A DNA stretch of 64,000 nt from Biomaibacter acetigenes. GTDB taxonomy: Bacteria > Bacillota > Thermosediminibacteria > Thermosediminibacterales > Tepidanaerobacteraceae. Location: positions 2,108,001 to 2,172,000 of the forward strand of contig NZ_CP033169.1 of NCBI RefSeq assembly GCF_003691585.1, in the 5' to 3' direction. The position numbers were made by a program, and so were the translations under genes. The notes under the pieces are model-generated. The model saw only the letters and a list, made by a program, of their open reading frames with translations, was not told the DNA's origin and ran no database searches. This document shows, in pieces, positions 1 through 64,000 of the stretch (position 1 is the first letter of the stretch; every line of letters begins with the position of its first letter).

Positions 1-145
1 CCTGGGCGGGAGTTACTCCTGTAGCTCTTGCTATATGCTGGGAAGATACGGTGTTAATTCCCTTTTCATCAGCCTCTTTTAAATACCGTGAATACAGTGA
101 TAACCTGCCTATAGTAGCATCGGGTATCTTGAACTTCTTAAACAT
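1..145 (-). CDS. rex: Redox-sensing repressor Rex, N-terminal part (runs off window)
   Basis: Only the first 48 codons are present; the gene continues beyond base 1. The translation begins MFKKFKIPDATIGRLSLYSR and continues with SSQHIARATGVTPAQ. This matches the winged-helix DNA-binding domain of Rex, whose family pattern is IPxATIxRLPLYxRYL followed by an ATGVxPAQ helix. The ATG at 145-143 is preceded by an AAGGGAG ribosome binding site near 155-161, which fixes the start. Rex proteins sense NADH/NAD+ through a C-terminal Rossmann domain that is not visible here and repress fermentation and respiration genes. The gene lies downstream of the ABC importer in the same orientation, with a gap of about 110 bp, so it may have its own promoter. 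Confidence 0.85.
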   Translation of the reverse strand, partial: MFKKFKIPDATIGRLSLYSRYLKEADEKGINTVSSQHIARATGVTPAQ

Positions 146-256
146 GTAAATTAATCACTCCCTTAATTTGATTTTAGCATAGTACCGGCTTTTTTACAAT
201 AGAATCAAGAGAAAAAAATCACAAAGTTGTAATATTATTTTAGGATTGTTAATATT

Positions 257-1006
257 TTAACATATCCTTATTTCGCAATATTTCCATCTACAGATAACTT
301 TTTCCACAAAATCCGTAAGCAAAAACAGCAAGAGTCCAATTAGGCTCATTCCCAGAATCCCGGAAAAAAGTTCATTGTAGTCCGCCCGGGTCCATGCATC
401 CATTATGAAATATCCTATTCCACGGGTGGTGGCGAAGGTTTCTGTGAAAAACAACACCGAAAGGGCTGTCCCAAGACTTATCCTCAATGAGGTAAAGATT
501 TCAGGCATGCATGCCGGAACCACCACATGTCTGTAAATGTCGGTTTTGCTGGCACCCAGACTTTTTATGGAATCCAGGCTCTGATACGGGATATTTTTTG
601 AAGCATCCCTTGCGGTAACAACCATATGAAAAAATACAATTATGGATATAAGCAGTATGCGCGGCAAATCCCCTAATCCCAGCAACATAAGCAGCACCGG
701 CAAAAATACAATTTTAGGAATCGGATAAAGGAGCAGTATTACAAAAGAAAAGAAATTATCCACCTTTTGCTCCCGGCCAAGCACCAACCCCATAGGAACT
801 CCAACGCAAAAGGCCAGTATTAAACTGGCAAGGATCCGGTACAGGCTTACTGCCATATGTATTAACATGCCATCTTTCAAGAGATCCGTAAATGTTAAAA
901 TTGTGGTATAGGGTGAAGGTATAACCGGCCCGGCTGTTATAGACAGCCCCTGCCAGATTGCCGCTATGAAAATAGCTGCAAAAATATAATGTTTTATTTT
1001 AATCAT
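257..1006 (-). CDS. ABC transporter permease, NitT/TauT (SsuC/ThiX-like) family
   Basis: This 249-residue polytopic membrane protein has about six hydrophobic segments. The cytoplasmic loop reads SIKSLGASKTDIYRHVVVPA, which is the EAA motif (xxxGAs...xxVxxP) that docks on the ATPase. Length and motif fit the BPD_transp_1 permeases of the nitrate/sulfonate/taurine/thiamine-precursor group. Its ATG (1006-1004) overlaps the ATPase stop (1005-1003) as ATGA, so the two are translationally coupled. It is the last gene of apbE-SBP-ATPase-permease. The substrate cannot be read from the sequence; the neighbourhood suggests a flavin, a thiamine pyrimidine or another cofactor precursor, which is inference. 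Confidence 0.88.
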   Translation of the reverse strand: MIKIKHYIFAAIFIAAIWQGLSITAGPVIPSPYTTILTFTDLLKDGMLIHMAVSLYRILASLILAFCVGVPMGLVLGREQKVDNFFSFVILLLYPIPKIVFLPVLLMLLGLGDLPRILLISIIVFFHMVVTARDASKNIPYQSLDSIKSLGASKTDIYRHVVVPACMPEIFTSLRISLGTALSVLFFTETFATTRGIGYFIMDAWTRADYNELFSGILGMSLIGLLLFLLTDFVEKVICRWKYCEIRIC

Positions 1007-1743
1007 TTGACATACCTCGACATTTTATTCCTTACGAGATTTACTGTTTTATAATGCCTAACGCTCTGCCTGAGTCCCCATCCTTCATTGGATATGATAT
1101 CCATTATTTTGCCCGGAGATGGTGAAAGTATTATAATTTTTTGCCCTAGAAAAACAGCTTCTTCGATGCTATGTGTTACCAGAAGTATTGTCATGGGGTT
1201 TTGCCGCCACAGATCTAAAAGCTCGTGCTGCATGTTTTCCCGGTTGAATGCGTCCAGAGATGAAAAGGGTTCGTCCATCAAGAGTAAGGATGGCGAAAGT
1301 GCCAGGGCCCTCCCTATGGCAACTCTCTGTTTTTGTCCGCCGGATAACTGTCCGGGATAGTGGTGGGCGAAAGGCTTAAGCGACAACTTGTCAAGAATAT
1401 CTCCTACAATCACTCTTAATTTATCAGGATTTTCTTTTCGTATAATCAAACCCAGGGCTATGTTTTGCTCAACTGTTTTCCAGGGAAAAAGTCCAAAATC
1501 CTGTAATATCACCGCCGTATCCCTGGAGGGCCCCTCAACCTTTTTCCCTTTTATTGAAACACTGCCTTCCGTCGGTTTCAGGAGGCCGGCAATGGTATAG
1601 ATGAGGGTGGTTTTTCCACTGCCCGATGGACCGACCATGGTATATATTTTATGGTCCTCAAGAGTTAGATTAATATTCTCCAGGGCTTTTACCCTTGCAT
1701 TTTTAGTAGAGTAGACAACGGATACATTTTCAATTTTAACCAT
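1003..1743 (-). CDS. ABC transporter ATP-binding protein, NitT/TauT family
   Basis: The protein has 246 residues and a complete nucleotide-binding domain. It contains Walker A GPSGSGKTT (about residue 39), a Q-loop in ILQDFGLFPWKTVEQN, signature LSGGQKQRVAIGRAL, Walker B LLLMDEPFSSLD and H-loop LLVTHSIEEAV. The family (SsuB/TauB/ThiZ) energises import together with a BPD_transp_1 permease and an NMT1/THI5-like binding protein, which are exactly its two neighbours. The start overlaps the end of the binding-protein gene by 8 bp. No missing catalytic residue is seen. Confidence 0.92.
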   Translation of the reverse strand: MVKIENVSVVYSTKNARVKALENINLTLEDHKIYTMVGPSGSGKTTLIYTIAGLLKPTEGSVSIKGKKVEGPSRDTAVILQDFGLFPWKTVEQNIALGLIIRKENPDKLRVIVGDILDKLSLKPFAHHYPGQLSGGQKQRVAIGRALALSPSLLLMDEPFSSLDAFNRENMQHELLDLWRQNPMTILLVTHSIEEAVFLGQKIIILSPSPGKIMDIISNEGWGLRQSVRHYKTVNLVRNKMSRYVK

Positions 1744-2728
1744 TTCTTTCTGTTCCCTTAAGATTACAATTATTTTTTATGAAGGTATCATCCACCAGAT
1801 CTTCATATGTCAGCTGCTTCTTCAACATTTCTTTTGCTTTCATCCAATCCAGAACTTGTTTTATATCACTATCCGTTGGGACCGAAAGCCCTGTATAATG
1901 AGGAAACTCGAAGGTTCCAGCCACCTCTTCCGGAAAGTGGGCGGTGGCAAGAACATCCCTGAAATTTTCGGGATTGGCATTGATATCGGAAGTTACCTTT
2001 TCATATGCTTTATATACTTTTTTTATTGAATCCTCTTTGTTATTTATAGCCTTTACAGTAAATAGCATTATGCCGGGGGCCAGGGCCGTATCTTTGGTAG
2101 AAAGCAACACCCTTGCTCCGGATTTTACCGCAAGGGTTGATAAGGGCTCCGGCAGGCACGCCGCATCCACCTTGCCGGATTTGAGCATTTCAAGCCTTAC
2201 AGGCATCTGGGCTACCACAACCTTTTCTATTTCGCCGTCGGAAAAACCCTTTTGGGAAAGCATTCTATCTACCACATATTCTATTATGGTGTTTTTAGAC
2301 AGAGCCACTTTTTTGCCTTTAAGCCCACTTACATCCGTTATGCCTGAATTCGGTGCAGCCAGGATATCATATTTCCCATTGGTTATGGATGTGATTTTTA
2401 CATCCAGCCCATTTTGAACAGCAAAGGCTGCCGCCAGGATATCCCCCACCTCACCATCTATGGCTCCCCCCTGCAGAGCTGCGTCCCTTTCCACAGGATT
2501 TTTAAAGGAGACCAGTTCTACCTTTACTCCCTCTTTGTTAAAGTATCCTTTAACATCAGCGGCTATAAAAGGAACAGAATCCACGTCCGGCAGTATGCCG
2601 ATTTTTACAACTTCGGAACCAGAGGCAGGCTGCGGTGCAGCATTTTTTTCCGTTACGTTTGTAGCATTAGTACACCCACTCAACCCAAAAAGTAAAAAGA
2701 TAAGCAACAGGACAAACAATTTCTTCAT
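1736..2728 (-). CDS. ABC transporter substrate-binding lipoprotein, NMT1/THI5-like
   Basis: This is a 330-residue secreted lipoprotein. A hydrophobic signal ends in the lipobox LSGC at about residues 16-19, followed by a low-complexity linker. The mature part starts VVKIGILPDVDSVPFIAADV, continues with GYFNKEGVKVELVSF, and has a downstream GLKGKKVALSKN segment. This is the two-lobe periplasmic-binding fold of the NMT1/THI5/SsuA group, whose members bind thiamine pyrimidines, sulfonates, taurine or, in some lineages, riboflavin. It is cotranscribed with its ATPase and permease and lies 61 bp downstream of apbE. The ligand is unknown; a flavin or flavin precursor is attractive because of apbE and the NADH dehydrogenase next door, but this is inference. 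Confidence 0.87.
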   Translation of the reverse strand: MKKLFVLLLIFLLFGLSGCTNATNVTEKNAAPQPASGSEVVKIGILPDVDSVPFIAADVKGYFNKEGVKVELVSFKNPVERDAALQGGAIDGEVGDILAAAFAVQNGLDVKITSITNGKYDILAAPNSGITDVSGLKGKKVALSKNTIIEYVVDRMLSQKGFSDGEIEKVVVAQMPVRLEMLKSGKVDAACLPEPLSTLAVKSGARVLLSTKDTALAPGIMLFTVKAINNKEDSIKKVYKAYEKVTSDINANPENFRDVLATAHFPEEVAGTFEFPHYTGLSVPTDSDIKQVLDWMKAKEMLKKQLTYEDLVDDTFIKNNCNLKGTERNG

Positions 2729-2789
2729 TTTCCCCTATCTCCTTTCAAATTAGTTTTTCTTTAAATAAATAGTGTTTGATTTTGATATT

Positions 2790-3836
2790 TTAATCCGGTA
2801 GTTTTTCCAGCCTAAACTGGCTGTTTATTATTTTAAAATTATATTTTTCTATTCCGGAACTTGTATATACTTTGCGGTCTTTTGTTACAAATACCGCCTC
2901 TATGTGCGGCACCTTTTCCACATATTTCATGCCGTCTTTTAATCCCAGGGCAAAAACCGTTGTAGAAAGGCCGTCGGCATCTATGGAGCTGTCAGATATG
3001 ATCGTGACGCTTACCAGGCCATTGTCTACGGGATAGCCTGTAGATGTATCCAGAATATGGTGATACCTTTTTCCATCTTTTATAAAGTATCTTTCATATA
3101 CTCCAGATGTAACAAGTGTCTTATCTGCCACATCTACCGTGGCAAAAGTATTTCCCCTGGGTTCAAAGGGGTCCTGGATTCCTATTTTCCATGGGGAACC
3201 GTTTGGTTTTTTGCCAAGGACATATATATTCCCACCCAGGTCGGCGGCGGCGCTTTTTATACCATTCGCTTTTAGTATCCTGACCACTTCGTCGGCGGCA
3301 TAACCCTTGGCAATAGCCCCTAAATCAATGGCCATGCCGGGTTCCTTTAGCATGACGCTGTTTTCATTTTCATTTAGGACCACATTTTTATAGTTTATAT
3401 GTCCCAGGGCATTTTTAATTTCCGCTCGGGAGGGCACCCGGGCTTTATCTGTGCCTATACCCCACAATTTAACCAGAGGGCCTATGGTTATATCAAACCT
3501 GCCATGGGAACTTTGAGAATAATAAAGGCCTTTTTTTATGACATAAAAGGTATCGGGGCTCACCTTTTGAAAATCTTTACCCGCTTTTTTGTTTATATCT
3601 ATAACTTCGCTGTCGTCGCCGCTGGCAGTCATCTTTTTTTGAATATCATTTATCCTGTCATAAGCCTGATCAATGGCATTTGAAGCATTATCACCGTAGG
3701 CAGTTATCTGGATTAAAGTATCCAGCAAAAAATTCGTTTTCGTAACGGGATTTTCCGCTTTGGTTCTTCCGCAGGATGTAAGAAGCACTGCCACCAGGAT
3801 TATTACGAAAATTTTTAGAGATGTCTTTGTTGTCAA
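2790..3836 (-). CDS. apbE: FAD:protein FMN transferase, ApbE lipoprotein
   Basis: This 348-residue ApbE has an N-terminal signal with lipobox LTSC (about residues 19-22), so it is anchored outside the membrane. Family landmarks are all present: FLLDTLIQITAYGD near the start, DLGAIAKGYAADEVV, DLGGNIYVLG, and HHILDTSTGYPV near residue 260. ApbE enzymes split FAD and attach FMN through a phosphodiester to Thr or Ser in secreted flavoproteins, using Mg2+. The gene is first in the operon apbE-SBP-ATPase-permease and is divergent from the NADH dehydrogenase across a 416-bp spacer, which suggests a joint electron-transfer role. No target protein with the usual FMN-attachment motif is encoded in this window. 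The start is ATG at 3836. Confidence 0.93.
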   Translation of the reverse strand: MTTKTSLKIFVIILVAVLLTSCGRTKAENPVTKTNFLLDTLIQITAYGDNASNAIDQAYDRINDIQKKMTASGDDSEVIDINKKAGKDFQKVSPDTFYVIKKGLYYSQSSHGRFDITIGPLVKLWGIGTDKARVPSRAEIKNALGHINYKNVVLNENENSVMLKEPGMAIDLGAIAKGYAADEVVRILKANGIKSAAADLGGNIYVLGKKPNGSPWKIGIQDPFEPRGNTFATVDVADKTLVTSGVYERYFIKDGKRYHHILDTSTGYPVDNGLVSVTIISDSSIDADGLSTTVFALGLKDGMKYVEKVPHIEAVFVTKDRKVYTSSGIEKYNFKIINSQFRLEKLPD

Positions 3837-4252
3837 TTATAACGGCGCACGCATGAAATGGCTCTACGCTGTCGCCTTTCCTCCCTTTATGTCGGTGTTT
3901 TAATATATTGGTTGTTTTAAAGAATACTTAACATAATTCTCCATAAATTTTCAAATTCCTGCACACATATAACATGTAAATTTTTTTATACAGAATGTTT
4001 TTTTATGCAAACACATGTCAAATAAAATAATAATTTTATATTTATAAAGAAGGAAAAAACATTTTTTCATAGAATATATATAAAATAAATACAAAATACA
4101 TTGTATCACAAATGTATTAAAAAATGAACATGTTGTTTCTTTACAATTTTGTCGAAGCAGTGTATACTATAATTGAATCAGTAATGATTATTATTTTATC
4201 TTAGCTTGTGATGGTTACTACAAATAATAATAAAAATTGAGGGGGAAGGGCA
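3837..4252. other. Divergent intergenic region apbE / NADH dehydrogenase
   Basis: This 416-bp, very AT-rich spacer carries the promoters of both divergent units. I looked for FMN, TPP and other riboswitch cores and for a Rex-like TTGTGA palindrome and saw none. Apart from the promoter-like elements at 4140-4168 there is no gene-like reading frame and no strong hairpin. Confidence 0.6.
4140..4168 (+). promoter_or_regulatory. Putative sigma-A promoter of the NADH dehydrogenase gene
   Basis: TTTACA at 4140-4145 and TATACT at 4163-4168 are separated by 17 bp and lie about 85 bp upstream of the ATG at 4253. A GAGGGGGAAGG ribosome binding site lies just before the ATG. Confidence 0.55.
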
Positions 4253-5977
4253 ATGGATGAAAAAAAGAAAATTGTTGTTCTGGGAGGTGGATTTGGGGGT
4301 CTTACCGCTGCTCAAGCACTGGATAGATTCTTAAGGCGAAATAAGAATGTGGAGATAACACTGATAAATAAGAGCCCAAATCAAATTTACCTTACCGAGT
4401 TGCACGAAGTAGCGGGAAATCGTATCCCGCCGGAAGGCGTGGAGTATTCTCTCGAAACCGCCCTTGAAGAAACCAGAATTAAACTTGTTGTCGATGAAAT
4501 TCAAAAAGCCGATTTAAAAGAAAGAAAACTTTACGGTATCGATGGTGTATATTCCTTCGACTACCTGGTTCTGGCCTGCGGTAGCGAACCCACTTTTTTT
4601 GGCATCCCGGGAATGAAAGAGAACGCATTCACATTATGGTCCCATGAAGATGCCCTGAGAATAAGGGAACAGATCATAAAAATGTTCAAAGCCGCCAGCA
4701 CGGAACCTGATGAAGAAAAGAGGCGCGAGTACCTCACCTTTGTAGTGGGCGGCGGCGGATTTACGGGCATTGAAATGGTGGGCGAGTTGGTGGAGTGGAT
4801 TGAAGACCTCTGCCTTGATTACAACATAAAACGTCACGAGGTTTCACTCATGGTCATAGAAGCGCTGCCCAAAATCCTGCCCAATCTTTCCGACAGTTTA
4901 ATTGAAAAAGCCACCAATTATCTGAAGAGAAAGGGCGTCCGTATCCTTACCAACTCTCCTATTACCAATGTATCTGCGGATTCCTTGACTCTCAAGTCGG
5001 GTGAAGTCATCAAAACCCGCACCCTCATCTGGACCGGTGGAGTTCAGGCCAATAGTTTTGTGGCATCAATGGGGCTTAAGACTTCTGGCCGTGGTAGAGT
5101 TACGGTAAATGAGTACATGGAGACCAGTGAACCGGGAATATATGCCATAGGAGATAACTGTTGCTTTATCGGAGAGGATGGCAAACCCATGCCGGCACTG
5201 GTAGAATCGGCAATGCAGTCAGCCCACTGTGCGGCACACAACATCGCCGCTGAAATAAACAATAAACCCAAAAAAGCGCTCAAATTACATCTACACGGAA
5301 ACATGGTTTCTATAGGTGCGGAGTACTGTGTGGCCGATGTCATGGGATTTAAACTTACTGGTTTTCTTGCTACAGCTATAAAACACCTGGCTGATATGCA
5401 TTACTTATTCGGCATCAGCGGCATAGGATTCATAATGGATTATATAGATCACCAGTTCTTCCGCAAGACCCGCAACAAACCTACGGTTATTAAACATATT
5501 GGCGTCAGCACCAGTACTGCCTGGCTGGCATTGCTCAGGATATACCTGGGTTATAGGTGGCTTATGTCAGGTCTGGAGAAAGTGAACACAGGCTGGCTTT
5601 CAGCAGGTAACAAACTGGTGGCCGGAGCCTCTACAGCTCCTATTGGCCCCAATACGCCTGAATGGTATGTGAACTTCATGGAAAAAGTGGTATTCCCCCA
5701 TGCGCTGCTGTTCCAGACCATGATCACTCTTGGAGAACTTGCCATAGGTATTTGTCTAATACTGGGCCTCTTCACCGTACTGGCAGCTCTGGGCTCCATA
5801 TTCATGAATATCAACTTTATGATTTCCGGTTCCGGGGACATGTGGTTCCTGGTGGTTTCCGTAGTAATGCTGGCTGGTGCCGGACGGTCTTTTGGCCTTG
5901 ACTACTACGTGATTCCCTATATCTCTAGAGTGGTCAAAAGGTTCCTGCGCCGCGGAGAAATAAAACTGATAATGTAA
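4253..5977 (+). CDS. NADH dehydrogenase (NDH-2 type) with C-terminal DoxX-like membrane domain
   Basis: This is a 574-residue flavoprotein. Residues 1 to about 340 are a two-dinucleotide-fold NDH-2: FAD motif VVLGGGFGGLTAA at residues 8-20, NAD motif VVGGGGFTGIEMVGE near 164, and the second FAD motif YAIGDNC near 297. Residues about 420-560 form at least four membrane spans of DoxX/TQO-small-subunit type. These include WLALLRIYLGYRWLMSGLEK and later LGELAIGICLILGLF. Ordinary NDH-2 proteins are about 400 residues and peripheral, so this one is a fusion that is embedded in the membrane. It should oxidise NADH and pass electrons to a quinone or a membrane acceptor. Some extracellular-electron-transfer NDH-2 enzymes, such as the Listeria Ndh2, also carry extra membrane helices. 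The gene is monocistronic, with a terminator directly after it. Confidence 0.88.
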   Translation: MDEKKKIVVLGGGFGGLTAAQALDRFLRRNKNVEITLINKSPNQIYLTELHEVAGNRIPPEGVEYSLETALEETRIKLVVDEIQKADLKERKLYGIDGVYSFDYLVLACGSEPTFFGIPGMKENAFTLWSHEDALRIREQIIKMFKAASTEPDEEKRREYLTFVVGGGGFTGIEMVGELVEWIEDLCLDYNIKRHEVSLMVIEALPKILPNLSDSLIEKATNYLKRKGVRILTNSPITNVSADSLTLKSGEVIKTRTLIWTGGVQANSFVASMGLKTSGRGRVTVNEYMETSEPGIYAIGDNCCFIGEDGKPMPALVESAMQSAHCAAHNIAAEINNKPKKALKLHLHGNMVSIGAEYCVADVMGFKLTGFLATAIKHLADMHYLFGISGIGFIMDYIDHQFFRKTRNKPTVIKHIGVSTSTAWLALLRIYLGYRWLMSGLEKVNTGWLSAGNKLVAGASTAPIGPNTPEWYVNFMEKVVFPHALLFQTMITLGELAIGICLILGLFTVLAALGSIFMNINFMISGSGDMWFLVVSVVMLAGAGRSFGLDYYVIPYISRVVKRFLRRGEIKLIM

Positions 5978-5983
5978 AAGAAA

Positions 5984-6018
5984 AGAGGGTAAGATATAAA
6001 TCTTGCCCTCTCTTTTTA
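5984..6018 (+). terminator. Rho-independent terminator after the NADH dehydrogenase
   Basis: An 11-12 bp stem (gagggtaagat at 5985-5995 pairing with 6000-6010, one G-U) is followed by TCTTTTTATC. Read on the minus strand the stem is followed by TTTTCTTTT, so it probably also terminates the rocB-side transcript. Confidence 0.85.
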
Positions 6019-6024
6019 TCTCTA

Positions 6025-6082
6025 GTAGCCCACCCTTAGTGTTGTAAACACTTTCAGTTGTTCAACACCAAGGGTGGGCTAC
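6025..6082. repeat. 20-bp inverted repeat with 18-bp loop
   Basis: GTAGCCCACCCTTAGTGTTG at 6025-6044 is matched, with one mismatch, by the reverse complement of 6063-6082. The arms are longer and more GC-rich than the adjacent terminator and no T-run follows on either strand. It sits between the two convergent genes. It could be a mobile-element footprint or an extra RNA-end stabiliser; I do not recognise it. Confidence 0.7.
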
Positions 6083-6100
6083 CTATTATGTGTTATCAAT

Positions 6101-7744
6101 TCAACCCAATAGCCTTTCTATGGTTTTTTGAAGAATCATGGGCATGGCATCGAGCGAATAAGATTGGCTTATTCTTTCGGTCAATTTATGGGCATCTTTG
6201 CCGTACGGGCCTATATTTAATACAGGCATGCTTATTTGTTGTATTGCCTCTACCGGCAGTGAGTATTTTTTCGGCCAGGCTGGCATGTTATTTACCAGTT
6301 TCCTGATGCTCTCTTCGTTTTTCGATATGCTGCAGTAGCTAAGGTCTGATATATATGGGTAAAACTTTTTGACAACTATTTTGTATTCATATTTCTCCCT
6401 GACTTCTTTCACGGCTTGTTCTACTGCATCTAGCAATTTTGCTTCTCTTTGATTTGCCCCTTCCACAAAAATGTGAGGATAGAAAGGCGGGGCAAAGTAG
6501 ATTATGATTAGCGGATTTTTGTCCGAATAATGCTTATGTACTTCCTGCACTATTCTCAGGGAAAATTCTCTGTCATCCGCACCCATCTTTAGTAATTCAT
6601 CAGTTAGTGTTTTGAGTTTGTTATCAATTTCCTTTCCTATTTCACCTTTAACATTTTTGTACAGTTCTTCGAAGGACAAAACCCTTGTCCGCCAGGGAAG
6701 TCTTTTATATGGGGTGCCGCTCAGCTCGCAATATTTCCTGTAATTTTCATTGAGCATTCTTATGGTATTTTCAAAGGCCATGATAGCTTTTTGTTTAAGT
6801 TTCTCCAGGACCTCATCCGGCTGGCTTATGTGTGTGGCAAAATTAAAATACAGGTTTACAGCATTCACCGTTTGCACCGAATATTCCGTCTTCAGGTCCC
6901 TCTGGTGGAGGCTTATGGGAGGAAGGGTGGCCTCACCACCGGCTACATCACATAGGTCGTAGTTTAAATCTACCTCTTTCATTAACTCCGATGCCAGCAA
7001 ATTCGCATCAAGGCCGCTGAAGGCTTCCCCTACATGGGTTTCCTTTCCGTATACATAAAAACAGGGTAGAAGTTTACCCACAGTCCCAATATACACATAT
7101 TTATTTTCATCTCCGGTATACTGGCCTGTCATGTAATCAGTATCTATTGCTGCTATAAATTCCCATCCCTTTTCCTTTGAAAGTTCTGCCAGATCCTGAA
7201 CAGCAGAGAGCATTCCTGCCGAATTTCCCTCTTCATCCGGCACTCCGATAAAGACAAGATTTCCCTGAAGTTTTTCAAGCTGTTCCGAAAACTCTTCTAT
7301 CATCACCATCTGAGAAGCTACCCCTGTCTTCATATCAAAAATTCCCCTGCCAAATATCCAGTTATCGGACTTCAGGTCATTTGTGATTTCTTCATCAAAA
7401 CTTTTTTTGCTCAACATCTGCTTTAATATTTCAGGTTCCGTGGCATATTCCTTGAGGTCCCCATAATCATCCGTACCAACTGTATCTATGTGGCCGAGAA
7501 GTAATACTGTATTGACAGAAGCTTTTTTACCCTCCAGGAAGGCCATAACATATTTTCTATTCAAAGAATCATTTTTAAGGTCCTTAAGCTGAAGATTCCT
7601 GGAATTTTGTATAAAATAATCCACTTTTTTTAGATAGTCATATATATATTCAACTGCTTTTATTTCTCCACGGGTTCCAACCACACTGGCAATTCTGGTT
7701 AACTCCAGCGATAGCCTTTTTATTTTTTCACCCATATCCGGCAT
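6101..7744 (-). CDS. rocB: RocB-like M20-family peptidase/deacylase
   Basis: This 547-residue protein is of RocB type, an M20-fold metallohydrolase found with arginine and ornithine utilisation genes. Metal-ligand motifs are visible: LLGHIDTVGTDD near residue 80 (HxD), GVPDEEGNSAGML near 165 (the catalytic Glu pair), and a C-terminal metal-binding region. The length fits RocB, which is longer than ordinary M20 peptidases at about 400 residues. The true substrate of RocB is not firmly known; a role in the arginine/ornithine pathway is taken from its neighbours. It is the second gene of an operon with ornithine racemase (28-bp gap). It should be driven by the sigma-54-type promoter at 8862-8878 and the RocR-like activator. 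Confidence 0.85.
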   Translation of the reverse strand: MPDMGEKIKRLSLELTRIASVVGTRGEIKAVEYIYDYLKKVDYFIQNSRNLQLKDLKNDSLNRKYVMAFLEGKKASVNTVLLLGHIDTVGTDDYGDLKEYATEPEILKQMLSKKSFDEEITNDLKSDNWIFGRGIFDMKTGVASQMVMIEEFSEQLEKLQGNLVFIGVPDEEGNSAGMLSAVQDLAELSKEKGWEFIAAIDTDYMTGQYTGDENKYVYIGTVGKLLPCFYVYGKETHVGEAFSGLDANLLASELMKEVDLNYDLCDVAGGEATLPPISLHQRDLKTEYSVQTVNAVNLYFNFATHISQPDEVLEKLKQKAIMAFENTIRMLNENYRKYCELSGTPYKRLPWRTRVLSFEELYKNVKGEIGKEIDNKLKTLTDELLKMGADDREFSLRIVQEVHKHYSDKNPLIIIYFAPPFYPHIFVEGANQREAKLLDAVEQAVKEVREKYEYKIVVKKFYPYISDLSYCSISKNEESIRKLVNNMPAWPKKYSLPVEAIQQISMPVLNIGPYGKDAHKLTERISQSYSLDAMPMILQKTIERLLG

Positions 7745-7772
7745 AACTCTCCTCCTCTTTTAAAAAGTGGAA

Positions 7773-8837
7773 CTATACTATTTTCTTGCCCACATACTCC
7801 GATGTCATAAGGCTCAGCATGGCACCATAGGACATGCGGAATTGGATGATAGAACCCACCTGGATATTCCTGCTATTTGTTACATCCACCAACAGGTGGT
7901 CGCTGCTGCCCCCCAGTATTTCCATAGTTTCATCCACCGGTGTTAAACCCTCGATCCTGCAGTCCTGCTTTCCCAGAGCCACTATGGCCCTTTTCATGGG
8001 GCCTTTGTCCACAAATACCGGAATATTTCCAAAGGCATCCCGACCTATTTCTCCTATAGGACTTGAAGGTTTTACCTTTACTTCAATTACTTCGGTCTTG
8101 AGTACCATAGTATCCTGCAGGGTCCCCGGAACCTTTCGGAAGTTGGTCACATCGGTGCCCAGCAGTATGGCCTCCCCTATCCTGAACTGGTTTATGCCCG
8201 GCGCAAGACCGCCTTTTTCTAAAAGTTTCAGGGTCGCCGTATTGCCCCCTGACAGCGTTTTTACTTTTATACCATACCTTTTTTCTATGTCCCCTGCAAG
8301 ATCTACCAGAACTTTTGTATTTTCGTAACTTGCCAAAATACCTCCGTAACATCCCAGATTGGTGCCAAGGCCTTCAAATTCTACTCCCGGCAGTCCGAGA
8401 ATCTTTCCCACCATATCCAGCACATCCTCCGGCATAACTCCTTCTCTCAGGTCCCCCACATCCACCATTAAAATTACCCTGTGCTTCTTCCCCTGAATCA
8501 CGGATTCCTGTGAAAGCGCCTTAATGACATCTATTTCCGAGTTCAGGCTGCCGTCAGCCCATCGTACAACTTCAGCTACCTCGGAGAGCATGGGAATCCT
8601 TATAAGGTAAATGGGGCAGTTTAAACTATTTTGCCTCATGGAAATAATGTTTTGAATCCTGGAGTCTCCCAATTTTTTTATCCCTGCTTGAAGCATGGCA
8701 TTTACCACCGGCGTCATGGCACAGACCCCTTTTGACACTCCCATGACCTCGATATTATGTTTTGAACAAAAATCCACTAAATACCCGGCATTATGCCGGA
8801 TTTTTTCAATGTAAATTTCCACCAGGGGGTAGTTCAT
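7773..8837 (-). CDS. orr: Ornithine racemase family PLP enzyme (alanine/ornithine racemase)
   Basis: This is a fold-III PLP racemase of about 354 residues from the ATG at 8837. That start has a GGAGGT site at 8845-8850 with 7-nt spacing; an upstream in-frame start lacks one. The N-terminal VEIYIEKIRHNAGYLVDFC and VMGVSKGVCAM contain the PLP lysine in the VxKGVC context typical of clostridial ornithine racemase. Later GGNTATLKLL and the GxNQFRIGEAILLG segment form the phosphate-binding site. In Clostridium sticklandii the homologue interconverts L- and D-ornithine before D-ornithine aminomutase. Here it is cotranscribed with rocB and divergent from a COG2403 protein, all next to a RocR-like regulator, which supports ornithine rather than alanine as substrate. 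Confidence 0.85.
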   Translation of the reverse strand: MNYPLVEIYIEKIRHNAGYLVDFCSKHNIEVMGVSKGVCAMTPVVNAMLQAGIKKLGDSRIQNIISMRQNSLNCPIYLIRIPMLSEVAEVVRWADGSLNSEIDVIKALSQESVIQGKKHRVILMVDVGDLREGVMPEDVLDMVGKILGLPGVEFEGLGTNLGCYGGILASYENTKVLVDLAGDIEKRYGIKVKTLSGGNTATLKLLEKGGLAPGINQFRIGEAILLGTDVTNFRKVPGTLQDTMVLKTEVIEVKVKPSSPIGEIGRDAFGNIPVFVDKGPMKRAIVALGKQDCRIEGLTPVDETMEILGGSSDHLLVDVTNSRNIQVGSIIQFRMSYGAMLSLMTSEYVGKKIV

Positions 8838-8861
8838 GTCACCAACCTCCGATAAATTATT

Positions 8862-8878
8862 AAGCAATTTTTATACCA
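8862..8878 (-). promoter_or_regulatory. Putative sigma-54 (-24/-12) promoter for orr-rocB
   Basis: Read on the minus strand the site is TGGTAT-AAAAA-TTGC, with GG and GC separated by exactly 10 bp as required for sigma-54. It deviates at two positions from TGGCAC. It lies about 25 bp upstream of the orr ATG, and the GGAGGT site falls between them, so the leader is very short. Confidence 0.65.
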
Positions 8879-8896
8879 GGGAATTTAGATTGAACC

Positions 8897-8956
8897 TGAA
8901 TAATTTTGGCGTAAAAAGTCACTCTCCTGCCGGAGATGGCCCGGCACCTCAGTTCA
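8897..8956 (-). repeat. Dispersed 60-70 nt intergenic repeat, copy A
   Basis: On the minus strand it reads GGTGCCGG-GCCATCTCCGGCAG...TACGCCAAAATTATTC. The GCCATCTCCGGCAG and TACGCCAAAATTATTC blocks are identical to copy B at 25513-25583 and similar in copy C at 27435-27505. This copy lies between the orr promoter and the presumed activator site, so it lengthens that spacing. No coding capacity or clear hairpin is seen. Confidence 0.7.
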
Positions 8957-9004
8957 TGCTGCTGCTCTAGAGTTTAATCCTGCGCTTCGTGGATGTTCAT
9001 CGGA

Positions 9005-9021
9005 TGCAAATTTTTTTTGCA
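9005..9021. promoter_or_regulatory. Putative RocR-type upstream activating site
   Basis: TGCAAA-N5-TTTGCA is a 17-bp palindrome. As I recall, Bacillus RocR sites are two 8-bp inverted repeats around one central base with ATGCAAAA-like arms, the same geometry. The centre lies about 40 bp upstream of the forward -24 element and about 135 bp from the reverse one. The same GCAAA-N5-TTTGC core recurs upstream of the regulator gene. Confidence 0.65.
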
Positions 9022-9052
9022 GAAAAACCATTAAAACACAGTAAATAAGACA

Positions 9053-9068
9053 TGGCACAATTTTTGCT
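9053..9068 (+). promoter_or_regulatory. Sigma-54 (-24/-12) promoter of the COG2403 gene
   Basis: TGGCAC-AATTT-TTGCT matches the sigma-54 consensus TGGCAC-N5-TTGCW at every defined position. It lies about 40 bp upstream of the start codon at 9109, which has a GGGAGG ribosome binding site. Confidence 0.88.
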
Positions 9069-9108
9069 AAAATCTTTAATAGAAAAATACATAAGGGAGG
9101 TTTAAACC

Positions 9109-10422
9109 TTGGACAAAATCAAAACAATCATCATGGGCGCTGCTGGAAGAGATTTCCATGTTTTCAACACTTATTTTAGAGACAATGATTCATATGAGAT
9201 AGTGGCCTTTACGGCCAATCAAATTCCAAATATCGAGGGCAGAAAATATCCTCCTTCCCTTGCCGGTAGACTCTATCCCAAAGGCATTCCTATTTACCCT
9301 GAAACTGAACTTGAAAATCTCATAAGAGAAAATAACGTGAAACAGGTAATTTTTGCTTACAGTGACATTTCCCATGAAGATGTGATGCACAGGGCATCCA
9401 TCGTATTGAGCGCCGGCGCCGACTTTCGCCTGATGGGGCCCAAAAACACCTGGATAAAATCGTCAAAGCCAGTGGTATCTGTTTGCGCCGTCAGGACCGG
9501 CGTAGGAAAGAGCCAGACCACCAGAAAAGTATGCCGGATTTTGAAGGATATGGGCAAAAAGGTGGTGGCCATAAGGCATCCAATGCCTTACGGTGACCTG
9601 GAAAAACAGGTTTGCCAGCGGTTTGCCTCCTATGAGGACCTGGATTTTCATAAATGCACAATAGAAGAAAGGGAAGAATATGAACCTCACATAGATAACG
9701 GCATCATTGTATATGCCGGCGTAGACTACGAGAAAATCCTGAGGGAGGCCGAGAAGGAAGCGGATGTGATTGTATGGGACGGCGGCAATAATGACTTTCC
9801 GTTCTATGTTTCGGACCTACACATTGTACTGGTGGACCCTCACAGGCCGGGCCATGAGCTAAAGTACCATCCCGGAGAAATGAACCTTCGGATGGCCGAC
9901 ATAGTTATCATAAACAAAATAGATACCGCCAATATCGATGATATTAACATACTTCGGGAAAACATTGAAAAAGTCAATACCAGAGCCACGGTGATAGAAG
10001 CTGCATCGCCCATTTTTGTCAGTGAACCGGAAAAAATTCGCGGCAAGAGGACCCTGGTGATAGAAGATGGTCCGACACTCACTCATGGAGGCATGACCTT
10101 CGGTGCCGGTTACATGGCCGCTAAAAAATTCGGTGCCCGCGAAATAATAGAGGCAAAGCCTTACGCTGTAGGCAGTATTAAGGACACTTATAAGAAATAC
10201 ACCCACCTTTCCACAATATTGCCTGCCATGGGCTATGGCGAAAAACAAATGCAGGAACTGGAAGAAACCATTAACCGGATAGATTGTGAAGTGGTCGTAT
10301 CCGGCACACCCATTGATCTGACCAGGGTAATAAAACCGAATAAACCCATTGTCCGGGTGAAATACAATCTACAGGAAATAGGGAATCCGACATTAACCGA
10401 TGTATTGAAAAAATTTGAATAA
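9109..10422 (+). CDS. COG2403 P-loop GTPase-like protein (cyclic 2,3-diphosphoglycerate synthetase-related)
   Basis: This 437-residue protein starts with TTG at 9109 behind AAGGGAGG. Residues about 5-120 form a Rossmann-like domain (TIIMGAAGRDFHVFNTYFRD). A P-loop domain follows with AVRTGVGKSQTTR near 127-139 (Walker A), DGGNNDFPFY near 224 and VIINKIDTANIDD near 265 (NKxD-like base recognition). The C-terminal part resembles archaeal cyclic 2,3-diphosphoglycerate synthetase, the name often given to this family. Bacterial members occur near amino-acid and carbamoyl-phosphate catabolism genes and their reaction is not established. Here the gene has its own sigma-54 promoter, divergent from orr-rocB, which places it in the ornithine/arginine regulon. 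Its stop lies 3 bp from the stop of the convergent regulator gene, with no terminator between. Confidence 0.8.
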   Translation: MDKIKTIIMGAAGRDFHVFNTYFRDNDSYEIVAFTANQIPNIEGRKYPPSLAGRLYPKGIPIYPETELENLIRENNVKQVIFAYSDISHEDVMHRASIVLSAGADFRLMGPKNTWIKSSKPVVSVCAVRTGVGKSQTTRKVCRILKDMGKKVVAIRHPMPYGDLEKQVCQRFASYEDLDFHKCTIEEREEYEPHIDNGIIVYAGVDYEKILREAEKEADVIVWDGGNNDFPFYVSDLHIVLVDPHRPGHELKYHPGEMNLRMADIVIINKIDTANIDDINILRENIEKVNTRATVIEAASPIFVSEPEKIRGKRTLVIEDGPTLTHGGMTFGAGYMAAKKFGAREIIEAKPYAVGSIKDTYKKYTHLSTILPAMGYGEKQMQELEETINRIDCEVVVSGTPIDLTRVIKPNKPIVRVKYNLQEIGNPTLTDVLKKFE

Positions 10423-10425
10423 TGA

Positions 10426-11838
10426 TCATCTTATCCCATATTTTTTCATGTAGTATTGCAGCAATTGTCTTTTAATGCCCATTTTTTGTGCAGCTTTGGT
10501 AATATTTCCCTGGGTGCTATTTATTACTTCAACTATAAGGTTCTTTTCGTAATCAAAAATTCTTTTTTTAAACTGAACCCCCGTAAAAACGGGGGTCTCT
10601 TTTTCAATATAATTCTTAAAAGCCCCGAAACTTAAAAATCTAAGGTGCTCCCTTTTAATCTGACCTTCATCCACATAATTCATAAGTGCTTCTATAACAT
10701 GCTCAAGCTCCCGCACATTTCCGGGCCATGTGTACTCCTGAAAAATATCTATAACATCCTCCTGGATACCCGAAACATTTTTATTAAATTTCTCATTATA
10801 TTTTTTTATAAAATAATATACGAGGTCATATATATCCTCCCGCCTTTCCCTTAGAGGCGGGATTTCCACATATATAACACTGAGCCTGAAAAAAAGATCT
10901 TGTTTTAGCTTCCCGCTTTCCAGAAGCTTCGAAGGCTTTTCATTGGTGGTAGCGATAATTCTCACATCCACAGGAATATCTGTCACATCTCCGAGGCGCC
11001 GGACCACTCCTTCCTGAAGCACTCGCAGCAATTTTGTCTGGAGGGCATGACCCATGTTGTTTATCTCATCAAGGAGAATAGTTCCCCCATCCGCCTGCTC
11101 AAATAGGCCTGGCTTGTCTATAGCGCCGGTAAAACTACCCCTGGTTGTGCCGAAAAGAATGCCCTCAAGGATACTTTCCGGCAGGGTAGCACAGTTTTGC
11201 GCTATAAACGGCATATTTTTTCTGGGACTTGCATTGTGGATGCTCTGGGCAAAAAGCTCTTTTCCCGTTCCTGTTTCACCATAAATCAAAATGGAAGAAG
11301 TGGTTTGGGAGGCTTTTTTTAATATGCCGATTATCTCCTGAATCCTATTATTTTTTCCTATAATGTTGTCAAAATTATATTTCAATCCCACATTTTTTGA
11401 TCGAGTAGATTTGCACCCAAAGCCTTGCTGAAGGTTAACGACTTTTTCACTGAGGTCAAGGATAACCGATATATCCCGGGACACTTCAAGGGCCCCAATT
11501 ATCTCACTCCTATCAGTGATAGGTATGGTGGTATTCACCGTTTTTATCTGCTTTCCCTTATAGTTAAAGTATTGCTGAAATCTTCCTTTAATCGGTTTTC
11601 CCGTCATTACTACCCGGTAAAGGGTGCTTTCTTCAGGGGTAATGGAAGGAAATACTTCAAAAATAGTCTTGCCTACCACCAGGCTTGCATCCAATCCCTC
11701 AAAGTGGGAAAGAGTCCTGTTATAAAACATAATTCGGCATTCCCGGTCTACTATTAAAATCCCCTCGTCGAGAGTATCAAAAATATTTTTGATGCTTTCC
11801 AATGATAGTATATTTTTTAAATCATGCTGCTCCGGCAC
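10426..11838 (-). CDS. rocR: RocR-like sigma-54-dependent transcriptional activator (PAS-AAA+-Fis HTH)
   Basis: This is an enhancer-binding protein of about 470 residues. I place the start at GTG 11838 behind a long G-rich ribosome binding site; the frame is open further upstream, but that stretch is unlike the family and contains the putative operator. A PAS domain (FDTLDEGILIVDRECRIMFYN) spans roughly residues 20-120. The AAA+ domain has Walker A GETGTGKE, a sigma-54 contact loop GSFTGA instead of GAFTGA, and Walker B GGTILLDEIN. The C-terminal Fis-type HTH reads NITKAAQKMGIKRQLLQYYM. The Ser variant of the contact loop is, as I recall, also seen in RocR proteins. It should activate orr-rocB and the COG2403 gene in response to ornithine or citrulline, by analogy with Bacillus RocR. 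Confidence 0.85.
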   Translation of the reverse strand: MPEQHDLKNILSLESIKNIFDTLDEGILIVDRECRIMFYNRTLSHFEGLDASLVVGKTIFEVFPSITPEESTLYRVVMTGKPIKGRFQQYFNYKGKQIKTVNTTIPITDRSEIIGALEVSRDISVILDLSEKVVNLQQGFGCKSTRSKNVGLKYNFDNIIGKNNRIQEIIGILKKASQTTSSILIYGETGTGKELFAQSIHNASPRKNMPFIAQNCATLPESILEGILFGTTRGSFTGAIDKPGLFEQADGGTILLDEINNMGHALQTKLLRVLQEGVVRRLGDVTDIPVDVRIIATTNEKPSKLLESGKLKQDLFFRLSVIYVEIPPLRERREDIYDLVYYFIKKYNEKFNKNVSGIQEDVIDIFQEYTWPGNVRELEHVIEALMNYVDEGQIKREHLRFLSFGAFKNYIEKETPVFTGVQFKKRIFDYEKNLIVEVINSTQGNITKAAQKMGIKRQLLQYYMKKYGIR

Positions 11839-11894
11839 ATTTCCACCCCCCCCCGAACAAGATTTTGCCGAAAACTGCAAAGGATGCAAATAAA

Positions 11895-11911
11895 CGCAAA
11901 ATATTTTTGCT
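11895..11911. promoter_or_regulatory. Putative RocR autoregulatory site
   Basis: GCAAA-ATATT-TTTGC (11896-11910) has the same core and spacing as the site at 9005-9021 and lies 57 bp upstream of the regulator start. Two further TGCAAA half-sites lie at about 11875-11890. Confidence 0.5.
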
Positions 11912-11968
11912 TTAATTGAAAAGAGATTTTTTCCCGTGAACTTTATTTTTTGTAGAATAATGTATCTT

Positions 11969-13216
11969 TTAATCAAGACTATGAATAAAGATTCCACTCC
12001 TCAACTTGGGTTCAAACCACGTGGATTTTGGAGGCATAATTTGTCCTGCATCGGCTATGCTCATCAAATCTTCCATGGAAGTGGGATACATAGAAAAGGC
12101 TACTTTCATTTCCCCGCTGTTTACTCTGCGCTCCAGCTCTTCTAAACCTTTTATACCGCCTACGAAATCTATTCTGCTGTCAGTCCTTGGGTTCGAGATG
12201 CCTAAAATAGGTGCAATGATATTATTTTGAAGGATGGAAACATCAAGCCTTGCCACAGGATCATCCTCATTAAAAATACCACTTTTGGTGCGAAAGCCGT
12301 ACCACTTTCCATTTATGTACATCCCAAAAGTATGCTTTTCTACCGGCTTATATGGGGCCCTGTCCCTGTATATGACATCAAATTTTTCTCCAATTTTTCG
12401 TATAAGTTCATCTTCCATAAGACCGTTTAAATCCATTACCACCCTGTTATATTCCAGTATGGTAAGTTCATCATCGGGGAAAATTACAGATAGGAAATAA
12501 TTATATCCTTCATTGCCGGTAAAATCCGGATTTTCCATTCTTCTCATCAGCCCAACTTTGACAGCGGCTGCGGCTCTGTGATGGCCATCGGCGATGTACA
12601 ATGATGAAACTCCGGAAAACAATTCCACCATCTTTTTAATAACGCTTTCATTATCTATAACCCATACCGTTTGGGCAACACCATCGTCGGATATAAAATC
12701 ATAAACCGCAGGATTTTCGGCAGACCATTCATCGATGATAGCGGTGATTTCCGGATTCTTTCGGTATGCCATCAGGATTGGCCCGGTATGGGCATTGGTA
12801 TATTTTACATGGTTTATCCTATCCTGTTCCTTTGGAGCCAGGGTGTTTTCATGCTTTTTTATAATATTATTCGTATAATCGTCGATGGAAACGCAAGTGA
12901 CCAGGCCCTTCTGGGATTTGCCACTTTTCTCCAAACGGTATATATAGAGGTATTCCGCTGCATCTTTAACAAATACTCCTTTTTGGATCATTGCCTTAAG
13001 ATTTTCCCGGGCTTTCTCATAAACCCTATCATCATGAGGGTTAATAGATTGATCAAAATCTATCTCCGGCTTGTCTACATGCAAAAAGGATATTTCATTT
13101 GCTTTTACCATTTCTCTAGCTTCGTCGGTACTCACCACATCATAGGGTAGTGCAGCCACCTTTGCCACAAGTCCCGGTAATGGCCTGATGGCATTAAATG
13201 GTTTTATAGTAGCCAT
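11969..13216 (-). CDS. DUF1015 family protein (COG4198)
   Basis: This 415-residue protein begins MATIKPFNAIRPLPGLVAKV followed by AALPYDVV, the typical N-terminus of the DUF1015 family. Further family landmarks are LYIADGHHRAAAAVKVG near residue 205 and a C-terminal IDFVGGIKGLEELERRV. The family is widespread in Clostridia and other anaerobes, is cytosolic, and has no established reaction; the DGHHR motif suggests a catalytic or metal site. The length is normal. It lies between the oppF terminator and the RocR-like gene with spacers of more than 100 bp on each side, so it is probably monocistronic. I give no function. Confidence 0.85.
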   Translation of the reverse strand: MATIKPFNAIRPLPGLVAKVAALPYDVVSTDEAREMVKANEISFLHVDKPEIDFDQSINPHDDRVYEKARENLKAMIQKGVFVKDAAEYLYIYRLEKSGKSQKGLVTCVSIDDYTNNIIKKHENTLAPKEQDRINHVKYTNAHTGPILMAYRKNPEITAIIDEWSAENPAVYDFISDDGVAQTVWVIDNESVIKKMVELFSGVSSLYIADGHHRAAAAVKVGLMRRMENPDFTGNEGYNYFLSVIFPDDELTILEYNRVVMDLNGLMEDELIRKIGEKFDVIYRDRAPYKPVEKHTFGMYINGKWYGFRTKSGIFNEDDPVARLDVSILQNNIIAPILGISNPRTDSRIDFVGGIKGLEELERRVNSGEMKVAFSMYPTSMEDLMSIADAGQIMPPKSTWFEPKLRSGIFIHSLD

Positions 13217-13312
13217 AGTATTCCTCCAAATATCGTTTCTTTAATTATAAAATACTTTCTAAAAATCGTCGAGTTTTTTTCAATGTGATTGATATTAACC
13301 CGAATTGATTTA

Positions 13313-13342
13313 AAAAGAGCCGGAAATCTCCGGCTCTTTTTT
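13313..13342 (-). terminator. Terminator of the opp operon
   Basis: AAAAGAGCCGGA (13313-13324) pairs with TCCGGCTCTTTT (13329-13340) around a 4-nt loop. T-runs flank the stem on both strands. It lies directly after the oppF stop. Confidence 0.92.
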
Positions 13343-13348
13343 TGTCTA

Positions 13349-14323
13349 TCAATACAGGTGGCATGCAACGAAATGTTCGCTGCCCACATCCTTTAATTCA
13401 GGCTCTATCTTGCTGCACTCGGGTTTTGCATACTTGCAGCGGGTGTGGAAATGACAGCCGCTGGGCGGATTTACAGGACTGGGCACATCTCCTTCCAGGA
13501 TTATCCTTTCCCTCTTAACCTCCGGATCCGGGATGGGGATGGCCGAAAGAAGAGCACGGGTATATGGATGCAGGGGTTTATCATACAGTTCATTTTTCTC
13601 GGCAATCTCCACTACTTTGCCCAGATACATGACCGAGACCCTATCGCTGATATGCTTTACAACGCTGAGGTCGTGAGATATGAAGAGATATGTGAGGCTA
13701 AATTTTTCCTGTAATTCCTGCATCAGGTTTAACACCTGGGACCTTACCGAAACATCCAGGGCGGAAACGGGTTCGTCACATATGATGAGTTCCGGGTCTA
13801 CCGCCAGTGCCCGGGCAATCCCGATCCTCTGGCGCTGCCCGCCGGAGAACTCATGAGGGTACCGCCTTATGTGCTGTGTTCCGAGGCCAACCACGTGTAA
13901 AAGTTCTAACACTTTTTCTTCTTTCTCGTGGCCTTTTGCCATACCAAAGATGTCCATGGGTTCACCTATGATATCCCCGATGGTCATCCTGGGATTTAAA
14001 GATGCATAAGGATCCTGGAATATGATCTGCATTTTCTTGCGCATTTCCCGCATTTGTTCTTTTTTGAGTTTTAGTATGTTGTTTCCACCATAATTTATTT
14101 CCCCTTCGGTGGCGTCAAGTAGTCTTAAAATTACCCGACCCAAGGTGGACTTGCCGCATCCGCTTTCACCCACAAGGCCCAGGGTTTCTCCCCGCTTTAT
14201 GAACATATCCACCCCGTCTACAGCCTTAACATAACCCACGGTTTTTTGTAAAATGCCGCCGGTAATAGGAAAGTATTTTTTTACTCCCTTAACTTCCAAC
14301 AATTTTTCCTGAGTGTTTACCAT
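13349..14323 (-). CDS. oppF: Oligopeptide/dipeptide ABC transporter ATPase OppF
   Basis: The protein has 324 residues from the ATG at 14323, chosen because a GGAGG lies 9 nt upstream and the ATG forms TAATG with the oppD stop. It has Walker [10 protein letters not shown], signature [15 protein letters not shown], Walker [13 protein letters not shown] and H-loop FISHDLSVV. The C-terminal oligo_HPY region has [15 protein letters not shown], whose cysteines are typical of OppD/OppF and of the [4Fe-4S]-carrying subset. It powers peptide uptake with OppD through OppBC. It is the last gene of oppA-B-C-D-F and is followed by the terminator at 13313. Confidence 0.93.
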
Positions 14324-15312
14324 TACCTGCCGCCTCCTTTCCACTCATCAGTATATTTCCAGCATCGTACCTGCTGCCCGTCAATGTGCAATAATTCAGG
14401 TTCTTTTGTCTTGCATATTTCCCTGGCTTCAGGGCAGCGTGGGTGGAACCGGCAGCCTGACGGCATGTTAAATGGATTTGGAACAACGCCTTCGATAACA
14501 TACAGTTTTTCTTTGGGCTGATCAAGCCTGGGAATAGAACCCAGAAGGCCTACCGTATAGGGATGTTTCGGATTTTTGAAAATGGTCTTGACATCGGCAT
14601 ATTCCACTACTTTGCCGGCATACATGACCAGCACGTTTTCCGCCATCTCGGCCACAACACCCAGGTCATGGGTTATGAGCATTATGGCCGTTCCCAGTCT
14701 TTCTTTCAAATCCTTCATGAGCTCAAGGATCTGGGCCTGTATGGTAACATCCAGAGCGGTGGTAGGTTCATCGGCTATGAGAAGGGCCGGGTTGCAGGAA
14801 AGCGCCATGGCTATCATTACCCTCTGCCTCATACCGCCGCTCATTTGATGAGGGTATTCATTTACCCTCTGTTCAGCTGAGGGAATACCCACGAGTTTTA
14901 ACATTTCAACGGCTTTGGCCAGAGCGTCTCTTTTGTTTAAACCCTGATGAAGTTCTATAGCTTCACTTATCTGTTCGCCTACGGTAAAAACAGGGTTTAA
15001 AGATGTCATGGGCTCCTGAAATATCATAGATATATCGTTTCCGCGGATTTTGCGCATCTCGCTTTCAGATTTTTCAAGAAGGTTTTCACCTTTAAAATAC
15101 ATTTCACCATCTACAATTTTCCCCGGAGGGTTAGGCACAAGTCTTAAAAGAGACAGGGATGTAACGCTTTTGCCACAGCCTGATTCCCCGACTATGCCCA
15201 GAGTTTCTCCTTTTTTGATGCTGAAATCAACTCCGTCTACTGCCGGAACCACTCCATCATCCGTAAAAAAGTAGGTTTTTAAATTTTTGACTTCCACAAG
15301 ATTATCATTCAT
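14323..15312 (-). CDS. oppD: Oligopeptide/dipeptide ABC transporter ATPase OppD
   Basis: The protein has 329 residues and a full ABC ATPase core: Walker [11 protein letters not shown]-loop [14 protein letters not shown], signature [15 protein letters not shown], Walker [13 protein letters not shown] and H-loop [11 protein letters not shown]. The C-terminal oligo_HPY segment reads [15 protein letters not shown]. It pairs with OppF as a heterodimeric motor. It shares one base with the oppF start and lies 13 bp after oppC, so expression is coupled. There is nothing unusual in length or motifs. Confidence 0.94.
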
Positions 15313-15325
15313 TATACTACCCTCC

Positions 15326-16246
15326 CTACTGTTTCAGTCGGGGATCAAGAGCATCCCTCAGACCGTCTCCAAAAAGATTAAAGCCCAGAACTAAAGCCAT
15401 GATGGCAAATCCCGGAAATACCGACCACCACCATTGACCTGAAAGGAAGAATTGCCTGCCCTCATTAATCATATATCCCCATGCCGGCTTTGGAGGCTGA
15501 ACTCCAAATCCGAGAAAACTCAGGGAAGACTCGAGCATTATTATGCTCCCCACCTCAAGGGTCGCCTGTACGATTATCGGTGCCAGTATATTCGGCAGTA
15601 TGTGCTTGAAAATAATTCTCCAATCGCCACCGCCCACGGCCGTAGCTGCCTCCACATATTCCATTTCCTTGACCTGTATCACCTGCCCCCGGGCAACTCT
15701 GGCAAAAGATGCCCAGGATATGATGCCTATGGACATATACATGAGCGGAAGACTGGGTGGAAGATAAGCTACCAACGCAAGAACGAAAAGCAAGAACGGG
15801 AATGCAAATATGACATTGGTCAGCCAGCTTATTATATCATCTATAAATCCACCGTAATACCCTGCCAGACTTCCCAATATCACACCGATAATCACTGATA
15901 TGCCAGTAGCCGCAAAACCAATCTGTAAAGAAATTCGGGCACCATATACTACCCTGGTGTAAATATCCCTACCGTATATATCGGTCCCAAACCAGTGTGT
16001 TGCACTGGGCGGTGCAAGTTTTGCCGATGCTCCTTCTTTCCAGATAAGCTGATCGTACGGGTCATACCTGGTTATATACGGTGCTAAAATAGCCGCCAGG
16101 CATATTACTATTACCAGCGCCATTCCAAACATAGCGGATTTATTTTTCTTTAGACGAAGCCACGCATCCATCCACAGGCTTCGGCCTTCCACTTTCCTCT
16201 TCGCCTTACCCGGAACTACATTTTTTACTTCAGTTTTAACTTCCAT
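15326..16246 (-). CDS. oppC: Oligopeptide ABC transporter permease OppC
   Basis: The protein has about 306 residues from the ATG at 16246, which has a GGAGGGG site 5 nt upstream. An N-terminal cytoplasmic stretch with [19 protein letters not shown] precedes the first membrane span, as in OppC_N. Six spans follow, with the EAA loop [24 protein letters not shown] near residue 200. The C-terminus [14 protein letters not shown] is typical of OppC/DppC. It forms the membrane channel with OppB and lies 14 bp downstream of it. Confidence 0.93.
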
Positions 16247-16260
16247 TGCTTCCCCTCCTA

Positions 16261-17188
16261 TCAATCGTATTTAATTCTTGGATCAAAAAATGGATAAGAA
16301 AGGTCCACTATGAGGTTGGCCAAGACGAAGAGGAAAGCCATGAAGAGTACAACGCCTCTTATGACGGGAAAGTCCCGATTTATAAGTGCCTCAACGCTCA
16401 ATCTTCCAATACCAGGCAAAGAGAAGATATATTCGGTCACCACCACACCGCTTAAAAGGCCGGCAGTTTCAATACCGATAATGGTAACTACCGGAATGAG
16501 CGCATTTCTTAAAGCATGTTTCATTATAACAACCCTTTCGGCCAAACCTTTTGCCCGGGCTGTCCTTATATAATCCTGCCGGATTATTTCCAACATGCTG
16601 GAGCGGGTAAGTCTTGCGATGAGTGCTCCCGGCCGCAGGCCCAGAACCACTGATGGCAATACATAATATATCCACTCTCCATTGCCGGGTACCGGTCCCC
16701 GGAATCCACCCCAGGACCACACAAAAAAGCACTACAGACAGCAGTGCCACCCAGAATACCGGAGCGGATATCCCCAGGATAGCAAAAAACATGGCCCCGT
16801 AGTCAAACCATGAATATTGTTTTACAGCTGAAATTATCCCCAGCGGGACTCCCACAATAATAGCAATGACCATAGAAGCAAAAGCCAGTTTTACAGTAAC
16901 GGGCAATCTTATTAACAAAGCCTGGACCACAGTCATGTTGTTTCTGTACGATTTCCCCAGATTCATAGTCAATGCATTTTTCATAAAGTCTACAAACTGC
17001 ACTGCCAGGGGTTTATCCAGCCCCATCTCATGCCTTATCTTTTCTATAGTCGCTGGATCTCCCCTCTGGCCTACCATTATCCTTGCCGGGTCTCCGGGGA
17101 CAATCGTAGTAAGTATAAAAACAACAGCTATTACGCCCAGAATAACAGGAATAGCTCCTATCAATCGTCTTATTATATAGTTGAGCAA
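16261..17188 (-). pseudogene. oppB: Oligopeptide ABC transporter permease OppB, one frameshift
   Basis: The first frame (from ATG 17188) gives the normal OppB start, MLNYIIRRLIGAIPVILGVI, and runs to about 16690. There VVLGWIPGTG continues wrongly as TRQWRVDIL. The correct continuation NGEWIYYVLPSVVLG lies in another frame and runs intact through the EAA loop (ARAKGLAERVVIMKHALRNA) to SYPFFDPRIKYD at 16261. Together the frames make a full-length permease of about 308 residues with one indel near a CCGGGTACCGG run. All other opp genes are intact, so a sequencing error or very recent mutation is more likely than an old pseudogene. Confidence 0.88.
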
Positions 17189-17226
17189 ACTTTTCCCCCT
17201 CCTCGAGCTGCTTTATACCATATTTT

Positions 17227-17256
17227 GACCTGGCTTCTTTTTAGAGAAGCCAGGTC
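17227..17256. other. Intercistronic hairpin between oppA and oppB
   Basis: GACCTGGCTTCT (17227-17238) pairs perfectly with AGAAGCCAGGTC (17245-17256) around a 6-nt loop. On the minus strand no T-run follows. A stabilising or partial-attenuation hairpin that favours oppA over the permease genes is the likely role, as is common after binding-protein genes. Confidence 0.7.
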
Positions 17257-17266
17257 ATTTATTTAC

Positions 17267-18955
17267 CTATTTTTCTAGCTTTACTTCGGTATATTTCATG
17301 GAGAACTCACCGAAGAAAGGCAGTTCTACATTTTTAACATAAGGCTGAACCATAGAGTGTGTGGTATAGTGGTAGATGAACAGCCAGGGAGCTTCTTCCC
17401 GAGCGATACTTTCAGCTTTCTTGTAAAGCTCGGTGCGTTTGGCAGGATCTGTTTCTACCCTTGCCTGGGCCGTCAGGTCATCGAATTCCTTGTTGTTGAA
17501 GCCCGAATAATTTCCTTTAGGTCCAATATTGGAAGAATGCAGGAGCACATACAGGAAATTATCAGGATCTGGATAGTCAGCCACCCAGCCCATGCGGAAG
17601 AACGGAATCTCCAGCTTGTCGGTGGCGTCAAGCAATGCGCCCCAGTCGATGTTCTTTAATGAAACGTCGATTCCAACGTTCTTGAATTGGGATTGAAGCG
17701 CTTCGGCTATCCTCTTATGACCTTCGCTGGTATTGTAAACCAGCTCTACTTTCAAACCGTTGGGGTAACCGGCTTCCTTCATGAGGGCCTTAGCTTTTTC
17801 GGGATCGAAGGTATACTGCGGCTGTATGCTCTCATCGTATCCCATCATTCCCGGAGGCAGCACACCGGTGGCGGGCAGTGCTCTGCCGTTCCTCACCATG
17901 TCGATGAGGCCTTTACGGTCGATAGCATAGTTGAAAGCCTGGCGGAGAGCCTTGTTACCCTTAAAGGGGGCCTTTGTGAGGTTGAATCCATAGTAGTAGG
18001 TACCCAGCATTGCACGTTCCTGGAAACCTTCCTTCGTTTTAGCCTCCGCATAGTATGGATCATCAACTTCTTCGATCTGGTCAAAGTTACCCAGGCCAAA
18101 CTCTGTCCATTCCATGGCAAGGTCTGTTACAATCCTGAATTCCAGGCCATCCAGATATGGCAATTGATTGCCATCCTTGTCTTTCTTCCAGTAATCTTCG
18201 TTTTTGGAAAGAACAATCTTATCATCCTGGACCCACTGTTCAAACTTGAAAGGACCGGTTCCTACGGGATGGAAGTTGAACTGCTCTTTACCGTATTTTT
18301 CCACATCCTCCTTGGGAAGAACGTTAAAGGTGTTGTAAGCGAGAATGCTCAGGAAAGGTGCAAATGGATAATCTATTTCAATCTTCAGGGTGTAATCGTC
18401 GACCTTGGAAATACCTGCGATATGGTCGGTCTTACCATCCTGGTAATCTTTGTATCCTTTTATCATATCCAGGAAATATGCCCTGGGCGATTTAGTTTCC
18501 GGACTTAAGATGTAATTAAATGTCCATACCCAGTCGTCAGCTTTTACCTCACGGCCGCCATTGGCGGTAGGCTTGCCTTCAATGGTTTTATGGAAATGTA
18601 CGCCTTTTCTGAGATGGAACGTGTATGTCTTCTTATCCGGAGAGATATCCCACGACTCGGCCAGCAATGGCTGTACATTACCGTCCTTATCGTAATCCAC
18701 CAGGGTCTCGAATATCTGGTATATTATCCTTGAAGAAGATGTATCTGTAGCAAATACAGGGTCAAGCTTTGGAGGATTGGACATTATCGCCATTCGCAGT
18801 ATATTCTTGGGTGCTTCTGCCGCAGGCTGTTGTGATGGTTGCTGCTGTTGCTGTTCACTGCCGCTCTGCTGTGCAGGTTTTTGACCGCAGCCAGCAAGAG
18901 TCGTCACTACAAGTAAAAGCACTACTAATAACACAAGGCTTTTTTTGAACATCAA
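17267..18955 (-). CDS. oppA: Oligopeptide-binding lipoprotein OppA/DppA
   Basis: This 562-residue SBP_bac_5 protein has a signal peptide ending in lipobox LAGC (about residues 20-23) and a Gln/Pro-rich linker to about residue 48. The mature domain begins NILRMAIMSNPPKLDPVFATD. Family landmarks are the LAESWDISPDKKTYTFHLRKGVHFH strand region near residue 105 and PVGTGPFKFEQW near 225. Late in the protein comes RMGWVADYPDPDNFL. It captures peptides outside the membrane for OppBCDF, whose genes follow directly. It is first in the operon and separated from oppB by a stable hairpin, consistent with higher expression of the binding protein. Confidence 0.93.
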   Translation of the reverse strand: MMFKKSLVLLVVLLLVVTTLAGCGQKPAQQSGSEQQQQQPSQQPAAEAPKNILRMAIMSNPPKLDPVFATDTSSSRIIYQIFETLVDYDKDGNVQPLLAESWDISPDKKTYTFHLRKGVHFHKTIEGKPTANGGREVKADDWVWTFNYILSPETKSPRAYFLDMIKGYKDYQDGKTDHIAGISKVDDYTLKIEIDYPFAPFLSILAYNTFNVLPKEDVEKYGKEQFNFHPVGTGPFKFEQWVQDDKIVLSKNEDYWKKDKDGNQLPYLDGLEFRIVTDLAMEWTEFGLGNFDQIEEVDDPYYAEAKTKEGFQERAMLGTYYYGFNLTKAPFKGNKALRQAFNYAIDRKGLIDMVRNGRALPATGVLPPGMMGYDESIQPQYTFDPEKAKALMKEAGYPNGLKVELVYNTSEGHKRIAEALQSQFKNVGIDVSLKNIDWGALLDATDKLEIPFFRMGWVADYPDPDNFLYVLLHSSNIGPKGNYSGFNNKEFDDLTAQARVETDPAKRTELYKKAESIAREEAPWLFIYHYTTHSMVQPYVKNVELPFFGEFSMKYTEVKLEK

Positions 18956-19387
18956 ATCCCCTCCCGAAAAATATAATTAGATAAAAAATGTTGGAAAAAA
19001 TACTTAACTCATTTCTTATCTATTTAGATCCCCCCTTTCAAAGTTGCAAAAAATTAAATATTTTCGTCTTATCTCTTTAAATGTAAATCTAAATTTAATT
19101 AGACATTTAAATATTCGATAATAAATTTAAAAATCCTTCTATTGTGAGCTTACATTTTAATAAATTTAGATATTTTTTCATAATTGTATAATTATTCAGT
19201 TCTTTTAACGATTTACATCGTTAAAAAGTTGTTTTGTTTCCTGGTATTTTTTATCGGAACATACTTATTAAATATCCCGTTCTTTTCTTTGACTGTATAC
19301 TTATTCCGGTTTATATATTGCAACCCCCCTCACATAATATTTATATTACATGAGGGGGGTTTAATTGCTATTTCAAAAATTTTTAGT
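18956..19387. other. AT-rich intergenic region upstream of oppA
   Basis: These 432 bp between oppA (start 18955) and the gatB stop (19388) are strongly AT-rich. They should hold the opp promoter, but several equally weak -35/-10 candidates exist and I do not choose one. An 11-bp GC-rich hairpin lies at 19322-19361. Otherwise I see no gene and no repeat. Confidence 0.5.
19322..19361 (-). terminator. Probable terminator of gatCAB
   Basis: AACCCCCCTCA (19322-19332) pairs with TGAGGGGGGTT (19351-19361). It lies 26 bp past the gatB stop. The T-tract on the minus side is poor, so termination may be partial. Confidence 0.65.
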
Positions 19388-20815
19388 TCATCCAAGCAGT
19401 TTTTTCAATATGTCGTTGACCATTTGCGGATTTGCCTTTCCTTTTGTTTCCTTCATCATCTGGCCTACCAGAAATCCCATGGCTTTTTCCTTGCCGTTTT
19501 TATAGTCCTGGACTGATTTTGGATTTTCTTCAATAACCTTTTGGGCTATTTTTTCAAGTTCAGATTCATCAGATATCTGCACAAGCCCTTTTTCTTTGAC
19601 TATAGCCTCCGGGTCCTTTCCGGTTTCAAACATATCTCTAAAGACCTCTTTGGCTATTTTGCCGCTGATGGTGCCTTTATCTATCATGGAAAGCATACCG
19701 GCCAGTTGTTCCGGTCTGAACTTAATTTGTTCCACTTCCATTCCCTTTTCATTCATGAGGCCCATCATTTCCACCATTACCCAGTTGCTGACGGTTTTGG
19801 GGTCATGGTAGTGGGCGATACATTCCTCATAAAAGTCAGATAAAGCCTTGGAAGAAGTGATGACGCCGGCATCGTAAGCAGGAAGCCCAAAATCCTTCAT
19901 ATACCGTTCCTTTCGAGTATCGGGCAGTTCCGGAAGATTTGCCTTTATTTCCCTTATCCAGTCTCTGTCAATGACCATTGGCACCAGGTCCGGGTCGGGA
20001 AAATAACGGTAATCATGGGCTTCTTCCTTGCTCCTCATGGATACCGTTATGCCTCTTGCTTCATCCCACCTCCGGGTTTCCTGCACTAAAGAGCCACCAT
20101 CTTCCAGCACTTCCCTCTGCCTTTTTTCTTCATATTCCAGGCTGCGCCTTACGGCTTTAAAAGAACCCAGGTTTTTAATCTCTATTTTGGTGCCAAATTT
20201 TTCAGAACCCTCGGGTCTTATGGATATATTCACATCACACCTGAGGGATCCTTCCTCCATCTTGCAGTCGGAAACCTCGATGTACTGCAGGATGGATTTC
20301 AATTTATTGAGGTAAAGCCACGCCTCTTCCGGCGAGCGCATATCCGGTTCCGATACAATTTCTATAAGAGGCACTCCGGTGCGGTTCAAATCCACCAGAG
20401 AATAGCCCTTGCCCTCTTCATGGACCAGCTTGCCTGCATCCTCTTCCAGATGCACTCTGGTAATTCCGATGCGGCGGGTCTTTCCACCGGCTTCTATTTC
20501 AATATATCCTTTTTTTGCCAGAGGTAAATCGTACTGGGAAATCTGATATGCTTTGGGTAAATCTGGATAAAAATAATTCTTCCGGTCGAACTTGGAAAAG
20601 TCAGCTATTTCACAGTTTAAAGCAAGTCCCGCCTTTATGGCATACTCTACCGCCTTTTTATTTGCCACCGGAAGCACTCCGGGCATTCCAAGGCAAATGG
20701 GACAGCAGTGGGTATTGGGATCCCCGCCGAATTCCGTAGAACATCCGCAAAACACCTTGGACTTCGTAAAAAGCTCCACATGCACTTCAAGTCCTATGAT
20801 CGTTTCGTAGTTCAT
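19388..20815 (-). CDS. gatB: Asp-tRNA(Asn)/Glu-tRNA(Gln) amidotransferase subunit B
   Basis: This 475-residue GatB is full length. It starts [20 protein letters not shown] and has the zinc-binding cysteines in [10 protein letters not shown] and [11 protein letters not shown]. The cradle domain includes SVRMDHAS-independent family motifs such as LEEDAGKL and [17 protein letters not shown]. The C-terminal helical YqeY-like tail ([22 protein letters not shown]) binds tRNA. GatB activates the mischarged Glu-tRNA(Gln) or Asp-tRNA(Asn) by phosphorylation before ammonia transfer from GatA. It is the last gene of gatC-A-B, 14 bp after gatA. Confidence 0.96.
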
Positions 20816-20829
20816 GTCATCACCTCCAA

Positions 20830-22278
<1,449 letters not shown>

Positions 22279-22302
22279 AACCTTAACCTCCAATCTGCAA
22301 AG

Positions 22303-22593
22303 TTATTCCTCAATAATCCTGGGCACTCTGAAGAAGTTTTCATCCCTGTCGGGAGCATTTTTTAATGTTTCTTTCAGCGGAAGGCTTTCCCAAATTCTGT
22401 CTTCCCGGAAAACATTTTTAATGGGTATCACGTGGGCGGTGGGCTGCACTTGGCTGGTATCAAGTTCGTTGAGTTTCTCCATGTAATCCAGGATGGAATT
22501 CAATTTCTCCGTCATTTCGGCTTTTTCTTCTTCTGAAAGATAAAGCCTTGCAAGATTTGCCACATGCTCCACTGTTTCTTTTGTGATTCTCAT
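22303..22593 (-). CDS. gatC: Asp-tRNA(Asn)/Glu-tRNA(Gln) amidotransferase subunit C
   Basis: This 96-residue protein begins MRITKETVEHVANLARLYLS and has the helical GatC pattern ending near PDRDENFFRVPRII. GatC wraps around the GatA-GatB interface and stabilises GatA. It is the first gene of gatC-A-B and has an AAAGAGGTG ribosome binding site. It lies 17 bp downstream of the NlpC/P60 gene in the same orientation, so the four may be cotranscribed. Confidence 0.94.
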   Translation of the reverse strand: MRITKETVEHVANLARLYLSEEEKAEMTEKLNSILDYMEKLNELDTSQVQPTAHVIPIKNVFREDRIWESLPLKETLKNAPDRDENFFRVPRIIEE

Positions 22594-22610
22594 GCTTTCA
22601 CCTCTTTTAG

Positions 22611-23441
22611 CTATAATCTATACCGCCTGGCCTCGATATATTTTTTATCGAGGTCTTCCCGGTAATTTTCAGCTTCGGGATTGAAACTGTTTATGGCAAC
22701 ACCGGTTTTACCGGAGCTATGGATGTATTCCCCGTTTCCTATATAAATGCCTATATGAGAAGGACCCGGTGCATAAGTGCTGAAAAACACCGCATCACCT
22801 TTTTCAAGGTCTTCGCGCTTTTCTATTACCTCTCCCACCTCGAACTGCTGGTCCGCATCCCGGGGTAGCTTGTATCCGTTCATTAAAAAGAGTGTTTGTA
22901 CAAAACCCGAACAGTCAAAACCGTAAGGGGTGGTGCCTCCCCAGAAATAGGGCAGGCCTATAAATCTTTTGCCGGTTTCGATAATGTTGTCATAGCTTCC
23001 CTTCGGAATTTCGCCGAAAGATGATATCACAAATCCCGCATTTTTGGACAGCAAACCTGCCTGTCCACCGGGTAAAGCCACAATATAATATCCGGCATTT
23101 TCCCCGACAAGTCTTAGCATGGTAGCCATCACCGCTCCGTTTATTGCTCTATAGTCCGTGACAGACAGGATCGGCGAAAAGCTTTCGGTAACCAGCACAT
23201 GAGGGCTTTCCAGCCATTTGTGCCACTTCCGCTCATCCACCGCGTCCACATCCTTGGAGTGAATCCAGCCCTTGTATTCGTCAGACATTTCTATGTAATA
23301 CCAGCTATCTTCTTCTTTAAGAATCCTGACGGGCTCCGAAAGCCTGGCCTGGGTAACCACACTTTCTCCCAGAATCTTATAGGGTTTTTCTCCCAGGTTG
23401 CAGAATTCCGGTTTTATAAATCCAAATTCCGCCCTGACCAC
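22611..23441 (-). CDS. NlpC/P60 cysteine peptidase with N-terminal SH3-like domains
   Basis: The protein has 276 residues from the GTG at 23441, with a GGGGG site 8 nt upstream. Residues about 15-150 hold two bacterial SH3-like units (SWYYIEMSDEYKGWIHSKD is part of the first). The C-terminal NlpC/P60 domain has the catalytic Cys in GFDCSGFVQ near 185 and the catalytic His in SHIGIYIGNGEYIHSSG near 238. Architecture and length fit YkfC-type gamma-D-glutamyl-L-diamino acid endopeptidases, which trim cell-wall peptides. No signal peptide is visible, so it may act on recycled muropeptides in the cytoplasm, as YkfC is thought to do. Confidence 0.85.
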   Translation of the reverse strand: MVRAEFGFIKPEFCNLGEKPYKILGESVVTQARLSEPVRILKEEDSWYYIEMSDEYKGWIHSKDVDAVDERKWHKWLESPHVLVTESFSPILSVTDYRAINGAVMATMLRLVGENAGYYIVALPGGQAGLLSKNAGFVISSFGEIPKGSYDNIIETGKRFIGLPYFWGGTTPYGFDCSGFVQTLFLMNGYKLPRDADQQFEVGEVIEKREDLEKGDAVFFSTYAPGPSHIGIYIGNGEYIHSSGKTGVAINSFNPEAENYREDLDKKYIEARRYRL

Positions 23442-23666
23442 TCTTCGACCCCCTTCTACTTTTAACTTTTATAATTTTATCATTTTGCGGCATTTTATAC
23501 AACTGCGTGGAAAGATTATAGCAAGGAAAGATTATATGGAAAGGCTGATTTTTAAATCCTACAATGGATTGGATTCTCATGTTAGAATGATATTGAAATA
23601 GTAGGGAAAATATAGTTATAATAATATCAAATTAACAAAAATGATTTAGCAAGGAGCTGAAATAAG

Positions 23667-24643
<977 letters not shown>

Positions 24644-24661
24644 TGCAATGATACACTTCGG

Positions 24662-25438
24662 TCATGCAAGGCATATCTTTACTATTTCCGCTAATTCGAT
24701 GCTATCGGGTTTTACCTTGCACCTGTAAGCGAAAATATCCACCCCCGCCCGGGCGGCTGCTCTCAAAGCCTTTCCGAAGTCCTGGTCCATGGCATCGTTC
24801 GGGGAAAAAAATTTCGCATCCTCCCGCTGTATGACAAAAAATACGCCCGCTCCGAAGCCCTCTCGCTTTGCCTCTATAAGTTCCAGGAGGTGCTTTGTTC
24901 CCCTTTCAGTAGGGGCATCCGGAAAGCGGGCAATACTTTTTTCCACCAGGGTTACCCCTTTAATTCCATATAATATTTTATACCGCCTTTTTCTGCCTTA
25001 TCATGAGTACCTTCCTTTTCTATTTCTACCGGAACTTTATTACTTGTACCAAGGCCTATGTCAAATCTACTTTTTTTAAATGTTACCCTCGGATCTCACA
25101 AAATCATATTCAAACAATTTATCGATGTCCTTTTTATTATGTTCAAATGTATTGATGCCTTGTTCTAAAAAAGCTTTCACCAGTTTATTCGGCAGTAAGG
25201 AATCTATTGAGACAAGCTTGCCGTCTTTATAAGCCATGATGATATCATATTTAAACTTTCTGAGAGGATTTTCCAATTCTCTCAATATTACCACAGTCCC
25301 CGGTGTTAGAAGCTCTTTTAACCTGCCGCTGTTGGGAACATGGACTTTGATGCTTTCTCCCTTAAGATTCACTTTAGCCACAAATCTGTTGAGCCTTTGT
25401 TCAAAAATAGCATGAACTTTTTTCCCAGGAATTATCAT
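24662..25438 (-). pseudogene. sfsA: SfsA-like DNA/RNA nuclease or sugar-fermentation protein, frameshifted
   Basis: From the ATG at 25438 (GGAG 10 nt upstream) the protein begins MIIPGKKVHAIFEQRLNRF, and VHVPNSGRLKELL follows, typical of SfsA. An extra G in a GGG run near 25085 shifts the frame after FVRSE. The correct frame then gives KKSRFDIGLGTSNKVPVEIE, and a lost G near 24955 shifts it back to VEKSIARFPDAPTERGTKHL and the C-terminus at 24662. Reassembled length is about 258 residues, slightly above the usual 230-240. SfsA proteins have a PD-(D/E)XK nuclease-like fold with an OB-like N-terminus. The gene stands alone, convergent with trpS. Confidence 0.85.
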
Positions 25439-25512
25439 GAAATCAGCACTCCTGTTTTGATACAATAATTTTAATATTAATTACCGCCTCCTGTTTCCAG
25501 CTCAAGAGCAAA

Positions 25513-25583
25513 AGCCTCACTAAACGGGTGCTTTCGGCCATCTCCGGCAGTGGAATTGGCTTCTACGCCAAAATTATTCTTAC
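25513..25583 (+). repeat. Dispersed 60-70 nt intergenic repeat, copy B
   Basis: This copy runs from GCCTCACTAAACGGGTGC to AAAATTATTCTTA. It aligns with copy C over its full length, with about three quarters of positions identical, and shares the two identical central blocks with copy A on the other strand. Its right end supplies the TAA stop of the DUF6391-like gene (25582-25580). Confidence 0.75.
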
Positions 25584-26284
25584 GATAGAAAAAACCAGGA
25601 GCCTCTCCCGCCGGCGGTGGTCCTTATGAAATACGTGCGGTTGGGATTCACCATTATCTCAAAAGGGAAACCGAAGGCCGTCGGTTTTCCGTATATATCC
25701 AGCACATCCATGTCTCTTACATCGGGATAGGTTGTAAAAAATTTCTGGAGTATTTTTCCAAAAGGCTTTGCCAGTAAGTTTGCCGCAAGAAAAGCCAGTA
25801 TTATATTTAGCAAAGATATATGATGAAAAAATATTAAAACCAGGATAAACACCAGGGAGAACAGGAAACTTGCGGCAGCCATGGATGTGCCGCAACGGGG
25901 ATGTACAGCAAGATATGTTTCACCCCGGGCCATTCTGTAGTGACCCTCTCTGGCGGCATCCAGCACCTCATAAGGTGACGGTAGGTCAGGACCGGATATA
26001 GAAAAACCGTTGGAATACGCAAGACCCCCTATCCTCAATGGCCTGCCGTAGCGCTGTTCCAGGATATTTACCGTGGCATGCTCGAGACTATGGTTTTTCC
26101 TGATCCTTTTATCGGCAGCAATCTTCATTATCTGCCACGGGATTGTAAAAACGTTATAAAAGGAATTAAAAATAAGAACATAAGGGAGTAAAAATAAAAT
26201 TCCTATACCAAAAAACACCATTACCGGAACAATAAGATATGGAAATATTACCAGTAGCATGACCAATAACAACAAAAAAGGCAT
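25580..26284 (-). CDS. DUF6391-like membrane protein
   Basis: The protein has 234 residues. Three hydrophobic segments lie at residues 1-45 and two more near 145-190. Between them is a soluble stretch with NHSLEHATVNILEQRYG near residue 65, and before the later spans TYLAVHPRCGTSMAAASF. The H-x3-H and HPxCGT motifs are the conserved landmarks I associate with DUF6391. Two histidine-containing motifs suggest metal binding, but no function is known to me. The last residues (TTAGGRGSWFFLS) look unlike the family, and the stop codon comes from the adjacent repeat, so the C-terminus may be altered by that insertion. Confidence 0.7.
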   Translation of the reverse strand: MPFLLLLVMLLVIFPYLIVPVMVFFGIGILFLLPYVLIFNSFYNVFTIPWQIMKIAADKRIRKNHSLEHATVNILEQRYGRPLRIGGLAYSNGFSISGPDLPSPYEVLDAAREGHYRMARGETYLAVHPRCGTSMAAASFLFSLVFILVLIFFHHISLLNIILAFLAANLLAKPFGKILQKFFTTYPDVRDMDVLDIYGKPTAFGFPFEIMVNPNRTYFIRTTAGGRGSWFFLS

Positions 26285-26455
26285 AAATTTATCACCGTCT
26301 TTTATTTCATTTACAATTATAATTATAGCAGATTAACAATAGGATATAAATATACCTTGCTTTATATGATTATAGTAAAAAGCAGTGGAATATCATCCCA
26401 ATTTAGTTTATAATTATTATAAGTTGAGAAAAATAACATAAGGGGGGAGAATCAA

Positions 26456-26873
26456 ATGCTTATCAGGGGAATCATGGTTAAAAAGCAGGATGTGTCTTTC
26501 TTATCACAAGATGACACATTAAAGCAGGCTCTCACACGGTTGGAAGAAAAGGGTTATACTACTTTCCCCGTCCTTGACGGCAATAAATTTTCAGGTATCA
26601 TAACCCGCAGAAAAATATTTGAGACCTTCTTTAAGGGAAACTTCTCCGATAGGGAAGAATTTTTGAACACCATGAGGGTCAAAGATATACAAAGGTACCC
26701 TTGCCCGCTTAACTTCCCTTATTGTAGAAAATGATGCTAATATAGTGGGCATGGCCACCTTTGACGCCGAAGTCATGAACCTCAAGTTTGTGGAATTGAA
26801 AGTGGATACCGGCAACATAAACGAGCTTAGAGAAAATCTAATGAAAAACGGATTTAAAGTGTGGGAAGGATAA
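26456..26873 (+). pseudogene. CBS-ACT domain protein (AcuB-like), internally deleted and frameshifted
   Basis: The start is ATG 26456 with AGGGGGGAGA upstream. Residues 1 to about 60 form one CBS domain (DTLKQALTRLEEKGYTTFPV, then GNKFSGIITRRKIFETFF). After MRVKDIQ the frame changes at about 26692. The new frame reads KGTLARLTSLIVENDANIVG and continues as an ACT domain to KVWEG and TAA at 26871. Full-length relatives have CBS-CBS-ACT, about 210 residues, so a second CBS domain of about 60 codons is missing at the join as well. This is therefore more than a simple base-call error, unless the assembly lost a segment here. Confidence 0.7.
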
Positions 26874-26921
26874 ATATGAAAGTAGTAACAGTAAAGTAAT
26901 ACTTAACGGAGGTAAGATTCC

Positions 26922-27425
26922 ATGGAAACTTTTGACCTTATTAAACAGAGGCACAGTGTACGCTCTTATAAATCATACCCGGTGGAACAGGAGAAAATTG
27001 ATAAAATTCTAGAAGCGGCAAGGTTAGCTCCTACTGCGGCAAACAGACAGGCTTTTAAAATCATGGTGATCCACACTGCCGGCAAGGAAGAGGAACTAAA
27101 AAAAATCTATAATAGAGACTGGTTTGTAAAAGCCCCTGTAATCATAGGGATTTTCTCCATTCCTGATAAAGCCTGGGTGAGAAGCGACGGCAAAAATTAC
27201 GGTGATATCGATGCGGCTATCGTCATGGACCACATCATCCTGGCAGCTACCGACCTGGGCCTTGGAACTTGCTGGATAGGGGCATTTAACCCTATTGCCG
27301 TAAAAGAAGTTCTAAAACCGGAACCGGGATTAGAACCCATAGCCTTTACTCCCATAGGATATGCCGAAACCCACGAGTTTAAGAAGATAAGGAAAAACAT
27401 GGATGAGCTTGTAATTATGAAATAA
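26922..27425 (+). CDS. Nitroreductase family FMN protein
   Basis: This 167-residue protein begins METFDLIKQRHSVRSYKSYP. The RHSVRSY motif binds the FMN phosphate and ribityl chain, and the AARLAPTAANRQAFKIMVI segment and the later LAATDLGLGTCWIGAFNP are typical of small clostridial nitroreductases. These enzymes reduce nitro compounds, quinones or flavins with NAD(P)H; the natural substrate here is unknown. It has a GGAGG ribosome binding site and sits downstream of the damaged CBS-ACT gene with a 48-bp gap. It is followed by repeat copy C and then a terminator. Confidence 0.9.
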   Translation: METFDLIKQRHSVRSYKSYPVEQEKIDKILEAARLAPTAANRQAFKIMVIHTAGKEEELKKIYNRDWFVKAPVIIGIFSIPDKAWVRSDGKNYGDIDAAIVMDHIILAATDLGLGTCWIGAFNPIAVKEVLKPEPGLEPIAFTPIGYAETHEFKKIRKNMDELVIMK

Positions 27426-27434
27426 GAACGGTAC

Positions 27435-27505
27435 GGCTTCACTAAACGGTGCTTTTGGCCATCTCCCGACAGAGGTTCCAATCTTTACACCGAAATTATT
27501 CTTAT
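27435..27505 (+). repeat. Dispersed 60-70 nt intergenic repeat, copy C
   Basis: This copy begins 10 bp after the nitroreductase stop with GCTTCACTAAACGGTGC and ends AAATTATTCTTA. It is the most diverged copy but colinear with copy B. It lies just before the terminator hairpin. Confidence 0.7.
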
Positions 27506-27516
27506 TTAAATTAATG

Positions 27517-27561
27517 GCGCTTGAAAGGTCTCATCTTAATCGTTGGCCTTCAAGCGCTTTT
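27517..27561 (+). terminator. Terminator after the nitroreductase (possibly bidirectional)
   Basis: GCGCTTGAAAGG (27517-27528) pairs with CCTTCAAGCGC (27547-27557), followed by TTTTAAAATT. It is placed between the convergent nitroreductase and thioredoxin-like genes. Confidence 0.8.
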
Positions 27562-27610
27562 AAAATTAGCAAAGTCAATATAAAATCCTGGCAGAGAGCC
27601 ATTATTTTAA

Positions 27611-28177
27611 TTACTTTTTAAATTTTTCCGACAGGGGTATACCACCCAAACCTATGTTATCAGGATTGTTTTCTCTAATGATTTTCAAAAATTCTTCTGC
27701 TATCATATTATAGTATTTCCCCTGCCGGTATTCCCGCCGAGCTACGATAATATCCGGCTGATAACCTTTTTCGTAGATTATTTTTATCTTTTGAGGGATT
27801 TCCACAAAAGAACCTAACTCACTAAAATTCTCATCATAAAATACGAAGGTGGGTATTCTGGGTTTCCCTTCATATCTATATTTTTCAAGGAAATCCTCAT
27901 GACCTTCCCTGGGAAGAATGGCGTATTTTATGTTCTTGTTTTCTTCGGCCATCTTTACGAGCGCCGGAACACTCACGACACAATCAGGACACCAGGTTTC
28001 CGCAAAAATCAGCACATTTATTTCCCTACCTATGCTCTTTATCCGCCCTTTTATGTCCTCTGAAAAATGAAGGTTATTATAGATTTCATGAAGTTTTAAA
28101 TATGATTTTTCATCGGCGCCTTTTAAAAAATCACTATATATTACCCCTTTTTCAAACATTTCCTGAACATCCATCAT
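27611..28177 (-). CDS. Thioredoxin-family protein
   Basis: This 188-residue protein has a thioredoxin-like fold. The active-site motif is AETWCPDCVVSVPALVKMAE (WCPDC) near residue 58, preceded by a beta-strand (INVLIFAET). The cis-Pro region is GKPRIPTFVFYDENF. The N-terminal 40 residues are helical. There is no signal peptide, so it is cytoplasmic. Firmicute relatives are annotated only as thioredoxin family proteins; a disulfide reductase role is likely from the CxxC pair, but the partner is unknown. It has AAGGATG upstream of the ATG and is transcribed alone. Confidence 0.85.
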   Translation of the reverse strand: MMDVQEMFEKGVIYSDFLKGADEKSYLKLHEIYNNLHFSEDIKGRIKSIGREINVLIFAETWCPDCVVSVPALVKMAEENKNIKYAILPREGHEDFLEKYRYEGKPRIPTFVFYDENFSELGSFVEIPQKIKIIYEKGYQPDIIVARREYRQGKYYNMIAEEFLKIIRENNPDNIGLGGIPLSEKFKK

Positions 28178-28311
28178 GAATTCATCCTTCCTATTTCTTT
28201 TAAAATCATTATAATGTTTCTTAAAATAATTATATCATCCCTCAATAAAGCTTCCAAATACTTTTTTTCAATAATAATAGTTTCATTAAAGTTAAGCTTT
28301 TTCTCTTTTTG

Positions 28312-28349
28312 TTGACACCACAAAGAATCGGTGATATCATTATGATATC
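28312..28349 (+). promoter_or_regulatory. Promoter with overlapping operator of the toxin-antitoxin operon
   Basis: TTGACA (28312-28317) and TATCAT (28335-28340) are 17 bp apart. GATATCATTATGATATC (28333-28349) is a perfect 17-bp palindrome that covers the -10 box. This fits autorepression by the ribbon-helix-helix antitoxin encoded just downstream. Confidence 0.8.
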
Positions 28350-28370
28350 TAAATAATGGGGGTGGTGTAT

Positions 28371-28604
28371 TTGCCCGATGTCTTAATTAGAAAAGTTCCT
28401 GAAGAAATCTTAAACAAACTTAAGGATAGAGCCAAATCCAAAAACACTTCCCTTCAGAAAGAAATTCTTTCGGTCCTGGAAGAAGCCGCAAATTACGATA
28501 TCAATGAAACGGTGCGGGTATCTGAAAATATCAGAAAAAAACTGTCTTCCGAAAAGTTTTTTTCGAACTCTGTCGATCTAATCCGTGAGGATAGAGAGCG
28601 ATGA
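28371..28604 (+). CDS. FitA/VapB-like ribbon-helix-helix antitoxin
   Basis: This is a small protein of about 77 residues. I choose TTG 28371 because GGGGGTGG lies 5 nt upstream; an ATG at 28356 would put that site inside the gene. The N-terminal beta-strand DVLIRKVP and the helices EEILNKLKDRAKSKNTSLQ and KEILSVLEEAANY form an RHH DNA-binding domain of FitA type. The C-terminal charged tail is the usual toxin-wrapping part. Its stop overlaps the toxin start as ATGA. It should neutralise the PIN toxin and repress the operon through the palindrome at 28333-28349. Confidence 0.85.
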   Translation: MPDVLIRKVPEEILNKLKDRAKSKNTSLQKEILSVLEEAANYDINETVRVSENIRKKLSSEKFFSNSVDLIREDRER

Positions 28605-29041
28605 AATATTATGTTATAGATAGTAGTGTTGTGATAAAATGGTATATTCCAGAAATTTTTTCTGAAAAAGCAGTAAACATATTATATCAGATACAGCAGG
28701 GACGCTTTAAGTTAATGGCGCCGGAACTCATCTTATCGGAGATAGGCAACGTATTATGGAAAAAAACAATAACAAATGAGATTTCATTTGACATGGCAAA
28801 AAAGATTATAGAAAATATAATCAAAACAAATCCGGTTAAAATCGTAAGTTCAAAAGACCTTATATCGTCTGCTTTTACAGTTGCTCATAATACAAAAAGG
28901 ACAGTATATGACAGCATGTATCTTGCTCTGGCGTTAAAAGGGCGTACCCAACTTATCTCTGCTGATGAAAGACTTGTAAACTCATTAAAAGGCAGCCCTT
29001 TTGAAGAAAATATTTGTTTATTACAGTCTTTTAACGGTTAA
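28601..29041 (+). CDS. PIN-domain toxin (VapC family)
   Basis: This 146-residue PIN domain has the four acidic metal ligands in order: the Asp in YVIDSSVVIKWYIPE (residue 6), the Glu in APELILSEIGNVLW near 45, the Asp in TVYDSMYLALALKG near 103, and the Asp in LISADERLVNSL near 122. VapC toxins are Mg2+-dependent RNases, mostly cutting tRNA or rRNA. It overlaps its antitoxin by 4 bp. It is followed at 17-29 bp by the CCA-adding enzyme gene; whether that gene is cotranscribed with the toxin is unclear. Confidence 0.9.
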   Translation: MKYYVIDSSVVIKWYIPEIFSEKAVNILYQIQQGRFKLMAPELILSEIGNVLWKKTITNEISFDMAKKIIENIIKTNPVKIVSSKDLISSAFTVAHNTKRTVYDSMYLALALKGRTQLISADERLVNSLKGSPFEENICLLQSFNG

Positions 29042-29069
29042 GTTGATATTCTTGTGAATGGGGATAAAA

Positions 29070-30470
29070 ATGGAGACTCGATTTGAAATACCTTCTTTCA
29101 TAAAGGAAATCTGCAAAAAGCTAAATTCTGCAGGATTTAAAGCCTACGTGGTGGGTGGAGCACTGCGGGATATGCTGTTGGGTCGTGAAAACCCGGATTT
29201 TGACATCGCCACCAGTGCTCTGCCTCATGAGATAGCATCCGTTTTCCCCGATGCGATACCTTACGGAGATTTCGGGACTATGATGGTGTTGCGGAAAAAG
29301 AGTGACAGCGTCATTGAAACCAAAAATCAGGAATTGCAGAACCGCAAGGGCATCGAACCCGGGTACAAAAACCGCAAAAATCTAATCAAAATCGAGATTA
29401 CCCCTTTCAGGAACGATGCTCCCGGCCGAAAGCCGGATTATGCTTTCGGCGGCACCATTTATACCGATCTGGCTCGCCGGGATTTTACCATAAATTCCAT
29501 GGCCTACGACCCCGTTTCTGGGGAATTTTTAGATCCCTTCGACGGTCGGAAAGATTTACAATCTGGCATCATAAAATGCACGGGTTCCACCAGAAGAATC
29601 TGGGAGGACCCCCTGCGGGCCATGAGAGCCGCCCGCTTCCAGGCTCAGCTGGGGTTTTCCATCGATGCTTCCACCCTTTACGCGCTAAGAGCCGGGGCTC
29701 CCGGGCTCGCCGATATTTCCCGGGAAAGAATCCGGGACGAGTTATCCAAACTCATAACCGGAGACCATGCCTTTAATGGCCTTGTAACCCTCGTCGTAAC
29801 AGGACTCATGGAACACATCATCCCTGAGCTCATGGAAGGCATGGGCATGATGCACTTCAACAAGCCGGTGGATGTGCTGGAACACAATCTCATAGCCTGC
29901 AGGATAATAAGGAATACGTTGCCCTTACGCCTTGCCGCCCTGCTCCACGATGTGGCAAAACCCCGCACTGCCATCCGGGGTGAAAAGGGGCTGGAATTCC
30001 CAAAACATCACATAAGCTCGGCTCAACTGGCCAATGAAATATTGGCAAATCTCCGTTTTGACAAAAAGATTATCAAAAAAGTGGTGCTTTTAATTAAGCA
30101 CCACATGTTTCATTACACTCCCGACACCCCCATAGCCGATGCCCGCCGTCTCATATCAAAAGTAGGATGGGAAAACATCTACGACCTCATAGATTTAAGA
30201 GTGGCTGACAGGATAGCCAGCGGTTTTGAAGTGGCTGTGGGAAAAGGGCTTCGTAAACTTATAGAAGACCTGGAAATATTAAAAGATGAACACAGTGATT
30301 ATAAAATAAAGGATCTGAATGTTACAGGCGAAGATATTATCAAAGAACTGGGCATCTCTCCGGGGCCGAAGGTGGGAGACATTTTAGAAAAACTACTGGA
30401 AGAAGTTATAAAAAATCCAACATTGAATAAAAAAAACACATTACTTTCTATGATAAAAGAGTGGCTATAA
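29070..30470 (+). CDS. cca: CCA tRNA nucleotidyltransferase with HD domain
   Basis: The protein has about 466 residues (start ATG 29070 with GGGG upstream; ATG 29058 is an alternative). The catalytic head has AYVVGGALRDMLLGRENPDF followed by DIATSALP, that is GGxxRD plus the DxD metal site. The body contains RDFTINSMAYDP, DPLRAMRAARFQAQLGF and the dNTP-recognition region. A C-terminal HD domain has LAALLHDVAKP and later IKHHMFHY. It adds or repairs the CCA end of tRNAs. A roughly 35-residue charged insertion near residue 85-115 separates the two beta strands after the active site. A terminator follows. Confidence 0.92.
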   Translation: METRFEIPSFIKEICKKLNSAGFKAYVVGGALRDMLLGRENPDFDIATSALPHEIASVFPDAIPYGDFGTMMVLRKKSDSVIETKNQELQNRKGIEPGYKNRKNLIKIEITPFRNDAPGRKPDYAFGGTIYTDLARRDFTINSMAYDPVSGEFLDPFDGRKDLQSGIIKCTGSTRRIWEDPLRAMRAARFQAQLGFSIDASTLYALRAGAPGLADISRERIRDELSKLITGDHAFNGLVTLVVTGLMEHIIPELMEGMGMMHFNKPVDVLEHNLIACRIIRNTLPLRLAALLHDVAKPRTAIRGEKGLEFPKHHISSAQLANEILANLRFDKKIIKKVVLLIKHHMFHYTPDTPIADARRLISKVGWENIYDLIDLRVADRIASGFEVAVGKGLRKLIEDLEILKDEHSDYKIKDLNVTGEDIIKELGISPGPKVGDILEKLLEEVIKNPTLNKKNTLLSMIKEWL

Positions 30471-30524
30471 CCCCATTTTCTTATAACAGGTCGCCATCAT
30501 AATGCGAAAACTTTTTCTATAGAG

Positions 30525-30567
30525 TTCCTATTCCCTCAAACCATGAAGGCAATAGGAATTTTTTATT
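30525..30567 (+). terminator. Terminator after cca
   Basis: TTCCTATT (30525-30532) pairs with AATAGGAA (30551-30558), with extra CCT/AGG pairs inside, followed by TTTTTTATTTTG. The remaining stretch to the purD stop (30733) is AT-rich and shows nothing clear. Confidence 0.85.
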
Positions 30568-30732
30568 TTGTTGAAAGCTTTTGGAAGTTAGGGCATCTCC
30601 TGGAGCGCTCCACTTTGGGCCATGGTGTTATACCGGTCCATTCTTTTTATACTTTTTAAATTCTACTTATTTCGTCAAAATCCTTTTTATAAAAAAATTT
30701 TTGTATTAAACTTGATGGTAATTCTAACATTT

Positions 30733-31995
30733 CTATTGTATTTTCCCTATATCTTTACGGTAATGCATATCTTCAAAACTTATCTTCGATATAGCATTGT
30801 AAGCTTCCTGCCGGGCTTTGTCTTCTGTGTCCCCCAGAGCGGTAACACCCAGGACCCGTCCGCCGGCAGTAATGATCTTACCGTTTTTTTCTGCCGTGCC
30901 TGCATGAAATACCAGCGCTCCCTCTGCTTCCGCCTCCGATAGGCCTTCTATGACCTTGCCCTTTTCATATGGACCGGGATATCCTCCTGATGCCAGCACC
31001 ACGCATACAGCTTTTTCTTCTTTCCACTCTATCATCACCTTTTCAAGGTTGCCGTCAATGCAGGCTTCCATTATATCAATAAGATCTGTCTTTAATCTCG
31101 GAAGTACCACCTGAGTTTCCGGGTCCCCGAACCGGCAGTTGTACTCCAGTACTCTGGGCCCTTTTTTTGTGAGCATGAGGCCTGTATAAAGCACTCCTTT
31201 AAAAGGTATGCCTTCGGCCGCCATAGCCTCAACGGTTTTCTGGATAATCTCCTTTTCCACCACTTCGGCCAGTTCCATGCTGTAAGCCGGTGCCGGGGAA
31301 ATGGCCCCCATACCTCCGGTATTAGGCCCCTCATCGTTATCAAAGACTCGCTTGTGGTCGCGGCTTGATACCATGGGTACGGCAATCTTTCCATCACAAA
31401 AGGATAAGACAGTAACTTCGGGTCCTTCCAGATACTCTTCGATAACCACCCTTGCTCCTGCTTTGCCGAAAATCCTTTGTTCCATTATGGATTTTACTGC
31501 CGATACGGCTGCATCCTTATCTTTTGCCACCACAACACCCTTGCCGGCCGCCAGTCCTTCAGCCTTGACCACCATGGGAGCGTCTATGCTATCTATATAA
31601 TTTATGGCATCTATAGAATTGTCAAATACCCTGAAAGCAGCGGTGGGAATATTATATTTTTCCATGAGGTTTTTGGCAAAAACCTTGCTGCCCTCTATTT
31701 GGGACGCTGCTTTATTTGGACCAAAGGCCTTCAGCCCCCTAGCTTCAAATTCATCCACTATACCTTCTACCAGAGGAGCTTCGGGACCTACCACCGTCAG
31801 GTCAATGCTCTTTTTTTCCGCAAAATCAGCCAGGGCTTTAATGTCTTCTGCAGATATATCCACACACCGGGCTATTTTTTTAATACCTGCATTGCCCGGG
31901 GTGCAGAAAATCTCCTCTACCCTGGGGCTTTGGGCTATCTTCCACACCAGTGCATGTTCCCGGCCTCCGCCGCCTACGACCATAACTTTCATCAT
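30733..31995 (-). CDS. purD: Phosphoribosylamine-glycine ligase
   Basis: This 420-residue GARS is complete. MKVMVVGGGGREHALVWKI is the N-terminal signature. The ATP-grasp core includes APMVVKAEGLAAGKGVVVAK near residue 140, DEGPNTGGMGAISPAPAY near 213, and YNCRFGDPETQVVLPRL near 285. It condenses phosphoribosylamine with glycine. It is the last gene of the purine operon, 10 bp after purH. I see no strong terminator directly downstream. Confidence 0.96.
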   Translation of the reverse strand: MMKVMVVGGGGREHALVWKIAQSPRVEEIFCTPGNAGIKKIARCVDISAEDIKALADFAEKKSIDLTVVGPEAPLVEGIVDEFEARGLKAFGPNKAASQIEGSKVFAKNLMEKYNIPTAAFRVFDNSIDAINYIDSIDAPMVVKAEGLAAGKGVVVAKDKDAAVSAVKSIMEQRIFGKAGARVVIEEYLEGPEVTVLSFCDGKIAVPMVSSRDHKRVFDNDEGPNTGGMGAISPAPAYSMELAEVVEKEIIQKTVEAMAAEGIPFKGVLYTGLMLTKKGPRVLEYNCRFGDPETQVVLPRLKTDLIDIMEACIDGNLEKVMIEWKEEKAVCVVLASGGYPGPYEKGKVIEGLSEAEAEGALVFHAGTAEKNGKIITAGGRVLGVTALGDTEDKARQEAYNAISKISFEDMHYRKDIGKIQ

Positions 31996-32005
31996 AAATC
32001 ACCTC

Positions 32006-33616
32006 TCAATGCCTGAAGTGGCGCACACCGGTAAACACCATGGCGATACCGTGTTCGTCAGCAGCCTTTATGGAATCCTCATCCCTCAAAGAACCTCCGG
32101 GCTGGATGATGGCGGTGATGCCTGCAGCGGCTGCCGCCTCCACCACATCGGAGAAGGGGAAGAATGCATCGGAGGCCAGCACGGCTCCCCTGGCCTTATC
32201 CCCGGCATGGGCAATGCTCTGCTCTGTGGGCCATATTCGATTTACCTGTCCGGCGCCGATTCCGACGGTAACAAGGTTCTTTGCCAGCACAATGGCATTG
32301 GATTTTACGTGTTTTACCACTTTCCATCCGAAGAGCAGATCTACCATTTCTTTGTCTGAAGGCACCCTTTTAGTGACGACTCTTAAATCTTTTTCATCAA
32401 AATCATGTACATCTGCATCCTGCACCAGCAGGCCTCCGGAAACCCTTTTCATATCCCACGCTGCTCGGGCTCCAGGTGATATAGTTTCAGGTGATACATC
32501 GATTTGCAGCAGCCTGAGATTCTTTTTTATCTTCAATACTTCCAGGGCATCCGGTTCAAAGGCCGGTGCTATGACGATTTCCAAAAATATTTTTACCAGT
32601 TCTTCGGCGGTAGCCCTGTCTACAGGCCGGTTGAGGGCCACAATGCCGCCGAAAATTGAAACGGGGTCTGCGGCATAGGCCTTGAGATATGCTTCATGGA
32701 TGTCTTTACCACAGGCCACACCGCATGGATTCGTGTGCTTTACACCCACCGCGGCGGGCATATCGAATTCCAGCACCGCCCTAAAAGCTGCATCCGCATC
32801 ATTTATATTATTAAAGGAAAGTTCCTTGCCATGAAGCTGTGTTGCCCCGGCTATGGTGCCCGGAATCTTTCCGACTTCTCTGTAAAAGGCTGCTTTCTGG
32901 TGAGGATTTTCTCCGTATCTCAGGTCCTGGGCCTTTTCAAAAGCCAGAGTAAGATTCTCGGGAAATCCGCTTTCCGTAGCCTTCACCGTTTCACCGGAGG
33001 CTGTATCAGGTGCGCTTTGCTTTATATCTTCACTTACAACTTCTCTCAGATAACCGGAGATCAGGGCATCATAGTGCGCTGTATGTTCAAAGACCTTCAG
33101 TGCCAGCATCCTTCGGTAGCTTAAATCCACATCTCCCTCTTTCTTCAAACGGTCTATCACTTTGGAATAGTCCTGGGGATCGCAAATCACTACAACATCC
33201 TGGTGGTTTTTTGCGGCCGAGCGCAGCATGGATGGTCCGCCTATGTCGATGTTTTCTATGGCCTCTTCAAAAGTCACGCCGGGCTTTTGAATGGTCTCTT
33301 TAAAAGGATACAGGTTTATAGCCACCAGGTCGATGGGTTCAATGCCCAGCTTCTTAATCTGTTCCATATGCTCCAGGTTTTGGCGAAGGGCCAGAAGCCC
33401 GCCGTGAATCCTGGGGTGGAGGGTTTTCACCCGCCCGTCCAGTATCTCGGGAAAGCCGGTGACATCTGATACTGCGGTCACTTTTATGCCTGCCTCCTGC
33501 AATGCCCTGGCAGTACCCCCTGTAGAGATAATCTCCACTCCCATATCATAAAGGCCTCTGGCAAAATCTATAAGTCCAGTCTTGTCGGAAACGCTGATGA
33601 GTGCCCGCTTAATCAT
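32006..33616 (-). CDS. purH: Bifunctional AICAR formyltransferase / IMP cyclohydrolase
   Basis: This 536-residue protein catalyses the last two purine steps. The N-terminal cyclohydrolase (MGS-like) domain has [20 protein letters not shown] and [17 protein letters not shown]. The C-terminal formyltransferase domain has [17 protein letters not shown] near residue 232, [13 protein letters not shown] near 290, and [20 protein letters not shown] near 443. The length is slightly above the usual 510-525. It overlaps the end of purN by 8 bp. Confidence 0.96.
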
Positions 33617-34256
33617 TAAAATTCCTCCTTTTACTTTTTATTATTACTCGTCTGCCCCGGATTTCCAAACGGCCCTCGGCGTAAAGCTTTATGGCCTCGG
33701 GGTAAATTTTGTGTTCCTCCTTCAAGACCCTGGCCGCCAGGGTGTCTGGAGTGTCATCATCTTCGACGGCTACTGCTCTTTGAAGAATGATGGGCCCGGT
33801 ATCGGTGCCCTCATCCACAAAGTGCACCGTTACGCCTGTTATTTTTGCACCGTAGTTTAAAACAGCTTCATGCACCTTTTCGCCGTAAAAGCCCTTACCG
33901 CAAAAAGACGGTATTAGTGCCGGATGAATATTCATTATTCTGTTCGGAAATGCTCTTACAAAGTGGGGAGAAAGGACTTTTATAAATCCTGCCAGCACTA
34001 CAAGTTCCACATGGTGCCGCCTTAATAACTCTATCATCTCATCCTCATATTTTTCCTGGGAGTCAAAATCTTTCCTTTTTACCACATAAGCAGGAATACG
34101 ATGCTTTTTAGCTCTTTCCAGAGCATAGGCACCTTCTTTGCTGGAAATTACAACCGCGATTTCGGCCGGAAGATACCCCGACTCTATATGATCTATGATG
34201 GACTGCAGATTAGTGCCACCCCCTGAAACTAGAACACCGAGCTTGAGTGCCGGCAA
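33609..34256 (-). CDS. purN: Phosphoribosylglycinamide formyltransferase (folate-dependent)
   Basis: The protein has 215 residues. [20 protein letters not shown] is the nucleotide-binding loop. [17 protein letters not shown] carries the catalytic Asn and His, and [14 protein letters not shown] carries the catalytic Asp. It transfers formyl from 10-formyl-THF to GAR. It overlaps purM by 28 bp and purH by 8 bp, so it is tightly coupled within the operon. Confidence 0.95.
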
Positions 34257-35308
34257 AATACCACCCCGCCTTTTCCGGCGGTAACCCTTCCGATGATCAT
34301 GGCCTTTGTATCTTCTGACAGCCCGCCGTTATTATTATTTTTATTATTTATTACATTTAGAATATCATTTGCCTGATTTTCAGGAGCTACTATTACGTAT
34401 CCGATGCCCATGTTAAATGTCCTGTACATCTCCTCATCCTCAACATTTCCCGCCTTCTGAATTATATGGAAAATAGGCGGCACCTCCCAGGCACCCTTAT
34501 GTATTTCAAATTCCAGTCCTTCGGGCAATATCCTCGGGAGATTTTCCACAAGGCCTCCCCCCGTTATATGGGCCATGCCGCGAATCTCAAGATGGGCGAG
34601 CTCCCGAACCGTTTTGACGTATATTCTGGTGGGCAGCAGCATTTCTTCTCCCAGGGTTTTGCCCAGCTCTTCTATGTATTTGGTAAGAGAATATCCAGCC
34701 TTCTCCAACAGGACCTTTCTTGCGAGGGAGTATCCGTTGCTGTGAAGCCCTGAGGAAGTGAGACCAATAACCACGTCGCCTTCCCGAATACGGGACCCGT
34801 CTATGAGGTTAGCCTTATCCACAACTCCCACGGCAAAACCCGCCAGGTCATATTCCTCTTCATCATACAAGCCCGGCATTTCTGCAGTCTCCCCGCCTAT
34901 GAGGGCACACCCCGCCTGCCTGCAACCCTCGGCAACACCCTTTACAATTTCCGCTACTTTTTCAGGAATTAGTTTCCCTAATGCGACATAATCAAGGAAA
35001 AACAGGGGCTCCGCACCATGGACCAGGATATCGTTGACACACATGGCAACACAATCTATCCCCACGGTATCGTGCTTATCCATGGCAAAGGCTATCTTGA
35101 GCTTTGTCCCTACGCCATCAGTACCGGAAACCAGCACCGGTTCCCGGTATTTTTTTATATCCAACTGGAAAAATCCTCCAAACCCGCCTATATTCCCCAG
35201 CACCCCTGGCCGGAAGGTGGATTTCACATGGGTCTTCATGAGCTCCACGGCCCTATTGCCAGCATCCACATCCACCCCGGCATCTTTATATGACATTGTA
35301 TCTGTCAT
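34229..35308 (-). CDS. purM: Phosphoribosylformylglycinamidine cyclo-ligase (AIR synthetase)
   Basis: The protein has 359 residues. [20 protein letters not shown] is the conserved N-terminus. Landmarks are [18 protein letters not shown], the ATP-binding [20 protein letters not shown], and [19 protein letters not shown]. It closes the imidazole ring to form AIR. It lies directly downstream of the palindromic element at 35411-35586, which separates it from purF. Confidence 0.95.
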
Positions 35309-35410
35309 AATATCTCCCCTATCTTTTTTTACTCATGATTAAATAGACCGCTGCAGCCAACCAGCATCATAGAACTGCCGCATCTACTATACGCCCATCC
35401 TTGATATAGA

Positions 35411-35586
35411 AGTTATAGATGTTTTTGGCGAAGCGCATTGTGTAGCCCATTAGAAGCTCTTAGCGAAGCGAAGGAAAAGCAGTTCCATATGTTTGAGCGA
35501 GCCCAGCGAGCGAGTTTGGAACTGCCCGCAGCGAGCTTAGAGCTTCTTATGGGCGGAACTTTAAGCGAGGTAAAAACATCTATAGC
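35411..35586. repeat. Long imperfect palindrome between purF and purM
   Basis: AGTTATAGATGTTTTT (35411-35426) is matched by the reverse complement of 35571-35586, AGCTATAGATGTTTTT. Further matching blocks follow inwards (TAGAAGCTCT with AAGAAGCTCT, CAGTTCCA with CAGTTCCA, GAGCGAG with CTCGCTC). The element starts exactly at the purF stop codon. It contains AGCGAAGCGAAGGAAAAG at 35462-35479, which is shared in similar form with the palindromes at 39935 and 45150. It is non-coding and lies inside an operon, so it must be transcribed and could fold into one long hairpin. Confidence 0.8.
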
Positions 35587-36989
35587 TATCTTTTCTCAAA
35601 GAGATACTTCTTGCCTTCCTGCGGCACTTCCATGGGGTACGTACCGCAAAAACATCCAGTGCAGAATTTTGCCGCAGGAAGACCGGTAGACTTCAGCAGT
35701 CCTTCCAGGCTTAAGTAACCCAGGCTGTCGGCGCCAATAAATTTTCTTATTTCTTCCACCTGCTGCCTGGCGCCGATGAGCTCCTTCTGGGTGGAAGTAT
35801 CTATGCCAAAATAGCAGGAATACTTTATGGGCGGGGAACTTATTCTCACATGTACCTCTTTTGCCCCGGCATCTTTGAGCATTTTTACTATCTGCCCGCT
35901 GGTGGTGCCCCTCACGATGGAGTCATCTACCATAACGAGGCGTTTGCCTTTTATTACTTCTTTCATGGCATTGAGCTTGAGTTTTACTCCCAGCACTCGG
36001 GATTCCTGGCTGGGTTGTATGAAGGTCCTGCCGATATACCTGTTTTTTATAAGGCCGATGCCGAAGGGAATTCCTGAGGTCTCGGCATATCCCATGGCTG
36101 AAACCGTGCCGGAATCGGGGACTCCTATAACCAGATCTGCATCGGCGGGATGTTCCAGCGCCAGCTGCCTGCCGGCCTCCCACCGGGACATATGAATATT
36201 CATACCGTCGATGGTGCTGTCAGGCCTGGCAAAATATACAAATTCAAAGATGCAGAGGGAAGAGCCGGGTTCATTTTTTGTCATGACGCTTCTTACGCCA
36301 TCTTTATTTATTATAACTATTTCTCCCGGCTCTATGTCCCTTATAAATTCCGCCCCGACGGTATCAAGAGCGCAGGTCTCCGAAGCCAGCACATGGGAAC
36401 CGTTATATTTCCCGAGGCATAAAGGCCTTATTCCTTTTGGATCCCTTATACCGATGAGGCTGTCTTCGGTCATTATGATCAGGGCATAGGATCCCTTTAT
36501 TTTTTTCATACACGACCTGGCGGCTTTGACAATATCTCCGGAAGGTTCTCTGGCAATCAAAAAGGCGATGACCTCGCTGTCCACGGTGGTTTGAAATATG
36601 GCGCCATCTTCCTCCAGCTCCTTCCGGATTTCCAGAGCGTTTACCAGATTTCCGTTGTGGGCTACAGCCAGCGAGCCGTTTTTATATTTTACCACCAATG
36701 GTTGAGCGTTAATCAATGTATTGGAACCGGTGGTGGAATAGCGCACATGGCCTATAGCTATGTGGCCTTTCAATTTGTCCAGAATACCGTCATCGAAAAC
36801 CTCGGAAACAAGGCCGAGACCCTTATGGTAATCTATTCCTTTACCTGAAGTCGCGGCAATCCCAGCGCTTTCCTGCCCCCGGTGCTGCAGGGCATAAAGG
36901 CCGTAATAAACCGTCCGGCTCAATGCAGCATCCTCATGGCTTGAGTATATACCGAATACGCCGCAGGCCTCTTTCAATTTATCGTCCAT
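35586..36989 (-). CDS. purF: Amidophosphoribosyltransferase
   Basis: This Bacillus-type PurF has about 467 residues from ATG 36989, which forms TGATG with the purL stop; an ATG 18 bp upstream is possible. The short propeptide ends just before the nucleophile in CGVFGIYSSHEDAA. The [4Fe-4S] cysteines of this class are visible near the C-terminus in SCYFGIDTSTQKELIG and KFCTGCFCGTYP. The PRPP site is KRLVMVDDSIVRGTTSG near residue 345. It makes phosphoribosylamine from PRPP and glutamine, the committed step, and is usually inhibited by purine nucleotides. The Fe-S cluster makes it oxygen-sensitive, which fits an anaerobe. Confidence 0.95.
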   Translation of the reverse strand: MDDKLKEACGVFGIYSSHEDAALSRTVYYGLYALQHRGQESAGIAATSGKGIDYHKGLGLVSEVFDDGILDKLKGHIAIGHVRYSTTGSNTLINAQPLVVKYKNGSLAVAHNGNLVNALEIRKELEEDGAIFQTTVDSEVIAFLIAREPSGDIVKAARSCMKKIKGSYALIIMTEDSLIGIRDPKGIRPLCLGKYNGSHVLASETCALDTVGAEFIRDIEPGEIVIINKDGVRSVMTKNEPGSSLCIFEFVYFARPDSTIDGMNIHMSRWEAGRQLALEHPADADLVIGVPDSGTVSAMGYAETSGIPFGIGLIKNRYIGRTFIQPSQESRVLGVKLKLNAMKEVIKGKRLVMVDDSIVRGTTSGQIVKMLKDAGAKEVHVRISSPPIKYSCYFGIDTSTQKELIGARQQVEEIRKFIGADSLGYLSLEGLLKSTGLPAAKFCTGCFCGTYPMEVPQEGKKYLFEKR

Positions 36990-39202
36990 CAGTTCTCGAC
37001 TTTCCATCTTATGGCGTTCCCCCAACTTAAAGCTATTTTCTCCACCGGAATCTCAATCTTACCCACATTCTGCCCTTTATGTTTGACTTCTATTTTAAAT
37101 TTCCCCGGTCTGACAAATCCGAGCACCGATATATTAACACCTATTTCCCCTGCAAGTTTTTGAAGAAGGGAAAGATTTTCTTCAGGAAGGCTCATGATTA
37201 TCCTGGACTGTCCCTCTCCGAACAACACAGCATCGGGGCGAAGCTCAGTTTCTATTTCCCCTGAAAAGCCGGTGTTTCCCGTGATACAGCTTTCCGCCAG
37301 AGCCACCGCAAGCCCTCCTTCGGAAACATCGTGGGCAGAGTGAACAAGGCCCAGTTCTATGGCTTTCAGGCAGCAATCCTGGACTTTTTTTTCCACTTCA
37401 AGATTTAGTCTGGGCGGCTTTCCTCCCCGAACTCCAATTACCTCCCGCAAATATTCAGAACCCCCAAGTTCGTCGGTGTTATTTCCCAAAAGGACTACTA
37501 TGTCGCCCTCTTTCTTAAATCCCATGGTGCAGTGTTTTTCCACATCTTCCAGAATGCCCACCATTCCCACCACTGGAGTGGGGAATATGGCATTTTCCTT
37601 TGTTTCATTGTAAAAACTTACATTGCCGCTGATAACCGGCGTATTAAGATAGCGGGCCGCTTCAGCCATGCCATCAACGCATCTTTCAAACTGGTAATAA
37701 ACCTCGGGCTTTTCGGGATTTCCAAAATTGAGGCAGTCTGTGATTGCAAGAGGCTGGGCTCCGCTGACTACCAGATTTCGTGCAGCTTCGGCCACTGCCT
37801 GTTTGCCCCCTTCATAGGGGTCCAGGAAGCAATAATAGCCGTTGCAGTCGGTGGTCAGGGCTATACCTTTTTTTGTCCCCTTTATCCGCAGTACTGCCGC
37901 ATCCGAGCCGGGAGGCACCACAGTATCGGTCCTTACCGTGTGATCATACTGCTGATATACCCATGCTTTGCTGGCAATGTTAGGTGATGACAATAATTTT
38001 AATAGGGCCTCATTTAAGTCAGCAGGAACTTTAATCTTCGACAAATCTATATCAAGTTCTTTCATATATGAAGGCTTTTTGCTCTCCCTTTTTACCGAAG
38101 GAGCTCCTTCGGCCAGGGATTTGGCCGGCACTTCGGCCACCACAGTCCCGTTCTCCAGTATTCTGAGCATGCCATCGCCGGTGACGGTGCCGATTTTTAC
38201 CGCATTCAGGTCCCATTTTTCAAAGATTTTTTTAACATCTTCCTCATGACCTTTTTCCACTATTACCAGCATGCGTTCCTGGGATTCGGATATCATGACC
38301 TCATAGGGGGTCATATTCTCTTCCCTTCTTGGAACCAGGGCCACGTCCAGTTCTATCCCGCTATCAGCTCTGGCAGCGGTTTCACAGGAAGATGATGTAA
38401 GCCCTGCGGCTCCCAGGTCCTGAATGCCCACTACCCATTTATGTTGCAGAAGTTCCAGGCAGGCTTCCAGAAGCAGTTTTTCCATAAAGGGGTCCCCCAC
38501 CTGCACCGAAGGCCTTTTGGCCACCGAGTCCTCGGAAAGCTCCTCGGAGGCGAAACTCGCTCCATGCATGCCGTCCCTGCCTGTGGTGGAGCCTACAAGC
38601 ATGACGGAGTTTCCCACCCCTGCAGCTCTGCCCTTCACTATACGGTCGTGGTGGATTATTCCCACACACATGGCATTGACCAGAGGATTGTCCCTATAGG
38701 AATCATCAAAATACACTTCTCCGCCGATGGTGGGGATGCCCATGCAGTTGCCGTAATCGGCTATGCCGGAGACGACCCCGCCAAAAAGGTATTTTACCCC
38801 GGGATCATCGAGGCTGCCGAATCTCAGAGAATCGAGCAGGGCCACCGGCCTTGCCCCCATGGTGAAGATGTCCCGGATAATGCCCCCAACACCCGTAGCA
38901 GCTCCCTGATAGGGTTCTACAGCAGAAGGATGGTTGTGGCTTTCCACCTTCATTACCACGGCCAGGTTATCGCCTATATCCACTATGCCGGCATTTTCCC
39001 CTGGACCCTGCAGCACCCGGGGGCCGGAAGTGGGAAATCTTTTCAGGATGGGCTTGGAGTTTTTGTAGCTGCAGTGTTCGGACCACATGACGCTATACAT
39101 GCCTAACTCAAGATAATTCGGTTCGCGCCCCAGGGTCTTCACTATCTCGTCATATTCATAATCGGTCAAACCCAGCTTTCTAGCATCATCTCTACCTGCC
39201 AT
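36989..39202 (-). CDS. purL: FGAM synthase large subunit (small-form PurL)
   Basis: The protein has about 737 residues from ATG 39202 (GAGGGGAG 8 nt upstream), which overlaps the purQ stop by 11 bp; the open frame extends upstream but that part overlaps purQ. It starts [20 protein letters not shown]. Landmarks are [38 protein letters not shown] and [16 protein letters not shown] for ATP and substrate binding, and a second half with [14 protein letters not shown]. This is the Bacillus-type enzyme that needs separate PurQ and PurS, both encoded just upstream. It amidates FGAR. Confidence 0.95.
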
Positions 39203-39905
39203 GAGCGACACTCCCCTCAACATACTGCAGAATCGATTCGAACACTCTCCTGCCATCCGTATTGCCCAGTATATCCTCCGCACACCGCTCGGGATGTGGC
39301 ATCATGCCAAGCACATTCCCCTGTTCACTGACAATACCGGCTATGTTTTCTACCGAACCGTTGGGATTGGCTTCTTCGGTGACATTTCCGTCCCTGTCAC
39401 AGTAAGTAAACACCACGCCGCCCCGGGCCTTCAGTTTTTCCATCGTATCCCTGTCGGCAAAATAATTACCCTCCCCGTGGGCTATGGGCATTTTTATTAT
39501 TTCGCCCTTTTTATAAAGCCCGGTAAAGGGCGTGTTGCTGTTTTCCACTCGCAAAAATATGTCATGGCAGTGAAATTTCAGGTCCCGGTTCCTCTTCATG
39601 GCACCCGGCAGGAGTTTTGCCTCGAGTAAAATCTGAAAACCGTTGCATATTCCGAGTATGAGCTTTCCGGCTTCGGCGGCTTTTACCACCGAATCCATAG
39701 CCGGTGAAAACCTGGCAATGGCTCCGGCTCTGAGATAATCACCATAGGAAAATCCCCCGGGCAGCACTATGAGGTCAAAATCCCCCGGTGAAAATTTCTC
39801 CTTATGAAAAACATATTCCGTAGGCTGTCCCAGTACATCCCTGCAGGCATGGTAGCAGTCCACATCGCAGTTTGAACCGGGAAACATTATGACAGCGCAT
39901 TTCAT
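39192..39905 (-). CDS. purQ: FGAM synthase glutaminase subunit
   Basis: This 237-residue class I glutamine amidotransferase starts [20 protein letters not shown]. The nucleophile lies in [20 protein letters not shown] (the Cys near residue 88), and the His-Glu pair in [12 protein letters not shown] near 208. It supplies ammonia to PurL. It is separated from purS by a 92-bp spacer that holds a palindromic element. Confidence 0.95.
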
Positions 39906-39934
39906 GGTTTTGCCTCCAGACTTAAAATTGATTT

Positions 39935-40000
39935 TAACTATTCAGCATCTTCGGAGCGAGAAGGAAAAATACTGAACCAACGAAAGGTGCTGAATAGTTA
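39935..40000. repeat. Palindromic element between purS and purQ
   Basis: TAACTATTCAGCATCTT (39935-39951) pairs, with one mismatch, with AAGGTGCTGAATAGTTA (39984-40000). The outer end includes the purS stop codon (40000-39998). The loop holds GGAGCGAGAAGGAAAAA, similar to the core of the elements at 35411 and 45150. Confidence 0.8.
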
Positions 40001-40246
40001 CAAAGATAACTCAAAGCTGTAATCCTCTATAACGGGATTTGCCAGAAGTTTTTCACACATGGCCTTTATCTGCCCTTCCGCGTCTTTTTTACTGGCGGCA
40101 TCTAGCTTTATCTCGATAAGCTTTCCTACCCTTACATCTTCCACTTCCTCAAAGCCCAGATGCTTCAGGGCCCCCTTTATGGCAGTTCCCTGGGGGTCGA
40201 GAACGCCGGATTTGAAGCGCACGTGAATCTTGGCATTTATTATCAT
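39998..40246 (-). CDS. purS: FGAM synthase subunit PurS
   Basis: This 82-residue protein reads MIINAKIHVRFKSGVLDPQG, then TAIKGALKHLGFEEVEDVRVG, the typical PurS sequence. PurS dimers bridge PurL and PurQ and help channel ammonia. It begins 1 bp after the purC stop. The stop codon lies in the outer arm of the palindrome at 39935-40000; the C-terminus (VIEDYSFELSL) still looks normal. Confidence 0.95.
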   Translation of the reverse strand: MIINAKIHVRFKSGVLDPQGTAIKGALKHLGFEEVEDVRVGKLIEIKLDAASKKDAEGQIKAMCEKLLANPVIEDYSFELSL

Positions 40247-40247
40247 G

Positions 40248-40958
40248 TTAAATCTCCTTTCCTATTCTCGATAATATCTCCTTGTAGGCTTCTTCGACAT
40301 TTCCGAGGTCGCGGCGGAAGCGGTCTTTGTCGAGTTTTTCGCCGGTTTTTGCGTCCCAGAAGCGGCAGGTGTCCGGGGATATCTCGTCAGCCAGGAGTAT
40401 TTCACCATCGAATATTCCGAACTCCAGCTTGAAATCTACCAGTATTATGCCCTTTTCAATAAAGTAATCTCTCAAAATCTGATTTACCCGCAATGATGTC
40501 TCTTCAATGAATTTCACCTGCTCTTCACCGGCGATCCCCAGGGCCATAACATGGTAATTATTGATCATGGGGTCTCCCAGCTCATCGTTTTTGTAACACA
40601 ATTCCAGAACGGGCCTTTTTAGCTCGGTACCCTCCTCTAAGCCCAGCCTCTTTGCCAGGCTTCCTGCGGCGATGTTTCTCACAATGACTTCCAGTGGCAG
40701 GATTTTCACCGCTTTTACCAGCATCTCTCTATCACTCAAAAGCTTTACAAAATGGGTTCTTATGCCGTTTGTTTCCAGCAGTTCAAAAAGAAAGGCCGAA
40801 ATCCTGTTATTAATGATTCCTTTATCATGTATGGTGCCTTTTTTCTGGCCGTTGAAAGCCGTGGCATCATCCTTGAATTCCATGATGTAATATGTTTTAT
40901 CTTCTGTGCTGTAAACTTTCTTGGCCTTACCTTCATAAAGCATGTCCAGTTTGTCCAT
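40248..40958 (-). CDS. purC: SAICAR synthetase
   Basis: The protein has 236 residues. It starts [20 protein letters not shown] with the ATP-binding GKAKKVY motif. The family signatures [18 protein letters not shown] (here LEVIVRN) and [10 protein letters not shown] are present, and [13 protein letters not shown] follows. It ligates aspartate to CAIR. It is the first gene of the nine-gene operon and follows the guanine-class riboswitch leader. No purE, purK or purB is in the window. Confidence 0.96.
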
Positions 40959-40993
40959 AGGTTTACACCTCCCGAATTCTTTTTCGTCTTTGA

Positions 40994-41028
40994 CTAAAAA
41001 ATAAAAGGGTATAAAGAATCTCTACCCC
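40994..41028 (-). terminator. Riboswitch-controlled intrinsic terminator of the pur operon
   Basis: On the minus strand GGGTA...TACCC closes a hairpin that is followed by TTTTATTTTTT. Its 5' half, GGTAGAGA, is perfectly complementary to TCTCTACC in the J2/3-P3 part of the aptamer. This gives an antiterminator that can only form when the aptamer is empty. Confidence 0.85.
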
Positions 41029-41062
41029 AATTTTAGCCCAAAAAAGATAATAAACCATCATA

Positions 41063-41132
41063 CCTTATAGCCAGGGTAGTTTACGGCCACCCGGTAGAGA
41101 CTTCCGGTCCATATTCCCGGAATTATATAAGG
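41063..41132 (-). promoter_or_regulatory. Purine riboswitch aptamer, guanine class
   Basis: On the minus strand the leader has P1 CCTTATA/TATAAGG and the conserved P2 and loop parts TATAATTCC and ATATGG. These are followed by AAGTCTCTACC (J2/3), GGCCGTAAAC (loop 3) and CTGGCTATAAGG. The ligand-specifying base before TATAAGG is C, which predicts guanine or hypoxanthine rather than adenine. The usual U48 is C here; that base is flipped out in known structures, so binding should be kept. Ligand binding would form the terminator at 40994-41028 and shut off purine synthesis. Confidence 0.95.
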
Positions 41133-41172
41133 TTCTATTAATGTGTATTCGATTTTTAAACTTTACATTCTA

Positions 41173-41201
41173 ATCTTACCACAGGGTATGTTTTTTGGCA
41201 A
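41173..41201 (-). promoter_or_regulatory. Promoter of the pur operon
   Basis: On the minus strand TTGCCA (41201-41196) and TAAGAT (41178-41173) are 17 bp apart. They lie about 40 bp upstream of the aptamer and downstream of the aminotransferase stop, so the pur operon has its own start. Confidence 0.7.
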
Positions 41202-41247
41202 CAGTTTTTCCGAACGTTTTTGTTAATTTTTTTTATAATGTCCGGAT

Positions 41248-42411
41248 TTAAACCCGGGCTATGAAGGTCCTTATCCTCCTCACCGCTTCCTCCAGGTTTT
41301 CCATGGAGGTGGCATAGGCCATCCTTACAAAGCCCCGGCCATTTTCACCGAAAGCGGTGCCGGGAACCACTGCCACCTTTGCCTCGCGCAAAAGCCTTTC
41401 CGCAAACTCCTCGGAAGAAAGGCCCGTGTTTTTTATGGAAGGAAATACGTAAAAGGCTCCCCTGGGTTCAAAGCACTCAAGCCCCATGTCCCTCAAACTT
41501 TCTAAAAGAAAAATCCGCCTTTTATTATATTCATCCCTCATCCTTGCGATATCCTCATCGCCGTTTTTTAAAGCCTCGATGGCGGCATATTGTCCCATAG
41601 TGGCGGCACAGGTGACACTGTACTGATGCACTTTAAGTATTTCCTGGGCTAATCCTTCGGGGGCGGCAATGTAACCCAGTCTCCATCCGGTCATGGCATA
41701 GGATTTTGAAAAGCCGCTCACGGTAATGGTCCTCTCCCGCATTCCTGATATGCTTGCAAAGGCGGTATGTTCCACTCCATATGTCAGGTCCCAGTAAATC
41801 TCATCAGAAATTACAATCAAGTCATGTTTTTTTATCACCTGGGCTATATCTTCAAGCTGCCTCCTGCTCATTATCGCTCCTGTAGGATTGTTGGGGTACG
41901 GCAAGACAAGTAACTTGGATTTTGGCGTAATGTATTTCTCCAGGATATCCGCCCTCAGGGCAAAATCGTCTTCCATGTAAGTTGGCACAAAGACCGGCTT
42001 GCCTCCCGCCAGTATGGTGCAGGGCGTATATGCCACAAAGGATGGCTGGGGTATCAGCACCTCGTCTCCGGACTCTATTAATGTCCGTATGGCCACCTCG
42101 ATGGCCTCACTGGCGCCGATGGTGACAATTATTTCGGTCTCGGGCTTATACTCCAGTGCAAAACGCCGATTCATATACTTTGATATCTCCTGCCTGAGTT
42201 CCAGGAGCCCCGCATTGGGCGTATAGAAGGTTTTGCCTTCATTCAACGCCTTTACCGCAGCTTCATTGATATGCCCGGGTGTGGTAAAATCCGGCTCTCC
42301 GATACAAAGGGAAATGGCCCCTTTTACCTGATTTACCATGTTGAAAAAATACCGGATTGTGGAAATTTCAACGGATTTTACCCTCTTAGCTACATATCTG
42401 TTATAGTCCAT
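41248..42411 (-). CDS. PLP-dependent aminotransferase, class I (aspartate/aromatic family)
   Basis: This 387-residue fold-I aminotransferase has the PLP lysine in VSGFSKSYAMTGWRLGY near residue 234. The Asn/Asp/Tyr cofactor contacts lie in PYPNNPTGAIMSR and VISDEIYWDLTYG. The N-terminal ISLCIGEPDFTTPGHINEAA and C-terminal RGFVRMAYA are typical of the subfamily that includes bacterial aspartate aminotransferases and PatA. The exact amino donor cannot be told. It is divergent from the PAP2 gene and ends just upstream of the pur promoter, so it is probably monocistronic. Confidence 0.9.
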   Translation of the reverse strand: MDYNRYVAKRVKSVEISTIRYFFNMVNQVKGAISLCIGEPDFTTPGHINEAAVKALNEGKTFYTPNAGLLELRQEISKYMNRRFALEYKPETEIIVTIGASEAIEVAIRTLIESGDEVLIPQPSFVAYTPCTILAGGKPVFVPTYMEDDFALRADILEKYITPKSKLLVLPYPNNPTGAIMSRRQLEDIAQVIKKHDLIVISDEIYWDLTYGVEHTAFASISGMRERTITVSGFSKSYAMTGWRLGYIAAPEGLAQEILKVHQYSVTCAATMGQYAAIEALKNGDEDIARMRDEYNKRRIFLLESLRDMGLECFEPRGAFYVFPSIKNTGLSSEEFAERLLREAKVAVVPGTAFGENGRGFVRMAYATSMENLEEAVRRIRTFIARV

Positions 42412-42619
42412 AAAAACATTCCTTTCATAAAAGAGTTTTTTTAAAATTATAACTCCAAGTTCTGGTTACGGCAAGATACTTTATCATATAAAAATATAAT
42501 AATATATACAAAATATATACAAAAAAGTACGGAATGAAAGAGTTGCCTGCAGGAAAAATATAATAAATAAAGAATTAAAACCATATATTATAAATTTGCG
42601 TAAATGCAGGAGGTGCCCC

Positions 42620-43459
42620 ATGGAATTTCAGGCGGGAATAATAAAATTTATCCAGTCTTTCTCTTCACCTGCCCTGGATTACTTTTTTATTTTTGTCACA
42701 AATTTGGGCAGCGAAGGTTTTTACTTCTTGCTCATTCCCATTTTCTACTGGAGCATAAATAAAAAAATGGGGATTAAGCTGAGCAGCGCTCTTCTTTTAT
42801 CAATGTATTTGAATGTGATGCTCAAGGAAATCACGGCCATCCCCCGGCCTATAGGATATCCGGGTATAAGGTCCATTTACACAGGTTCCGCCGGGGGATA
42901 TTCCTTTCCCAGTGGCCATACCCAGGGCAGCACCACCGTTTGGGGTATAATTATGGCTCATTACAAAAAAACCCTAGTTTACATCCTGGGCATTGCCATA
43001 ATTTTGCTGGTCAGCCTGTCCAGGCTTTATCTTGGGGTGCACTGGCCTCAAGATATCATCGGAGGCATAATTCTGGGATATATCATAGTAATGGTTGTCA
43101 TTAATACCGACAGGTTCAAGTTCTCCGAAAGTGCTAGCGTAAAATGCCTCATGGCTGTAATTATCCCCGTGGTATTACTTGTTATATTCCCTCATCCCGA
43201 TGTATTTAAACACATGGGCATGCTGTCGGCTGCATGGCTGGGGTATTTACTGGAAGATCACTTTATCGGATTTGAACCAAAAAATACGGGCTTTTTAAAA
43301 ACTGCTTCAAAATATATCATCGGAGCCGCAGGTTTTCTATTGATATATGTGGGACTGAAGAAAATTCTTCCGGCAGGAAATATTTCCGCCATGGCGAGAT
43401 ATTTCCTCCTGGGCCTTTGGCTTACAGCAGGAGCGCCGTATCTTTTTAAGAAACTTTGA
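42620..43459 (+). CDS. PAP2-family membrane phosphatase
   Basis: The protein has about 279 residues from ATG 42620, which has GGAGGTG 5 nt upstream. It is a polytopic protein with the three PAP2 motifs: KEITAIPRP (KxxxxxxRP), GGYSFPSGHTQGSTT (PSGH), and SLSRLYLGVHWPQDIIGG (SRxxxxxHxxxD). Two or three further spans follow to the C-terminus. Relatives dephosphorylate undecaprenyl pyrophosphate, phosphatidate or similar lipids at the outer face of the membrane. The 3' end overlaps the convergent nth gene by 14 bp. Confidence 0.88.
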   Translation: MEFQAGIIKFIQSFSSPALDYFFIFVTNLGSEGFYFLLIPIFYWSINKKMGIKLSSALLLSMYLNVMLKEITAIPRPIGYPGIRSIYTGSAGGYSFPSGHTQGSTTVWGIIMAHYKKTLVYILGIAIILLVSLSRLYLGVHWPQDIIGGIILGYIIVMVVINTDRFKFSESASVKCLMAVIIPVVLLVIFPHPDVFKHMGMLSAAWLGYLLEDHFIGFEPKNTGFLKTASKYIIGAAGFLLIYVGLKKILPAGNISAMARYFLLGLWLTAGAPYLFKKL

Positions 43460-44156
43460 CGCTCGGGCAGAAATCTTTTAGCGGACACTCCGTACATTTC
43501 GGGTTTATTGCCCGGCAAACCCTCCTGCCATGATATATGAGCCAGTGATGGGCTTTTATCCAGAGTTCCCGTGGGACTTTTTCCATGAGGTCCCTTTCTA
43601 CGCCCAGCACGTCCTCTTTATCGGAAAAACCCAGCCGGCGGGCCAGTCTGAAAACATGGGTATCCACCGCAAAGGCCGGTATGCCGAAAGCATTGGCCAG
43701 GATCACATTGGCGGTCTTGCGGCCGACTCCGGGGAGTTTTATGAGTTTTTCAAAATCTGCCGGCACTTCTCCACCGTATTTTCCCACAAGTTCTCTGGAT
43801 GCTTCTATAATGTTTTTGCTTTTATTGCGAAAAAGCCCGCACTCCTTTATGTCCTCCTGCAGTTCATATAAATCAGCCCTGGCAAAATCCTCAGGGCTTT
43901 TGTATTTTTTAAACAGCCTTTCCGTCACCTGGTTCACCCTCTTGTCGGTGCATTGGGCAGCCAGGATGGTGGCAATCAGGAGCTGGAAGGGATTTTCAAA
44001 ATGCAGTGCCGTGGTGGCTTCGGGATAGGTATTTTCAAGGACCGATAGAACTTTTGAAATTCTTTTCTCATCATTATCTGGATTTACATGCCTGTGTTTA
44101 TCAGTTATATTACATTTGTTTATTTTTCTTGATGATTTACCGGTTATCTTCTTCAT
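43446..44156 (-). CDS. nth: Endonuclease III (DNA glycosylase/AP lyase)
   Basis: This Nth has about 236 residues. I place the start at ATG 44156; the frame is open to 44225, but that stretch is unlike the family. The core begins near KRISKVLSVLENTYPEATTA. The HhH motif is LPGVGRKTANVILANAFG with the catalytic Lys, and the catalytic Asp is in AVDTHVFRLARRLG. The [4Fe-4S] loop is CRAINPKCTECPLKDFC (C-x6-C-x2-C-x5-C). It removes oxidised pyrimidines. It is followed by a gene for a PAP2 protein on the other strand and preceded by nfo, so it forms a base-excision-repair pair. Confidence 0.94.
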   Translation of the reverse strand: MKKITGKSSRKINKCNITDKHRHVNPDNDEKRISKVLSVLENTYPEATTALHFENPFQLLIATILAAQCTDKRVNQVTERLFKKYKSPEDFARADLYELQEDIKECGLFRNKSKNIIEASRELVGKYGGEVPADFEKLIKLPGVGRKTANVILANAFGIPAFAVDTHVFRLARRLGFSDKEDVLGVERDLMEKVPRELWIKAHHWLIYHGRRVCRAINPKCTECPLKDFCPSVKVS

Positions 44157-44252
44157 AGCTTTTCTTCTTTCTCCATTCCATGGTTGGGAAACTTTCTTAT
44201 ATTTCCCAGGTCTGTTTTCAACCATATCGCTAGAGATGAGGCAAGTTTCCGG

Positions 44253-45083
44253 TTAATCGCCCGCCATTTGTTTTAATTTTTCTATCTCTTTTTTATAATT
44301 CTCCATGCCTCCGGGAGTTTCCAGCAAGAAGGGCTTATCTTTCAATGCTGGATGAGTTATGATATTTTTTATGGTTTCTAGGCCCAGTTCTCCTTCCCCC
44401 AGGTTGGCGTGGCGGTCTTTGCGGCTGGCCAGGGGAAACTTGCTGTCATTCAGGTGGACGGCCTTAATCTTCCCCAGCCCCAAAATTCGGTCAAATTCAG
44501 CCAGGACCGCATCCAGATGTCCAATGACATCATAACCGGCCCCCAGGAGATGGCATGTATCAATGCATATTCCGAATTTCTCGGGCATTCCTGTGCTGTC
44601 CATGATATCATACAGTTGCTCGAAGGTGTAACCTACCTCGCTTCCGGCACCTGCCATGGTTTCCAGGAGTAACATTACTTTTTCCCGGCCCGTTACCACT
44701 TGCTTGATTCCCGAAGCGATTTTGCGTACACCTTGTTCCACTCCTTCTCCCAGATGGCTCCCCGGATGAAGTACCATATAGGGGACCTTTGCAACTTCCA
44801 GCCTTTCCATGTCATCCTTTAATACCATCAGCGCAAAATCCCGGGTTTCTTCTTTGGTGGAGGCCAGGTTCAGGGTATAGGGAGCGTGGGCTACCAGCGG
44901 ACCGAAGTCTTGTTCTTTGCAAAGTTCTTCAGCCTTTTCAATATCGGAAGGGTCCAGGGCTTTTGCGGCACTGCCCCTGGGATTTCGGGAAAAAAACTGC
45001 ATGGTATTGGCCCCGATGGAAAGGGCTTCTTTCACTGCGTGCTCGTAGCCTTTAGAAATGGAAATATGGGCGCCAAAAAGCAT
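44253..45083 (-). CDS. nfo: Endonuclease IV (AP endonuclease)
   Basis: The protein has 276 residues. It starts MLFGAHISISKGYEHAVKEA. The trinuclear zinc-site motifs are visible: VAHAPYTLNLAS, VLHPGSHLG, LLLETMAGAGSEVG, GICIDTCHLLGAGYD, AVHLNDSKFPLASRKDRHANLGEGELG, and the late LETPGG. It cuts DNA 5' to abasic sites and so follows Nth. The spacing to nth is about 100 bp, in the same orientation. The upstream dipeptidase frame runs 32 bp into this gene only because of the palindrome insertion. Confidence 0.94.
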   Translation of the reverse strand: MLFGAHISISKGYEHAVKEALSIGANTMQFFSRNPRGSAAKALDPSDIEKAEELCKEQDFGPLVAHAPYTLNLASTKEETRDFALMVLKDDMERLEVAKVPYMVLHPGSHLGEGVEQGVRKIASGIKQVVTGREKVMLLLETMAGAGSEVGYTFEQLYDIMDSTGMPEKFGICIDTCHLLGAGYDVIGHLDAVLAEFDRILGLGKIKAVHLNDSKFPLASRKDRHANLGEGELGLETIKNIITHPALKDKPFLLETPGGMENYKKEIEKLKQMAGD

Positions 45084-46344
45084 GGCAAAACTCCTTTCTG
45101 CTAGTTTTCCATAGAGAAAATTGATACGGATGTAAAAACTTTAGCGCTGGTGATTCGTGACGGCCAAAGGCACCGTAGAGTGAAGCCAAAGACGTTCTTA
45201 AGCTTGAAACGAGCGGAGCAGGGGCGGCATGCACGGATGCATGCCGGCCGGCATTGAGGCAGGACGCCGAATTGCCGGCGTAACCCTGCGGAGCGAAGGA
45301 GCAAGCTTTAGAACGTCTGGCTGAACGGTCAGGTGCTAGGCCGTCACAATCACATAAGACGTTTTTTTCAAATACCCTGATAAAGTTTTTTCCGAGAATT
45401 TTTGCTATGTCCTCATCGGAATACCCGCGGTAAACCAGGCCCCTGGTGAGATTTATCATCTTTTCACAGGATTCAAGCCCATTCACATTGCCATCGTATC
45501 CGTCAAAATCGGAACCTATGCCGACATGCTCGACTCCTGCAATATTTACAAAATAATCTATGACATCCAGTATATTTTCGATAGAACCCTGCTGCCCTCC
45601 ATAACTGGAAAAGTAAAAGGTGGCCCCGATGACCCCGCCCTTCTCAGCAACAGCTTTAATCTGCCCGTCATCCAGGTTTCGTGGGATATCCATGAATTTC
45701 CTGGGCAGGGAATGGGATATTATGAAGGGCTTTTGGGCCACATCCAGCACATCCCAGAACCCCTTCGGAGAGATATGAGCAATATCCACCACCATGTCGA
45801 GCCTTTCCATTTCTTTTACCACCTCTACACCAAAATCCGAAAGGCCGCCACCGCTTCTCAAGTCCTGGGCGCCATCGGCAATGGCGTTCCGGTGGTTCCA
45901 TGTCAGCACCAGGGAACTTACCCCCAGTTCCCTGTATATCTTCAACATGTGGATATCTCCCTGAAGGGCTTCTCCGCCCTCTATGCTAAGCAATGCGGCT
46001 ATTTTCCCATTTTCCGCAGCCTTTTTTATATCTCCTGCGGCACCGGCAAAACATACATCTTCACTATTTTGCTCTATTTGCTTCTTGAATATAGATATCC
46101 CTTTCATGGTGCTGTGAACCGCATCATGGTACCACTCGGGGCGCACGAAAACTGCGAACACCTGAGCTTTTACGCCACCGGATTTCAGCCTGGGGATGTC
46201 TATGTGACCTTTTTCTGATTTTTCACCGAGGCTGCGCTCTCCGTCGATGACGGATAGTATGGTGTCACAGTGGGCGTCAAAAACTATACTCTCTTTATGG
46301 AGCCTGCGGGCTCTCTCTTCCTGGTCCTCACTGAGTTTAAACAA
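45052..46344 (-). CDS. Membrane dipeptidase (M19), C-terminus replaced by a palindromic element
   Basis: The start is TTG 46344 behind AAAGGAGG. The first 325 residues are a normal M19 renal-dipeptidase-type enzyme. VFDAHCDTILS has the HxD zinc ligands, LLSIEGGEALQGD the bridging Glu, and FIISHSLPRKFMDIPRNLDD a His ligand; HVGIGSDFDGYDG is late in the barrel. The family normally ends soon after ILGKNFIRVFEKNVL. Here the frame instead enters the palindrome at about 45350 and continues for about 100 residues of Ser/Ala/Arg-rich sequence to 45052, overlapping nfo. The tail is thus derived from the repeat. It probably hydrolyses dipeptides; activity with this tail is uncertain. Confidence 0.87.
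   Translation of the reverse strand: MFKLSEDQEERARRLHKESIVFDAHCDTILSVIDGERSLGEKSEKGHIDIPRLKSGGVKAQVFAVFVRPEWYHDAVHSTMKGISIFKKQIEQNSEDVCFAGAAGDIKKAAENGKIAALLSIEGGEALQGDIHMLKIYRELGVSSLVLTWNHRNAIADGAQDLRSGGGLSDFGVEVVKEMERLDMVVDIAHISPKGFWDVLDVAQKPFIISHSLPRKFMDIPRNLDDGQIKAVAEKGGVIGATFYFSSYGGQQGSIENILDVIDYFVNIAGVEHVGIGSDFDGYDGNVNGLESCEKMINLTRGLVYRGYSDEDIAKILGKNFIRVFEKNVLCDCDGLAPDRSARRSKACSFAPQGYAGNSASCLNAGRHASVHAAPAPLVSSLRTSLASLYGAFGRHESPALKFLHPYQFSLWKTSRKEFCHAFWRPYFHF
45150..45352. repeat. Long palindromic element at the 3' end of the dipeptidase gene
   Basis: Outer arms are GTGATTCGTGACGGCC (45151-45166) and the reverse complement of about 45341-45352 (GTGATTGTGACGGCC on the minus strand). Further matching blocks follow inwards: AGACGTTCTTAAGCTTG with AGACGTTCTAAAGCTTG, and GCGGAGCAGGG with GCTCCGCAGGG. 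The centre is very GC-rich (GCATGCCGGCCGGCAT). GCGGAGCGAAGGAGC at 45288-45302 resembles the cores of the elements at 35411 and 39935. The GC-rich composition contrasts with the flanking genes. Confidence 0.8.
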
Positions 46345-46586
46345 GCAAAAAGACCTCCTTTACTCTGCACATATTTGATTGATTTAAAAAGTTGCTTTCG
46401 GTGGTTACACCACAATCATCTTTATATTATCATTAAATCCGGTTTTTGCAATAAGTTCATTACAAAAACCCTGTTATAAAACCGAAACTTAAGCAAATAA
46501 TAAAAAATATGGTAAGCATGGATAAATTTTATTAAAAAAGTCCTTCTTTCTTTAAAAGTATTTTTATAGAATTCAGGAGGCTATGT

Positions 46587-48808
46587 ATGACAAAAGCGTT
46601 GTCACTTTTATTATTACCGATTATTCTCATATCCTTATTATTCGAAATAGCCCCAGAGAAGGCCTATGGTGCCGGAATTATTCAGGAATCTCCGGATTCC
46701 GGCAAAAAACTTGTTGTCATGGTGATACTGGATAGGATAAACATAGAAGATCTAGCCGGGGACTATCCCAATATTCGACGACTTATGGAAAAGGGAGCAT
46801 CCGCTCTGATGAACACCAGCACCAGTGTGCGCATGGACCACGCATCGAGCTATCTTACCATCGGCGCAGGAACCAGGGCTTACGCCGGCGGTATCGACGA
46901 GGCTTTTGGATATAATGAGGAGTATGGCGGCCAGAAAGCGGGAAAAGTCTTCACAAATTATACCGGCATTAAACCCTTGAGGCAAAAACCTGGTAGTGCC
47001 GGATATGCCCAGAATAATCCAGGAGAACTCGAAACTGGACCACGAGACTGTTCCGGGTCTCCTGGGGGAAATACTGAAAAATCACGGCATTCCGGTGGCG
47101 GTGCTGGGAAATGCAGATTTTTTAGATGAAAAAAACCGCCCAGCAGCACTGATAGCCATGGACTGCCAGGGAATAATAGCATCGGGAGATGTAAGCCGGG
47201 ATCTTCTGGTCAATGATGATGAAAGCCCTTTTTTTGTAAAAACGGATTATGAAAAGCTCTATCAAAAATTTGTGAAATACGCCAGGTCCGGCGGACTAAT
47301 TATAATTCATCCGGGTGATACGGTAAGGGCCAATGATTATTTAAATCTGGCAATTCCTCAGCAATATGAACATTATAGAAAAAAAGCATTAAAAGATGCC
47401 GATGCGTTCATCGGAAGGCTGATGCGAAACATGAACCTGGCGCAAGACCTTTTGATGGTAATTACTCCCTTTCCATCCACTTCCGGCTACCGGCAAAGAA
47501 ACCTTCTCACACCTTTTATCGCTGCAGGCCCCGGTATTAAGCCCGGATTTGCCACATCGGCCACCACACGCCGCCCGGGCCTGGTGGCAAATATTGATAT
47601 AGCCCCCACAATATTGGAGTATTTTAATATTCCGGCACCTGTAATAATGTTGGGTCACACGGTTTTGGGAGTTGGAACCGGAAATATAACATTAAATTCA
47701 TTGGAATACTTTATCCGCATGAACCGCGGAATAGTCGCCACGTACACTCAGAGGGCATACCTTATAAAACCCTATGTAGCCATGCAGATTTTTGTTTCCC
47801 TCGGATTTTTGCTGCTGGTTTTCCTCAGGAAAAACCGTCTAAAAACCTTAAGGCCCTTTATTCTGGCCAACATGGCTATACCTTTGAGTTTTTTACTGCT
47901 TCCTCTGGTGGCTTCCGATAAGCTTTTTTCAAAATATTTATGGCTGGTTTTATTAACCACCGGCATAGTCCTGGTATCTCTAAGATTTATGGAAACTCTG
48001 AGGTCCATTATATTTATCTGTCTTTCCACGTCATCGGGGATTTTGCTGGATTTATTAGTGGGCGCGCCGCTGATGAAGTTATCCATACTGGGATATGACT
48101 CCATCGGCGGAGCAAGGTATTATGGCCTGGGGAACGAATATATGGGGGTCCTCATAGGTTCATTTACAACGGGTATCACTGCTCTTATCGATGAATCCCG
48201 CATGGGAAGCAGAAAAAAAACGAGTCTTTCTATTTTATGCGCAGTCCTTTTTACAGCCACCGTTTACCTCATATTTTCACCCAGATACGGCAGCAATGTG
48301 GGCGGGTTTATCAGCGCATACGGAGCTTTTACCATAACCATTTTAATGCTTCTGGGCATCAGAGTAAAATCGAGTCACCTGGGACCTATAGCAGCAGGAA
48401 TGGTTTTGTTTATTGTGCTTCTCCTGGCTGCGACAGGTTCCAGCAATCCACCCAGCCACATAAGCCAGACCCTGGCCTCGGTTAAAGTCCAGGGAATGAT
48501 GCCTCTATGGGATATAGTGGGCCGTAAGCTTTCCATGAATTTAAAACTCCTTAAATACACGCCCTGGACCCGGGCTCTTCTAACTTCCATAGGCGTTATT
48601 GTAGCCCTATTTTACCGGCCGCCTCACATATTGAAAAAACATATTTCAAAAATACCACAACCTGTACAGTGGCTTTGTGGGAGCCGGAACGGGATGCCTT
48701 TTAGCCTTGATATTTAATGATTCCGGTATCGTAGCCGCTGCCACCATGATGGTATACATTGCCCTGCCGTTGCTGCTGCTGGTGATTGATGAAATACCGC
48801 AATCCTGA
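46587..48808 (+). pseudogene. Large membrane protein with alkaline-phosphatase-like N-terminal domain, two frameshifts
   Basis: From ATG 46587 a signal-like segment is followed by KLVVMVILDRINIEDLAGDY and STSVRMDHASSYLTIGAG, reminiscent of the metal site of alkaline-phosphatase-superfamily proteins. The frame shifts near 46985 and the correct continuation is KNLVVPDMPRIIQENSKLD. This domain ends near PGLVANIDIAPTILEYFNIP. At least eight membrane spans then follow. A second shift near 48660 leads to LYSGFVGAGTGCLLALIFND and a natural stop at 48806-48808. Total length is about 740 residues. I do not know its substrate. It is followed at about 50 bp by a GT4 glycosyltransferase, which suggests cell-envelope work. 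Confidence 0.75.
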
Positions 48809-48858
48809 AAAGGAATAATATTAGAAAATAGATGCTAACCTGGAGATGTATAACGTAC

Positions 48859-50046
48859 ATGAGTAAGATAAAAATCCTTGAAGTGGTACGGGATGCCGAG
48901 GGCGGTATGAAAAAGCATGTAGAAACCCTGCTGCTGGGGCTCAATAAAGACAGATTTGACATTATCCTGGCCTGTTCCAGGGGGCAATTTAACCGCAGTG
49001 ATTTGAAAGACAACATCTATAATATGTATGAAATCAGCCTGGGTGACCGGCAAAGTTCCTGGACACTGCTCAAGTCCCTTCTGGAATTGGTTCGAATCAT
49101 AAAAAAGGAAAAGGTAAATATCATTCACGCTCACGGTATGGCATGCGCAGTTATGGGCACCGTTGCCGGGATTCTTGCCGCAACACCGGTAATCATAACT
49201 ACTATACATAACTTTCCGGCTATTAAAGGCACCGGCATTAAGCAGCGCCTTTCCAACCTTCTATCGGGTTTTTTGCTCAAATTCAACCGCCGGGTTATCG
49301 TGGTATCCAGGAATCTGGGAGATTTCATATCAACGCTCTGGAATATTCACCGGGACAGGGTTCAGGTTATATACAACGGCGTTGATGTAGAAGAGATTCA
49401 GAAAGGTTCAGACAGAAGTCCCGTAGCTGTATCCGAACTTCATAATTCAGCGGCCACCTCTTTAATAATCCTCAACATCTCCCGTCTCATTCCCTCCAAA
49501 GGAGTGGACGTTTTTTTAAAGGCTGCCGCAATTCTTATAGGAAATAACTCGGGTGAAGGTATTTCAACAGATGAAAGCCGGGGCAATCCACCGGTTCTTT
49601 CAGATAAACCGCTTTTCTTTATCGCCGGCGATGGCCCACAGATGCCCGAACTAAAAAAAATGGCCCGGAATCTGGGCATAGAAAAAAACGTTCGGTTTTT
49701 AGGCTTTAGAAAGGATATATATAATCTGATCGGCCTTTCCGATATGGTAGTGCTTTCATCCCGCAACGAGGGTCTGGGGATTTCCATCCTGGAAGCCCTG
49801 GCCCTCAAGAAACCGGTCATAGCCTCAAATGTAGGAGGTATCCCCGAAATTATCACTCATGGCAGAACGGGCCAGCTGGTGCCTCCGGATGATCCGGAGG
49901 CCCTGGCGGACGCCATGTTGTATCTTATTAAAAACCCCGAAGAAGGTAAAAAAATGGCATTAGAGGGCTATAAAATTTTAATAGAAAAATATTCCAGGGA
50001 GATTATGCTCAAAGAACTACAAGATTTATTCCAGGATTTGTATTAG
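48859..50046 (+). CDS. Glycosyltransferase family 4 (GT-B)
   Basis: The protein has about 395 residues. I use ATG 48859 (MSKIKILEVVRDAEGGMKKH), since the family starts there, although its ribosome binding site is weak; ATG 48832 is an alternative. The N-terminal GT4 acceptor domain (NIIHAHGMACAVMGTVAGIL) is followed by the donor domain with IYNGVDVEEIQKG, ILNISRLIPSKGVDVFLKAA and the E-x7-E motif in SSRNEGLGISILEALALKK, then PVIASNVGGIPEII. It transfers a nucleotide-activated sugar, probably to an envelope glycan or lipid. It follows the membrane phosphatase-like gene and is convergent with ctpA (7-bp gap). Confidence 0.9.
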   Translation: MSKIKILEVVRDAEGGMKKHVETLLLGLNKDRFDIILACSRGQFNRSDLKDNIYNMYEISLGDRQSSWTLLKSLLELVRIIKKEKVNIIHAHGMACAVMGTVAGILAATPVIITTIHNFPAIKGTGIKQRLSNLLSGFLLKFNRRVIVVSRNLGDFISTLWNIHRDRVQVIYNGVDVEEIQKGSDRSPVAVSELHNSAATSLIILNISRLIPSKGVDVFLKAAAILIGNNSGEGISTDESRGNPPVLSDKPLFFIAGDGPQMPELKKMARNLGIEKNVRFLGFRKDIYNLIGLSDMVVLSSRNEGLGISILEALALKKPVIASNVGGIPEIITHGRTGQLVPPDDPEALADAMLYLIKNPEEGKKMALEGYKILIEKYSREIMLKELQDLFQDLY

Positions 50047-50053
50047 ATAATAA

Positions 50054-51481
50054 TTACGCTGCGTTTTCTACACTTTTAAGTTTTTGTTTCAGCACATCTA
50101 TGGCTTTTCTGAGTTGAACATCTTCCCGGGTATGGAGGTATTCATATACCGCTTCATCCAGAGCCTTGTAAAAGGCGGCATCCACAATGCCCGTTACCGC
50201 AAGGCCTTTTTTCTTTTGAAGGGTTTTGACTGCGGTCCGGGTCCTGGGGCCGAATACTCCGTTAGGCTGGGCCTTTAACAAGTTCATTATAGCAAGCCTC
50301 TGCTGTATGCCCAGCACTTCCAGCCCTATATTTCCATATTTGAGGATTTTATCCCCTTTCAAAGGGATAATATCTTTTAAAAGGTCTGCCGTATCAGATT
50401 TAACTTCTATGTCCGGCGTAATGCCGGTTTTGTTGATATCGGTGCCATTCGGCGTTGTGTAACGCGCCACCGTAAGTTTAATTCCGCCAAGAATCCCCAG
50501 GTTAAGAGTGCGCTGCACCGTGGCCTTCCCGAAGGTTTTTTCCCCAATCAGCAGACCGGCCCCCCTGTCCTTTATGGCCCCCGAAAGGATTTCGGCCGCG
50601 CTGGCTGAACCTCCGTTTACCAATACCACCAGTTTAAAAGGTGAAGGTTTTGAATCAGATGAAAAGGTCTGCACCTTGCCTTCTTTGGAAACCACATGAA
50701 CTATAGGCCCCTCCGGAACAAAGCGCCTGGCCACTTCAATAGCCTGGTCCAGCAGGCCTCCGGGGTTGTTTCTAAGGTCCAGCACTATGCCCTGAACCCC
50801 TCCCTTTTTAAAATCCGCAAGGGCTTTATCTATATTTTCCGTGGTGTTTTCGTTGAATTCGCTGATTTTCAGGTAACCTACACCCTGATCGAGAATTCTA
50901 TATTCTATGGGATTAACCTTTATAATATCGCGGGTTATATCCAACTTCAGCATTTGCTTTTCGCCGTCTCTTGCAACTCCAATGCTTACCTTTGTCCCCT
51001 GTTCGCCTTTTATAAGGGTGGAAACCTCGGCAGTGGAAAGGCCCGAAACATCTTTTCCATCCACTTCTACAATCCTGTCGCCAGCTTTTAACCCCGCCTT
51101 TTCCGCCGGAGTTCCCGCCAGTACCGAAACAATAGTTACATATTTGTCTTTTGAAGTAATTACAACACCTATTCCACCAAAATTTCCGCTGGTAGATTCA
51201 TTGAAGTTTTTAAAATCTTTAGGAGAAAAGTATTCGGAATACGGGTCGCCCAGGGACTCCACCATGCCCTTTACGGCACCTCTTATCAGGTCCAGATCCT
51301 TGATTTCATTTACATAATTGTTTTTCAAAAACTCGTCCAGTTGAATCAGGAAGTTTATTTCCGGAGGAATTTCCGGGGAAGCGCTATCTTCAGCCATCAA
51401 TGGCCTGTATGTAATAATGGGACCAAAAAGTAAATAGGCTGCCAGCAGGAGTGCGATAAATGGCGCAAAATGTCTTTTCAT
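50054..51481 (-). CDS. S41 C-terminal processing protease with PDZ and peptidoglycan-binding domains
   Basis: This 475-residue exported protease has a signal peptide at residues 1-30. The PDZ domain (VSVLAGTPAEKAGLKAGDRI) lies near 105-190. The S41 catalytic domain has the nucleophile in VNGGSASAAEILSGAIKDRG near 290 and the general-base Lys in LIGEKTFGKATVQ near 315. A C-terminal PG_binding_1 repeat (GIQQRLAIMNLLKAQPNGVFG) spans about 385-440. It belongs to the CtpA/CtpB class that trims exported or sporulation proteins. The gene is divergent from the nitronate monooxygenase-like gene across 232 bp. Confidence 0.93.
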   Translation of the reverse strand: MKRHFAPFIALLLAAYLLFGPIITYRPLMAEDSASPEIPPEINFLIQLDEFLKNNYVNEIKDLDLIRGAVKGMVESLGDPYSEYFSPKDFKNFNESTSGNFGGIGVVITSKDKYVTIVSVLAGTPAEKAGLKAGDRIVEVDGKDVSGLSTAEVSTLIKGEQGTKVSIGVARDGEKQMLKLDITRDIIKVNPIEYRILDQGVGYLKISEFNENTTENIDKALADFKKGGVQGIVLDLRNNPGGLLDQAIEVARRFVPEGPIVHVVSKEGKVQTFSSDSKPSPFKLVVLVNGGSASAAEILSGAIKDRGAGLLIGEKTFGKATVQRTLNLGILGGIKLTVARYTTPNGTDINKTGITPDIEVKSDTADLLKDIIPLKGDKILKYGNIGLEVLGIQQRLAIMNLLKAQPNGVFGPRTRTAVKTLQKKKGLAVTGIVDAAFYKALDEAVYEYLHTREDVQLRKAIDVLKQKLKSVENAA

Positions 51482-51713
51482 AGATATCTCCTTTCGAATG
51501 ACCTCGATTTGTTTTTGTTTGTCTTATGATTTCATTCTAACATAATTTGATTTTATATGCATTACATTTTATTTTGGGAAATATATCCCTCAACAAGTTT
51601 ACTGATATATATTTTACTTTTCCTCTTTTCTTTTTGTAAAATAAGATATATACTATAAGAAAGCTTATATCATGTATTAAGAGCTACTATTAATTTTTTG
51701 AGGGGGTCATCCA

Positions 51714-52796
51714 GTGAAATTACCTGAACTCAAAATCGGGAATCTCATAGCGAAAGTTCCCATCGTCCAGGGAGGGATGGGTGTGGGAATATCCCTGTCT
51801 TCTCTGGCCGGTGCAGTGGCTTTAAACGGCGGTGTAGGAGTAATATCGGGAGTGGAAATAGGATTTAACGAACCGGATTTTTTAAAAAATAAAAAAGAGG
51901 CTAACCTCAGAGCATTGAGGGCTCACATAAAAAAAGCCCGGGAAATCTGCAAAAAGGGCATAATCGGGGTAAATATCATGTCTGCCCTGAACAATTTCGA
52001 AGAAATGGTGATGGAGTCGGTAAAGGAAAAAATTGATATAATATTTTCCGGGGCAGGACTGCCATTAAAACTGCCTCAGTTTACAAAGGGGTCCGATACA
52101 AAGATTGCTCCCATAGTTTCTTCAGGCCGTGCTGCAGCCCTGATATGCAAGACATGGGATAAGCACTATCAGGTGACTCCCGATGCGGTGGTGGTAGAAG
52201 GCCCTATGGCAGGCGGCCATCTCGGGTTTTCCATCGATGAACTCGATAAGCCGTCTCATCAACTAAAAGAGATTCTTCAGGATGTTCTGGGAGCAGTTAA
52301 ACCCTTTGAAGAAAAGTTTAAAAAGAAGATTCCGGTCATCGCAGGAGGGGGAGTTTTTACCGGTAAGGATATAGCCGACCTTCTCCATGCAGGAGCTTCC
52401 GGTGTCCAGATGGCCACCCGGTTTGTAGCCACCAATGAATGTGACGCTTCCGAAGAATTCAAACAGGCATATATAGATGCAAAACAGGAAGATGTAGAAA
52501 TCATTCAAAGCCCGGTGGGAATGATTGGCAGGGCTATCAGGAATGACTTCCTGGATGAAGTAAAAGCCGGATTCAAAAAGCCTATCCGCTGCCTTTGCAA
52601 TTGCTTAAAACCATGCAATCCTCTGAAAGCCCCTTACTGCATAGCCGATGCTCTAATCAACGCTCAGAAGGGAAATCTTAAAGAAGGATTCGCCTTTGCT
52701 GGGGCAAATGTTTTCAGGATAAAAAATATGGTGACGGTAAAAGAATTGATGGAGGAACTTGTATCCGAAGCCGAAAAATACTTTAATCCTTTTTAA
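51714..52796 (+). CDS. Nitronate monooxygenase / enoyl-ACP reductase II-like flavoprotein
   Basis: The protein has 360 residues from GTG 51714 behind GAGGGGG. It is an NMO/2-nitropropane dioxygenase-type TIM barrel: VPIVQGGMGVGISLSSLAGA is the FMN-binding N-terminus, DAVVVEGPMAGGHLGF carries the catalytic His, and IAGGGVFTGKDIADLLHAGA followed by VQMATRFVAT binds FMN phosphate. The C-terminal cluster CLCNCLKPCNPLKAPYC has four closely spaced cysteines, a feature seen in clostridial members and possibly a metal or Fe-S site. It may oxidise nitronates or be a FabK-like reductase; there is no fatty-acid gene nearby to support the latter. Confidence 0.87.
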   Translation: MKLPELKIGNLIAKVPIVQGGMGVGISLSSLAGAVALNGGVGVISGVEIGFNEPDFLKNKKEANLRALRAHIKKAREICKKGIIGVNIMSALNNFEEMVMESVKEKIDIIFSGAGLPLKLPQFTKGSDTKIAPIVSSGRAAALICKTWDKHYQVTPDAVVVEGPMAGGHLGFSIDELDKPSHQLKEILQDVLGAVKPFEEKFKKKIPVIAGGGVFTGKDIADLLHAGASGVQMATRFVATNECDASEEFKQAYIDAKQEDVEIIQSPVGMIGRAIRNDFLDEVKAGFKKPIRCLCNCLKPCNPLKAPYCIADALINAQKGNLKEGFAFAGANVFRIKNMVTVKELMEELVSEAEKYFNPF

Positions 52797-52890
52797 GATT
52801 TCGGCAGCCTTTCCTTTTATTTTTTTAATTTTTCCATTTACATTCTCCAAAAATGGCTCTGCCTATAAGCATCATATCGCCACCCTGCGA

Positions 52891-52944
52891 AAAAATTAAC
52901 TTTAGAGTTAGTAACTCCAAAGTTAGTAACTCTAAAGTTAAATA
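52891..52944 (-). terminator. Terminator of the aco operon
   Basis: TTAACTTTAGAGTTA (52896-52910) pairs perfectly with TAACTCTAAAGTTAA (52927-52941). On the minus strand a TTTTTT run follows. The loop holds a third copy of the AACTnnnAAGTTA motif, so alternative hairpins are possible. Confidence 0.85.
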
Positions 52945-52989
52945 TAACATGAAACATGACTTATATACAAAGTATGTTATAAATAATTT

Positions 52990-54342
52990 TTAATCCAAGA
53001 TGCTTTCGCAGGCATCCTTTATTGATTCAGAAAATGTCGGGTGGGCATGTATTGTTTCTACGATTTCTTCCAAAGTAAATTCATTTTTTATGCTGAGGGC
53101 GCCTTCGTGAATTATTTCATTAGCGCACCTTCCTATTATTTCCATGCCGACAATCTGGTTGAATTTCGGCTCCGCTATTACTTTTATCAAACCCGTATCA
53201 TCTCCCGTAGTCATTGCCCTGCCAGATGCGGAGTACGAATAAGTCCCTACTTTTACATCTTTGTACTTATCACGGGCCTGCCTTTCATTCATCCCAACCC
53301 ATGCCACTTCAGGCTCGGTATAAATGCAGCTCGGCACCGATTTCATATCCGCCTGCTTTTTTTCGCCCATTGCATTGACAGCGGCTACAGCGCCTTGATA
53401 TGACGCCGCATGTGCCAGTTGTATGCCTCCTGTCACATCTCCCGCGGCGTATATGTTATTCTCGCTTGTTTTCATAAAGCTGTCAACTATGATTCCTTTT
53501 TTATCCATGTTCAGCCCCAGGGCTTCTATTCCGTTGATATTCGCCGTCCTCCCTGCCGCAACAAGCACCTGTTCACACTCCTCTTCCAGAACCTTGCCGC
53601 CGGCGGAAAACACAACGTTCAATCCCTGCGTTCCGCCCTCGATTTTGTTGACCCTGCTGTCAAGATAAAGTTCGATATTCTTTCTTGCAAGGCTTCTCTT
53701 CATGATGCCCGAAATATCGCCATCCAGCATCGGAAGCAGTTCGGGAAGCATTTCGACAATAGCAACCTTGCTTCCCATGGCGCTATATATGCACGCAAAC
53801 TCAAGCCCTATAATCCCCGCCCCGATTATCACAAGCTTTGAAGGGATTTTTTCCATCTCCAGCGCTTTATCGCTGGTTATAACCCCCGGCAAATCCACTC
53901 CCGGTATCGGTGGCATGAAAGTCTTTGAGCCCGTGGCAATGATGAATTTATCGGCCGTGCACCTTGTTCCCTGAACCTCAATTGTATTTTTATCGGCAAA
54001 AACAGCCCTTCCATTTATCACATTTATGCCGTGAGCCTTCATAAGATAGCTTACTCCGTTTCTCAACCTTGAAATGACATTTGTTTTCTTTTTTCTCAGC
54101 CTTTCAACGTCCAGCCGAGGCTCGGCATCGATGCCAAAGTCTTTGACACTCTCAAATTCACCTATAATCGATGCCGCATGAGCAAAAACCTTTGTCGGAA
54201 TGCAGCCGCGGTTTAAACACGTGCCTCCCAAATCCCTTTCCTCTATCAATGCAGTCCTTGCACCAAGCCTGCTTGCCCTTATCGCCGCCACATAACCTCC
54301 CGGGCCGCCTCCAACCACAGCTACATCATAATCGTATCCCAT
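52990..54342 (-). CDS. acoL: Dihydrolipoyl dehydrogenase (E3) of the acetoin dehydrogenase complex
   Basis: The protein has about 450 residues from ATG 54342 (GAGGAGG 6 nt upstream). Landmarks are the FAD motif VAVVGGGPGGYVAAIRA, the redox disulfide in GGTCLNRGCIPTK, the NAD motif VIIGAGIIGLEFACIYSAMG, the second FAD motif NIYAAGDVTGG, and the C-terminal His-Glu pair in HAHPTFSESIKDAC. It has no N-terminal lipoyl domain. It reoxidises the lipoyl group of AcoC with NAD+. It is the last gene of the operon and the only enzyme gene of it without frameshifts. Confidence 0.94.
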   Translation of the reverse strand: MGYDYDVAVVGGGPGGYVAAIRASRLGARTALIEERDLGGTCLNRGCIPTKVFAHAASIIGEFESVKDFGIDAEPRLDVERLRKKKTNVISRLRNGVSYLMKAHGINVINGRAVFADKNTIEVQGTRCTADKFIIATGSKTFMPPIPGVDLPGVITSDKALEMEKIPSKLVIIGAGIIGLEFACIYSAMGSKVAIVEMLPELLPMLDGDISGIMKRSLARKNIELYLDSRVNKIEGGTQGLNVVFSAGGKVLEEECEQVLVAAGRTANINGIEALGLNMDKKGIIVDSFMKTSENNIYAAGDVTGGIQLAHAASYQGAVAAVNAMGEKKQADMKSVPSCIYTEPEVAWVGMNERQARDKYKDVKVGTYSYSASGRAMTTGDDTGLIKVIAEPKFNQIVGMEIIGRCANEIIHEGALSIKNEFTLEEIVETIHAHPTFSESIKDACESILD

Positions 54343-54392
54343 GGCCTTCCTCCTCAAAATATTTTAGACGCCTAAATATAGCGGTTATATTT

Positions 54393-55578
54393 TTATAGTA
54401 CCAGCAATTCGGGATTTTCAAGTATTTTCTTCATATCCGAAAGGAATACTGCGGCACTGGCACCGTCAATCAGGCGATGGTCGAATGACAGGCTGAGAAT
54501 CATGATGCTCCTTGCGCATATGCTGCCATCTTTTACAGCAGGCTCCTGGCGTATTGCATTTACCCCGAGTATAGCGCTCTCCGGGGGATTGATTATTGGT
54601 GTAAAGCTTTCGATTCCATACATACCAAGGTTTGTAATGGTAAATGTTCCTCCTGTTATTTCTTCCGGCATCAGGGCGTTTTCTCTGGCCCTGCTCCCCA
54701 ATTCCTTTATTGCCTCGGAAATCTGAAGCAGCGTTTTCTCACCGGCATCTTTTATGTTCGGCACTATAAGGCCGTTTTCGATAGCCACGGCTATGCCCAG
54801 GTTTATTGCCTTGTTCTGGATTATATAATCGCCGTCTATTGACCAATTAACGGTTGGTGTCTTCTTTATCGCATCAATACAGGCTTTTGCTATAAAGTCA
54901 GTCATCGTAAATTTATGGCCGGTAAGCTTTGTCAGTTTGTCCTTCCATTCCAGAAGTTCTGTAACATCCACCTTGATATTTTCGGTTACATGAGGTGCGC
55001 TGTTCCAACTTAGCTTCATGCGCTCCGAAATGGTCCGCCTCATGGCGTCCATAGGCACCCTCTTGACTTCGGCATCAGCCTTCCGTTTTGGAGCTTCGTT
55101 GCAGGATGGCTTTTCAGATTCTGCCTTCTTTTGCAATTCCTCTATCTTTTCCTTCACATCTTCTTCGGTTATTCTCCCTCCCGGGCCTGTCCCAATTATG
55201 CCGGAAATATCAATATTATGCTCTTTCGCGAGTTTCTTTGCTACTGGAGTGGCTTTTACAACGATTCCGCTTTAACTTCCTCGACATTTTGTTTTTCGCT
55301 TTTCCCAGCGCCCTGGAAAAGCTGTTCTTCGACTTTCTCTCCTTCTTCATATATAACTCCAATGATGTCCGATACGGGAACTACAGACCCCTCGGCAGCA
55401 ATAATCTTCCCCAGAATGCCGTCTGCAGGAGACAACACAGTATTTGTTATCTTGTCCGTGGATATCTCTGCTATTTCTTCGCCTTTTTTAACTCTATCTC
55501 CCTGTTTTTTAAACCACTTTCCAATCTGCCTTCTTTCATGGTAAGTCCCAGTTTGGGCATGACAATGTTTACTGCCAT
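54393..55578 (-). pseudogene. acoC: Dihydrolipoamide acetyltransferase (E2) of acetoin dehydrogenase, two frameshifts
   Basis: The ATG at 55578 forms TAATG with the acoX stop. The protein begins MAVNIVMPKLGLTMKEG, and near 55530 the frame shifts to IGKWFKKQGDRVKKGEEIA with the lipoyl-lysine region EISTDKITNTV. A second shift near 55265 (ESL for EIV) leads to [20 protein letters not shown], the E3-binding domain. The catalytic domain is intact to 54393 and has [16 protein letters not shown] (HRxxDG). Reassembled length is about 395 residues. E2 accepts acetyl from the E1-bound intermediate and makes acetyl-CoA. Confidence 0.88.
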
Positions 55579-56581
55579 TATATGCACACCTTTCTGAAAA
55601 ATTTAGATTCCATTGCTGCTTTTAATGTTTTTTCCACATCCAATTGATATGGACCGTTTCTGGTTATAACAAAGTCAACCTCATCGCCTTTTTTGAGCAT
55701 AATCTCCCTTTCACCGTCCAGGGCAATCATGCAGTTTTCCCTTGCGCAAAAGTTTTTTGGTTCATCCAGCAAAATCGTGTTCATCTCTTTGATTGGGACT
55801 TGGTTCACAATGCCCGGAGCTATCGGAGCCACAACCCACTGCCCGGAGTTTCCAAGTTGAACCCATCCGCCAAAATCATCTGTTTCTTCTATTGCCTGAA
55901 TATAGCCCGCTACAGAAGAAAACCCTATTGAATTCGGATGTGCTTTCGTTACCACAATATCGGAAATGGTTTCATACGACCATATTGCTCTTGCCCCGAC
56001 GAATGCTTCTTTGCAAATCACTGCATCCACAAGGGCAATATCCAGCAACTCCCCGTTTTTAATTATTTCAATCCTTTTGTTTTTTGTGCATATCCTTCTC
56101 TTATCGAATGCGCCAGATGCCGCAACTGCTGCTACTATTCCGGCTACTGTGCCCTCAAGCATAACGGGGTATACATTGTTGGTTCCCGTCGAAATCGGAA
56201 GCAGCGGAGTATCCTTAATTACTTTGGCAATGGCCCTGTTTGTACCGTCTCCTCCAAGCGAAACAATGCAGCCCACTGACATTTTCTCGAGCATGGCGGC
56301 AGCCGTCATGGTATCTCGAAGGCTTGCAGTAAGCCTAATATCCAAAATATATACATCCGCTTTGAGCTGTTTTGCACAGAAAATATCATCTCTTGCCTTG
56401 AATCCTATATTGAAAGTGTCCGGCATAATGTATATTTCGTTTATGCCCAATTCCTGAGCGGATAATATGATTCTTTTACTATATTTACCTTTTCATTATT
56501 GTCAATGATTGTGGCGTGAGCCACCAGCCTCCTGATGTCTTTTCCCGAAGCAGGATTTGCGATTATCCCTATGCTTTTCAT
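55578..56581 (-). pseudogene. acoX: AcoX, ATP-NAD-kinase-like protein, one frameshift
   Basis: The start is ATG 56581: MKSIGIIANPASGKDIRRLV. A lost A in an AAAA run near 56475 (VNIVK then ESYY instead of RIILSAQ) breaks the frame. The main part then runs intact from AQELGINEIYIMPDTFNIGF to 55578, with the kinase-fold motif VGCIVSLGGDGTNRAIAKVI (GGDG). The full protein is about 334 residues. AcoX is a regular member of acetoin operons and resembles ATP-NAD/diacylglycerol kinases; its biochemical role is not established. The stop overlaps the acoC start. Confidence 0.87.
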
Positions 56582-56654
56582 ATTTCCCCATTGACCAGGA
56601 GGTAGCATTAGCTGCTACCTCCCGGTATTCATTATTCAGTTCACAGGACAGCCA

Positions 56655-56979
56655 CTAAGATTCGCCATACTTATTATTAAATAGATCGTCGCCGCTTTTA
56701 AATTCAAACCCGGATGGTTGTCAAAACGCACCACTCCGACCGCTGCTTTTTTCTCCTGCCGCCCTTTTCACCATAGCAGCGCCTTCGATTCCAAAGCCGC
56801 CGCATAGTTCTATTGCGCCTATTCCCTGCTCCACCAGCTCGCGAGCCACATCGGCAGCCGATTTATAATCTTTTACTCCAACCACCGTAAGCTTGTACTT
56901 CAGGGGTGTCTATCACGGCCCGATGTTTTTCCGCATCAGCCTCGGGAGCGATGAACATGAAAGCCGCCTTCAACGCCAT
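56655..56979 (-). pseudogene. DUF6506-like small protein, at least two frameshifts
   Basis: From ATG 56979 the frames read MALKAAFMFIAPEADAEKHR, then KLTVVGVKDYKSAADVAREL, then IGAIELCGGFGIEGAAMVKR, then AAVGVVRFDNHPGLNFKSGD and a stop at 56655. Frame changes are needed near 56925 and, in an A5 run, near 56745. Reassembled length is about 107 residues, which fits the DUF6506 proteins I recall. No function is known. It lies between acoB and acoX, so it is a passenger or accessory of acetoin catabolism. A 10-bp hairpin (GGAGGTAGCA/TGCTACCTCC) lies just downstream at 56598-56622. Confidence 0.75.
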
Positions 56980-57018
56980 GATTTTTCTCCTTTCTTTATT
57001 ATTGCCGCTTGTATTCTT

Positions 57019-57988
57019 TTAAAGTATTGATTTTACCGCATTTACAATGTCGACTTCAGACGGGATGCAATAGCTTTCCAGGTTTTTAGCAAAGGGAATG
57101 GGGGTGTTCAATGCGCCGATTCTAACAATCTGGGCATCGAGATAGTCAAAGACTTCTTCCGCTATCTGTGCCGCAAGCTCGCCTCCCCATCCTCCTCTTT
57201 TGCTTCTTCCGTAACAATAACCACTTTGTGCGTTTTCTTGATGGAGCCGTAAATAGTTTCCTTGTCAAGCGGGAACAGCGTCCTGGGGTCAATCACTTCA
57301 ATTTCTATACCGTCTTTTGCCAACTCCTCAGCCGCCTTCAATGCTTTTGACACCATATAGCCTGTAGCTATGACGTTGCATCTTCGCCTTTTCTTTTTAC
57401 GGCCGTCAGGCCAAGGGGAATCGGTTCGTTTTCGTCAGAGACTTCTCCCTTTACGCTGTAAAGCATCTTATGCTCTATAAATGCCACAGGGTTGTCGTCC
57501 CTTATGGAAGATATCAAAAGTCCTAGAGCGTCCTGAGGATCTGACGGATATACCACCTTAATCCCCGGAACATGCGTGAGCCATGCTTCAAGGGCACTGG
57601 GAATGCTGTGCCGCAGCCTGAATCCCTCCGCCTTCAGGCAGCCTTACGACCATCGCAGTGAAATGTTTCCGCCAAACATGTACCTCATTTTTGCAGCCTG
57701 ATTACAAGCTGGTCCATGGCCACAGTAACAAAGTCTATGAACATTATCTCCGCTACTGGCCTCATCCCGGTTTGCCGCCGCCCCTATGGCTGCGCCGGCA
57801 ATCGCCTCCTCAGAAATAGGCGTGTCTCTCACTCTGTCTTCTCCGAATTCCTCCACAAGGTTTCCGGTGACGCCAAAACACCCTCCAAATCTGCCCACGT
57901 CTTCGCCCATAATGAACACCCGAGGGTCTCTTTTGAGTTCGTTCCTCATGGCCTCTCTCAATGCTTCGGCATATGTCATTACTCTCAT
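57019..57988 (-). pseudogene. acoB: Acetoin dehydrogenase E1 beta subunit, at least five frameshifts
   Basis: The ATG at 57988 overlaps the acoA stop. The first segment is [20 protein letters not shown] with [17 protein letters not shown] and [17 protein letters not shown]. The following frames give [71 protein letters not shown], and finally GGELAAQIAEEVFDYLDAQ to the stop at 57019-57021. Indels lie near 57785, 57715, 57650, 57630, 57370 and 57190. No in-frame stop occurs once they are corrected, and the length of about 323 residues is right. E1 uses TPP to cleave acetoin. This is the most damaged gene in the window. Confidence 0.88.
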
Positions 57989-58971
57989 CTTGCCCTGCCC
58001 TCCTCTACCAGGTCTGAATACACATCGGTAACGGCATCCGCTTCATCGGGAAGTTCGCTTTTTTCCGCGAAGTCTATGGCCTGCTGCACTTCGTTTTCAA
58101 CTGAAAGCTCTATCTCCTTCAGTTCTTCCCCTGCGGCATAACCATTTTCTTCAAGATATCGCGCAAAATCTCGGCAGCGGGTCTTTTGCCATCCATTCCT
58201 CCAGCTCTTCTTTTGACCTGTATGTGGTGGGATCGCCTTCGAAATGCCCCCTCCACCTGTATGTCTTGCACTCTATCAGAGTGGGACCTGCTCCATCTCT
58301 TGCACGCTTTACGGCTTCATACGCAGCCTCGTAAACTGCCAGCACGTCGTTGCCGTCCACAGTGACTCCCGGAAAGCCGTATGCCTGCGCCCTGTCGGAT
58401 ATGTCCGCAATGGCCTGGTGTCTGTCCTGCCTCATGGAGATTCCGTAAAGATTGTTTTCGCAAACGAATATAACCGGCAGTCTCCATATAGAAGCCATAT
58501 TCATGGCTTCATGGAAGGTGCCCTGGTTCGACGCCCCGTCGCCGAAGAAACACACGGTTACCTGGTCGGTGCCCCTCATCTTGGCTGAAAGCCCTGAACC
58601 CACAGATATAGGAAGCCCCGCGCCGACAATTCCGTTTGCCCCAAGTATGCCTATCTTTGCGTCGGCAATGTGCATTGAACCGCCCTTGCCCTTGCAATAG
58701 CCGGTTTTTCTGCCGAAAAGCTCCGCCATCATGTATTTCAGTTCTCCGCCTTTTGCAATGAGATGCCCGTGCCCCCTGTGGGTACTCGTGATATAATCGG
58801 TGTCTTTGAGATTCTCGCAAACCCCGACTGCAGTAGCTTCCTCGCCGATGTAAAGATGGACAAATCCCGGCACCATCCCCTGAGCAAAAGTTCTGAAACC
58901 CTTTGCTCAAACTTCCTGATTCTCATCATTTTTCGATACATGCTTGTCAATAATTCTTTTGACAGATTCAC
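57985..58971 (-). pseudogene. acoA: Acetoin dehydrogenase E1 alpha subunit, two frameshifts
   Basis: The start is GTG 58971 behind AGGGAGAGG. The N-terminus MYRKMMRIRKFEQRVSE is followed by a lost T in a T-run near 58890 (ELLLRGW for ELFAQGMVPGF). The long middle frame is intact: GFVHLYIGEEATAVGVCENL, THRGHGHLIAKGG and the TPP motif VCFFGDGASNQGTFHEAMNM ending with VCENNLYG. An extra T near 58165 turns RFARYLEENGYAAG into RFCAIS. The remaining 3' end runs to EEGRAR and TGA at 57987-57985. Reassembled length is about 328 residues. Confidence 0.9.
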
Positions 58972-58990
58972 AACTGTACCTCTCCCTTCA

Positions 58991-59343
58991 TCATAAGATA
59001 CTTACTGTTATACAGGCCACAGCCACATCGATAGAATCGCACCTGTCCCCAAACATGGGCAGGTCTAAGCCAGAAACTACCATACCCCCTTTCACTGCTT
59101 TTATGCTTTTTTGCCAATAGGCAGCACTTTTTCTATTTTTTCAGCTATTATTTCTTCAGGCCTCGAACAGGCGATAAGCACATCGATAATGACCTCGTCA
59201 AGATTTTTAATGCCGCATATTTCCACAAGACCGCTCAAGCAACTGTGAGAAATCGCATCTTTCACCGCTTTTGCCGCAGCATTGTTTACATCCTGACCAT
59301 GAAGATCTATTCCATAACCGAATTCAATCACAAACCTTTTCAT
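58991..59343 (-). pseudogene. Lin0512 family protein, one frameshift
   Basis: From ATG 59343 (GGAGGGAG upstream) the protein begins MKRFVIEFGYGIDLHGQDVN, and AVKDAISHSCLSGL and IDVLIACSRPEEI follow, typical of the Lin0512 family. A missing base near 59100 after VLPIGKKA breaks the frame; the correct continuation GGMVVSGLDLPMFGD ends with VACITVSIL at 58991. Reassembled length is about 117 residues. The function of the family is unknown. Here it is the first gene behind the sigma-54 promoter of the acetoin operon, 20 bp before acoA, so it is part of that regulon. Confidence 0.8.
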
Positions 59344-59458
59344 GCCAATTTCTCCCTCCAGTAAGATAATATCCCGTGGACAACTGCCCATGCGTAAGAC
59401 CCAGGTCTCTCATATATGTTTTTTCATCCAAGAGTAGTCCATCTATTGCTTATATTAA

Positions 59459-59475
59459 TTGCAATAACTGTGCCA
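59459..59475 (-). promoter_or_regulatory. Sigma-54 (-24/-12) promoter of the aco operon
   Basis: On the minus strand TGGCAC-AGTTA-TTGCAA (59475-59459) matches the sigma-54 consensus exactly. It lies about 115 bp upstream of the Lin0512 start and directly follows the terminator of the activator gene. Confidence 0.92.
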
Positions 59476-59478
59476 AAT

Positions 59479-59504
59479 AAAAAAAGCCCGTTTTTCACGG
59501 GTTT
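59479..59504 (-). terminator. Terminator of the AcoR-like gene
   Basis: On the minus strand AAACCCG-TGAAAAA-CGGGC is followed by a run of seven T. It insulates the activator gene from the aco promoter 4 bp further on. Confidence 0.85.
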
Positions 59505-59517
59505 CTTCGCTTCAAAT

Positions 59518-59530
59518 TCTCAATTTGAGA
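59518..59530. promoter_or_regulatory. Putative activator-binding palindrome, proximal
   Basis: TCTCAATTTGAGA is a perfect palindrome about one central base, centred about 50 bp upstream of the -24 element. It shares GAGA/TCTC ends with the distal palindrome at 59599-59614, so both may be sites for the AcoR-like protein. Confidence 0.5.
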
Positions 59531-59598
59531 CAGGTTATTTTCTTTCAATTGAGATATATCAGTAAATAACGCTTGCTCAACGGGCCTTTTACAACTTT

Positions 59599-59614
59599 AA
59601 TGAGAATTCTCATT
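59599..59614. promoter_or_regulatory. Putative activator-binding palindrome, distal
   Basis: AATGAGAATTCTCATT is a perfect 16-bp palindrome about 130 bp upstream of the aco -24 element, a usual distance for sigma-54 enhancers. It lies just past the stop codon of the activator gene. Confidence 0.5.
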
Positions 59615-59622
59615 TGATACAT

Positions 59623-61554
59623 TTATTGGCTAAATCTCAATATTGTATTTTTAATTTTTCTGTACATCGTAGCCCTGCTTATCTTGAGCATCTCGGCCGC
59701 CTTAACCACGTTGCCCTCGCAGTGAATCAGCGCATTTTTGATGGCATCCTGTTCAATAGATTTAAACGGGTACACAATGCCAAAGCTCATTGTTTCCTTT
59801 AAAGCAGCTCCACGAATGTTTTCAGGAAGATATTCCTCAGTAATGACAGAGCTTTCGCATAAATAATACGACCTTTCCACAGCATTCTGCAGCTCCCGCA
59901 CGTTTCCCGGCCATTCGTAATGCTTCAGCCTCGCAACATAGCCTGCACTGAACGATTTTGCTTCTCCCGAGTTTTTGCGGTTTAGCCGCTCAAGGAAATA
60001 ATGTGCCAGAAGTTCTATGTCCGTTTTTCTTTCGACAAGCCTCGGCAGCTTTATCCGTATCACGTTCAACCTGTAATAAAGGTCCTCCCTGAAGTTTTTC
60101 TTCTTTACCTCTTCTCTAAGGTCTCTGTTGGTCGCTGCAATCACCCTGACATTCAGCTTCTTTTCGTATACGCCGCCGATTCTCGTAATCGTGCTGTTGT
60201 CAAGCACCCTCAGCAGTTTTGACTGCAAATCAAGCGGCAGCTCCCCTATCTCATCCAGGAAAATGGTGCCGCCATCGGCCAGTTCAAACTTGCCGGGGTG
60301 GCCCTCTTTGCGTGCGCCGGTAAAAGCTCCTTTTTCATAGCCGAAAAGCTCGCTTTCCATAAGGTCCCTGGGCAAAGAAGCACAGTTTACCGCCACGAAA
60401 GGCCCTTTGGGGTGGGCAAAGTTGTGAATGGCCTGAGCAAAGAGCTCTTTTCCCGTGCCGCTCGCCCCTTCTATCAGCACGCTGCAGCCGCTCAAGGCAG
60501 CTTTTTTCGCATCTTCCATAATGGAAAGCATTTGGGAATCCCTTGTCTTTATATCATCAAAGCAGTAGGATGACTCAAACCCCGCCACTTTGTTCACCAC
60601 ATTATGGATATATTTTTCTTCCTTGAAAGTGATTACCATGCCCGAGGACTTGCTGTTTGAAGCAATGGGTATCGCATTTATGGTGCACGTTATTCTCTTC
60701 TTGTTTGCATAAAAATTGCAGTCTACTCCGTAATACGGCTTCCCGGAATTTAAAACCTCCGACTGCAAATCTATTTCCCTTACCAGTTCCCCTATGTCAG
60801 CCTTAAGCAGCTCTTCATGCGAAAGCCCGAGGATTTTTTCGGCCATACTGTTTGCCTTCTTTATATGCATTTTTTCATCGGTTATTATTATGCCTTCAAA
60901 AATCGAGTCAAACGCAGTATCGATTAGCTTATGCGAATCGATAAGGTCCATCTGCTTTTCTATTGAAAATGCACCCGCCAATACTATTCCCAGCGTATGG
61001 GAATGAGCATCATAGCAGCTCCCGGACATGTTCAGGCATCCTATTAGATTTCCGTCCGCATCGTGAATCGGAGCTGCAGAGCATGTCCAGGGATGATGCT
61101 TTCTGCAAAAATGCTCCGCACCTATTATCTGGATGGGCTTGTCCAGGAAAAGGCACGTACCAATGGCATTCGTTCCCACTTCTTTCTCCGTCCAAAGCGC
61201 CCCCTGTATAAAGTTTAGCTCTCTGGCCCTGTCCAGCACGCTGTCGTCTCCGATTACATCGATTAAATACCCCTCTTTATCGGTGAGAATAATCACAAAA
61301 CCCGAGCCGGCCACCATGCTGTAAATATTTTCCATTATGGGGTGAGAAGTTGAAATAAGATCACGGTTCTCCTCGAGCTTCCGCTGAAGCCTGAATCTGT
61401 TCAGGACCTTGCCTTCCCCTCCCTCCGGGTTTACCCCGTATTTTCTGCATCTTTGCCACGACTCAGCTACAATCGGATTTACCGCATTCTTTACGCAACC
61501 GGTTGCAACAAACCTTTCCCACGCGCTCTTGATAAACTTAAGATAATCCTCCAT
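59623..61554 (-). CDS. acoR: AcoR-like sigma-54-dependent activator of acetoin catabolism
   Basis: The protein has about 643 residues from ATG 61554 (GGAGGAGG 4 nt upstream). The N-terminal AcoR-type sensor starts WERFVATGCVKNAVNPIVAE, followed by a GAF region with QGALWTEKEVGTNAIGT near residue 120. A PAS domain (FDSIFEGIIITDEKMHIKKA) lies near 220-290. The AAA+ domain has GASGTGKELFAQAIHNFAHP, the sigma-54 loop GAFTGA, and GGTIFLDEIGELPLD. The C-terminal HTH is GNVVKAAEMLKISRATMYRK. The neighbouring operon and its exact -24/-12 promoter make acetoin or a related ketone the likely signal. Confidence 0.92.
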   Translation of the reverse strand: MEDYLKFIKSAWERFVATGCVKNAVNPIVAESWQRCRKYGVNPEGGEGKVLNRFRLQRKLEENRDLISTSHPIMENIYSMVAGSGFVIILTDKEGYLIDVIGDDSVLDRARELNFIQGALWTEKEVGTNAIGTCLFLDKPIQIIGAEHFCRKHHPWTCSAAPIHDADGNLIGCLNMSGSCYDAHSHTLGIVLAGAFSIEKQMDLIDSHKLIDTAFDSIFEGIIITDEKMHIKKANSMAEKILGLSHEELLKADIGELVREIDLQSEVLNSGKPYYGVDCNFYANKKRITCTINAIPIASNSKSSGMVITFKEEKYIHNVVNKVAGFESSYCFDDIKTRDSQMLSIMEDAKKAALSGCSVLIEGASGTGKELFAQAIHNFAHPKGPFVAVNCASLPRDLMESELFGYEKGAFTGARKEGHPGKFELADGGTIFLDEIGELPLDLQSKLLRVLDNSTITRIGGVYEKKLNVRVIAATNRDLREEVKKKNFREDLYYRLNVIRIKLPRLVERKTDIELLAHYFLERLNRKNSGEAKSFSAGYVARLKHYEWPGNVRELQNAVERSYYLCESSVITEEYLPENIRGAALKETMSFGIVYPFKSIEQDAIKNALIHCEGNVVKAAEMLKISRATMYRKIKNTILRFSQ

Positions 61555-61823
61555 GCAGCCTCCTCCAATCTCAGATTTTTGCATGCAGGGCTTGTTTATG
61601 AATTTTTATATTATTATAATAATAATGAATGCTCTATCTTATGCTTTTTTAGTATTTCTTGAGCTGATTTTTCAGCGATACGATCTTTGATAAAAAATGA
61701 TAGGAATTTCTTAAGGCTTGCTTTTTTGCGCTTTTTGGGTTTTATGACATTCGTTGCCACGTTTTATTTTAATTTAACCGCAGGAGATTTAACTTCGCTG
61801 ACAATTCCTGTATACATCCCGGA

Positions 61824-62300
61824 CTAATGGATTGCCGGAAACCTTGCGGAGATCCATGTGGCAAACCATCCAACTGCCGCCAGCAAAATCCCCACAACTG
61901 CACCTATGGACCACAAGCGCAAACTTCCAACCTCCTGGCTCAATGCCGCTATGTCCTGTTTTAATTCCGCACGTGTTGAGTTTATCTCCTGCTTTAGTTC
62001 AGATCTCACAGAATCTATTTCCTGCCTTAGTTCAGATCTTACAGAATTTACTTCTTGTCTCACGGAATTGACTTCCTGCTTTACAGTTCCAATTTCCTGC
62101 CTCACAGCAATGATCTCCTGGCGCAAACTCTCATCGGTTTTCTGCACTTGATTTTGAAGAGAGGCAATCTGCTGGTTTATTGAGCTCAGTTGCTGTGCCA
62201 GCAGAAAATAACCCATCTCGGGCATTTTTTGAAATTGCTCCTCAGCACCGCTTGCAGCCTCTTTTTTTAATTTTTCCAATTCTTCCATGGGCATGCTCAT
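61824..62300 (-). CDS. Coiled-coil protein with C-terminal membrane anchor
   Basis: This 158-residue protein is of unknown function. The N-terminal 50 residues are helical and charged. Residues about 55-125 are a run of seven-residue units of the form (V/E)RQE(V/I)(N/G/D)S, for example VKQEVNSVRQEVNSVRSEL, which should form a long coiled coil. A single membrane span (WSIGAVVGILLAAVGWFATW) near residues 130-150 ends the protein. The repeats are also repeated at DNA level, so copy number may vary between strains. The layout resembles Bdr or DUF1640-like proteins, but I cannot assign a family. An AGGAGGA site precedes the start. It stands alone. Confidence 0.75.
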   Translation of the reverse strand: MSMPMEELEKLKKEAASGAEEQFQKMPEMGYFLLAQQLSSINQQIASLQNQVQKTDESLRQEIIAVRQEIGTVKQEVNSVRQEVNSVRSELRQEIDSVRSELKQEINSTRAELKQDIAALSQEVGSLRLWSIGAVVGILLAAVGWFATWISARFPAIH

Positions 62301-62444
62301 CCCGTCCTTCCTCCTAACTTTATCTTACCATATTTTTTCTTTGTAAACAACGCTCGTTTTATTTTTCAGAAAAAACAAATAACCGCTGGCTAGCCGTTCC
62401 GAATTAGAACCTCAAAGCTGTTCATCCTCTCATGGCAGAAAGCG

Positions 62445-62474
62445 TAAAAAAAACAGCGTGCTTTTGCTCGCTGT
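62445..62474 (-). terminator. Terminator after the YhcH-type gene
   Basis: On the minus strand ACAGCGAGC-AAAA-GCACGCTGT is followed by eight T. It lies about 95 bp past the stop at 62567. Confidence 0.85.
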
Positions 62475-62566
62475 GTTGTATAGTTATGTTCTATAGATGT
62501 TGTTCAAATCTATTATATGATAAGAACAAGTTGTCTATATAATTTTTGGGCTGGAGTCCTGTACGA

Positions 62567-63049
<483 letters not shown>

Positions 63050-63053
63050 TTAT

Positions 63054-64000
63054 TCATATAATGATTTCTTTCGCGAATTCTTCTTTCATATCCGGGTAAT
63101 CAATTCTCATATGTGTTCCACGGCTTTCCTTCCTGAGCAGGGCAGCCCGAACCATAAGCAGTATGGAAACAACTATTTGATGAGTCTCCGTATCCTTTTT
63201 CACTTCATTTTTATCTGAAAGCTCCGTCAGGATTCCAAGAGCCCTCTCAAGATCCATACCTTTTCTGTATATTCCCAATACATTTACCGCGAGTTCTCTG
63301 ACCTGTGGAACATATTTTTCAAATATGCTCCTATCCTCCGAATAATCTACAGGAAATTCTCTTAATGCCGTTTCGTTATTCTTTTTCGCAATACTCTCTG
63401 CGCATAAAAGGCCCGATAAAGTTGCCTGGCTTGCAGCATTTCCCGCACAGCGGCATGCACCGTGCACGCCACCGCATGCTTCGCCCACAGCATAAAATCC
63501 TTCTATTGTAGACTCATAATCCTCATTTACGTAAATGCCGCCTGAAAAACTATGCGCCATTGGGCCAACCTCAATCAATTCCCTGTTTGGATCTACACCA
63601 TTTTCCATTAATCTGTTGTAAAACCATGGATATGTTTTCAAAACTTCGGGAGAAATGTGCCTTAAATCTACAAAAACGCCTCCGTGAGGTGAACCCTTGC
63701 CGTTTTCAACCTGCTTCCATATTTCCCTGTTTATTAAAGTTTTTGGGGACCCCGCCTCGCCTTGAGGCCTTACTTTCAGCATAAAACGTTCTCCTTCAGA
63801 GTTAAGAAGGTATGCGCCTTCACCCAGCATTGCAGTGGGGCATGGTTCGCCAACTGCTCCCTTCGGGCTAATTACAACCATCGGTTCGTATTCCAAAAAT
63901 TCAATATCTACCAGTTTGGCACCAGCCTCCCAGGCAATAGCAAGGGTATTTCCCTTTACGTCAGGAGGATAGGTTGATTTTCCAAAGAGGTTTCCCGCTC
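63054..64000 (-). CDS. FAD-dependent oxidoreductase, fumarate reductase/succinate dehydrogenase flavoprotein type (5' end outside window)
   Basis: About 315 C-terminal residues are present; the frame is open to base 64000 without a start. AGNLFGKSTYPPDVKGNTLA and AIAWEAGAKLVDIEFLEYEP lead into a substrate-domain region. The conserved MAHSFSGGIYVNEDYESTIE and GFYAVGEACGGVHGACRCAG segments are the capping-domain and second FAD-contact motifs of the FrdA/SdhA/NadB family. The helical C-terminal domain follows. Clostridial relatives next to a YhcH gene are not assigned; the substrate could be a sugar-acid or dicarboxylate. It is cotranscribed with the YhcH-type gene. Confidence 0.82.
   Translation of the reverse strand, partial: AGNLFGKSTYPPDVKGNTLAIAWEAGAKLVDIEFLEYEPMVVISPKGAVGEPCPTAMLGEGAYLLNSEGERFMLKVRPQGEAGSPKTLINREIWKQVENGKGSPHGGVFVDLRHISPEVLKTYPWFYNRLMENGVDPNRELIEVGPMAHSFSGGIYVNEDYESTIEGFYAVGEACGGVHGACRCAGNAASQATLSGLLCAESIAKKNNETALREFPVDYSEDRSIFEKYVPQVRELAVNVLGIYRKGMDLERALGILTELSDKNEVKKDTETHQIVVSILLMVRAALLRKESRGTHMRIDYPDMKEEFAKEIII

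Follow-up and report, generated by a model that had tools for sequence, protein, structure and literature searches.

Gene content of the ndh2 and apbE units

The window analysed here is a 64-kb stretch of DNA (C1:2108001-2172000) in the 3.40 Mb single-contig genome of Biomaibacter acetigenes (labelled G000), which groups by its named relatives with the Tepidanaerobacteraceae of the order Thermosediminibacterales. A minus-strand unit comprising apbE, a substrate-binding lipoprotein gene (sbp), ATPase and permease genes, and rex lies divergent from ndh2 (4253-5977, plus strand), which encodes a type II NADH dehydrogenase (NDH-2) with a DoxX-type tail. The features are as follows, in window positions.

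1-145, minus strand: 5' part of rex (NADH-sensing repressor), a 210-aa ORF lying 111 bp past the permease gene on the same strand; the whole gene, L002:9513-10145, runs beyond the window edge
257-1006, minus strand: permease of an NMT1/SsuA-type ABC importer (PF00528, BPD_transp_1, E 3.5e-24)
1003-1743, minus strand: ATPase of the importer (PF00005, E 5.9e-32)
1736-2728, minus strand: substrate-binding lipoprotein (sbp) of NMT1/NMT1_2 type (PF09084, E 7e-19; LSGC lipobox)
2790-3836, minus strand: lipoprotein FAD:protein FMN transferase of ApbE/FmnB type (PF02424, E 6.5e-96; LTSC lipobox)
3837-4252, no strand: shared divergent promoter region, 26% G+C by sequence
4140-4168, plus strand: promoter-like site, a consensus match only
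4206-4223, plus strand: Rex-like operator, TTGTGATGGTTACTACAA, matching 10 of 12 consensus positions, 47 nt upstream of the ndh2 start codon (ATG)
4253-5977, plus strand: Ndh2, type II NADH dehydrogenase with a C-terminal DoxX-type membrane tail (PF07992, PF07681, PF04173)
5513-5950, plus strand: DoxX-type tail of Ndh2, residues about 421-566 (Pfam DoxX/DoxD; columns conserved in 18 Ndh2 proteins)

The first-pass annotation had described an NDH-2 with a DoxX-like tail opposite a lipoprotein ApbE and an NMT1-type importer, and this description is borne out by domains, lipoboxes, and strands. Ndh2 combines Pyr_redox_2 with DoxX (residues 425-521, E 6.4e-9) and DoxD (424-560, E 1.3e-8) matches, its residues 4-395 align with solved NDH-2 structures (4nwz/5na1), and an AF2 model predicts a helical tail past about residue 411, with lower confidence there. 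Such an extra C-terminal membrane part is characteristic of Ndh2 in the electron-export systems termed FLEET, the comparison with Listeria Ndh2 being by description only; a viral fold search with Ndh2 returned nothing useful. ApbE, present as a single copy across the whole genome, has 7esa as its best PDB match (E 4e-98), and its lipobox and ApbE domain fit a secreted FLEET enzyme. The ATPase and permease ORFs overlap by 4 nt (1003-1006) and the sbp and ATPase ORFs at 1736-1743, start/stop overlaps that fit one transcript for sbp, ATPase, and permease.

A redox context had been proposed from the neighbouring rex gene. This gene is indeed adjacent, and six genomes of the family share a Rex-like site in the same place ahead of ndh2 (39-49 nt upstream, 10-11 of 12 consensus positions), with none found upstream of ndh2 in the sister family or Clostridium. 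As a consensus match, the putative operator suggests that Rex could control ndh2. Beyond mere adjacency, rex sits at the end of the apbE-importer unit on the same strand, which makes its co-transcription with the importer probable. The permease-rex gene order is identical in G001, G004, and G009, and regulator-like genes and HydABC lie beyond rex on the minus strand.

Electron-export genes in the genome and in relatives

In Listeria monocytogenes and in lactic acid bacteria, FLEET systems comprise Ndh2, FmnB/ApbE, PplA, EetA/B, DmkA/DmkB, and a flavin ECF transporter. Every FLEET part searched for in B. acetigenes was found (Ndh2, the sole ApbE, a PplA-type lipoprotein, EetA/EetB, DmkA, and HepT), including the secreted FMN-motif partners and demethylmenaquinone genes to which the first-pass annotation had pointed. 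The PplA-type lipoprotein (L016:9334-10179, 281 aa) carries two FMN_bind domains with the motifs DAVTGATH and DAVTGATG, and its top NCBIfam family is PplA at 197.6 bits, below the cut-off of 325. A second FMN_bind lipoprotein of 459 aa has four such domains, and rnfCDGEAB with FMN sites is located 20 kb from apbE. RnfG, RnfD, and the two lipoproteins are possible ApbE clients; a genome-wide DNA pattern for the FMN motif was uninformative except for RnfD. The tandem EetA- and EetB-type genes (L285:2389-3336; C1:2046.5 kb) are neighbours of maf and radC, a site at which the pair may serve another role, and the DmkA-type prenyltransferase and HepT are encoded at L118 and L117, respectively. Unlike in Listeria, these parts are scattered over the chromosome, and they are joined by the NMT1/SsuA-type ABC importer and by late futalosine-type mqnP-ubiD-ubiX genes.

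The one-locus arrangement known from Listeria occurs in relatives of B. acetigenes (e.g., L133-L136 and L142). On one contig of G026 (L134), ndh2 faces the series FMN_bind lipoprotein-apbE-eetA-eetB-hepT-ubiD-mqnP-sbp-ATPase-permease. The sister family (Fervidicola, Thermovorax, Thermosediminibacter) has ndh2 together with hepT, pplA, and dmkA, and the importer is also found beside ndh2 in five of its genomes, visibly after ubiD-mqnP-ubiX in four of the five. Importer genes collinear with ubiD-mqnP-ubiX are shared by sister-family genomes, G026, G050, and Spirochaetales genomes, the quinone genes accompanying sbp in two of the latter, and in lineages outside the family sbp-ATPase-permease comes directly after ubiD-mqnP-ubiX. 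Further variants of the locus were detected in Petroclostridium, L142, L143, Oceanirhabdus, Marinisporobacter, and several Clostridium species; apbE-sbp faces ndh2 in Oceanirhabdus and Marinisporobacter, as in the window, and the importer adjoins apbE in four genomes of the B. acetigenes family. The ndh2 and apbE-importer units are neighbours in several families, and the presence of FLEET parts and the same ABC importer in one locus supports the electron-export reading by synteny, suggesting that B. acetigenes may export electrons. The locus had originally been proposed as one of flavin-based electron export; the electron-export part of that proposal is supported by the FLEET parts and the synteny, whereas the flavin role given to the importer is not supported.

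Quinone pathway genes and their co-occurrence with the importer

Searches of B. acetigenes, its family, and the sister family gave no PF02621 match for MqnA/MqnD, no TIGR03699 match over the cut-off for MqnC, only weak radical-SAM matches for MqnE, where a strong score was expected, and nothing over the cut-off for MenB. The best MenB score in B. acetigenes, 167.5 bits against a cut-off of 342.7, indicates that these matches are generic enoyl-CoA hydratases. Despite the missing ring-building enzymes, B. acetigenes retains mqnP, ubiD, ubiX, and dmkA. Its UbiD exceeds the menaquinone decarboxylase cut-off (TIGR03701), and its UbiA protein scores best with the MqnP model, under that model's cut-off. 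The late menaquinone steps of the futalosine type involve MqnP/MqnL/MqnM (PMC4746308), to which the UbiA-type prenyltransferase, UbiD-type, and UbiX-type genes of B. acetigenes correspond. The difference from the futalosine pathway lies in MqnA/D and MqnC, which were not found, and in the gene order, where the importer replaces mqnE-A-C; conversely, mqnE-mqnA-mqnC occupy in G029 the position held elsewhere by the importer.

The distribution of the importer follows that of the quinone genes. The presence of sbp and of an mqnP-type UbiA agrees in 29 of 31 relatives (14 with both, 15 with neither; Fisher 8.6e-7, kinship ignored), and mqnP lies within 10 kb in 24 of 80 sbp loci, compared with about 0.5 expected, the distance in B. 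acetigenes itself being 80 kb for mqnP/ubiD. Within the family, importer and mqnP are both present in G000, G001, G004, and G009, even though ndh2 is absent from G004 and broken in G009. The reverse is seen in G003, G007, G008, and G011, which retain ndh2 and apbE and lack both importer and mqnP; there, apbE is directly followed by rex, a junction that was read through, though some of these genomes are incomplete. These four family members must obtain the quinone head group another way. Among 40 sbp-bearing genomes, chosen by linkage before the MqnC search, MqnC was detected in none of the 25 with a linked importer and in 14 of the 15 with an unlinked one (Fisher 6.5e-10, kinship ignored). For scanning with an alignment, A2 was taken, the all-member alignment A1 being too diverse. 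An independent-pairs test on the tree, underpowered with 3-4 independent contrasts, was not significant, and G038 is a counter-example, combining importer linkage with a full mqnE-A-C set. Negativicutes carry close sbp relatives that are unlinked and occur alongside MqnC, which suggests that the cargo may differ in this group, or that the importer is merely supplementary there.

Proposed role of the importer

With moderate confidence, the locus can be read as part of a dispersed FLEET system in a clostridium that needs an outside quinone precursor, which the NMT1/SsuA-type ABC importer would take up as a naphthoate; naphthoate uptake is proposed because the ring-building enzymes tested are all absent. 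Ndh2 would move NADH electrons to membrane (demethyl)menaquinone, ApbE would put FMN onto PplA-type lipoproteins and also onto RnfG/RnfD, and the FMN-bearing PplA-type lipoproteins would carry electrons outward. The importer would bring in the head group as a soluble naphthoate, in all likelihood 1,4-dihydroxy-6-naphthoate and less likely 1,4-dihydroxy-2-naphthoate, for prenylation by MqnP and decarboxylation of the product by UbiD/UbiX. With slightly less assurance, sbp-ATPase-permease and mqnP-ubiD-ubiX may be regarded as a quinone-scavenging module of many Clostridia and some spirochaetes, replacing naphthoate synthesis and feeding flavin-based electron export, and the transporter as a candidate ABC importer dedicated to a menaquinone ring precursor, which would be the first of its kind. 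The first-pass annotation did not recognise the arrangement, which was fair, as neither a described naphthoate importer nor a paper on such an arrangement was found in the open-licence literature.

The binding protein is a proposed binder of the naphthoate quinone precursor on the basis of its sequence and gene context. The fold neighbours of its AF2 model (pLDDT 88.9) include SsuA, NrtA, CmpA, TauA, PqqT, and THI5, with MqnD and related enzymes lower. The possibility of a sulfonate binder had been raised, and the SsuA family is indeed the best in NCBIfam, although the score (SsuA_fam, 129.5 bits) is under the curated cut-off of 163.5, so that membership of the SsuA/TauA sulfonate importers is not supported. 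In a single-sequence phmmer search of the PDB, the top match is PqqT of Methylobacterium extorquens (PDB 9b1u; E 1.3e-8), the family profile ranking another match first; by fold, PqqT is one among many (Z 26), with 18-19% identity in the structure alignment. PqqT binds PQQ, a quinone carboxylate, with a Kd of 50 nM (PMC12124388), and the likeness is at most a hint of a quinone-type cargo.

Other cargoes and roles have to be weighed against naphthoate import. An unlikely one is a different aromatic acid or quinone-like substrate of MqnP/UbiD/UbiX, such as 4-hydroxybenzoate, given that genes for a prenyltransferase and for a UbiD decarboxylase are collinear with the importer and that the fold family of sbp accepts many small anions and flat aromatics. 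However, UbiD is over the menaquinone-specific cut-off, the UbiA protein prefers the MqnP model, though below its cut-off, and Ndh2 in known FLEET systems uses DMK/MK-type quinones. It is somewhat less likely again that the genes are housekeeping ones positioned by chance, with ApbE serving Rnf, an ordinary Ndh2, and an SsuA-like importer for sulfonate or a similar anion. The single apbE, the nearby rnf operon, and SsuA as the top family of sbp would agree with this, but importer, quinone genes, ndh2, apbE, pplA-type genes, and eetAB are linked repeatedly in separate families. The presence of PplA-type lipoproteins also means that Rnf is not the sole likely ApbE client, and ApbE for Rnf alone was rejected as the sole reading in view of the two further FMN_bind lipoproteins.

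A RibXY-like role, in which the importer would supply ApbE and the FMN lipoproteins with riboflavin or some other flavin, appears the most improbable of these alternatives. The importer beside apbE in four family genomes and the apbE-sbp pairs of Oceanirhabdus and Marinisporobacter would be in keeping with it, as would G001 and G004 (99% complete), which are without RibH and in which a flavin role is therefore possible. In B. acetigenes, however, an FMN riboswitch precedes a complete ribDEBAH operon (ribD-ribE-ribBA-ribH), RibH is encoded in 20 of 26 importer-bearing genomes, and neither an FMN nor a TPP riboswitch was found within the 64-kb window. The importer has neither of the marks of a RibXY-type transporter, an FMN riboswitch or a link to missing riboflavin synthesis; it tracks mqnP/ubiD instead, and relatives with apbE and ndh2 that lack mqnP are also without it. 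Flavin import was rejected as the main reading on these grounds, and with it the earlier view of the importer as flavin handler.

Import of a naphthoate would have a parallel in Lactiplantibacillus plantarum, where extracellular electron transfer (EET) depends on exogenous DHNA (PMC10746273, PMC9888254). EET genes, absent naphthoate synthesis, and dependence on an outside quinone are common to both, the dependence being predicted for B. acetigenes; unlike in L. plantarum, where quinone uptake pathways were stated as yet to be identified (PMC10746273), a dedicated importer is proposed here. Ravcheev and Thiele also expected soluble menaquinone precursors to have importers, which they noted were still to be annotated (PMC4746308). 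Many bacteria depend on quinones that they do not make, and the uptake route is a gap; a named, testable transporter family would make quinone cross-feeding readable from genomes and connect such cross-feeding directly with extracellular electron transfer. A role of sbp as a replacement for MqnD was also considered and rejected: the fold is common to both (Z 19.7), but sbp, a lipoprotein, is accompanied by ABC partners of its own. The phosphorylase mqnZ may already stand in for a missing MqnD (PMC4746308).

Importer position and quinone-synthesis genes

In one relative (G029, locus L124), ubiD-mqnP-ubiX is followed directly by the futalosine-pathway genes mqnE-mqnA-mqnC, which occupy the position held by the importer in other genomes. 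The importer also adjoins ubiD-mqnP-ubiX in Spirochaetales (loci L190 and L200), where its two permease genes are oppositely oriented. A close importer without quinone neighbours was observed in Negativicutes (L139-L198), in relatives from Sporomusa, Pelosinus and Selenomonadaceae, most of which possess MqnC.

Loss of ndh2 within the family

Two Tepidanaerobacteraceae members retain apbE and the importer; ndh2 is split into three frames in G009 (L067:8922-10586) and absent from G004 (L112).

Other possible ApbE clients

L017:8684-10063 (C1:751.2 kb), lipoprotein of 459 aa with four FMN_bind domains, each carrying a flavinylation motif
L018:6694-11920, complete rnfCDGEAB, ~20 kb from apbE with HydABC in between

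The lipoprotein is a possible multi-flavin wire, and the Rnf complex is presumably also served by the genome's sole ApbE.

Additional features of the window

6101-8867 and 10426-11997, paired M20 peptidase and ornithine-racemase-like genes near a PrdR-like sigma-54 activator, a setting of amino-acid fermentation
41048-41150 (-), purine riboswitch (Rfam)
45176-45330 (+), TwoAYGGAY RNA motif (Rfam)
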